Shown one piece after another: positions 1-35,414 of a stretch of DNA of 35,414 bases (within the stretch, counting starts at the first letter, position 1; each line of letters opens with the position of its first letter). The stretch is taken from contig JAAFIC010000030.1 of the NCBI GenBank assembly GCA_013298565.1, positions 1 through 35,414 of the forward strand, in the 5' to 3' direction. The position numbers were made by a program, and so were the translations under genes. The notes beneath the pieces were generated by a model. It ran no database searches and was not told the DNA's origin. It saw only the letters and a list, made by a program, of their open reading frames with translations. Source of the stretch: Alphaproteobacteria bacterium (GTDB lineage Bacteria > Pseudomonadota > Alphaproteobacteria > Elsterales > Elsteraceae).

Positions 1-1
1 C

Positions 2-370
2 CGAGTGCGCTTTCTGGGCTGGCGCGACGATGGTCCGGCGCTACTAGCATCCGTCGATGCGCTGCTGGTGCCGTCTCGTCATGAACCTTTAGGCAATGTC
101 GTGTTGGAAGGCTGGGCGCAGCGCTGCCCGGTTATCGCTGCGGCTTCGGCAGGGCCGGCATCCTTGCTGATCGACGGGGTGACGGGCCGCCTGGTGCCGC
201 TAGAGGATGCGCCGGCGCTGGCGCGGGCCGTGCGCGAAACCCTGGCGCGGGCTGACCGAGGGCAGGGGCTGGCCGAAGCGGGATTTGCCGCGCTTCAGCA
301 GAATTTCTCCAAACCTGCCGTCGTGGCGCGCTATCTTGCATTCTTCGAGCGGGTCCGAAGCGCGGCTTAG
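2..370 (+). CDS. Glycosyltransferase, GT4-like, C-terminal part (cut by window start)
   Basis: Only the last ~122 residues are in the window; the frame is open to the left edge, so the gene begins outside it. What is visible is the C-terminal Rossmann half of a GT-B glycosyltransferase. The stretch VPSRHEPLGNVVLEGWA carries the E-x7-E nucleotide-sugar-binding signature of family 4, followed by a Gly-rich turn (DGVTGRLVP) and an Ala/Leu-rich final helix. Such enzymes move a sugar from a nucleotide donor onto a lipid or polysaccharide acceptor in the cytoplasm; the sugar and acceptor cannot be read here. The stop is 13 bases before the asparagine synthase start, so the two are probably co-transcribed, perhaps in a surface-polysaccharide cluster. 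Family assignment is good, substrate unknown. Confidence 0.82.
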   Translation, partial: RVRFLGWRDDGPALLASVDALLVPSRHEPLGNVVLEGWAQRCPVIAAASAGPASLLIDGVTGRLVPLEDAPALARAVRETLARADRGQGLAEAGFAALQQNFSKPAVVARYLAFFERVRSAA

Positions 371-383
371 TAAAGGAAAGAGC

Positions 384-2138
384 ATGTGCGGCATTGCCGG
401 GATGATGCGGCGCGGCGGGGCTGCGGCCCCTAAAGCCATCGTACAGCAGATGATCGACGCGCTGGCCCATCGCGGCCCGGATGGCGAAGGCATTCATCTG
501 CAAGGCGCGATAGCCCTGGCCCATCGGCGGCTGTCGATCATCGACCTTGAAACCGGCGATCAGCCGTTTTTCGATGGTGCGGGCAACACGCTTATCGGCA
601 ACGGCGAGGTGTATAATTACATCGAGTTGCGCGCCGATTTGGCCGGGCAGGTGACGTTCCGCACGACGAGCGACTGCGAGCCGCCGTTGCACCTGTTCCG
701 CCGCCAGGGCCTTGCCTATGCCGATTGTTTGCGCGGTATGTATGCGCTGGCGATTGCGGCGGCGAATGGCCGCTTAATTCTTACCCGCGATCCGTTCGGC
801 ATTAAGCCGCTGTATTATGCCGAAGTGGCGGAAGGGCTGATTTTTGCTTCCGAACCGCAAGCCCTGTTTGCGAGCGGTTGGATTTCCCCATCCCTTAACC
901 CGCGTGCGCGCGATGAGTTGCTGCAAATGCAGTTCACCACCGGGGCGGAAACGATGTTTGAGGGTATTTCCCGCGTGCTTCCCGGCGAAACCCTGGTCGT
1001 CATTGATGGCCGCGTTGCCGAGCGCAGCCGGAGAGCCGCCCTGCCGGAAGGCGGGCCGGAAACCATTGATGAAGCCAGCGCCCTCGCCCGGCTCGATGCG
1101 GCTTTGGCAGAAAGCGTTTCAATTCACTGCCGCTCGGACGTACCCTATGGCCTGTTCCTCTCCGGCGGCATCGATTCGGCCCTGGTATTGAGCTACATGC
1201 GCGAGGTCGATAGCCGCCCGGTGCAGTGCTTCACGGTCGGCTTCGAGGGGGCTGCGGCGGACGAACGCGCGGCAGCGCGAGCCTTGGCACACGCCTGCGG
1301 GGCGGAGTTTACCGAGATCGGCTTCGGCCAGAAGGATTTTTGGGCGTTACTGCCGCGTGTGGCGGTGGCGATGGACGATCCCGCTGCCGATTACGCTACC
1401 TTGCCCACCTATCTGCTGGCACAAAAAGCCCGCGCCTCCGTTAAAGTTGTGCTGACGGGGGAGGGCGGCGACGAGATTTTCGGCGGTTATGGCCGCTATC
1501 GCTCGATTCTGCGGCCCTGGTGGCTCGGCGGCAAAGTGCTGCGCGGCAAGGGCACCTTCGCCCGGCTTGGCGTGTTGCAGCAGGAGGGCGGGGCGTGGCG
1601 CGACGGGATCGCCACGGCGGAAATTCACGCTGCGACCCAAGGGCGCTCCCGCTTGCAAATCGCCCAAGCGGTCGATTGCACCGACTGGCTGCCCCATGAT
1701 CTGCTGACCAAACTCGACCGCTGCCTGATGGCCAACGGCCTAGAAGGCCGCACGCCGTTTCTCGATCCGGGTGTCGCCGCCGCAGGCTTCCGCCTGCCCG
1801 ATTCGCTGAAACTGCGCGACGGCAAGGGCAAGTGGATTCTGCGCCGCCTGCTGGAAAAACGCCTGCCGCAAGCCGATGCCTTGGGCCGCAAGAAAGGCTT
1901 TACCGTTCCCGTCGGCGCTTGGCTATCAGCGGAAAGCACGCGCCTGGGGCCACTCCTCGCCCGGCAAGCCTGCATTGCGGAGATCGTGCGGCCCGGCAGA
2001 GTGGAGAGCCTCGCGCTGTCCACCGAAAAGCACGCGGGTTTCGCGCTTTGGTCGCTGCTGTTCTACGCCTTGTGGTATCGCGCGCAGATCGAGCGCAAGC
2101 CGATGAACGGGAGCGTGTGGGAGGTGTTGGCAGGGTAG
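384..2138 (+). CDS. asnB: Asparagine synthase (glutamine-hydrolysing)
   Basis: A 584-residue class II glutamine amidotransferase fused to an ATP-pyrophosphatase synthetase domain. It makes asparagine, or amidates a related carboxylate, from glutamine and ATP. The start at 384 is chosen because the protein must begin Met-Cys-Gly-Ile-Ala, with Cys2 as glutaminase nucleophile; an AAGGAAAG ribosome site lies just upstream. An in-frame extension back to 207 would bury that cysteine and is rejected. The glutaminase half shows AHRGPDG and a variant NGEVYNY; the synthetase half shows the PP-loop SGGIDS and the motif GEGGDEIFGGY. It follows a glycosyltransferase gene closely, and AsnB paralogues are common in surface-polysaccharide clusters, so the true acceptor may be a sugar carboxylate rather than aspartate. 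Confidence 0.9.
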   Translation: MCGIAGMMRRGGAAAPKAIVQQMIDALAHRGPDGEGIHLQGAIALAHRRLSIIDLETGDQPFFDGAGNTLIGNGEVYNYIELRADLAGQVTFRTTSDCEPPLHLFRRQGLAYADCLRGMYALAIAAANGRLILTRDPFGIKPLYYAEVAEGLIFASEPQALFASGWISPSLNPRARDELLQMQFTTGAETMFEGISRVLPGETLVVIDGRVAERSRRAALPEGGPETIDEASALARLDAALAESVSIHCRSDVPYGLFLSGGIDSALVLSYMREVDSRPVQCFTVGFEGAAADERAAARALAHACGAEFTEIGFGQKDFWALLPRVAVAMDDPAADYATLPTYLLAQKARASVKVVLTGEGGDEIFGGYGRYRSILRPWWLGGKVLRGKGTFARLGVLQQEGGAWRDGIATAEIHAATQGRSRLQIAQAVDCTDWLPHDLLTKLDRCLMANGLEGRTPFLDPGVAAAGFRLPDSLKLRDGKGKWILRRLLEKRLPQADALGRKKGFTVPVGAWLSAESTRLGPLLARQACIAEIVRPGRVESLALSTEKHAGFALWSLLFYALWYRAQIERKPMNGSVWEVLAG

Positions 2139-2173
2139 CGCCGTTTCGGCTATTGTGAAGATCGAAGGAGAGT

Positions 2174-2440
2174 ATGATGCGGTTCACGTCGGAAGATCTT
2201 CTGCATCATTATGGCGCGGTTGCCCAGCGTGCGGGGTATGAGCCTGTGATGATTTCGGAAGCGGGTGAAGACAGACTGGTTCTCATGTCGGTTGAGGAAT
2301 ACCGCCGTTTGCTTCGGGGGCGGCGGGTTGCTCTCCCGACCGAGGCGCTGGACGCCGAAACCCTCGCGCGGATCACGCTATCGCACGCGCCCCCCGAGGC
2401 TACGGCCTTTGACCATGAGTGGCCCAAACCGCAAGCGTGA
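2174..2440 (+). CDS. Phd/YefM-type antitoxin
   Basis: An 88-residue protein with an N-terminal region typical of Phd/YefM antitoxins (early SEDLLHHYGAVAQRA, then PVMISEAGEDRLVLMSVEEYRRLL). In this family the N-terminal part dimerises and binds the operon's own promoter, and the C-terminal tail wraps the toxin. An AAGGAG ribosome site precedes the ATG at 2174; an adjacent ATG at 2177 is an alternative. The next reading frame starts with GTG overlapping this stop codon, the usual coupling in antitoxin-toxin operons. The partner toxin frame is broken, so this antitoxin may be an orphan. Promoter autorepression is expected from the family but no operator was identified. Confidence 0.78.
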   Translation: MMRFTSEDLLHHYGAVAQRAGYEPVMISEAGEDRLVLMSVEEYRRLLRGRRVALPTEALDAETLARITLSHAPPEATAFDHEWPKPQA

Positions 2441-2861
2441 CCGAGTTTATTCCAAAACCAGGCCATGTTCTGCGCTACGCCTACCTCTGGCACGGGGAAG
2501 CAGCGAGGGGGCTGGACGAAGGGCAAAAGAACCGCCCGTTCTGGCTACGGAAACGGTGGCAGGGCTTGAGGTTATTTTGCTCCCCATTACACACACAGCC
2601 CCCCGTGATCCAACCGAGGCGGTAGAACTCCCGTTAGAGACTAAGCGGCGCTTGGGATTGGATGACGCGCGCTCCTGGATTGCTCTGACCGAGGTCAATA
2701 GGTTCCTCTGGCCAGGTTTTGATATTCGTCCAAAGCCGGGCCAGGGAACGCAGACGGCTTGTCTCGGCCTACTGCCGTATAATTTCTTCGAGCATCTGAA
2801 ACAAAGGCTGCAAGCCTACATCACGCAACGGAAGTTAAGGGTAACGGATAGAACGGACTAA
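2437..2861 (+). pseudogene. PemK/MazF-like toxin, frameshifted
   Basis: Two reading frames together spell one PemK-like growth inhibitor. The first starts at GTG 2437, overlapping the antitoxin stop by four bases, and reads VTEFIPKPGHVLRYAYLW... to EGQKNRP at about 2538. The second continues with VLATETVAGLEVILLPITHT, then ETKRRLGLDDARSWIALTE, FLWPGFDIRP and a C-terminal helix, stopping at 2861. In the family the arginine-proline is followed by a short Cys-Ala-Val-type segment before VLA; that segment looks lost here along with the frame, which fits a deletion of 3n+1 bases around 2538-2540. Intact members are mRNA interferases. As written the product would be truncated and recoded, so toxin activity is probably lost. 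A sequencing error or a -1 ribosomal shift at the CAAAAG run (2524-2529) cannot be excluded. Confidence 0.75.
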
Positions 2862-2870
2862 CCTGCCCCC

Positions 2871-3995
2871 TCACATCTTCGGCCACGCCCGGTCAATATC
2901 CGCTTTCCGCAAGGTTGCCCGCAGTGAATCGACCAGATCGGTGCGCGGCGGCAGCGGGGCGAAGCGGGTGGTAAGCTCCGGCGGCAACGAAAAATTCGGC
3001 AAGATTGGGCGCACGAAGCCCTCGGCGAACAGGCGCTGCGCGGTTTCGGTGAGGGCAAAGTTTATCCACAGTTTTCCGCCAGCGGCATTGCGGGCGTTTT
3101 TTACCAGCGACAGTGTGTAGGCGGCGGCGGCGGTGCCGTCGGCGGGCAGGATCACTTCGGCTTCGTCCATCCCGTCGAGATGCTTGACGCGCAGCCCATC
3201 GGCCTCAAACGTGATCCAAACCGGGATTTCCCCGCGCAGGAAGCGCGCTTGCGCCGAGCCGGGGTCGATACGCTGGACGTTTCCGGCTTTATGCAATGCC
3301 GTGAAATACTCAATTCCTGGACGCACTGAATCGAGCGTGCCGCCTGCCGCGACATTGGCGGCGAAGGCGAGAGTGAGGCCCACGGTCGTCGTTTGCGGAT
3401 CGGGGTAGGTGATGCTGTTCTTAAACTCAGGCTTCCGCAAATCGGCCCAGGTGCGGGGCAGGCTTTTTACCAGCTTGCGGTTCACGACGAAGGCGATGGG
3501 CAGCGTATGCACACCAACCCACAAACCTTCGGCATCTTTCGCCGCCCCCGGCAGCCGGTCGAGATTAACCGGGCGGTGGGGGCTAAGGAGACCCCGGCTG
3601 GCGGCATCGAGCGCAACCAGCGAGTAGAAATAAGCGGCATCGGCGGGCGGGCGTTCGCGCAGCCGATCAAGCTGCGTTACGGTGGCGGTGGAGCCTAAAT
3701 CGGTATAGGCCAGCGGCACATCTGGGTAGCGCTGCCCGAAAGCCCGCACCACGGCCCCCCAGTTGGCCCAGCCGAGGGCGGTATTGGCGCTGATGGCAAC
3801 GCCTTCCTTCCCAGCGGCTTCGGCCAGGGCTTTTTCGCCTGGATAAAGCTCTTGCCCCTCACTGAGCGGGGCAATTTCCTCGGCTTGGGCCAAGGCCCGG
3901 TTGAGCGGTGCAAGGCTAAAGCCTACGAGGAAAACCGTCGCTATCAGGGCGCATCGGGAGAAGAGCGGCAGCATGAAACCCATCCGGCAGATCAT
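2871..3995 (-). CDS. Periplasmic substrate-binding protein, iron(III)/AfuA-like family
   Basis: About 374 residues. A signal peptide (basic start, LIATVFLVGFSLAPL core, ALAQAEE cleavage region) precedes an extracellular solute-binding protein fold of the type that binds iron(III), thiamine, putrescine or phosphonates for ABC importers. Visible family features include WGAVVRAFGQRYPDVPLAYTD near the N-terminus, the hinge YPDPQTTTVGLTLAFAAN, and ITFEADGLR. The open frame extends to 4076, but that start would place a strong intrinsic terminator of the upstream gene inside the coding region, so an internal Met is preferred (3995, 3983 or 3974). No permease or ATPase gene is adjacent, so its transporter partners lie elsewhere or it works alone. 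The ligand is not predictable. Confidence 0.8.
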   Translation of the reverse strand: MICRMGFMLPLFSRCALIATVFLVGFSLAPLNRALAQAEEIAPLSEGQELYPGEKALAEAAGKEGVAISANTALGWANWGAVVRAFGQRYPDVPLAYTDLGSTATVTQLDRLRERPPADAAYFYSLVALDAASRGLLSPHRPVNLDRLPGAAKDAEGLWVGVHTLPIAFVVNRKLVKSLPRTWADLRKPEFKNSITYPDPQTTTVGLTLAFAANVAAGGTLDSVRPGIEYFTALHKAGNVQRIDPGSAQARFLRGEIPVWITFEADGLRVKHLDGMDEAEVILPADGTAAAAYTLSLVKNARNAAGGKLWINFALTETAQRLFAEGFVRPILPNFSLPPELTTRFAPLPPRTDLVDSLRATLRKADIDRAWPKM

Positions 3996-4028
3996 AGAAA
4001 ACGTGAAACCTAAAAAAACGCAGGCCAC

Positions 4029-4063
4029 AAAAAAACCCTGCCGATTAGCAAAACCGGCAGGGT
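4029..4063 (-). terminator. Intrinsic terminator of the cold-shock gene
   Basis: A 9-bp perfect stem (ACCCTGCCG at 4035-4043 pairing with 4055-4063, 11-base loop), with seven A on the plus strand at 4029-4035, i.e. a T run after the stem on the minus strand. It lies downstream of the cold-shock stop and ahead of the binding-protein gene, so these two are separate transcription units. Confidence 0.85.
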
Positions 4064-4129
4064 CTAAATCAATCATAGTGAAAAACTTACCTCAAGAGAG
4101 GATAAGCCAACCCTATGAAGAAACGATTT

Positions 4130-4942
4130 TTAGTAGGAATCATGTCCGTGGTCATTGTTGCTCGGGGGCGGAGCTTCGCCATCGAGTTCCAAGGTACGGG
4201 CTTCCGGGCCTTTGTCGCGTTCAATCGACGAGAAGCGGACGCGCTGGCCCGGCTGCACATCGACGAGACCGGCACGACGCAAGACCGAAGCGTGCAAGAA
4301 CACGTCTTTCCCACCCGAATCCGGCGTAATGAACCCAAAGCCCTTCGTGGCATTGAACCATTTTACCGTGCCTTCGCCGCTTTCGCCGGGAGGGCCACCG
4401 CGATCGGCACCAAAGCCGCCACCGAAGCCACCACGGTCAGCGCCGCCGCCGAAGCCGCCGCGATCACCGCCGCCGCCGAAGCCGCCACGATCACCGCCGC
4501 CGCCGAAACCGCCGCGATCACGGTCGCCGCCGCCGAAGCCGCCGCGATCACCGCCACGATCAAAGCCGCCGCCGAAGCCGCCGCCACCACGATCCCCATA
4601 GCTATCACCGCCGAAACCACCGGCGCGCGGCGGACGCGGCGCACGTTGGGGTTCACCTTGCGGATTTTCGACTGCCGTGGAGTCATCGACTTCCAACATG
4701 CGCGTCACCTGACGGCCCTTTTTGCCGGGAGCGACTTCACAGGAAATTGTCGCCCCTTCTTTCAGCTGCTCTAACCCGGCGCGCTGAACCACCGACACGT
4801 GAACGAACACGTCTTCCGAACCATCGGTCGGCTTAATAAAGCCAAAACCTTTAGTGGCCGAAAACCACGTGACTGCGCCGCTCAAGCGTTCCGTTGCCAT
4901 AGGCGGACGGGGAGCAGACGAAAAAGACCCTTTGCGCATCAT
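4130..4942 (-). CDS. Double cold-shock-domain protein with Gly/Arg/Asp-rich linker
   Basis: About 270 residues carrying two cold-shock domains. The first (SGAVTWFSATKGFGFIKP, DVFVHVSVV) and the last (EGTVKWFNATKGFGFITP, DVFLHASVL) each contain RNP1- and RNP2-type single-strand nucleic-acid binding motifs. Between them is a ~90-residue linker of repeated GGFGGG, GGGDRGGFG and DRGG units, like the RGG boxes of RNA-binding proteins. Single-domain Csp proteins are about 70 residues; two-domain versions are frequent in alphaproteobacteria, but so long a repetitive linker is notable. Likely an RNA chaperone. The start at 4942 (or 4939) is chosen for a GGAG about 11 bases upstream; Met at 4900 is the alternative giving a canonical MATERLSG N-terminus. 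Monocistronic, with its own terminator. Confidence 0.88.
   Translation of the reverse strand: MMRKGSFSSAPRPPMATERLSGAVTWFSATKGFGFIKPTDGSEDVFVHVSVVQRAGLEQLKEGATISCEVAPGKKGRQVTRMLEVDDSTAVENPQGEPQRAPRPPRAGGFGGDSYGDRGGGGFGGGFDRGGDRGGFGGGDRDRGGFGGGGDRGGFGGGGDRGGFGGGADRGGFGGGFGADRGGPPGESGEGTVKWFNATKGFGFITPDSGGKDVFLHASVLRRAGLVDVQPGQRVRFSSIERDKGPEARTLELDGEAPPPSNNDHGHDSY
4390..4600 (-). repeat. Low-complexity tandem repeat inside the cold-shock gene
   Basis: Imperfect repeats of about 24-30 bases built on gccgccgaagccgccgcgat units, all in phase with the minus-strand gene and coding Gly-Phe-Gly-Gly-Gly and Asp-Arg-Gly-Gly blocks. Copy number is likely to vary by slippage. The phase and coding content make this a protein repeat, not a CRISPR or intergenic array. 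Confidence 0.7.
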
Positions 4943-5383
4943 GAACCGACAAACTCCGTACGAACCGCCCACAGGGCGGACCAAATCAACTTAATGGCCG
5001 GGCGAGCTGAGACTTGTTGCGTACCCCGTGCCTGACACGCAACTGTCGCTCCGACCAAGTAAAAACTGTTTGCTACGCTCGAACGTGCGACTCGCCCCAA
5101 TTGAGAGCGTGACGCGCTATCCTAAAGAAGAACCATAAGGGTTTGAGGGTCCGAAAAACTTTTCGGTCTCGCTTCCGACTTTCTTCCCGCGCGCATCCAG
5201 CTTAAACCTGCCGAATGCGGCGCCGGTGAAAAATACGCTGTCCCGCCCGTATAAACGACCGTTATCTCGCTACTTCCCACACGATACGCCATCCCAAAAC
5301 ATAGCCTACGGGAAGTTACGCCTCGCAGCAAGGCGGATCATTCGATTTGTCAAAAAAAGCTAAATCCTGACCTGATGGTCAGC
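4943..5383. other. Intergenic region between cold-shock and NicO genes
   Basis: No convincing gene. The part next to 4942 must hold the minus-strand promoter and 5' leader of the cold-shock gene; such leaders are often long and structured. A 7-bp inverted repeat (GTTGCGT 5016-5022 with 5037-5043) lies in that presumed leader. The right end holds the NicO terminator candidate. A 69-codon minus-strand frame at 5122-5331 has no family resemblance or clear ribosome site. Confidence 0.5.
5351..5382 (-). terminator. Probable terminator of the znuA-DUF1007-NicO operon
   Basis: On the minus strand, directly after the NicO stop, a short 6-bp stem (CTGACC at 5367-5372 with 5377-5382, 4-base loop) is followed after about eight bases by a run of seven T (A run at 5352-5358 on the plus strand). 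The stem is short and the T run offset, so this is tentative. Confidence 0.4.
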
Positions 5384-6340
5384 TTACAGCGTCAAAACGA
5401 GCAAAAACACCCCACCGAGTGTAACAAGAGCCGGACCTGCTAACGCGATGACAAGGCTCCAGAAACCCGCGCGTTGGGGTTTGCTCGCCCAGCGGCCAAC
5501 CCACCCCCGCCCGAGCACGGTTAGCAACCCTAGACTTGTCATCGTGAGGGCCATGCCCACCGCAATCGCGCTCACCATCGCCAAGCCCACAAGCCACAGG
5601 CCGTTGGCGGCGCAGAAAATCAACACGATGATCGCCCCGGTGCAAGGAACCGCGCCGGCCATCCAGCCGGTCAGTCGCGCCCGCCAACGGTCGGCAGGGG
5701 AGGGCGCGGTGAGGTGATGCCCATGTCCATGCTCATGCCCGTGATGATGCCCGTGATCATGACCGCAGTCGGCGGGGGCGAGGCCCTTTTGCACGCGCTG
5801 AATGGCCTCCAGTAGAAACCATAGCCCTAGGGCGATGATTCCAGCATAGGCAATCAGCCTAATTTCGCGGCTGCTTTCAAAATCTGGTGCGGGCTTGCCG
5901 TCGAACAGTAAAAACAGCACGGCGACGATGATAAGGGCCGAGGCAACGTGAGTGACGGCAATGCGAATGCCCATTCGCACCCCTTCCCCCAGTCGGGCTT
6001 CGCGCCCCAGGAAGTAAGAGATAACCAGCATCTTGCCGTGACCTGGTCCGGCGGCGTGAAAGATGCCGTAGAGAAAGGCCGCGCCAACGGCGGTTAGCAG
6101 TGTGAGCCAGGAGCCACCGTCCCGCAGATCAATCAGCAGGCGGCGGAATTTCAACGCGGCATCGCGCTGCTGGGCCGCCATCCAGCGCATCAGGCTCGTG
6201 CTCTCTTCAGGGCTAGGGGTGCTGACAGGCGCGGGCGCACCGCGCATCGGGCCGACTTGCGCGAGGGTTGGGGCGAGCGGCATTAGCAGGCCGAGCAGCA
6301 GAATTAGGGCCAGAATCAGTGGTTGGATCAGTCGGGGCAT
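5384..6340 (-). CDS. NicO/RcnA-type divalent metal transporter
   Basis: A 318-residue membrane protein. It has an N-terminal signal-like or membrane segment (LILALILLLGLLMPLAPTLA), a charged periplasmic stretch, then about six membrane helices. The first conserved segment holds FHAAGPGHGKMLVISYFLGRE, the HxxxPGHGK motif of the NicO/HoxN-like family, and a later one holds GAVPCTGAIIVL, its PC-x-G motif. A cytoplasmic loop around residues 192-207 is very His-rich (HDHGHHHGHEHGHGHH), as in RcnA metal exporters. Family members move nickel or cobalt. Here the gene overlaps the DUF1007 gene by 13 bases and follows a zinc-type binding protein behind a Zur-like box, so zinc is a reasonable alternative substrate. 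The direction of transport cannot be told from sequence. Confidence 0.88.
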   Translation of the reverse strand: MPRLIQPLILALILLLGLLMPLAPTLAQVGPMRGAPAPVSTPSPEESTSLMRWMAAQQRDAALKFRRLLIDLRDGGSWLTLLTAVGAAFLYGIFHAAGPGHGKMLVISYFLGREARLGEGVRMGIRIAVTHVASALIIVAVLFLLFDGKPAPDFESSREIRLIAYAGIIALGLWFLLEAIQRVQKGLAPADCGHDHGHHHGHEHGHGHHLTAPSPADRWRARLTGWMAGAVPCTGAIIVLIFCAANGLWLVGLAMVSAIAVGMALTMTSLGLLTVLGRGWVGRWASKPQRAGFWSLVIALAGPALVTLGGVFLLVLTL

Positions 6341-6948
6341 TGCAGGGACGCCACTTGCGGATAGGCCAAGCCATTATAAATCGGGTGCGCGCGATCTTCC
6401 ATAATCACCACCGAGCACGCCGGAGCGGGGGCGGCGAACGCCACGCCGGGCCGATTTTCGGGCAGCAGACTTTCGATATAATATTCAGGATCATAGCTAC
6501 CCACTGTCACCTTATGGGCAACCCCGGCCCCGCCGAGCGCCACTGGGCGGCTGAGGGGAACATGAAAACGGAACACCATCTGTTTCCCCTGAAGCTCGAT
6601 GCTCAAGCGCTGCACAGGGCCAACGGCAACGCGCTTACCGCGATCATAAACAAAAACAAACTCCGAAAACGCTTCAAGCGCCGTGATTTCCTTCGTTTGA
6701 AGCTCTTTCGCCTCGGCGGGATCGAAGCGCCCGTTTTTGTTGCGATCATAGGTCGTGCGGTAGCGGTCGGAGTAAACCTCGTCCCATGCCCAACTTAGGT
6801 CGATGCCGGTCAGAGTGCCGTTTTGAGTGTGCAGGCTCATCTCAAGCTCCATCCACACATGCGGATGGGCGCGGGCGGCGGGCATCAACCCGGCCCATGT
6901 CCCGGCCCATGTCATTGCCCCAACGAGGCAGAAGGTAAAGCAGCGCAT
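6328..6948 (-). CDS. DUF1007 family periplasmic protein
   Basis: A 206-residue secreted protein. A signal peptide ending near AARA is followed by HPHVWMELEM, the hallmark start of DUF1007 proteins, with a possible metal-binding His pair right at the mature N-terminus. A second region, DRNKNGRFDPAEA, resembles an EF-hand calcium loop. The C-terminus has two cysteines (near ACSVV and the final CPD) that may form a disulfide. DUF1007 genes are repeatedly found beside NicO-type transporters, and this one overlaps such a gene by 13 bases. Role unproven; the likely job is to pass or buffer metal in the periplasm for the permease. It starts 36 bases after the znuA-like stop, consistent with one operon. 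Confidence 0.85.
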   Translation of the reverse strand: MRCFTFCLVGAMTWAGTWAGLMPAARAHPHVWMELEMSLHTQNGTLTGIDLSWAWDEVYSDRYRTTYDRNKNGRFDPAEAKELQTKEITALEAFSEFVFVYDRGKRVAVGPVQRLSIELQGKQMVFRFHVPLSRPVALGGAGVAHKVTVGSYDPEYYIESLLPENRPGVAFAAPAPACSVVIMEDRAHPIYNGLAYPQVASLQCPD

Positions 6949-6984
6949 AAGTCTTTATAGAGAGAGCGAAAGCTCTCGTCACCT

Positions 6985-7887
6985 TTAGTTCTTAATCATT
7001 CCCGCAATCAGCATCTTGGTGTTATGGCGCATCATCGTAAGATAGCTCGGTGCTGGGCCGGAGGCGGGGGAGAGCGCGTCTGAATACAGTGCTCCGCCAA
7101 TAGTGGCCCCGGCTTCGGTCGCCAACTGCTGCGTTAGGCGGGGGTCGGAGATGTTTTCAACGAAGACGGCCTTAATCTTTTCCTTCCGAATCTGGCTAAT
7201 CAGCCGCGCTACATCTTTGGCCGAGGCTTCGCTATCGGTATTCATGCCTTGGGGAGCGTGAAAGCTCACGCCATAGGCTTTACCATAGTAGCCGAAGGCA
7301 TCGTGGGAGGTGATAACGCGGCGCTGTGCGGGGGTAAGAGCACTCACCTGCGCCGTAATCTCTGCGTCCAGCGCGTCCAACTCAGCCCGATAGGCGGCGG
7401 CGCGGGCTTTATAGGCGTCGGCATTAGCGGCGTCGGCGTCGGCCAGGGCGGTGGCAATCGTGGCGACCATGACATGGACGTTCCCAACATCTTGCCATGC
7501 ATGGGGATCGACATTGCCGTGGCCATGACCATCCTTAGCGGCGGCGCGGGGGGTGATCCCTTGGGTTACGGTGATTGCTTTACCTTTCGTGCCGCTGCTT
7601 TTGAGCAAACGGCTCATCCAGCCCTCGAACCCAAGACCGTTCAGGAAGATCAGCTTGGCCCCGGCCACGGCTTTCGCGTCTGCCGGGCTAGGCTGATACA
7701 CGTGCGCGTCGCCATCTGGGCCAACCAGCACCTTCACCGCTGCTGCTGGCCCGGCGATTTGAGCGACAAGATCGCCCAAAATCGAAAAACTTGCCACGAC
7801 CGGCAACGGTTCGGTAGCGCGCGCGGGCAAAGTTGCCGCAAAAAGCGCGACGGCGGGCAGACTGAGTAGCAAACGACGGGAGAGCAT
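6985..7887 (-). CDS. znuA: Zinc ABC-type substrate-binding protein, ZnuA-like
   Basis: A 300-residue cluster A-I metal-binding protein. A signal peptide (RRLLLSLPAVALFAATLPARA) precedes two alpha/beta lobes. The expected metal ligands are visible: His62 in DAHVYQP, His129 in VDPHAWQD, His195 in SHDAFGYYG and Asp270 in YSDALSP. A short His-containing loop (KDGHGHG, about residues 119-124) sits before the second ligand, a feature of zinc-specific members, though shorter than in many ZnuA proteins. A GAGG ribosome site lies 9 bases before the ATG and a Zur-like palindrome lies 25-39 bases upstream. No znuB or znuC is adjacent: the gene is followed by DUF1007 and NicO genes. Binding zinc is the likely role; manganese is less likely. 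Confidence 0.87.
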   Translation of the reverse strand: MLSRRLLLSLPAVALFAATLPARATEPLPVVASFSILGDLVAQIAGPAAAVKVLVGPDGDAHVYQPSPADAKAVAGAKLIFLNGLGFEGWMSRLLKSSGTKGKAITVTQGITPRAAAKDGHGHGNVDPHAWQDVGNVHVMVATIATALADADAANADAYKARAAAYRAELDALDAEITAQVSALTPAQRRVITSHDAFGYYGKAYGVSFHAPQGMNTDSEASAKDVARLISQIRKEKIKAVFVENISDPRLTQQLATEAGATIGGALYSDALSPASGPAPSYLTMMRHNTKMLIAGMIKN

Positions 7888-7911
7888 GAGAACCTCGGCA
7901 CAAGAAAATTA

Positions 7912-7926
7912 TGTTATAACGTAACA
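7912..7926 (-). promoter_or_regulatory. Zur box candidate
   Basis: The sequence TGTTATAACGTAACA matches the core of the Zur consensus TGTTATANTATAACA at all but two specified positions and keeps both TGTTA/TAACA half-sites. Flanking AAAATT and AATTTTT extend the symmetry. It lies 25 bases upstream of the znuA-like start, where zinc-loaded Zur would block transcription. Confidence 0.72.
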
Positions 7927-8041
7927 ATTTTTAGAAACCAAAAACAAGAGGGGGATTTACCAGGGGGGAGGCTTATTTATCCTGGCAGGCCGCAGCGCTG
8001 TTTCCAGAACGCGCCAAACCGTGCAACAGCCCCCGCCGCCC

Positions 8042-8572
8042 TCATGTAAGTCTAAGGTTCAACTCAGCCACGGTGGCGTCTAGGGCGATAGAAGAGGCGT
8101 CATAGATGTCCGGCAATTGAGCGGCCCGCGCGGCAGCGCTGCCCCAATCATCGTGCCGCAGCGCCACAACGATTGCGCGGGCTTCTTGGGCCAATATTCC
8201 CATCCCCACGGCACCAGCGGTGCCGATCAGCGAATGGGCAGCACGGGCCAAAGCATCAGCGTGTTCAGCAACCAAAGCGGCTGAAACGGCGTCCAGCAAC
8301 TCCCGCGCCGTGCTGCGAAACTGCGCGAGAATGGCCGCGCAACCGCTCGGTGGGAGATAACGATAGAGTTCTGCCAGAACATTTGGGTCGATATAGGCTT
8401 CGTCCGAGGCCGTGGGCGGCCCCGCCGGTGGCTCTACCGCGTCCGCCAGCAGGCTGCCGAGCGCCAAGGCATAGTGCTTCTGCTCAAGGCTAAGATCGGT
8501 CGTCAGCAACAACTCCAAAACCCCGCGCGCGGCGGTTAGCCTGTCAGGCAGGATTTCTGGAAGAAACGCCAC
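8042..8572 (-). CDS. Hpt domain protein
   Basis: A 176-residue soluble protein. The second half carries a histidine-phosphotransfer four-helix bundle with AHSLIGTAGAVGMGILAQEA, where His113 is the likely phosphorylated residue; the usual Lys two residues after the His-x-Leu core is replaced by Ile. The first ~55 residues are a helical segment without a recognised domain (DLSLEQKHYALALGSLLADAV resembles a short sensor-histidine-kinase-like helix), linked by a Pro/Ala stretch. Such stand-alone Hpt proteins shuttle phosphoryl groups between a hybrid kinase and a response regulator. It starts six bases after the mscL stop on the same strand and is probably co-transcribed with it, though no functional link is obvious. 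Partner kinase unknown. Confidence 0.75.
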   Translation of the reverse strand: MAFLPEILPDRLTAARGVLELLLTTDLSLEQKHYALALGSLLADAVEPPAGPPTASDEAYIDPNVLAELYRYLPPSGCAAILAQFRSTARELLDAVSAALVAEHADALARAAHSLIGTAGAVGMGILAQEARAIVVALRHDDWGSAAARAAQLPDIYDASSIALDATVAELNLRLT

Positions 8573-8578
8573 CGCGTG

Positions 8579-8995
8579 TTACGGCTTCGGGCGAGACAAA
8601 AGGTCGCGAATCTCGCGCAGCAGCGCCACGTCTTCCGGCGTTGCGGCGGGCGGCGGTGGCGGGGCTTGGCGGCGCAGCTTGTTCACGGCTCTGATCACCA
8701 TAAACAGCACCCAGGCGACGATGAGGAAGTTGATCGAAATGGTCAGGAACTGGCCATAACCGATCACGGCCCCTTGCGCCTTGGCATCGGCATAGGAGGT
8801 GGCGGTGACGCCCCCCACCAGTGCTATGAAATAGTTCGAGAAATCCAGGCCCCCGGCGATCCAGCCGATAACGGGCATTAGCACATCTTCCACCATCGAG
8901 GTGACGATCTTGCCAAAAGCCGCGCCAATGATCACCCCGACGGCGAGATCAACCACATTGCCTTTTAGCGCAAATTCCCGAAACTCTTTGAGCAT
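8579..8995 (-). CDS. mscL: Large-conductance mechanosensitive channel MscL
   Basis: A 138-residue inner-membrane channel that opens under membrane tension to release solutes during osmotic downshock. The N-terminus ([20 protein letters not shown]) and first helix with [20 protein letters not shown] are the family signature; a second helix ([23 protein letters not shown]) and a C-terminal charged helix ([14 protein letters not shown]) follow a Pro-rich linker. The length matches the family. A GGGGGAG ribosome site precedes the start. The Hpt gene follows immediately downstream. Confidence 0.96.
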
Positions 8996-9097
8996 TCTAG
9001 TGCTCCCCCGCCATGCTATTCACTGACCACAGCTTATGCCAAGAGGGGGGCGCGAACCAGAGGGTATGCAATGCGGTTGGGCTAATTATTTGCACCT

Positions 9098-9124
9098 ATG
9101 CCCTAACGCGCTACTTTAGGGCAT
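9098..9124 (-). terminator. Hairpin downstream of the chemoreceptor gene
   Basis: A perfect 9-bp inverted repeat (ATGCCCTAA at 9098-9106 with TTAGGGCAT at 9116-9124, 9-base loop) lies 25 bases after the stop of the minus-strand chemoreceptor. There is no T run, so it may be a factor-assisted terminator or an mRNA 3' stabiliser. Confidence 0.35.
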
Positions 9125-9149
9125 CTGTCATGCCGTTGGCGGTCATGCG

Positions 9150-10874
9150 TCAGGCAGCGGCTTTTGGCGATAAGGTTGCACCATATTGACGTAGCTCACT
9201 TAATAAAGCCCCAACCTTTCGCATCAGCTTATTGGTTTGGTCGAGAACAGTATTTGATGAGTCTAAAACAATTCCAGCCTCAATTTCTGTTGCTTCGATA
9301 GCTCCGTTCACAGAAGCCGTTTTTTGGGCAACTGAAGTAGCGCTGTGATCAATTTGAAGAACCGTGCCAGCAATATCGCGCGTCACTTTGTTTTGATCCG
9401 TTACCGAGATCGAGATCGTATCGGCTGCCGCACTAATAAGGGTAATAGTTTGGCCGATACTGCGAACGGCACCGACAGCACTGGCGACAGCCCCCTGCAT
9501 TGAAGAAATTTGCTGATTAATGTCCTCGGTCGCCTTGGCGGTCTGACTGGCGAGATTCTTGACTTCCGAGGCAACAACGGCAAATCCTTTACCAGCCTCA
9601 CCCGCACGCGCGGCTTCAATCGTCGCATTCAGCGCGAGGAGATTTGTTTGCGCGGCGATAGCGCTGATAATACCAACAACATCGTTAATCCGTTGGGCGG
9701 CGCTACTCAGTCCTGTAATCGTCGCATCCGTGCGTTCCGCTTCCTCGACGGCTTGAGCCGCAACGGCCCGACTTTGAACAGACTGCTGTCCCACATCAGC
9801 GATCGAGCGTGTTAATTCTTCGATAGACGATGCCACACTTGTGATCCGCGCCGATGTATCAAACGAAATCACCGCGACTTCTTTCGATTGACTTTTTGTA
9901 TCGCCCAACCTGTGGGTCATGCCTTTGGCAACATGCGTTAAATCTGTGGAAGAACTAAGCAAGTTCTGTACCATTTCTTCAACGGCTTGTTCGATTTTAC
10001 CAGCAATATCATTCACAATTTCGCGTTGCTGATCTTGAGATTTCTGATCTTTAATTTCTTGATCTTGACGCAATTGCCGAACCGCACGCGCATTTTCGAC
10101 AAACACCTCAAGAGCGCGGGTCATCTGCCCGATTTCATCCCGACGTTTGGCACCAACGATCTTCACATCCAGATCTCCTTGAGCAAGAGCGCTCATGGCA
10201 CGCTCTATCCGCCGAATTCCCCGAGATATTTGTAAACCGATACCGAAACTTGCCGAAAAAGTAACTACTAAGGCGAAAACTGCGACATATACAATTAACG
10301 CCCGAACATCATTCGCGATAGATTGTGCACTTTCACTTTGCTTTATCATGTTTTGAATTGTTAAATTACGAAAACGCTCTAAGGGTTCGCGCAGCACGGC
10401 GTATTTTGCTGCCGCCGTCGTGATTAAAGGAGTTGCTAAAACTGGATTGCGTTGCGCCATATCAGTCGCCGCTTTCGCACTTATAATATATTCTTCAACT
10501 AATTTCGGAAGGGTTGCAATCAGATCTTGTTCCTCTTTGATAGGAGAGCTTTGCGAAGCCACATCTTGAACAATTTTTGTTACCAGGCTGAGGCGCGCGG
10601 TAATCAATGATTGAATTTTACCAATTTCTTCATCTGACCGTCCCAGTCGTTTCCATACGACAATACTAAACATATCAGATTGTGTGTCGGCGACTGCTTG
10701 TAGAAGCTCGTCCCCTCTAATCACCGATGGAATATCAACCTTAACAATCTGGTTGGTTGATTTTGTCTGTTGTTCAAGTCCAGACCAAACTGTAAAGCCA
10801 ATAGCAGCCAGAGCCATTACAAACAAAATTGGAGATATTAAAATTTTAATCTTAATTGAAAGGTTCTGTAACAT
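9150..10874 (-). CDS. Methyl-accepting chemotaxis protein, membrane-bound
   Basis: A 574-residue transmembrane chemoreceptor. A first membrane helix (about residues 10-30), a ~160-residue helical periplasmic sensor domain of four-helix-bundle type, a second membrane helix (about 190-214), a HAMP domain ending near [14 protein letters not shown], and a long cytoplasmic signalling coiled coil follow in order. The hairpin tip reads [20 protein letters not shown], which binds CheA and CheW, with [15 protein letters not shown] after it. It would report to the che operon at 19.6-25.3 kb. The periplasmic domain gives no ligand clue. Upstream on the same strand, 115 bases away, is a small secreted Cache-like protein that could be a ligand-binding partner. 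GC content is lower than in the flanking genes. Confidence 0.93.
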
Positions 10875-10989
10875 TATTCCACCTCTTCTAACGATTTAAT
10901 TTGGCGACTCTGAATATCTGGAAGAGCCGCCAACTTATTTAGCAATAATCCCGGATAGACCGGATTATTGAGGGTATCATTTCGATAAA

Positions 10990-11451
10990 TTAGCGACAAA
11001 CTGTTAGCATTGTTTTCGGCTTTTCAATCCACTTAGAAAAACAACTATATTCATATTCTGTTTCTTTAGTGTAATGAGGCCAGAAATTTTGAGTGTACGC
11101 TCCGCCTTTATCGGCAGCCTCAGTAAACTCTTTTTCCATAAAACGACCTCGCAAATCTTGAAGTTGTTTCAGTTCCATACCGCTGAGTTCTGGGTATTTA
11201 TTATGAGCGGCGATCTTACTGTCGATGTAAAGGACAACTCCCATAGGGGTTGAGTTTAAGGAAGAGCTTTTGTTTTTTAATGCATCGACGGCAGCAGCAG
11301 GCCCTTTTTCCTTAACAAAATTTGTTAGCTCCACAACAACTTTCTGCAACTGACCATCATCACCGAAATCTGTTCCCGCGAGAACAGTGTGTGGGGCGAA
11401 AGCGAGAACTGCGATTGAAGCAACTCGCACAAAGGCATTCAAACGGAACAT
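10990..11451 (-). CDS. Secreted single-Cache-like domain protein
   Basis: A 153-residue exported protein. A signal peptide (FVRVASIAVLAFAPHTVLA, cleaved before GTDFGDD) precedes one domain. Its layout resembles a single Cache (sCache_2-like) sensor: a helix (VVVELTNFVKEKG), a strand with GVVLYIDSKIAAHNKYPEL, the SG-x-L...LQDLRGR turn, then EAADKGGAYTQNFWPHYT. The C-terminal 20 residues hold two cysteines that may form a disulfide. Cache domains normally form the extracellular part of chemoreceptors and kinases; here it is free-standing with no membrane anchor. It lies just upstream of a chemoreceptor gene on the same strand, so it may bind a ligand in the periplasm and present it to that receptor. 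Domain assignment is by pattern and moderately sure. Confidence 0.65.
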   Translation of the reverse strand: MFRLNAFVRVASIAVLAFAPHTVLAGTDFGDDGQLQKVVVELTNFVKEKGPAAAVDALKNKSSSLNSTPMGVVLYIDSKIAAHNKYPELSGMELKQLQDLRGRFMEKEFTEAADKGGAYTQNFWPHYTKETEYEYSCFSKWIEKPKTMLTVCR

Positions 11452-11659
11452 GCACTGTCTCCATAACGAGAATACTGAGTATGTTATGTTATCATCTCGC
11501 TTCCCTGTGAGAATAGCCTATTTCAATAAATCTAAAAAAATTAAACCATTCATTTAAAATGGCAATATCATTGTATGACGCAGAGATGTGCTTCACATAA
11601 TAAAAAACCGTTAAGAGATGTTTCGAGAAAAGGCCAAACTATCTTTGTGGTAGAATCGC

Positions 11660-11697
11660 CCCGACTGTGTTGGGGGTAGACTATCAGCACAGTCGGG
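11660..11697. repeat. Perfect 10-bp inverted repeat downstream of the amine oxidase gene
   Basis: CCCGACTGTG (11660-11669) pairs exactly with 11688-11697 across an 18-base loop. It lies 46 bases past the amine oxidase stop on the minus strand in an otherwise empty ~290-base AT-rich gap. No T run follows on either strand, so a classical terminator is unlikely; an mRNA-end hairpin or binding site is possible. Confidence 0.4.
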
Positions 11698-11742
11698 TCG
11701 TCACGGGTTTATGGGCAGGGTTTCACGGGTGAGAGCTGCATC

Positions 11743-13563
11743 TTAGGTTCCCGGAAAATAGCTGTAGGCGGCGGGATTAATAGATAGGGGGGTCAACCCA
11801 TTCGCATCTGGGTTTAGGGTGCCACCCGCTGAGACGATAACACCTGCTACCGCGTTCAGCGCGGTCTGAAGTCCACCTTCGATCCAACCCGACGTCCAGG
11901 CTAAGCAATCACCCGCCAAATACACGCCCGTATCTCGATTGGGGGCGAGACATTTCTGATAGTCGTAGAACATAGTCTGAACATAGGGGTCTTGGCCAGG
12001 TTGGCTTAACTTAAAGGCGCCGCTGAAATAGGGGGCGGATTGCCAATCGGCATATAGAATGTTACCCGGCCCGATGGGTTCTAAATTGGTCGCAAAAGCT
12101 GCATAATCTGGTCCCATTTCCGCGAGAAGAATCAGAAGCCCTTGATACAGAGCGACGGGATCGACCGCACCTCCAGCTTTAGAAATACCAAGTGCCTGCT
12201 GTTTTGTGGCATTATCTTCCCATGTGTAAGTAATAAAGCAAACGCCCGTGTTCTGCTCACCATAATCCAGAGTGTAGATCTGCTGGATGGCCGTATCAGA
12301 CAGCATAACCCGTGTGGCATTCGGGTTATTCGCCCAGTATTTTTCGATGCGAGCGGCGACTTTGATGGATGAAACGACATGGGTACGCTTTACGGCTTCA
12401 GCAGTGTCGGCTGAAAGTTGTGGTGTGTAAAGCGGGGATCGCGTTCCCGCCGAACTCGAAAACTGCGTGATATTCGTCTTCATTTCCATGGATCGCGTCG
12501 TCGTGGCGACAACAAGGCGCTGATATGGCCCGAAACTACCCGTCGGCCCCGTTAAGAAGAAGCCCGTTGAGATATGTTGGGTTAAATCATACTCAGAGAC
12601 GAGATTAATCGGTGTGTTGAGGTTGAGCGTAAAGTTATTAGGATATTGCGCGCTACACTGCTGCACAAGAGTGGCAGGGAGCGAGCGAATGCCAACTTGA
12701 AGGAAGTTCTGCGACGTTTCTAACTCATTGATAACAAGCCGCATGATTTCTGTAAAGCCAACCGCATAAAGCGGACCAAACCCGCCAGAACCAATCCCCA
12801 AAGCTCCAAACTTGTCGAAATCGGAGAAGGTCCAGGCCGTGACTCCGGGAATTTTATTTCCATCGGCACCTGTGAAAATATCAAACAAAGCACCATAAAA
12901 ACTGTTCTGGCCGAAAAGATTGATATACTGCTGCCAAGCGGCCGTTGCGGCGGCAGTATTTCCCTGCTTTAGCAGAGCGGTAATGGCAACCGCACTTTCT
13001 AAGACCGTATTTCCATTGCTATCTTTCAAACCTTCAGCGCAGAAAGCCCCCCAGCCGATGAAAACCGTTCCAAATCCAGGCGGATACGCGGCTTGAGAAC
13101 TCAGCCACTCATTGCTCGTACCTTTGTAAGAAACGAGCGTTTGAACAACCCCTGGATCGGGAAACGGCGGGAGCGATGCGATACCCCCCGGCGCGATTCC
13201 CAAAATTTCCAAGTACCAGTTCATAATAAACTCTGAGGGCGGAAAACGCATCGCCCCGAGTTCGGCTAGATCACGTGTTGCCCCCGGAAACAAAACAGAA
13301 TCGGCGCGCCCCCCGACTTGATCCAAGGCATCAAACAGATCAACCGTAGCGCCAGCGCGTAAAAGCTCATAGCTCGCGCAAGCACCAGAAACACCGGCAC
13401 CAATAACGGCAACACGTGTTCCTGCAGGAATAGTGCCAAGGGGCCGATTATAGCCACTGTTAAAAGACAACCATTGGTCGTATGAAAAGTTAGGTGTATC
13501 AATATAGGGATGGCTAGTGATGGCGTCGGCGGTTTTAAGCCGTATATTCGGGATATGAGCCAT
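11743..13563 (-). CDS. FAD-dependent amine oxidase / L-amino acid oxidase or monooxygenase family
   Basis: A 606-residue cytoplasmic flavoprotein. After a ~48-residue N-terminal extension there is a dinucleotide-binding fold (RVAVIGAGVSGACASYELLR, Gly-x-Gly-x-x-Gly at about 55-60) ending in the GGR motif near 84-86. The segment ELGAMRFPPSE holds Arg106, the position that binds the substrate carboxylate in L-amino acid oxidases and monooxygenases. Near the C-terminus VYLAGDCLAWTSGWIEGG is the second FAD-binding motif. The arrangement resembles bacterial tryptophan 2-monooxygenase and lysine 2-monooxygenase/oxidase; which amino acid is used is not clear. If tryptophan, it would feed indole-acetamide/auxin synthesis, but no amidase gene is nearby. 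An AGGAGG ribosome site lies 9 bases before the start. Transcribed alone as far as can be seen. Confidence 0.8.
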   Translation of the reverse strand: MAHIPNIRLKTADAITSHPYIDTPNFSYDQWLSFNSGYNRPLGTIPAGTRVAVIGAGVSGACASYELLRAGATVDLFDALDQVGGRADSVLFPGATRDLAELGAMRFPPSEFIMNWYLEILGIAPGGIASLPPFPDPGVVQTLVSYKGTSNEWLSSQAAYPPGFGTVFIGWGAFCAEGLKDSNGNTVLESAVAITALLKQGNTAAATAAWQQYINLFGQNSFYGALFDIFTGADGNKIPGVTAWTFSDFDKFGALGIGSGGFGPLYAVGFTEIMRLVINELETSQNFLQVGIRSLPATLVQQCSAQYPNNFTLNLNTPINLVSEYDLTQHISTGFFLTGPTGSFGPYQRLVVATTTRSMEMKTNITQFSSSAGTRSPLYTPQLSADTAEAVKRTHVVSSIKVAARIEKYWANNPNATRVMLSDTAIQQIYTLDYGEQNTGVCFITYTWEDNATKQQALGISKAGGAVDPVALYQGLLILLAEMGPDYAAFATNLEPIGPGNILYADWQSAPYFSGAFKLSQPGQDPYVQTMFYDYQKCLAPNRDTGVYLAGDCLAWTSGWIEGGLQTALNAVAGVIVSAGGTLNPDANGLTPLSINPAAYSYFPGT

Positions 13564-13842
13564 TTGTAGAACCTCCTGGGGCGTTTCACAAAAAAATCGT
13601 TACATTTAGTGCGCTATTATCTCGCCTTTAAGTTTACTTAAGAGCGGATTAGATGTTTTTCATTCAATGAAAATGCAGGGAGCGATACCTGGATCGCCCC
13701 TGACATTGAATTTTAACATTCTCTAGCTGACTACAGATGTAAGGATAATTTTTTTTCCCCGCAAAAGATAGTCAGAAGGGAAAATTCTGTTTTGACGATA
13801 TTTCCTTGGTAGTTTCAGCTTTCGCAACGCGCCCCTATCCTG

Positions 13843-15333
13843 TTATTGCCCTTGCGCGGCGGTGTAACCTGGCGTGCCGTTGAAGCGGTAGAGCATCTCC
13901 ATTTTAATTGCGGGCAAACCGGCTTGCGCCAGAGCCTGCATCAAGCCTGGCACCAGGGCAGGGGAAAGGCTCGCGTTGGGCGTCAGCATGAACCGGCAGC
14001 GCCAATGGTCGGTGCAGAACGTCTCGGCCCGCCCATTCGGCCAGACTTTGACCCCCCGGTTGGTGATGACCGCCAGGGAGAGGCCCGGCGTGGCGTGAGC
14101 GGCGCTTTGCACTGCTTTGGCCAGATCGTCCGGCGTGCCATCCGACCAATGCACGAAGAGATCGACGCCATCCATAGACTTGTCTGCTTTTGGCAACCGC
14201 GCGGGCGGCGGTGGTACGGCGGGCAGCGGTTGGCTTAAGCGCAGATCGAACTGTTGCGGCTGCTGACCGAGCCGGGCGATAACGGCCTCGGCAAACCCTT
14301 GTGTGCCAACGCAAACCTCCGAGCGGTCAGCCGCAAAAATGTCGGGCGTGTGAACCCCGTCTTCCAGAGTCCGCAACCAAGCGGCTTCGATACGGGCCGC
14401 GATGTGCGTTTGGCCGTTTTGGGCCAGCATCATAATAGCAGCGCAGAGCAGGCCGGAGGGGTTGGCCTTATCCTGCCCGGCAATATCGGGGGCCGAGCCG
14501 TGAATGGCTTCAAACAATGCGCCGTGACTGCCGATATTCGCCGATCCCGCCAGCCCGACGGACCCTGCGATTTCCGCCGCAACGTCCGACAAGATATCGC
14601 CGTAGAGGTTCGGCAGAATAATCAGCTTAAACCGCCCCGGCTGATCGGCCAGTCGCGCCGCGCCAATATCGACGATGAGATGTTCGGTCTTGATTGCCGG
14701 ATAGAGCGCCGAAATCTCGTCGAAGACCCGGTGAAACAGCCCATCGGTTAGTTTCATGATATTGTCTTTGGTGAAGCAGGAAACCTTATCGATCCCCGCC
14801 GCCGCCGCCACATCGAACCCATAGCGCACGATCCGTTCCGTGCCGGGGCGGCTGATGAGCTTAAGGCACTGCACCACCTCGTCGGTATGTTGATGCTCGA
14901 TTCCGGCGTATAAATCCTCCTCATTCTCGCGAATGATGATCACGTCCAAATCCGGGTGCCGGGTGGGTACAACGGGGTGCAGCGCCCGGCAGGGGCGGAT
15001 ATTGGCGAAGAGACCAAGGGTTTTCCGTAAGGTGACGTTAACGCTTTTATAGCCGCCGCCTTGGGGCGTCGTGATCGGGCCTTTTAGGAGCAGTTTTGTC
15101 CGGGCAAGGCTCGCCCACGCTTCGGCACCAATGCCCGTCGGCTCCCCCGAAAGGTACGCGCTCTCGCCAATCGTCACCACTTCCGGCGCGAGTTGCGCCC
15201 CCGCTGCGGCCAGAATAGCCAAGGTCGCCTGCATAATCTCGGGGCCGATACCATCGCCCGGCGCAATCGTTATGGGCAGCGGTAAGGTTCCGGTCGGGGG
15301 CAGGGCGGCGGTGGAAAGCGGATGTCCGTCCAT
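13843..15333 (-). CDS. icd: NADP-dependent isocitrate dehydrogenase, alphaproteobacterial/Thermus type
   Basis: A 496-residue enzyme converting isocitrate to 2-oxoglutarate in the citric acid cycle. The beta-decarboxylating dehydrogenase core is clear: ITIAPGDGIGPEIM near the start, KGPITTPQGGGYKSVNVTLR for substrate binding, IIIRENEEDLYAGIEH, CFTKDNIMKLTDGLF, and LPNLYGDILSDVAAEIAGS with the metal-binding Asp residues. A C-terminal extension of roughly 140 residues follows, as in the Thermus/Rickettsia-type isocitrate dehydrogenases. Met at 15333 is preferred because TAGGAGA lies 7 bases upstream; a longer frame to 15369 has no such site. The LysR gene is divergent and may control it. Confidence 0.87.
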   Translation of the reverse strand: MDGHPLSTAALPPTGTLPLPITIAPGDGIGPEIMQATLAILAAAGAQLAPEVVTIGESAYLSGEPTGIGAEAWASLARTKLLLKGPITTPQGGGYKSVNVTLRKTLGLFANIRPCRALHPVVPTRHPDLDVIIIRENEEDLYAGIEHQHTDEVVQCLKLISRPGTERIVRYGFDVAAAAGIDKVSCFTKDNIMKLTDGLFHRVFDEISALYPAIKTEHLIVDIGAARLADQPGRFKLIILPNLYGDILSDVAAEIAGSVGLAGSANIGSHGALFEAIHGSAPDIAGQDKANPSGLLCAAIMMLAQNGQTHIAARIEAAWLRTLEDGVHTPDIFAADRSEVCVGTQGFAEAVIARLGQQPQQFDLRLSQPLPAVPPPPARLPKADKSMDGVDLFVHWSDGTPDDLAKAVQSAAHATPGLSLAVITNRGVKVWPNGRAETFCTDHWRCRFMLTPNASLSPALVPGLMQALAQAGLPAIKMEMLYRFNGTPGYTAAQGQ

Positions 15334-15413
15334 TTTGGGATCTCCTAGGGGTGAGCGTTCGTTGGGCACATCCTGTTCAGGTTAAGATATTTAATGAAAT
15401 TGATAGTGTTGAA

Positions 15414-15439
15414 TGTTATCATCAAAAATAATGATAACA
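15414..15439. promoter_or_regulatory. Perfect inverted repeat at the LysR start, candidate operator
   Basis: TGTTATCAT (15414-15422) and ATGATAACA (15431-15439) are exact reverse complements separated by eight bases, in the T-N11-A style of LysR operators. The right arm contains the preferred start codon at 15431. Likely autoregulation; an mRNA hairpin hiding the start codon is the alternative. Confidence 0.5.
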
Positions 15440-16297
15440 CCGCATTCTCTTGATCCCGACCTGCTCGCGGCCTTTCGCGCTGTGGTAGAAACCGGCAATT
15501 TCACCCGCGCCGCCGAACGGTTGCGACGCAATCAATCGACCCTGTCGATGCAGATTAAACGCTTGGAAACTGCCGTCGGCGATCGGCTGCTGGAGCGTGG
15601 GGCCGGAACGGCCTTTAGGCTGACGGCGCGGGGGGAGATCGTGTTTACTTACGCGCGGCGGCTGCTGGCCTTGCAAGAAGAGGCTTTCGCGGCGCTCCGG
15701 GATGGCGATTTGCAGGGCACGGTGCGGCTGGGAACCCCGGAAGATTTTGCCACGGCGCATCTGCCGCAAGTGCTTGCCGATTTCGCCCGCTCCCATCCCC
15801 AGGTTGCGCTGGAAATCACCTGCGATCTCACTTTGAACCTGCTGGACCGCCTGGGGCGCGGCGAGTTCGATTTAGCGCTGATCAAGCGCGAACCAGCGGG
15901 GGACGCAGGCGGCGTGCCGGTTTGGCGCGAGCCGCTCGTGTGGGTCACGGGCGATGTCGATTTGCCGCGCCGGGCGGGGCCGCTGCCGCTGGCGCTATCC
16001 CCCCACCCTTGTGTCTATCGGCGGCGCGCGCTGGCAGCTTTGGGCGAATCGGGTAGGGCCTGGCGGCTGGCGTACACGTGCGAGTCCCTCGCAGGAACTC
16101 TGGCTGCTGTGCGGGCGGGCCTTGGAATTACTGTTTTGCCGCGCGATATGGTGCCGAGGGGGTTAATTCACCTCGATAGTGCGAGCGATCTTCCCCGTCT
16201 GGCCGAAACGGAAATTGCGCTCATCACTGCGCCCAATCCGTCGCGCCCGGCGCTGCGGCTGCGCGACCATATGATTGCGGCACTGGAGCGGGCGTAG
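15431..16297 (+). CDS. LysR-family transcriptional regulator
   Basis: About 288 residues. The N-terminal winged helix-turn-helix is standard (DLLAAFRAVVETGNFTRAAE, then RRNQSTLSMQIKRLETAVGD), followed by the linker helix and a periplasmic-binding-like effector domain beginning near GTVRLGTPEDFATAHLP. The effector domain has the usual GLGITVLPRDMV motif. Starts at 15431 and 15413 are both in frame and neither has a clear ribosome site; 15431 is preferred because the N-terminus then has the usual length. It is divergent from the isocitrate dehydrogenase gene with about 100 bases between, an arrangement in which LysR proteins often regulate the neighbour. The effector is unknown. Confidence 0.88.
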   Translation: MITPHSLDPDLLAAFRAVVETGNFTRAAERLRRNQSTLSMQIKRLETAVGDRLLERGAGTAFRLTARGEIVFTYARRLLALQEEAFAALRDGDLQGTVRLGTPEDFATAHLPQVLADFARSHPQVALEITCDLTLNLLDRLGRGEFDLALIKREPAGDAGGVPVWREPLVWVTGDVDLPRRAGPLPLALSPHPCVYRRRALAALGESGRAWRLAYTCESLAGTLAAVRAGLGITVLPRDMVPRGLIHLDSASDLPRLAETEIALITAPNPSRPALRLRDHMIAALERA

Positions 16298-16330
16298 TCC
16301 ACAAACTTGCATCGGTGAACGATCAACCCT

Positions 16331-16359
16331 CTTGAATCCCGAACCCGTCCAGCTTATCT
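16331..16359 (+). promoter_or_regulatory. RpoH (sigma-32) type heat-shock promoter of groESL
   Basis: CTTGAA at 16331-16336 and CTTATCT at 16353-16359, separated by 16 bases, fit the alphaproteobacterial heat-shock promoter pattern CTTGAA-N16/17-CYTATNT. The transcription start would fall just inside or before the CIRCE element. Confidence 0.7.
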
Positions 16360-16362
16360 GTC

Positions 16363-16389
16363 GTGGCACTCGCTGGGGGTGAGTGCTAA
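16363..16389 (+). promoter_or_regulatory. CIRCE element, HrcA operator
   Basis: The right arm GAGTGCTAA (16381-16389) is the perfect consensus. The left arm GTGGCACTC (16363-16371) keeps GCACTC but departs from TTA at its outer end. The spacer is exactly nine bases. HrcA binding here would repress groESL; overlap with the RpoH promoter region implies dual control. Confidence 0.85.
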
Positions 16390-16439
16390 ACCAAGGCTTC
16401 CCTCGGCCCTATCATCCGTCCCTTGAAGGAGGAGATCGC

Positions 16440-16730
16440 ATGTCTTTCCGTCCGTTGCATGATCGAGTTTTGGTGCGTCGTATCGAGCAGGAAGCAAAAA
16501 CCGCTGGCGGCATCATCATTCCCGATACCGCTAAAGAAAAGCCGCAGCAAGGTGAAGTGGTTGCTGTTGGTTCCGGCGTACGTAACGAAAAAGGCGAAAT
16601 GGTCGCGTTGGACGTTAAGGTCGGCGACCGTATTTTGTTCGGAAAATGGTCGGGATCGGAAGTCAAGCTCGGTAGCGAAGAGCTGCTGATCATGAAGGAA
16701 TCCGATATTCTTGGCGTTCTGGCTGCTTAA
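16440..16730 (+). CDS. groES: Co-chaperonin GroES
   Basis: A 96-residue, 10-kDa chaperonin subunit that caps the GroEL ring. The N-terminus [22 protein letters not shown], the mobile loop ([16 protein letters not shown]) and [16 protein letters not shown] are typical, and the length matches the family. The start at 16440 has AAGGAGG just upstream; an in-frame upstream Met at 16383 lies inside the CIRCE element and is rejected. groEL follows after 40 bases. Confidence 0.97.
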
Positions 16731-16758
16731 AGCGCCTACCCGCTTCCCCGATTTCTAG

Positions 16759-18414
<1,656 letters not shown>

Positions 18415-18439
18415 TCCCCCCACCGTCTTAAGTCTGAAG

Positions 18440-18474
18440 CCCCCGCCGGAGTCGTCCGGCGGGGGTTTTATTTT
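18440..18474 (+). terminator. Intrinsic terminator of groESL
   Basis: An 11-bp GC-rich perfect stem (CCCCCGCCGGA at 18440-18450 with 18455-18465, loop GTCG) is followed by TTTTATTTT. It lies 25 bases after the groEL stop and separates it from the convergent DUF3553 gene. Confidence 0.93.
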
Positions 18475-18482
18475 GGGGGGTG

Positions 18483-18671
18483 TTAAAGATCGTCTAAGTC
18501 CACCAAGTCGAGCGAAACGACCGACAGGTTCAGCACAACCTTACCGCATTCCTCGAAGTTAACCGTTACGCGATCACCCACGACCGACTGAACTTGGCCC
18601 AAACCCCAGTCCGGGCAGGCGGGGTGGCGCACGATACAGCCGGGCGTCAGCAGGGTTAAAATTGCACTCAT
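18483..18671 (-). CDS. DUF3553 domain protein
   Basis: A 62-residue protein. Almost the entire length is the DUF3553 motif: a small beta barrel with PGCIVRHPACPDWGLGQVQS and TVNFEECGKVVL. The same kind of small domain occurs fused to helicases and other nucleic-acid proteins, and a nucleic-acid or protein-binding role is possible but unproven. Met at 18671 is preferred over 18698 because the family starts close to this point. It is divergent from chpT, 125 bases away, and convergent with groEL. Confidence 0.8.
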   Translation of the reverse strand: MSAILTLLTPGCIVRHPACPDWGLGQVQSVVGDRVTVNFEECGKVVLNLSVVSLDLVDLDDL

Positions 18672-18796
18672 GACATTTCTCACTCTAAAATACTGCACAT
18701 GTTAAGGGAATCTTCAAACCTAAAGTGGCCTTATATATCCTAAAGCTCTGATTTGAAATCTGGCCTAACCTTGCCAGAGAAAGAAGTGCATTAAGC

Positions 18797-19480
18797 ATGG
18801 ATACCATTCACACCTCGCTTCCGTCGGTTACGGTCGATCTATCGTTCCTCCATCTGGTTGTCAGCCAACTCTGTCACGATCTCGTCAGCCCGATTGGCGC
18901 GGTCAATAATGGGGTTGAGTTGATCGAGGAGTTGGGATCGACGCCCGACAGCGAGGCGTTCGATTTGATCGCGCAAAGCGGGCAGGCGGCGGCGGCCAAG
19001 CTGCAATGTTTTCGGTTGGCCTGGGGCCGGGGCGGGGCAAGCAGTGATACCCGCCTAGCCGATGTGCGCCAAGTTCTCATAGACTATTTCGCAGGCGAAA
19101 CCCGCATTGGGTTGCACTGGCCTGCCGATGCCGCCACCGAGGCTGTGGATTACGCGCCGGGCGCTCTGCAACTGCTGCTGAATAGCGTGTTGGCGGTAGC
19201 GACCACGTTAACACGCGGCGGGCAAATCACCGTGCGCGTGCAGATTGTCGATACGGGTGCGCCGTTCGAGATTGATGCGGAAGGCCAGAATTTGCGTGTG
19301 CCCGATGTTCTGCCGGAGCTTTTGGCCGGGCGGGCGCGCGCGCCATTGGATCATCGCACAGTGGCGGCAGGCTTCGCCTCGGTGTTGGGGCAGGCTTTGG
19401 GTGTGCCTTTGAGTATCTCGCAGCTTTCGCCCGAACTCATCAGGATTGCTGGGAAATTACCCATTCTGTCATTTCCCTGA
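18797..19480 (+). CDS. chpT: ChpT-type histidine phosphotransferase
   Basis: A 227-residue protein with the fold of a histidine kinase dimerisation domain plus a degenerate ATPase domain. The phosphorylated residue is probably His27 in SQLCHDLVSPIGAVNNGVEL, the ChpT/HPTransfase signature. The C-terminal half (ALQLLLNSVLAVATTLTRGG) has the N-box-like helix but lacks the Gly-rich ATP loops, so it is not expected to be a kinase. In alphaproteobacteria ChpT passes phosphate from CckA to CtrA and CpdR, controlling cell cycle and/or motility. Placement immediately upstream of the chemotaxis genes supports a motility role in this organism. It has no detectable ribosome site of strong consensus; the ATG start gives the usual length. 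Confidence 0.85.
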   Translation: MDTIHTSLPSVTVDLSFLHLVVSQLCHDLVSPIGAVNNGVELIEELGSTPDSEAFDLIAQSGQAAAAKLQCFRLAWGRGGASSDTRLADVRQVLIDYFAGETRIGLHWPADAATEAVDYAPGALQLLLNSVLAVATTLTRGGQITVRVQIVDTGAPFEIDAEGQNLRVPDVLPELLAGRARAPLDHRTVAAGFASVLGQALGVPLSISQLSPELIRIAGKLPILSFP

Positions 19481-19627
19481 TAGATTTGATTGGCATGATC
19501 GTTAGAGTCATGCAACTGCTTGCTTGCCCTTTCGGCTGCGGTGGTTCAAGAAACAGAGGCCGTTGGGGAAAAGGCCGACACCCAACGCCAAGATGTCTTA
19601 ACAGGGACGTGGACCAGGGGATTCCGA

Positions 19628-22351
19628 ATGGATGATTTGCTCAGTGAGTTTCTGACCGAGACGGCGGAAAATCTATCGGTGTTAGATGTCGAGCTGGTGA
19701 AGCTCGAACAGAACCCCAATGATCCGCATTTGCTCGGTAATATTTTTAGGCTCGTGCACACGATTAAGGGCACCTGCGGCTTCCTAGGGCTGCCGCGCCT
19801 TGAAAGCGTTGCCCATGCTGGCGAAAACGTGTTGGGCCGGGTTCGCGATGGCGAATTGATCGTGTCGGCAGGTACTGTTTCGCTGATCTTGCAATCGCTG
19901 GATTGCATCAAAGGCATTCTGTCTGTCTTGGAAGCAACCGAAGCCGAACCCCCCGGCGATGATTCAATCCTAATCGCCAAGCTGAACGCGGTGGCGGGCG
20001 GGGCATCGGCAGATGAAGTGGCGGGTATTACGGCAGTAGCCCCGGCATCGCCCCTTGCTGCGCCACCCCCCCCTCCGTTTCAACCCCCATTTCCAGTCAC
20101 GGCTCGGGCACCAGTCGCCAGCGCACCTGCTGCGGCCCCCGCTCCCGCAACTCCCGCTTCCGCAGCGCCGCCGCCGAGCGAGCAAACGCGGGAAGTGGCC
20201 CGTGTCGAAGCCCCGCAGCCCCCCGCCGAACTGGCTGATGAGCCTGAAGCCGCGCGCCCGTCAGCCGCCGCCGCGCAATCGGTTGAGGCAATCAAAGATT
20301 CAGCTATCGCCGCCCAAACGATCCGCGTCAGCGTCGATCTGCTGGAAAACCTGATGACAATGGTTTCGGAGTTGGTTCTAACGCGCAACCAGCTTCTCCA
20401 AATCGTTCGCCGTCATAAGGACAGCGAGTTTACCGTTCCGTTGCAGCGCCTCTCGCACGTTACCTCGGAGCTGCAAGAAGGCGTGATGAAGACGCGGATG
20501 CAGCCGATTGGTAACGCCTGGGCCAAGTTGCCGCGTATGGTGCGCGATCTGTCGCTCGAACTGGGTAAGAAAATTGATCTGCAAATGATCGGTGCCGAGA
20601 CCGAGCTTGATCGGCAGGTGCTGGAGTTGATCAAAGATCCGCTGACCCATATGGTGCGGAATTCTGCGGATCATGGCCTAGAAACGCCGGACGAGCGCAA
20701 GCGTGCCAGCAAGTCCGAAACAGGCCGGATCACGCTGAACGCCTATCACGAAGGCGGCCATATTCTCATCGAGATTTCCGATGATGGGCGCGGCCTCAAT
20801 ACGGAGCGAATTAAAGCCAAGATCATCCAGAACGGCCTCGCTAGCGAGTCTGATCTGGATGGTATGGCCGAAGCACAGATCTATCAGTTCATCTTCAAGC
20901 CGGGCTTCTCGACAGCAGCAGCCGTGACCGCAGTGTCGGGCCGGGGCGTGGGGATGGACGTGGTCCGTACCAATATCGAAAAAATTGGTGGCACGATCGA
21001 GCTGAAATCGAAGTTCGGGCGCGGCTCAACCTTCGTCATTAAAATCCCGCTCACTCTGGCCATCGTCTCGGCGCTAATTGTGGAAAGCTGTGGCGAACGC
21101 TTCGCCATTCCGCAAATCAGCGTGGTAGAGTTGGTTCGCGCCAGCGCCGATTCGGAGCATCGTATCGAGCGAATCCACGGCACACCGGTATTGCGCTTGC
21201 GGAACCGACTGTTGCCATTGGTGAGCCTGGAGCGTCTGCTCCGCCTTGATCGCCGGGAAGGCGATGCGACGACGGAGAGCTTCATCATCGTCGCCCAGGT
21301 TGGTACTTACAACTTCGGGATTATGGTGGACCGCGTATTTGATACTGAAGAAATCGTCGTAAAGCCCGTTGCCCCAATTTTGCGGCACCTGTCGCTTTTC
21401 TCGGGCAATACTATTCTTGGCGATGGTTCGGTCATCATGATCCTCGATCCGAACGGGATCGCCGCCTCCACGGGCGAAATGACCGTGAGCGAAAACGCGC
21501 AAATCGACGCGGCGGCGGCGCGCGATACACACGATCACGATCGGACGACGCTGCTGATTTTCCGTGCGGGCGATGGCGGGCCGAAGGCCGTTCCCTTGTC
21601 TCTCGTGGCGCGCTTGGAAGAAATCGACCTTGAAACCGTCGAGTTTAGCCATGATCGGCCCATGGTGCAGTATCGTGATAAGTTAATGCCGCTCATCCCG
21701 ATTGTTCCGGGCATGAAGATGCAGCGCACGGGCCGTCAGCCGGTTTTGGTGTTCGCGGATGGCGAGCATTCGATGGGGCTAGTTGTCGATGAAATCATTG
21801 ATATTGTCGAAGATCGGTTGTCGGTTGAACTGGCGGCGGATCGCCCTGGCTTTATCGGATCGGCAATCATCGCGGGTCGCGCGACGGATGTTATCGACAC
21901 AGGTCACTTCCTCCTGCAAGCCTTTGGCGACTGGTTCCATGCAGGCCGCGATAAGCTGTTTGACGGGCGCACGAAGGCCAAACGCATTTTGTTGGTGGAC
22001 GATAGTCCGTTCTTCCGCAATCTGCTGATTCCGATTCTGTCGGTTAACGGCTTCTCTGTTACCTCTGCCGATAGCGCTGACGACGCGCTAACGATGGTAG
22101 AGGGCGGTGGAACTTTCGATGTGATCGTAAGCGATATCGAAATGCCGGGTATGAATGGTTACGAGTTTGCGCGCGCAGTTTCGGCGAGCAAATGGGCGGG
22201 CACGCCGATGGTGGCGCTCTCCAGCCATACATCACCGCAAGATATGGAGCGCGCGCGCGAGGTTGGATTTACAGACTATGTGCCGAAGTTTGACCGCGAC
22301 GCGCTTATCCACACGCTGAATCAACTGCTGAACACGGAGAAGGTGGCATGA
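19628..22351 (+). CDS. cheA: Chemotaxis histidine kinase CheA with two CheW-like domains and a C-terminal receiver
   Basis: A 907-residue hybrid CheA. In order: P1 phosphotransfer domain with His44 in RLVHTIKGTCGFLG; a ~110-residue Ala/Pro-rich linker in place of P2; P3 dimerisation helices (TIRVSVDLLENLMTMVSELV); P4 ATPase with HMVRNSADHGLE, ISDDGRGLN and GRGVGMDVV; a CheW-like P5; a second CheW-like domain (about residues 637-770); and a receiver domain with Asp836 in SDIEMPGMNG and Lys887. The start at 19628 has AGGGGA upstream; the open frame extends to 19520 but this adds an unrelated sequence ahead of P1. Absence of P2 means CheY and CheB must dock elsewhere, and the receiver may act as a phosphate sink. 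It overlaps cheW by four bases. Confidence 0.93.
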   Translation: MDDLLSEFLTETAENLSVLDVELVKLEQNPNDPHLLGNIFRLVHTIKGTCGFLGLPRLESVAHAGENVLGRVRDGELIVSAGTVSLILQSLDCIKGILSVLEATEAEPPGDDSILIAKLNAVAGGASADEVAGITAVAPASPLAAPPPPPFQPPFPVTARAPVASAPAAAPAPATPASAAPPPSEQTREVARVEAPQPPAELADEPEAARPSAAAAQSVEAIKDSAIAAQTIRVSVDLLENLMTMVSELVLTRNQLLQIVRRHKDSEFTVPLQRLSHVTSELQEGVMKTRMQPIGNAWAKLPRMVRDLSLELGKKIDLQMIGAETELDRQVLELIKDPLTHMVRNSADHGLETPDERKRASKSETGRITLNAYHEGGHILIEISDDGRGLNTERIKAKIIQNGLASESDLDGMAEAQIYQFIFKPGFSTAAAVTAVSGRGVGMDVVRTNIEKIGGTIELKSKFGRGSTFVIKIPLTLAIVSALIVESCGERFAIPQISVVELVRASADSEHRIERIHGTPVLRLRNRLLPLVSLERLLRLDRREGDATTESFIIVAQVGTYNFGIMVDRVFDTEEIVVKPVAPILRHLSLFSGNTILGDGSVIMILDPNGIAASTGEMTVSENAQIDAAAARDTHDHDRTTLLIFRAGDGGPKAVPLSLVARLEEIDLETVEFSHDRPMVQYRDKLMPLIPIVPGMKMQRTGRQPVLVFADGEHSMGLVVDEIIDIVEDRLSVELAADRPGFIGSAIIAGRATDVIDTGHFLLQAFGDWFHAGRDKLFDGRTKAKRILLVDDSPFFRNLLIPILSVNGFSVTSADSADDALTMVEGGGTFDVIVSDIEMPGMNGYEFARAVSASKWAGTPMVALSSHTSPQDMERAREVGFTDYVPKFDRDALIHTLNQLLNTEKVA

Positions 22352-22845
22352 GCGAACTGGTTGCTTCAGGAAAGCGGAATATTACCCGTCAGGGTTTTGC
22401 CGCCGAAGAACAACGCCAGTATGTGTCCATCACCATTGATGGGCAGATGTTTGGTATTCCTGTTTTAATTGTTCACGATGTGTTGGGGCCGCAGCGCATT
22501 ACGCGCATTCCGCTGGCTCCGGCGGAGGTGGCGGGTTCGCTCAATCTACGCGGTCGCATCGTGACCGCGATTGATGTGCGCTTGCGCTTAGGGTTGATCC
22601 GGCGCCCTGCCACGATCGGCGGCATGAGCGTTGTGGTCGAGCATTCTGGCGAGTTTTATAGCCTAATGGTCGATGGTGTCGGCGAAGTGCTGACCCTGTC
22701 GGCGTCGGAATTCGAGCGTAATCCGGCGACGCTGGATCCGCGTTGGCGCGATATTTCGCTGGGCATTTACCGCCTGCAAGATCAGTTGCTGGTTATCCTT
22801 GATGTTAACCGTTTGTTAGATTTTACGCGGCACGAAGCGGCCTGA
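22348..22845 (+). CDS. cheW: Chemotaxis coupling protein CheW
   Basis: A 165-residue scaffold protein linking chemoreceptors to CheA. The CheW fold is recognisable from YVSITIDGQMFGIPVLIVHDV, LAPAEVAGSLNLRGRIVTAI and the terminal LLVILDVNRLLDF. An N-terminal ~25-residue extension precedes it. The ATG overlaps the cheA stop (ATGA), which indicates translational coupling and matched amounts. Confidence 0.95.
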   Translation: MSELVASGKRNITRQGFAAEEQRQYVSITIDGQMFGIPVLIVHDVLGPQRITRIPLAPAEVAGSLNLRGRIVTAIDVRLRLGLIRRPATIGGMSVVVEHSGEFYSLMVDGVGEVLTLSASEFERNPATLDPRWRDISLGIYRLQDQLLVILDVNRLLDFTRHEAA

Positions 22846-22926
22846 TACGCGGGAAGAATCTCTCTTCCCGTCCCGAGTAGGGTATAAAGAAGCCGTAGTG
22901 TCATTCCAGAGAGTGGAGTAGGGCCA

Positions 22927-23292
22927 ATGAAATCTTGCCTCATCGTTGATGACTCGCGGGTCGTCCGCATGGTGGCTAGGAAGATTCTGCAGGAACTCGG
23001 TTTCGAGACCTCGGAGGCAGAGGACGGCAAGAAGGCTATGGAAGCCTGTCAAAAAGCTATGCCGGACGTCATCCTGCTGGATTGGAATATGCCTGTTATG
23101 AATGGGATAGAATTTTTGCGCGAACTCCGTGCCTATCCCGGCGGCGATGTTCCGAAAGTTGTGTTCTGCACCACCGAAAACGATCTGGCGCATATTATGG
23201 AAGCGATGGGGTCGGGGGCTGATGAATACATCATGAAGCCGTTCGATCAGGAAATCATTCAAAGTAAGTTTAGCCAGGTAGGTATTCTTTGA
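22927..23292 (+). CDS. cheY: Chemotaxis response regulator CheY
   Basis: A 121-residue single receiver domain. Acidic residues Asp8/Asp9, phosphorylated Asp52 (LLDWNMPVMNG), the Thr82/Thr83 switch region (FCTTEND) and Lys104 (YIMKPFD) are all present. When phosphorylated by CheA it binds the flagellar motor switch. A GGAG lies upstream. It ends directly at the cheB start. Confidence 0.94.
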   Translation: MKSCLIVDDSRVVRMVARKILQELGFETSEAEDGKKAMEACQKAMPDVILLDWNMPVMNGIEFLRELRAYPGGDVPKVVFCTTENDLAHIMEAMGSGADEYIMKPFDQEIIQSKFSQVGIL

Positions 23293-24479
23293 TGATTTCC
23301 GGCACAAATAGCCGAAATCCCGGATCATCACCCTCGGAGATACCGCCGAAAGGCAGTGACGGGGTTATTCGCGTGATGCTCGTGGATGATAGTGCCGTTA
23401 TTCGTGGTTTGTTTACGCGCGCTCTGGAATCCGATCCCGAATTGCAGGTCGTCGCGTCGGTTGGCGATGGCAAAATGGCGCTGAACGCACTGAAGCGCCA
23501 GCAGATTGATATTATCATTCTTGATATCGAAATGCCGGTGATGGATGGGTTGACCGCCCTGCCGCTGTTGCAAGAGGCCGCCCCAAGCGTACCAATCATT
23601 ATGGCTTCCACACTGACGCGCAAGAACGCTGAAATAAGCCTGCGTGCGCTGCGGGATGGCGCTAAAGACTATGTAACCAAACCCTCAACGACCTCCGAGT
23701 TGACGTCTGCCCATAGCTTTCGGGATGAGTTGATTGTCAAAATAAAGGCGTTGGTAGGCCCCTCGCGCTCGCCTCGGCTGGAGATGCCGGGTATTCCCAA
23801 GCGCTTCACCAATACAGACGGCACGCAGACGGCGGGTGATCGCGCCCCGATGGTGCGCGTCAATCGCAGTGGCCCTATTACGCTGCGCCCGATGACGAAT
23901 GACGTGCCGGATGTTATCGCCATTGGCTCCTCCACCGGCGGCCCGCAAGCGTTGTTTGCAGTGCTGGGTAATCTGCCGAAAACGCTGCGTCAACCCATTC
24001 TGATTACGCAACATATGCCAGCGACCTTCACGACGATCCTCGCGGAGCATCTGGCGCGGGTCACTGATCGTCCGTGCCAAGAGGCGCGCGATGGCGATAG
24101 TGTGCAGCAGGGTTACATTTATGTAGCGCCGGGTGATTTTCACATGACGGTAGAGGTCAGCGGCACGCAGCGCGTGTTGCGTGTGCAAAAGACACCGCCT
24201 GAGAATTTCTGCCGCCCGGCGGCCGATCCGATGCTGCGTAGCTTGGCGGCGGTTTACGGTCGTAAACTGCTGGTTATCATCCTCACAGGAATGGGCCAAG
24301 ACGGCATGTTGGGCGCGCAAACCGTGGTGCAGCAAGGTGGTATGGTGATTGCTCAGGACGAGGCGAGCAGCGTTGTTTGGGGAATGCCGGGCGCGGTTGC
24401 TTACGCGGGCCTGTGTAGTGCCATTTTGCCTTTACCGGACATTGGTTCTTTCATCCACAAAATCGCACTGAGGTCGTAA
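23292..24479 (+). CDS. cheB: Chemotaxis methylesterase/deamidase CheB
   Basis: A 395-residue protein-glutamate methylesterase that removes methyl groups from chemoreceptors. An unusual ~25-residue Ser/Pro-rich leader precedes the receiver domain (IRVMLVDDSAVIRGLFTRAL; phospho-Asp in IILDIEMPVMDG). A linker of about 65 residues leads to the catalytic domain with the triad Ser in IAIGSSTGGPQAL, His in ITQHMPATF and Asp in GMGQDGMLGAQ. The ATG at 23292 overlaps the cheY stop (TGATG); a TTG three bases earlier is also in frame. Phosphorylation by CheA would activate it and provide adaptation together with CheR. Confidence 0.95.
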   Translation: MISGTNSRNPGSSPSEIPPKGSDGVIRVMLVDDSAVIRGLFTRALESDPELQVVASVGDGKMALNALKRQQIDIIILDIEMPVMDGLTALPLLQEAAPSVPIIMASTLTRKNAEISLRALRDGAKDYVTKPSTTSELTSAHSFRDELIVKIKALVGPSRSPRLEMPGIPKRFTNTDGTQTAGDRAPMVRVNRSGPITLRPMTNDVPDVIAIGSSTGGPQALFAVLGNLPKTLRQPILITQHMPATFTTILAEHLARVTDRPCQEARDGDSVQQGYIYVAPGDFHMTVEVSGTQRVLRVQKTPPENFCRPAADPMLRSLAAVYGRKLLVIILTGMGQDGMLGAQTVVQQGGMVIAQDEASSVVWGMPGAVAYAGLCSAILPLPDIGSFIHKIALRS

Positions 24480-24481
24480 GC

Positions 24482-25321
24482 ATGAAATCGGACGAGTTCG
24501 AGTTCATCAGTCGAACGGTTCGCCAGCGCTCCGGCTTGGTGTTGACCGAAGATAAAACCTATTTGGTTGAAAGCCGTTTGCTGCCAATTGCTCGCAAATT
24601 CGGGTACAAGTCGGTGGACGAGTTTGTTACGTCGGTTCATCGCGGGCCGGACGAAGCAAAGTTGCGGGCCATTACGGAAGCGATGACCACGAACGAAACT
24701 TTGTTCTTTCGCGATACGAAACCGTTCGATCAGTTCAAGCGGGTTGTGCTTCCCGCAGTGCTGGGATCGCGCGCGGCACGCAAGACTGTGCGGATCTGGT
24801 GCGCGGCCTGTTCTTCCGGTCAGGAACCCTATTCTCTGGCGATGATTTTGAAGGAGGAAAGCGCAAGGCTTGCGGGTTGGCGCTTTGAAATCGTCGCGAC
24901 CGACCTTAGCCCTGAAATGCTAGACCGGGCGCGGGCGGGGCTTTATACGCAGTTCGAGGTTCAGCGCGGCTTGCCGATTCAATATCTGATGAAATATTTC
25001 AAGCAGATCGAGGATAAGTGGCAACTCTCGAACGATATTCGGAACATGGTGGACTATAAAGAGTTTAACCTTCTGTCCGATCCGCGTGCCTTGGGGCAGT
25101 TCGATATCGTTTTTTGCCGAAATGTGTTGATTTACTTCGATCAGCCAACGAAGACGGAAGTGTTAAGCCGCCTGCGAACAATACTACCGGAAGATGGTGT
25201 TTTATATTTGGGGGGTGCGGAAACAGTTTTAGGGATTACCGATAAGTTCGAGCCGTTACCGAATGAACGGGGCCTTTATCGCTGCATTGCAAAACAAGGT
25301 GCTAGTTTCACTTCTGTGTAA
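24482..25321 (+). CDS. cheR: Chemotaxis protein methyltransferase CheR
   Basis: A 279-residue SAM-dependent enzyme that methylates chemoreceptor glutamates. The N-terminal helical domain contains the typical AMTTNETLFFRDTKPFDQF; the SAM-binding fold has IWCAACSSGQEPYSLAM, EIVATDLSPEMLDRA and FDIVFCRNVLIYFD. It starts two bases after cheB and is the last gene of the cluster, closed by a terminator. No cheD or cheZ was seen in the window. Confidence 0.95.
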   Translation: MKSDEFEFISRTVRQRSGLVLTEDKTYLVESRLLPIARKFGYKSVDEFVTSVHRGPDEAKLRAITEAMTTNETLFFRDTKPFDQFKRVVLPAVLGSRAARKTVRIWCAACSSGQEPYSLAMILKEESARLAGWRFEIVATDLSPEMLDRARAGLYTQFEVQRGLPIQYLMKYFKQIEDKWQLSNDIRNMVDYKEFNLLSDPRALGQFDIVFCRNVLIYFDQPTKTEVLSRLRTILPEDGVLYLGGAETVLGITDKFEPLPNERGLYRCIAKQGASFTSV

Positions 25322-25349
25322 TTTTAACAGATCGTTAAATATATATTTC

Positions 25350-25379
25350 CCGAGCCGCTTTTGCGGCTCGGTTTCTTTT
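25350..25379 (+). terminator. Intrinsic terminator of the che operon
   Basis: A 9-bp perfect stem (CCGAGCCGC at 25350-25358 with 25363-25371, loop TTTT) followed by TTTCTTTT, 28 bases after the cheR stop. Confidence 0.9.
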
Positions 25380-25522
25380 GGGAAATGCGACTTTGTGTCA
25401 CACATGAAAGGCGCGAACTGATATCTATATTGTAATCTTGTGGGGGAGAGGCCGAAATTGGCCCTACGTGCCGGAAGATAGGGTAATCTTCCGCCGCGCT
25501 CCAGGGAGGAACGGGGTAAATC

Positions 25523-26926
25523 ATGACGGACCAGGAGCAAGAACTGCGCGAGGGTTTCGCGCAGGTGGCTCATTTATCGGGAAATCTCGGGATCGAGATT
25601 ACGGATATTAGTGCTAATATCGACCAAGTTGCGATGCAGGTTCGGCAGGACTCGGAGACGTGCCAAGCCTTGCGGCGGCTTTTCTCCGATCTCACCGATA
25701 AAAATCGGGCAATCTCCAATGCCAGCCAAATCGCCCACACGCAAGCTGAAGCTGCGCGGCAGAATATGGCCGCATCGCGCCAGGGCATTGATAGGTCGCT
25801 GGCCGAGATTAGAGCGCTGGCAGAGTCTGTAACGGCGATTGAGGGTCAACTTCCGGGCCTTTCCGAAGCCCTTGGGCGCATTAGCCGCGCGGCTGCGGGG
25901 ATTAACGCGATTGCCCGTCAAACCAATCTGCTGGCGCTGAATGCGACAATCGAAGCCGCGCGCGCGGGGGAGGCGGGGCGCGGCTTTGCAGTAGTGGCAG
26001 GCGAAGTGAAGGCGCTGGCCCGGCAAACGGCAGAAGCCACAGCGGAAATTGATATTACGCTGCAAGATTTGGCCGCGCAAACCCGGCAGTTGATCGCGCG
26101 CAGCACGGAAGGCGTGCAACGCGCCTCGGCGGTGCAAGGGGGAACCCAGGCCATCGGCTCGGTGCTCTCGACGCTGGATGACGCTATGGTGCAGATCGCG
26201 GGGAACGCTGGCAATATCGCCGAGGCTGCGACCGAAACCGATAGCCATTACGAAACCCTAGCCCGGCGGGTCGAGGGCATGACCGGCGGGATTGGCGAGT
26301 CGGCCCGCGCGTTGGATGCTGCCGAAGAGCGACTGCACACGCTGCGTGATTATTCCGAGGCGTTGATGAAACTGACCGCCGTGAGCGGGGTTGAGACGCA
26401 GGATACGCCGTTTATCGAAACCGCAATTCGCTATGGCGCGAATCTCAGCACATTGTTTAGTGAGGCTGTAGATCGGGGCGATGTTGCGATGGATGCGCTA
26501 TTCGATGATCGCTACCAGCCTATTCCCGGCACCAACCCGCTACAGCATCTCACGAAATACACTAGCTTTGCCGAACGGCTATTGCCGCCGTTGCTGGAAG
26601 ACGGGCTGAAAAGCCTTGCCGACGTAGTTTACTGCATCGTTGCAGATCGTAATGGCTATGTGGCCGTTCACAATAAAATCTACTCCCAGCCTCAGCGGGA
26701 AGATCCGGCGTGGAACACGGCTAACTGCCGTAATAGGCGGCTGTTTAATGATCGTGTTGGTCTTGCCTCTGGGCAAAACCGGGATCCGTTTTTGCTCCAA
26801 ACCTATCGGCGGGATTTGGGGGGCGGGCGGTTCATGCTGCTGAAAGAAGTGGCGGCCCCCATCACGGTTAAGGGCCGCCCCTGGGGCGCGGTTCGTTTCG
26901 GATACAAGGTCCAAAACTCCCGCTAG
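25523..26926 (+). CDS. Soluble chemoreceptor with C-terminal sensor domain
   Basis: A 467-residue methyl-accepting protein without signal peptide or membrane helix. The signalling coiled coil comes first (about residues 20-290), with hairpin tip [21 protein letters not shown] and [16 protein letters not shown] globular domain follows at the C-terminus (about 330-467), with [17 protein letters not shown], the Cys-containing [36 protein letters not shown] and a last strand [11 protein letters not shown]. The repeated strand/turn order recalls Cache/PAS-like sensor domains, but it was not firmly assigned. It lies 200 bases after the che terminator and is probably a separate transcript working with the adjacent Che proteins to sense an intracellular signal. 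A GGAGG-type ribosome site lies upstream. Confidence 0.9.
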
Positions 26927-26957
26927 AGCCGCGCGGCTTAACTCTGGCGCGGCTCTA
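26924..26957 (+). terminator. Hairpin overlapping the chemoreceptor stop codon
   Basis: An 11-bp perfect stem: TAGAGCCGCGC (26924-26934, beginning with the stop codon) with GCGCGGCTCTA (26947-26957), 12-base loop. No T run follows. A transcription terminator of this form is uncertain; it could equally be part of the structured region to its right. Confidence 0.4.
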
Positions 26958-26970
26958 TAAGCCGCATCAG

Positions 26971-27055
26971 GCGTGTTTGACACGCCAAGCGTGTCGGGTG
27001 AGGCGGCGGCCAAGGGCGCGGATGCGCCCGGCGATGCGCTTGGCGCGTCAAACGC
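26971..27055. repeat. Long imperfect inverted repeat between convergent genes
   Basis: GCGTGTTTGACACGCCAAGC (from 26971) is matched, with small differences, by the reverse complement of 27037-27055. A smaller 7-bp hairpin (26970-26976 with 26980-26986) nests in the left arm, and the interior is GC-rich. Looks like a repetitive extragenic palindrome cluster, though only one copy is in this window. Confidence 0.5.
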
Positions 27056-27077
27056 ACCGGGCGGCGAGGGCTAAGAT

Positions 27078-27121
27078 AAAACTAGAGCGTCTTGCGTCAA
27101 CCTTTACGCAAGACGCTCTAG
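27078..27121 (-). terminator. 16-bp perfect hairpin, probable terminator of the carboxypeptidase gene
   Basis: CTAGAGCGTCTTGCGT (27082-27097) pairs exactly with 27106-27121 over an 8-base loop. On the minus strand it lies 27 bases past the dacA-like stop and is followed by TTTTATC, enough for a terminator. The length and perfection also fit a mobile palindromic repeat. Confidence 0.6.
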
Positions 27122-27148
27122 AGATGTAGATAGTGATTTTTTTCCGCA

Positions 27149-28504
27149 TCAACTGGCGGGAACGGTCACGCAGGCGTTTTGTTGACGGATAAGTGCTTGG
27201 CAGGCATCGCGGGCGTCTTTCTCGGTCAGGCCAGCGATGCGGGCGCGGTAAACGCGGGCACCTTTACTATCCTTGCTTTCAGCAATGGCGATAGTGCCAC
27301 GCCCTAAAACCGCTTTTGCGTTGGCGCTGGCGGCTTGCGCCGCTTTTTGCGCGCTACTGTCTGTTGTGAAGGCCCCAACCTGAACCGCCCAACCCCCTTG
27401 CGGTTTTAACGCCACTGGTTGCGCCGTCGCCGGTTTAGGGTTGGCTTGCGCGCGTGACGTTTCGACCGGCGGGGGGCTGAACATCGGGGCTGCCGCCCGT
27501 CCAAGCGTTGCCGAAACCGGCGTGATCGTGGCGCCACTATTGTTGCGGGCCGGAAGGCGAGTATTGGCGGGGGTGGGAACCGGGCGGGTTTCTTCAGCCG
27601 CCGCAACCAGCGTGCCGCGCTTTGGCGTATAATCGGCGCTGGACGCGGTGAGGGTGCCGGAGAAGCCTGCATCCATCAGTTTCGCCATCAACTGATCGCG
27701 TTGGCCGGGGCTGCTACCGCCGAAAACCGCGCCGACCAAGCGCCGCCCGTCGCGCTTGGCCGAGGCGACCAGATTGAAGCCCGAGGCGCGAATGAAGCCG
27801 GTCTTAATGCCGTCCATTCCGTCGTACACATTCATCAAGCGGTTATGGTTCGGGTGAATGCGGCCCTGATAGGTGAAGTTCTTAGTAGAGAATAGCGGGT
27901 AGAACTCGGGGAAATCGCGGACAAGCGCGCGGCCCAGCACGGCCATGTCGCGTGCCGTGGTGATCTGCGCGTCGTTGGGTAAGCCCGAAGCATTTGCGAA
28001 CAATGTACTGCTCATGCCGAGGCGGCGGGCGCGCTGCGTCATTTGCCGCGCGAAGGCAGGTTCGGACCCGGCCATATTTTCGGCAATTGTGGCGGCGGCG
28101 TCATTCGCAGATTTGGTGACGAGACCCATAACGGCATCGCGCACCAAAATCGTAGAACCCGGACGCAAACCCAGTTTCGTCGGGTCTTGATCGGCAGCGA
28201 ACTGGCTCACCAGCAGCTTTTGATCCATCGACAGACGGCCCTGCTGAATGGCCTCGAACGCCATGAACAGCGTCATCATTTTGGTCAAGGATGCCGGGTG
28301 CCGAGGCTCATCGGCGTTATGGGCATAAAGCGCGGTGCCCGTGCTGTAATCCATAATGAAGGCAGCGCTACGATCCGGGGCGGCAACGGCAGTCGTCGTT
28401 GCCAGCAAGGCTGCGCCAAACAGCGTGGCCTTGGGAAGATAATGCGTTAAAACGCGGATTGCGGGCCAAAACGCTCCACGTTGCTTCATCTGGGTCTGAG
28501 CCAT
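27149..28504 (-). CDS. dacA: D-alanyl-D-alanine carboxypeptidase (PBP5/6 type) with SPOR domain
   Basis: A 451-residue secreted penicillin-binding protein that trims the terminal D-Ala from peptidoglycan stem peptides. A hydrophobic segment (TLFGAALLATTTAVAAP) serves as signal peptide. The serine-peptidase triad motifs are in place: Ser72-x-x-Lys75 (ASLTKMM), Ser132-Ala-Asn134 (KSANDAA) and Lys234-Thr-Gly236 (GIKTGF). After a Pro/Ala/Thr-rich linker the C-terminus is a SPOR domain (GGWAVQVGAFTTDSSAQKAA), which binds denuded glycan at the division site. The usual PBP5 C-terminal domain and amphipathic anchor are replaced by it, an arrangement seen in alphaproteobacteria. Likely acts during septation. 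Convergent with the soluble chemoreceptor gene. Confidence 0.92.
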   Translation of the reverse strand: MAQTQMKQRGAFWPAIRVLTHYLPKATLFGAALLATTTAVAAPDRSAAFIMDYSTGTALYAHNADEPRHPASLTKMMTLFMAFEAIQQGRLSMDQKLLVSQFAADQDPTKLGLRPGSTILVRDAVMGLVTKSANDAAATIAENMAGSEPAFARQMTQRARRLGMSSTLFANASGLPNDAQITTARDMAVLGRALVRDFPEFYPLFSTKNFTYQGRIHPNHNRLMNVYDGMDGIKTGFIRASGFNLVASAKRDGRRLVGAVFGGSSPGQRDQLMAKLMDAGFSGTLTASSADYTPKRGTLVAAAEETRPVPTPANTRLPARNNSGATITPVSATLGRAAAPMFSPPPVETSRAQANPKPATAQPVALKPQGGWAVQVGAFTTDSSAQKAAQAASANAKAVLGRGTIAIAESKDSKGARVYRARIAGLTEKDARDACQALIRQQNACVTVPAS

Positions 28505-28936
28505 TGGTCACTTCCGGGCTTGGTCTTACAGTGATCGGACTGTAGCAAGCACATTAGCAATTGTCTATAACCAATTGACTTCATTGATTCTCTCTCTGCG
28601 TTGGCCTTTTGATGGATTTGTTTTGGGCTTGTTCCGTTTTCGTCCGCCGTATTGCAGTGCGATATTTTCGGTTTTGGACATGAACAAACCTTGAGAAAAG
28701 CGCGCCCAAGAGCGCCTAAATTCGGCAAGAACCTTGATGTTTTATCTTTGTGTGCAGCGCACAAAAATTGCTTGACGGACGACTACGGATTCGGCATTGT
28801 TACGGGAATGGTGCATTGCAGCAGCGGGGCGGAAGCGATCCTGTGATCGTTTTTGCTCCTCAAATCTTAATCGCTTCTCGATGCTGCGGCAGCCGCCTTC
28901 CCGACGGACCAGAATCGAACCTCAAGGACTGGCACG
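28505..28936. other. Promoter region between dacA and the phasin gene
   Basis: No real gene; a 92-codon minus-strand frame (28486-28764) has no family resemblance and overlaps the dacA start. It must hold the divergent promoters of both genes. Three TGC-rich palindromic motifs and a -35/-10-like pair near the phasin side are listed separately. Confidence 0.5.
28651..28820 (+). promoter_or_regulatory. Phasin promoter with PhaR-like sites
   Basis: Three sites resemble the TGCA/TGC-rich motifs bound by the storage-granule repressor PhaR: TGCAGTGC (28653-28660), a perfect TGTGC-AGC-GCACA palindrome (28751-28763) and TGCATTGCA (28812-28820). Between the last two lie TTGACG (28772-28777) and CATTGT (28795-28800), 17 bases apart, a plausible promoter. 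PhaR control of phasins is well known; these particular sites are inferred. Confidence 0.42.
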
Positions 28937-29659
28937 ATGACGATATCCCGCAAGCCTGCGGCTTCTTCCCGCCGCCCCACGGCACGCCCCGCCCCGAAAG
29001 CCGTAGCGCCGGTCGCGGCGGCGGTGCCGACAGAGACCGTGGCGGTTTCCCCTCCGCCTGTGTTGGAAGTACCCGTGTTGGAAGTTGCCGCGCCTGTTGT
29101 CGTCCCGCCCGTTGTGGCCGAACCCATCGTTGTGGCCCCCGTTGTGGCCCCCGTTACGATCGAGACCGTTACGCCCAAGCCGGTTGCCGCTGTGGCACCC
29201 GTCTCCAAAACCACCTCTCCGTTTTTTCAAGGACTGACCAAGATGACCACGACCGAACACAGCTTCGCCGCCGCTAAAGAGCAGTTTGAGAAATTCAGCA
29301 AGAGCTTCCTGGGTGGCTTTGGCGATTTCGCATCGGTGGGCCGTGAAAACCTGGAGGCTTTTGTAAAGGCTTCGACCATTTTCGCCAAGGGCACGGAAGA
29401 AATCGGTAAGTCGGTTGCAGCGCTCACCCAGTCGCAAGTAGAAGCCTCGCTGGCCACCACGAAGGCGCTGATGGGCGTGACCAACTTCAAGCAAGCCATC
29501 GAGCTGCAAAACGAAGCCGCGAAGACCAGCTTCGATAAGCTCGTGTTTGAAGGTAACAAGATTACCGAGCTGTCGATGAAGGTCGCCAACGAAGCCATCG
29601 AGCCGATCCAGGCCCGCGTGACCGTTGCGGTCGAAAAGATCATGAAGCCTGCTGCTTAA
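28937..29659 (+). CDS. phaP: Phasin family protein with Pro/Val-rich N-terminal extension
   Basis: A 240-residue protein. The C-terminal ~150 residues are an all-helical phasin domain (FAAAKEQFEKFSKSFLGGFG, then EIGKSVAALTQSQVEASLAT and FDKLVFEGNKITELSMKVA), which coats polyhydroxyalkanoate granules. The first ~90 residues are a basic start (ISRKPAASSRRPTARPAPK) followed by Pro/Ala/Val-rich repeats (VAPVVVPPVV style), probably disordered; a basic Ala/Pro-rich arm could contact DNA, as reported for some granule-associated proteins. An internal Met (MTTTEHS, about 29243) could produce a short form without the extension. Monocistronic, with PhaR-like upstream sites and a strong terminator. Confidence 0.87.
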   Translation: MTISRKPAASSRRPTARPAPKAVAPVAAAVPTETVAVSPPPVLEVPVLEVAAPVVVPPVVAEPIVVAPVVAPVTIETVTPKPVAAVAPVSKTTSPFFQGLTKMTTTEHSFAAAKEQFEKFSKSFLGGFGDFASVGRENLEAFVKASTIFAKGTEEIGKSVAALTQSQVEASLATTKALMGVTNFKQAIELQNEAAKTSFDKLVFEGNKITELSMKVANEAIEPIQARVTVAVEKIMKPAA

Positions 29660-29678
29660 GCGCTTCACGCTCTCGATT

Positions 29679-29713
29679 AAACCCGGCGGGGGCCTCCCTT
29701 GCCGGGTTTTTTT
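29679..29713 (+). terminator. Intrinsic terminator of the phasin gene
   Basis: Stem AAACCCGGC (29679-29687) with GCCGGGTTT (29701-29709), then continuing T to 29713. Loop of 13 bases with further possible G/C pairing. Twenty bases after the stop. Confidence 0.92.
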
Positions 29714-29741
29714 ATGTCTAAAACTATGCCCCGCCCGCAGC

Positions 29742-29753
29742 AAAACTTTACGC
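29742..29753 (+). promoter_or_regulatory. Candidate operator for the MerR-family regulator, site 1
   Basis: AAAACTTTACGC lies 17 bases upstream of the MerR start. Its exact reverse complement occurs at site 2 in front of the acyl-CoA dehydrogenase gene. Two copies of a 12-mer in the two promoter regions suggest a shared regulator. Confidence 0.4.
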
Positions 29754-29769
29754 CACGGGAAACTTCAGT

Positions 29770-30192
29770 ATGCTGCCCCCTATGAGCAGCTATTCCATCG
29801 CGCAATTAACCGCCGAGTTCGACATCACCCCTCGGGCGATTCGCTTCTATGAGGATCGCGGCCTAATTACCCCGCGCCGTAATGGCAACCGCAGGGTCTA
29901 TTCCCCGCGTGACCGGGTGCGCCTCAAACTTATCCTGCGCGGCAAGCGGCTTGGCCTGTCGCTGGATGAAATCCGCGAAATCATCGACATGTACGATACC
30001 GAGACCGACGCGGGGGACGGCCAGCGCGCGCAACTCGATCTGCTGCTCGATAAAATCCGCAAACGCCGCCAAACCCTGATGGCACAAAAGCAAGATATTG
30101 ATGTGTTGCTGGATTTCATGGACCGGGTGGAAGCCGATTGTACGGAAGCCTTGATTGCGCTGGGCGATAGTGGCAAGCTCGCGGTAAAGTGA
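29770..30192 (+). CDS. MerR-family regulator, LiuR-like
   Basis: A 140-residue regulator. The N-terminal winged helix (YSIAQLTAEFDITPRAIRFY, then EDRGLITPRRNGNRRVYSPR) and HTH-to-coil transition (LKLILRGKRLGLSLDEIREI) are typical MerR. A long dimerisation helix follows and ends without a metal-binding cysteine cluster; the single Cys (DCTEAL) is near the end. LiuR, a MerR protein, controls branched-chain amino acid and acyl-CoA breakdown genes in proteobacteria and often lies directly before isovaleryl-CoA dehydrogenase, as here. Start 29770 has a weak GGGAA ribosome site; 29782 is an alternative. A shared 12-base motif is present upstream of this gene and its neighbour. Confidence 0.83.
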   Translation: MLPPMSSYSIAQLTAEFDITPRAIRFYEDRGLITPRRNGNRRVYSPRDRVRLKLILRGKRLGLSLDEIREIIDMYDTETDAGDGQRAQLDLLLDKIRKRRQTLMAQKQDIDVLLDFMDRVEADCTEALIALGDSGKLAVK

Positions 30193-30197
30193 CGTGC

Positions 30198-30209
30198 GCG
30201 TAAAGTTTT
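30198..30209 (+). promoter_or_regulatory. Candidate operator for the MerR-family regulator, site 2
   Basis: GCGTAAAGTTTT, the exact reverse complement of site 1, starts five bases after the MerR stop and about 100 bases before the isovaleryl-CoA dehydrogenase start. Confidence 0.4.
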
Positions 30210-30310
30210 CGAGCGAACGACGTGCCGTGCGGACGGGTTAACCCCGACAAAAACGGCAAGAAGCGCTCTAAACCTTTCTGCGAACTGCCCCCAATGCGCG
30301 AGACCCGACC

Positions 30311-31480
30311 ATGCCGAATGATTTTCCGTCGCTGAATTTCGCTCTTGGGGAAGAGTTGGAGATGCTGCGCGCTAGCGTTCGCAGCTTCGCTATCAACCGC
30401 ATCGCCCCCATCGCCGCCGAAACCGACCTGAAGAACGAGTTTCCCGCCTATCTGTGGCGCGAAATGGGCGATCTCGGTATTCTCGGCGTGACCGTGCCGG
30501 AGGAATATGGCGGCGCGGGCATGGGCTATCTCGCGCATACGATTGCGATGGAAGAGGTTAGCCGCGCTTCCGCCTCCATCGGCCTCTCCTACGGCGCGCA
30601 CTCCAACCTGTGCGTCAATCAACTCAAGCTAAACGGCACCGACGCGCAAAAGCGCCGCTACCTGCCCAAGCTGCTCTCAGGGGAGCACGTTGGCGCGCTC
30701 GCCATGTCCGAATCCGGCGCGGGGTCCGATGTCGTGTCCATGCGCCTGCGCGCCGATAAAAAGGGCGACCGCTATGTGCTGAACGGCACTAAAATGTGGA
30801 TCACCAACGGCCCAGACGCCGACACGCTCGTCGTCTATGCCAAAACCAACCCAGACGCTGGCGCGCGCGGCATGACCGCCTTCATCGTGGAAAAAACCTT
30901 CAAAGGCTTCCGCACCGCCCAAAAGCTGGACAAACTCGGCATGCGCGGCTCCAATACCTGCGAGCTGGTGTTTGAAGACTGCGAAGTGCCGGAAGAAAAC
31001 GTGCTGAACGCCGTCGGGCGCGGTGTGAACGTGCTGATGAGCGGCCTTGATTTCGAGCGCGTCGTGCTCGCGGGTGGCCCCATCGGCATTATGCAAGCCT
31101 GCCTAGATGTCGTCATCCCCTACCTGCACGACCGCCACCAGTTCGGCCAGCCCATCGGTGAGTTCCAACTGATGCAAGGCAAACTCGCCGATATGTACGT
31201 AACCCTCAATGCCAGTAGAGCCTATGTTTACGCGGTGGCGGGCGCCTGTGATCGCGGCACCGTCACCCGCAAAGACGCTGCCGGCTGCATCCTCTACGCC
31301 GCCGAACGCGCCACCTGGATGGCGCTCGAAGCCATCCAATGCCTCGGCGGTAACGGGTATATCAACGAATACCCGACGGGGCGATTGCTGCGGGATGCGA
31401 AACTATATGAGATAGGGGCGGGCACGAGCGAGATTCGCCGCTGGCTGATCGGGCGTGAGTTATTCGCGGAGACGGCCTAA
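30311..31480 (+). CDS. ivd: Isovaleryl-CoA dehydrogenase
   Basis: A 389-residue FAD acyl-CoA dehydrogenase of the leucine breakdown pathway, oxidising isovaleryl-CoA to 3-methylcrotonyl-CoA and passing electrons to ETF. The fold motifs are clear: [27 protein letters not shown] and [20 protein letters not shown]. The catalytic base is placed as in isovaleryl-CoA dehydrogenases: Glu249 in [19 protein letters not shown], while [12 protein letters not shown] near the end lacks the glutamate used by medium- and short-chain enzymes. This specificity feature makes the call stronger than a generic acyl-CoA dehydrogenase. It follows a LiuR-like gene. Normally further liu genes would come next, but an accessory block intervenes. 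Confidence 0.93.
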
Positions 31481-31517
31481 ACTCGGAACCGTTGGTCTGA
31501 CTGCTGGATATACCCCC

Positions 31518-32693
31518 ATGTTTCTCGAAAGCATTCACCTGCAAGGCTTTTTGTCCTTCCCCCCGGATTCGCCGCCGATTCCGCTGAAGGCGCTGAACGT
31601 GTTGATCGGGCCGAACGGGTCGGGGAAGTCGAATATTTTAGAGGTGTTTTCGGTACTGCGGGCGGCACCCAGCGATATTTCGATGGCGTTTCGACGGGGC
31701 GGGGCTGCGGCAGAATGGCTTTTCGCCGGGGATCAGCGTCGGGAATACGCAACGATCCAATGTGACTTAGCGTCTCCCTTGTGGTTGAGTTCCTATACGC
31801 ACAACATAGCACTCCACGAAAACGCTGAGAAAATTAGTTTGTATGGGGAGTCGATTGCCGACCCCTCTATTTCACATAAAGCGCTTCCCTATAAAATGCT
31901 TGAAGGTAAGGCTCATATTCTGCCCGAACACACTGCATTAATTCAAAATAATGATCGATCTCAAGATGAGTATGAGGCGATTTCTGTTCTTACGGGGCAA
32001 TCTGTTCTAAGCCAAATTAAAGACAGGATGCGGTTTCCGTTTCTCGCGCATATTTCGGGATTTTATGAAGAGATTAGTATCCTATCCGATTGGTCGTTTG
32101 GTCGCCGTTCCGCTTTTCGTCGCGCCAGCGAGACAACGACCATTTCGCATCGCCTTTTGGACGATGGCAGCAACTTACCCGTTTTCGTGAATGAGGTTTT
32201 ATTTCGCAAAGAAGTAGAATTAAATCGCGCGATTGAACGCTTTTTACCGCGTTTCAGTGGGATTAAAACGCGCGTATTCGATGGGTCCGTGTCGCTGTAT
32301 CTGGTTGAACGAGGTCTTCAACGCCCCATTCCCGCTTCCCGACTCTCCGACGGAACCTTACGTTTTCTGGCCATTGTTGCCACACTGCTGCACCCGGAGC
32401 CACCGAGCCTCCTATGTTTAGAGGAGCCAGAACTCGGAATGCACCCGGACGCGGCGGCACTCCTCGCCGAACTGCTGGTTGAAGCATCCCAGCGGATGCA
32501 AATTATTGTTACCACGCATTCGGACTCTTTTCTCTCTGCGCTCACACGCCACGATGTGAATGTGTTGGTCACGGAGAATTTCGGCCAGGGAACGGAAGTA
32601 ACCCAAGTTGACCAGGACCAACTCGCGTCGTGGTTGGACGAGTACACGCTGGGCGATTTATGGCGTATCGGCAAGATCGGCGGTAATCCATGA
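31518..32693 (+). CDS. AAA/RecF-like ATPase of an ATPase-DUF4276 pair
   Basis: A 391-residue SMC/ABC-like ATPase of the AAA_21 type. Walker A is LIGPNGSGKSN at residues 30-39; a signature-like SRLSDGTLRFLAIVA precedes Walker B LLCLEEPELGMHP (about 298-310), with the switch His in VTTHSDSFL (about 331-339). The middle holds a helical insertion. The C-terminal YTLGDLWRIGKIGG segment is conserved in ATPases paired with DUF4276. Start 31518 begins at the expected first strand; a GTG at 31455 would overlap the ivd gene. The stop overlaps the DUF4276 start (ATGA). Base composition dips in the central part. Paired OLD-like ATPases are often anti-phage sensors; that role is inferred here. Confidence 0.86.
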   Translation: MFLESIHLQGFLSFPPDSPPIPLKALNVLIGPNGSGKSNILEVFSVLRAAPSDISMAFRRGGAAAEWLFAGDQRREYATIQCDLASPLWLSSYTHNIALHENAEKISLYGESIADPSISHKALPYKMLEGKAHILPEHTALIQNNDRSQDEYEAISVLTGQSVLSQIKDRMRFPFLAHISGFYEEISILSDWSFGRRSAFRRASETTTISHRLLDDGSNLPVFVNEVLFRKEVELNRAIERFLPRFSGIKTRVFDGSVSLYLVERGLQRPIPASRLSDGTLRFLAIVATLLHPEPPSLLCLEEPELGMHPDAAALLAELLVEASQRMQIIVTTHSDSFLSALTRHDVNVLVTENFGQGTEVTQVDQDQLASWLDEYTLGDLWRIGKIGGNP

Positions 32694-33322
32694 TCTCAAA
32701 ACGGCGAACCCTGGAAATATACATCGAAGGGGGCGGGGCAACGCCGCGCCAACGCGCGCCCCTGCGTGTGGCCTTTACGGCGCTGTTTGCCGAAGTCTCG
32801 GCAAAGATTGAAAAGAAGAACTGGAAACTGCAACTCACGCTCTTGGGAAGCGGATCGGAAGCCTTCAAAGCCTTTTCCGCCGATGCACGCAGGCTCAAGC
32901 ATGGCGACGCGCTGCTGTTGCTTATCGACGCCGAATATCCCCTCTCAACCGACCCCCTGGAGCATATCCGTACTCGCCTGAAATGGCCGACCGACGGGTT
33001 GCCGCCGGAGGATATTCACCTGATGGTGCAAACGATGGAAACCTGGCTCGTGAGTAATCCAACCGCGCTCGCCGATTTCTACGGCCCCGGTTTCCGCGCC
33101 GATAAACTGCCGCAGCGTACCGCGTTGGAAGAGGAGCCAAAAGCCGATTGCCTGCACAAACTCGAACAGGCCAGTGCTGGCGCGCGTGCAGGCAAGTATC
33201 ATAAAGGCGACCATTCGGCAAAACTCCTAAAACGCCTCCGCTGGTCAGACATCTGCACCCGCCTACCCAGCGCCGCCCGCTTGCACCAGCGCGTCGCTCT
33301 TGTCACCGGAGTAACAGAATGA
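32690..33322 (+). CDS. DUF4276 family protein, probable TOPRIM-like partner
   Basis: A 210-residue protein coupled to the ATPase by a four-base overlap. The DUF4276 pattern is complete: EIYIEGGG near the start (Glu13), LLLLIDAEYP (Asp80 and Glu82), a HLMVQTMETWLVSNP block (residues 110-124), YGPGF, and YHKGDHSAKLL (170-180). The early Glu and the later Asp-x-Glu in strand-end positions recall TOPRIM nucleases such as those of OLD proteins, which use such acidic residues to bind metal, and I infer the protein may cut nucleic acid under control of the ATPase. No experimental function is known to me. Confidence 0.82.
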   Translation: MISKRRTLEIYIEGGGATPRQRAPLRVAFTALFAEVSAKIEKKNWKLQLTLLGSGSEAFKAFSADARRLKHGDALLLLIDAEYPLSTDPLEHIRTRLKWPTDGLPPEDIHLMVQTMETWLVSNPTALADFYGPGFRADKLPQRTALEEEPKADCLHKLEQASAGARAGKYHKGDHSAKLLKRLRWSDICTRLPSAARLHQRVALVTGVTE

Positions 33323-33375
33323 CCATCCTGGAAGACGCCACCTTGCGGTAGGCTGATCGAACGGGGGCTGGTGTC

Positions 33376-33420
33376 GCGGGGCGCTGCCCCGCACCCCGCC
33401 AGGGGGAGGCCTCCCCCTGG
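33376..33420. repeat. Double-hairpin GC-rich repeat element
   Basis: Two adjacent hairpins: GCGGGGC (33376-33382) with 33386-33392, loop GCT; then the perfect 22-base palindrome 33399-33420 (half CCAGGGGGAGG). Similar GC-rich paired palindromes are scattered between genes in alphaproteobacteria. It marks the junction between the DUF4276 gene and the AT-rich DUF2971 gene and may also end the first transcript. Confidence 0.7.
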
Positions 33421-33453
33421 ACCCTAGGCTTCTTGACTGAAGAGGATATTGAA

Positions 33454-34290
33454 ATGACTTTTGATGTTGACCAACGGTTCAGTGATTGTTCGTCAGATAT
33501 GGGAGATTTTGAATTTTTTCATTATACTTCAGTTTCTTCTTTGTTAAGTATTATAGAATCTCAGAAAATTAGATTTACTCATATCGGCGCATTGAATGAT
33601 GCGGACGAAATGATGCGTGGATTGCATTTGTTAGAAACTCATTTTCCCAAAAAAGATTTTTCTCTACTTCACTTATATATAGGAAATTTTAAGAACAGAC
33701 TTCGCTGCGCAGATTATAAAAATTCTATTCTTCCTTTTGTTTTTTCGCTTTCAAAGGAAAATGATAATCTCCCCATGCTTCGAGGGTATGCAAAAGATGG
33801 TGCTGGGGTGATCATAAAATTTAACAAATATTCCATAGAAAATATAAATAAAAATTTATATTTTCAGTCTTGTGCTTACTCTAATAATTATGTTCATAGC
33901 AGTTTAACTGATGGTTTTATTGTGAAATTTATTGATGCAATGTATGAATTTTACCAAGGAAAAAGCATTGATGATAATCAAGGAATAGAATTTCTTGGAA
34001 ATGCTCAGAGAGCTATAGCGATTGCAGCGGCATCAATAAAAAATTCTGATTTCAAATATGAAAGAGAAATTAGAGGAATTTTATTTCCTAAATCAGAAGA
34101 TATAAAGTTTATAGAGAGAGATTCGAAGATAGTTCCTTATGTTGACGTACCTATAAATCAAGATTGCATAACAGAAATAATTGTTGGGCCAAAATTTCCT
34201 GATGAGAGTTTCAATTTTCTAAAATTGATCGGTCCAAATAAATTGAAAGAAGGAATGCCTATATCGAGAATTTCAAGCTCGTATCGCTAA
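33454..34290 (+). CDS. DUF2971 family protein, AT-rich, probably horizontally acquired
   Basis: A 278-residue soluble protein. The DUF2971 pattern is visible: FFHYTSVSSLLSIIESQKIR at the start, then THIGALNDADEMM, a middle LPMLRGYAKDGAGVIIKF, and FKYEREIRGILFP with TEIIVGPKFP late. His23, Tyr112 and Glu203/Glu205 recall the H-Y-E arrangement of some ADP-ribosyltransferases, but this is only a guess. AGAGGA seven bases before the ATG at 33454 sets the start. Codon use is strongly A/T biased, far from the neighbours, a clear sign of transfer. It follows a hairpin repeat and precedes the thiolase by 19 bases. DUF2971 proteins often occur in accessory and defence regions; function unknown. Confidence 0.8.
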   Translation: MTFDVDQRFSDCSSDMGDFEFFHYTSVSSLLSIIESQKIRFTHIGALNDADEMMRGLHLLETHFPKKDFSLLHLYIGNFKNRLRCADYKNSILPFVFSLSKENDNLPMLRGYAKDGAGVIIKFNKYSIENINKNLYFQSCAYSNNYVHSSLTDGFIVKFIDAMYEFYQGKSIDDNQGIEFLGNAQRAIAIAAASIKNSDFKYEREIRGILFPKSEDIKFIERDSKIVPYVDVPINQDCITEIIVGPKFPDESFNFLKLIGPNKLKEGMPISRISSSYR

Positions 34291-34309
34291 TTCTCTGGAG
34301 CCAGACACC

Positions 34310-35414
34310 ATGACCAACCCCATCGTTATCGTCTCCGCCGCCCGCACCCCGCTTGGGGGCTTCCAGGGCGAACTCCAAACCCTCACCGCGCCCAAGCTCG
34401 GTGCGGTCGCCATCGCGGCCACCCTGGCACGGGCCGGGCTGTCCGGCGATCAGGTGGAGGAAGTGTTTATGGGCAATGTCCTGCCCGCAGGCGTTGGGCA
34501 AGCGCCCGCGCGGCAGGCGGCGTTGGGGGCCGGGTTGCCGGAGGGGGTGCCGTGTACCGGTATTTCCAAAGTTTGCGGTTCGGGCATGAAGGCGGTGATG
34601 TTGGCCCATGATGCCCTGCTGGCGGGGTCCGTCCATACCATCATCGCGGGCGGGATGGAGAGCATGAGCCTTGCGCCCTATTTGCTGGATCGGGCGCGGG
34701 CGGGGTATCGGCTGGGGCATGGGCGCACTATCGACCATATGTTCTTCGATGGGCTGGAAGATGCTTACGCCACCGATAGCGCGGGCAATCGCCGCTTGAT
34801 GGGCAGTTTCGCCGAAGATACCGCCGAAGCCTATCAGTTCACCCGCGAGGTGCAGGATGGGTTCGCGCTCACCTCCCTCGCCCGCGCCCAAAAAGCCCAA
34901 ACGGAGGGCAGTTTCGAGGCCGAAATCGCCCCCGTGACCGTCAAGGGCCGGGCCGGGGACGTGTTGATTACCGCCGACGAACAGCCGAAATCGGCGAAAC
35001 CTGAGAAAATCCCCACGCTGAAACCGGCGTTTCGCAAAGATGGTACGGTGACGGCAGCCAATTCCTCCTCCATTTCCGATGGGGCGGCGGCGTTGTTGCT
35101 CATGCGCCGGTCGGAGGCCGAGGCGCGCGGCTTGCCGATCCGGGCGATTATTCGCGGTCATGCCGCGCACGCTCAGGCCCCGGCTTGGTTCACCACGGCC
35201 CCCGTTGGCGCGATGCGGACGCTGCTGGGAAAAGTCGGTTGGCTCGCGGGCGAGGTTGATCTGTACGAAATCAACGAAGCCTTCGCGGTGGTGGCGCTGG
35301 CGGCGATGAAGGATCTCGATTTGCCCGCCGACAAGGTGAATATCCACGGCGGGGCCTGTGCTCTCGGCCATCCCATTGGCGCGTCGGGCGCGCGGATTTT
35401 GGTCACGCTGCTGC
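34310..35414 (+). CDS. Acetyl-CoA C-acetyltransferase (thiolase), 3' end cut by window
   Basis: The first 368 residues of a thiolase; about 20-25 residues are missing past the right edge. It condenses two acetyl-CoA or cleaves acetoacetyl-CoA. Motifs: nucleophile Cys89 in SKVCGSGMKAV, MESMSLAPY, the NEAFA loop (YEINEAFAVVALA) and GGACALGHPIGASGARI, which holds the catalytic His; the second catalytic Cys would lie just beyond the edge. GGAG nine bases upstream supports the ATG at 34310. Thiolases end leucine and fatty-acid breakdown and also start polyhydroxybutyrate synthesis. Its original neighbour was probably ivd, now separated by the accessory block. A 370-codon frame on the opposite strand here is a GC-rich shadow. 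Confidence 0.92.
   Translation, partial: MTNPIVIVSAARTPLGGFQGELQTLTAPKLGAVAIAATLARAGLSGDQVEEVFMGNVLPAGVGQAPARQAALGAGLPEGVPCTGISKVCGSGMKAVMLAHDALLAGSVHTIIAGGMESMSLAPYLLDRARAGYRLGHGRTIDHMFFDGLEDAYATDSAGNRRLMGSFAEDTAEAYQFTREVQDGFALTSLARAQKAQTEGSFEAEIAPVTVKGRAGDVLITADEQPKSAKPEKIPTLKPAFRKDGTVTAANSSSISDGAAALLLMRRSEAEARGLPIRAIIRGHAAHAQAPAWFTTAPVGAMRTLLGKVGWLAGEVDLYEINEAFAVVALAAMKDLDLPADKVNIHGGACALGHPIGASGARILVTLL

Follow-up and report, generated by a model that had tools for sequence, protein, structure and literature searches.

This locus raises the question of whether a DUF4276 protein, encoded directly behind an ABC ATPase, is a TOPRIM nuclease, and whether the two genes thereby form a split, OLD-like ATPase–nuclease pair, as an earlier note on the sequence had proposed. 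The window, i.e., the whole stretch of DNA that was analysed, covers 35,414 nucleotides of contig JAAFIC010000030.1 from an alphaproteobacterium of the family Elsteraceae. As a prediction, the proposal is supported, with a D-x-E motif replacing the expected D-x-D. The DUF4276 protein (gene B) is probably a two-metal TOPRIM nuclease and the effector half of the ABC-ATPase/TOPRIM unit HEC-01, in which gene A provides the ATPase. The segment and its two genes are as follows.

31475..33363, no strand assigned: ATPase–DUF4276 segment, not present at this locus in two same-genus genomes (blastn).
31518..32693, + strand: gene A, an SMC/Rad50/PtuA-type ABC ATPase of 391 aa, HEC-01A (Pfam, PADLOC, fold, motifs).
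32690..33322, + strand: gene B, a DUF4276 protein of 210 aa, HEC-01B (Pfam, PADLOC, structure model), with a predicted TOPRIM nuclease domain at about residues 5–115 and a C-terminal helical domain at about residues 116–206.

The reading frame of gene A is open from 31455, and the ATG at 31518 was chosen as its start. All motifs of an ABC ATPase are intact: Walker A (GPNGSGKSN), the signature (LSDGTLR), Walker B (LLCLEEPE), and the H-loop (TTHS). The protein matches AAA_21 in Pfam (E=6.5e-37) and HEC-01A in PADLOC (PDLC04177, E=1.5e-117), with weaker PADLOC matches to AriA (4.9e-34) and Old (2.6e-16). The best fold matches of its model (pLDDT 91) are the heads of SMC and Rad50 (Z 19–23), and the defence ATPases PtuA of Septu and of a retron are also matched (Z ~19); neither AriA nor the OLD ATPases occur among the best 50 fold matches listed. 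The GC content falls to 45% in the middle of gene A (31700–32299), while its ends and the DUF4276 gene stand at 55–60%; this dip may coincide with the variable insert region or point to a mosaic origin.

Genes A and B are tightly coupled. The stop of the first and the start of the second share the sequence ATGA, a 4-bp overlap at 32690–32693, and both reading frames are intact in the window. The same ATPase lies directly upstream of the DUF4276 gene, abutting or overlapping it, in 78 of 81 loci, 80 of them from a scan of the genome collection with a 14-sequence alignment and one from a scan of viral contigs. The three exceptional loci are one that begins at a contig end and two with fragmentary frames. 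A search for a fused ATPase–DUF4276 protein gave none: the roughly 130 DUF4276 matches, from 61 genomes, lie in frames of at most 377 aa, compared with 540–800 aa for most of the OLD-like TOPRIM matches of this phylum.

The distribution of the pair is patchy. A genome search across 398 members of the phylum gave a close relative of gene B in 22, its own genome included, the other matches being 29–35% identical to it; DUF4276 as a whole is widespread, occurring in 61 of 299 sampled genomes of the phylum. One close relative occurs on viral contigs, and none was found in plasmid and phage records. The window was also compared by blastn with the corresponding loci (L233, L234) of two same-genus genomes, G003 and G002, whose acyl-CoA dehydrogenase genes are 84.8% and 89.9% identical to that of the window at the DNA level. 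In both, no more than about 50 bases separate the dehydrogenase from a GC-rich palindrome, behind which comes a DUF2971-like gene, judged as such by eye from its start. A thiolase comes after this gene in G002, and the contig of G003 stops before that point. In the window, the pair is located between the dehydrogenase stop and the palindrome. Since two same-genus genomes lack the pair at this locus, it forms a compact segment of ~1.9 kb that was either gained here or lost there.

Further features of this interval were observed. The palindrome is double and GC-rich (GCGGGGCGCTGCCCCGC... CCAGGGGGAGGCCTCCCCCTGG, window 33364–33423), matches the same-genus genomes at 100% over 50 bp and at 97% over 60 bp beside a dehydrogenase gene at 85–90%, and is present as a single copy in its own genome when up to three mismatches are allowed. 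It is followed in the window, at 33433–34290, by a DUF2971 gene (PADLOC PDC-S31, a weak match) of ~30% GC amid 60% GC, and the two same-genus genomes carry an apparently different DUF2971-like gene beside the palindrome at the same spot. The interval between the acyl-CoA dehydrogenase and the thiolase is suggested to be an exchange hotspot.

Alternatively, the pair as a whole could serve in DNA repair or genome maintenance, similar in spirit to Rad50–Mre11 or RecF–RecR, rather than in defence. This reading draws on the resemblance of the gene A model to SMC and Rad50 heads and on the neighbourhoods of related pairs, which are chiefly ordinary metabolic genes; the raw share of defence-like neighbours (restriction-modification, DarG, PsyrT, Dpd, and Ppl type genes) is about one in ten. 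However, the patchy presence in the phylum and the absence of the pair from this locus in the two same-genus genomes speak against it, as do the match of gene A to PtuA and retron PtuA and the fact that PADLOC lists the pair as a candidate defence system. A repair function is therefore considered unlikely.

The preferred reading, a TOPRIM nuclease under the control of an ATPase, depends on gene B. Its frame starts with ATG and reads MISKRRTLEIYIEGGG...LLLLIDAEYP...QTMETWL...YHKGDHS, placing E13, D80, E82, E117, and K172 exactly where the earlier note had located them. The family call made there is also borne out, as the protein matches DUF4276 (PF14103) with 56.9 bits, above the curated cut-off of 30.2; PADLOC identifies it as HEC-01B (PDLC04201, E=2.4e-46). 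In an alignment of 80 relatives, to which the window protein is 26–34% identical, E13, G14, D80, M112, M116, E117, W119, K151, and Y170 are invariant, residue 82 is E in 78 and D in two, and K172 is kept in 78. Acidic positions with 95% or more conservation across the aligned proteins are E13, D80, E82, E117, E147, and an aspartate of the family at position 123. This set (A2) was gathered with the pattern MExWF[LV]AD, so the conservation of residues 116–123 within it is circular, and a set collected independently of the motif provides the fair test for those residues. There, E13 is found in 23 of 23 proteins, and D80, E82, E117, W119, Y170, and K172 in 24 of 24 each; E117 lies in METWL and K172 in KGDHS, the blocks described in the earlier note as invariant-looking. 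Judged from the aligned sequences, the conservation of the gene B motifs is above chance.

The fold was approached by structure prediction and comparison, as the earlier note had advised. The AlphaFold2 model built from the 80-sequence alignment (pLDDT 94.4, pTM 0.89) contains strand 6–12, helix 19–32, a further helix at 34–41, strand 45–51, helix 55–66, strand 74–80, helix 89–97, strand 109–112, and helix 116–121, with further helices up to residue 206. Four beta–alpha units followed by a helical domain correspond to the TOPRIM order. E13 is positioned just past strand 1, D80 and E82 close strand 3, in agreement with the strand-end positions that had been expected for them, and E117 starts the helix after strand 4. 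In the VIA-align comparison, the best row is the C-terminal region of Burkholderia pseudomallei (Bp) OLD (6nk8; 169 of 198 residues, rmsd 4.4) at Z 8.9, which is barely above the Z of 7–8 typical for models without a clear match. Entries of X. campestris OLD come second (Z 8.1–7.8; 6njw, Z 8.1), GajA follows (Z 7.3–6.9), and the top ten also include T. scotoductus (Ts) OLD (Z 6.6) and AriB from the AriA–AriB complex (Z 6.5, 162 residues aligned). As Z values near 8 are modest, the case is built on the best seven rows all being OLD or Gabija TOPRIM regions, on coverage (134–169 residues for OLD, GajA, and AriB), on the register of individual residues, and on profile comparison. Foldseek alone returned no significant PDB match to the gene B model, TOPRIM structures included, and none among viral models, where an RloB-like protein ranked first (prob 0.94), in keeping with the assignment but weak. 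Searches of PDB sequences with the single protein and with the 80-sequence profile found no relative of gene B. Taken together, the model makes a TOPRIM fold highly probable.

Profile comparisons bring in two further TOPRIM families, assigned by PADLOC: DUF4435, the AriB family, and RloB, i.e., AbiLii. With hhalign, DUF4276 scored 37.5 against DUF4435 (best of 25 column shuffles, 17.5; reversed, 18.7), and E13, D80, and E82 were aligned with E28, D84, and D86, which are invariant in ten DUF4435 proteins. The score against RloB was 40.4 (best shuffle, 18.1; profile match 73–84%), with ME-x-W-L paired with CFE-x-WLL and Y-x-K-G with Y-x-K-G. The main DUF4276 branch scored 67, and the ATPase family, used as a negative control, gave 0.4%. 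Against fused OLD TOPRIMs, the score of 20.4 was at the noise level (reversed, 20.8); the link to OLD is thus structural only, and a sequence relationship to OLD is not claimed. The two-gene layout and the ATPase type fit the description of the pair as split and OLD-like.

The following residues of gene B are candidates for its active site.

32726..32728, + strand: codon of E13, predicted TOPRIM metal-A glutamate (invariant, structural register).
32927..32935, + strand: D80-A81-E82, predicted D-x-E metal site (conservation, profile alignment to D84-x-D86 of DUF4435).
33032..33046, + strand: T115-M-E117-T-W119, motif after strand 4, with helix 116–121 (aligned with CFExWLL of RloB).
33140..33205, + strand: K151 ... 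Y170-x-K172, conserved basic and aromatic residues of the helical domain (Y-x-K-G aligned in RloB).

The structural alignments start, in the model and the structure respectively, at 4 and 391 (6nk8), 7 and 371 (6p74), 4 and 17 (8v46 chain D, AriB), and, for GajA, 7 and 373 (8wy4) and 5 and 371 (8x5i); a further GajA row (8jq9) starts elsewhere and is uninformative on the register of E13. If strand 1 is ungapped, E13 falls on residue 400 of 6nk8, 377 of 6p74, 26 of 8v46, and 379 of GajA. The last of these, E379, is presumably the TOPRIM glutamate of GajA. E400 and E377 are metal-A ligands in Bp OLD (PMC6755086) and Ts OLD (PMC7049728), and replacement of E26 of AriB by alanine abolishes cutting (PMC12409363). 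In Bp OLD, metal A is held by E400, D455, and D457, metal B by E404, T506, and E508, and K562 is used as well (PMC6755086). Of the glutamate and later Asp-x-Asp that the earlier note gives for TOPRIM domains, the glutamate is matched by the invariant E13, whereas the second motif of gene B is D-x-E at the place occupied by D-x-D in other TOPRIM proteins. E117 is proposed as a metal-B glutamate similar to E508, a correspondence that we infer; T115-x-E117 matches T506/E508 by position only, and residue 17, at the position of E404, is alanine. By analogy, K151 or K172 may take the place of K562.

Gene B might also retain the TOPRIM fold while being catalytically weak or inactive in this organism, with a structural or sensing role. 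The window protein does depart from its relatives, to which, as stated, its identity is low: residue 17 is A (D/E in 41 of 80), 97 is L (D/E in 75 of 80, in one alignment), 123 is N (D in 79 of 80), 167 is A (K in the family), and 184 is R (D in the family). However, E13, D80, E82, E117, K151, Y170, and K172 are all retained and neither frame is disrupted. Moreover, the departures at residues 17 and 123 argue little for a loss of activity, because altering the metal ligands of Bp OLD one at a time did not discernibly affect its cleavage (PMC6755086). Inactivity is accordingly improbable, and on the predicted structure gene B is quite likely an active metal nuclease. Least probable of all is a generic Rossmann-like sheet of the dehydroquinase, LacI, or PurE kind, in which the acids would be coincidental or serve another metal or nucleotide site: such folds head the insignificant Foldseek rows and dehydroquinases reach Z 6.6 over ~100–115 residues, but unrelated VIA-align rows (Z ≤6.6) mostly span ~90–120 residues against the longer alignments of OLD, GajA, and AriB, and the acids sit at TOPRIM positions and align with DUF4435/AriB well above shuffles.

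For the putative TOPRIM nuclease, a mechanism can be proposed, in which the binding of metals, the cutting activity and its substrate, the regulation by gene A, and the part played in defence are all predicted properties. Metal A would be held by E13, D80, and E82, with E117 helping to hold metal B and either K151 or K172, lysines in the helical domain, assisting at the scissile phosphate. The SMC/Rad50-like ATPase would most likely form an oligomer that keeps the nuclease inactive, by analogy to AriA/AriB of PARIS and to AbiL. Upon a phage cue, the ATPase would release or activate the nuclease, and the freed enzyme would cut host RNA or DNA, so that the infection is aborted. AriB cuts tRNA once released from AriA (PMC12409363), and neutralisation of TOPRIM_OLD/RloB toxins by neighbouring AAA proteins has been validated (PMC10440598). 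On balance, we lean towards gene B being an ATPase-controlled anti-phage effector. More speculative, and rather doubtful at present, is the idea that HEC-01 is a further, always-split ABC-ATPase/TOPRIM immunity class with its own D-x-E site and helical lysines, whose nuclease, after release by the ATPase, targets one particular host RNA, tRNA-like as in the case of AriB.

The pair can be placed among known systems. It matches both models of the PADLOC candidate HEC-01 in adjacent genes, with no difference at the sequence level. With PARIS it shares the location of ATPase and TOPRIM in separate genes (AriA, and AriB, a DUF4435 tRNase), and AriB aligns with gene B with the E, D, x, and D/E positions in register. 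It differs in that AriB belongs to DUF4435 and has D-x-D, whereas gene B belongs to DUF4276 and has D-x-E, and in that gene A matches the HEC-01A models far better than AriA. AbiL/RloB is likewise a two-gene ATPase and TOPRIM system, AbiLii being a TOPRIM_OLD protein by HHpred and AbiLi its partner ATPase (PMC10440598). F/M-E-x-W-L and Y-x-K-G are common to RloB and DUF4276, but the Pfam families are separate, the metal motif of RloB is D-x-D (FDKD), and its sequence lacks an EGGG run. Pfam finds only DUF4276 in gene B, with neither DUF4435 nor PF13707; the relations to these two families are remote and seen by profile only. OLD of classes 1 and 2 and GajA give the best structural matches across the TOPRIM and helical domains, with E13 in register; OLD of classes 1–3 carries ATPase and TOPRIM in one chain, unlike the separate genes of the DUF4276 pair.

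The plan of a split ATPase and TOPRIM is established, through PARIS and through RloB/TOPRIM_OLD toxins that AAA proteins encoded next to them neutralise (PMC10440598; PMC10568477; PMC12839542), so the kind of system is known, and the contribution here consists of the TOPRIM assignment of DUF4276/HEC-01B and the candidate residues. The word DUF4276 is absent from the literature searched, although an earlier TOPRIM assignment may exist elsewhere, e.g., in the 2020 survey of ABC ATPases (gkaa726); that literature holds no mechanism for HEC-01, the one relevant mention being a list entry (PMC12724379). The assignment offers a likely mechanism for an anti-phage candidate system that is listed but uncharacterised, and links HEC-01, AbiL/RloB, and PARIS as variants of one ATPase-plus-TOPRIM plan. 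As it names likely catalytic residues and a division of labour, it makes HEC-01 directly testable.

A last observation concerns the main DUF4276 branch (e.g., L119:1414-2136), which reads EGQTE ... DFYAFP ... HEFEALLF ... APSKR and has D-x-Y in place of D-x-D/E. On these motifs, metal binding might vary between branches within the DUF4276 Pfam family.
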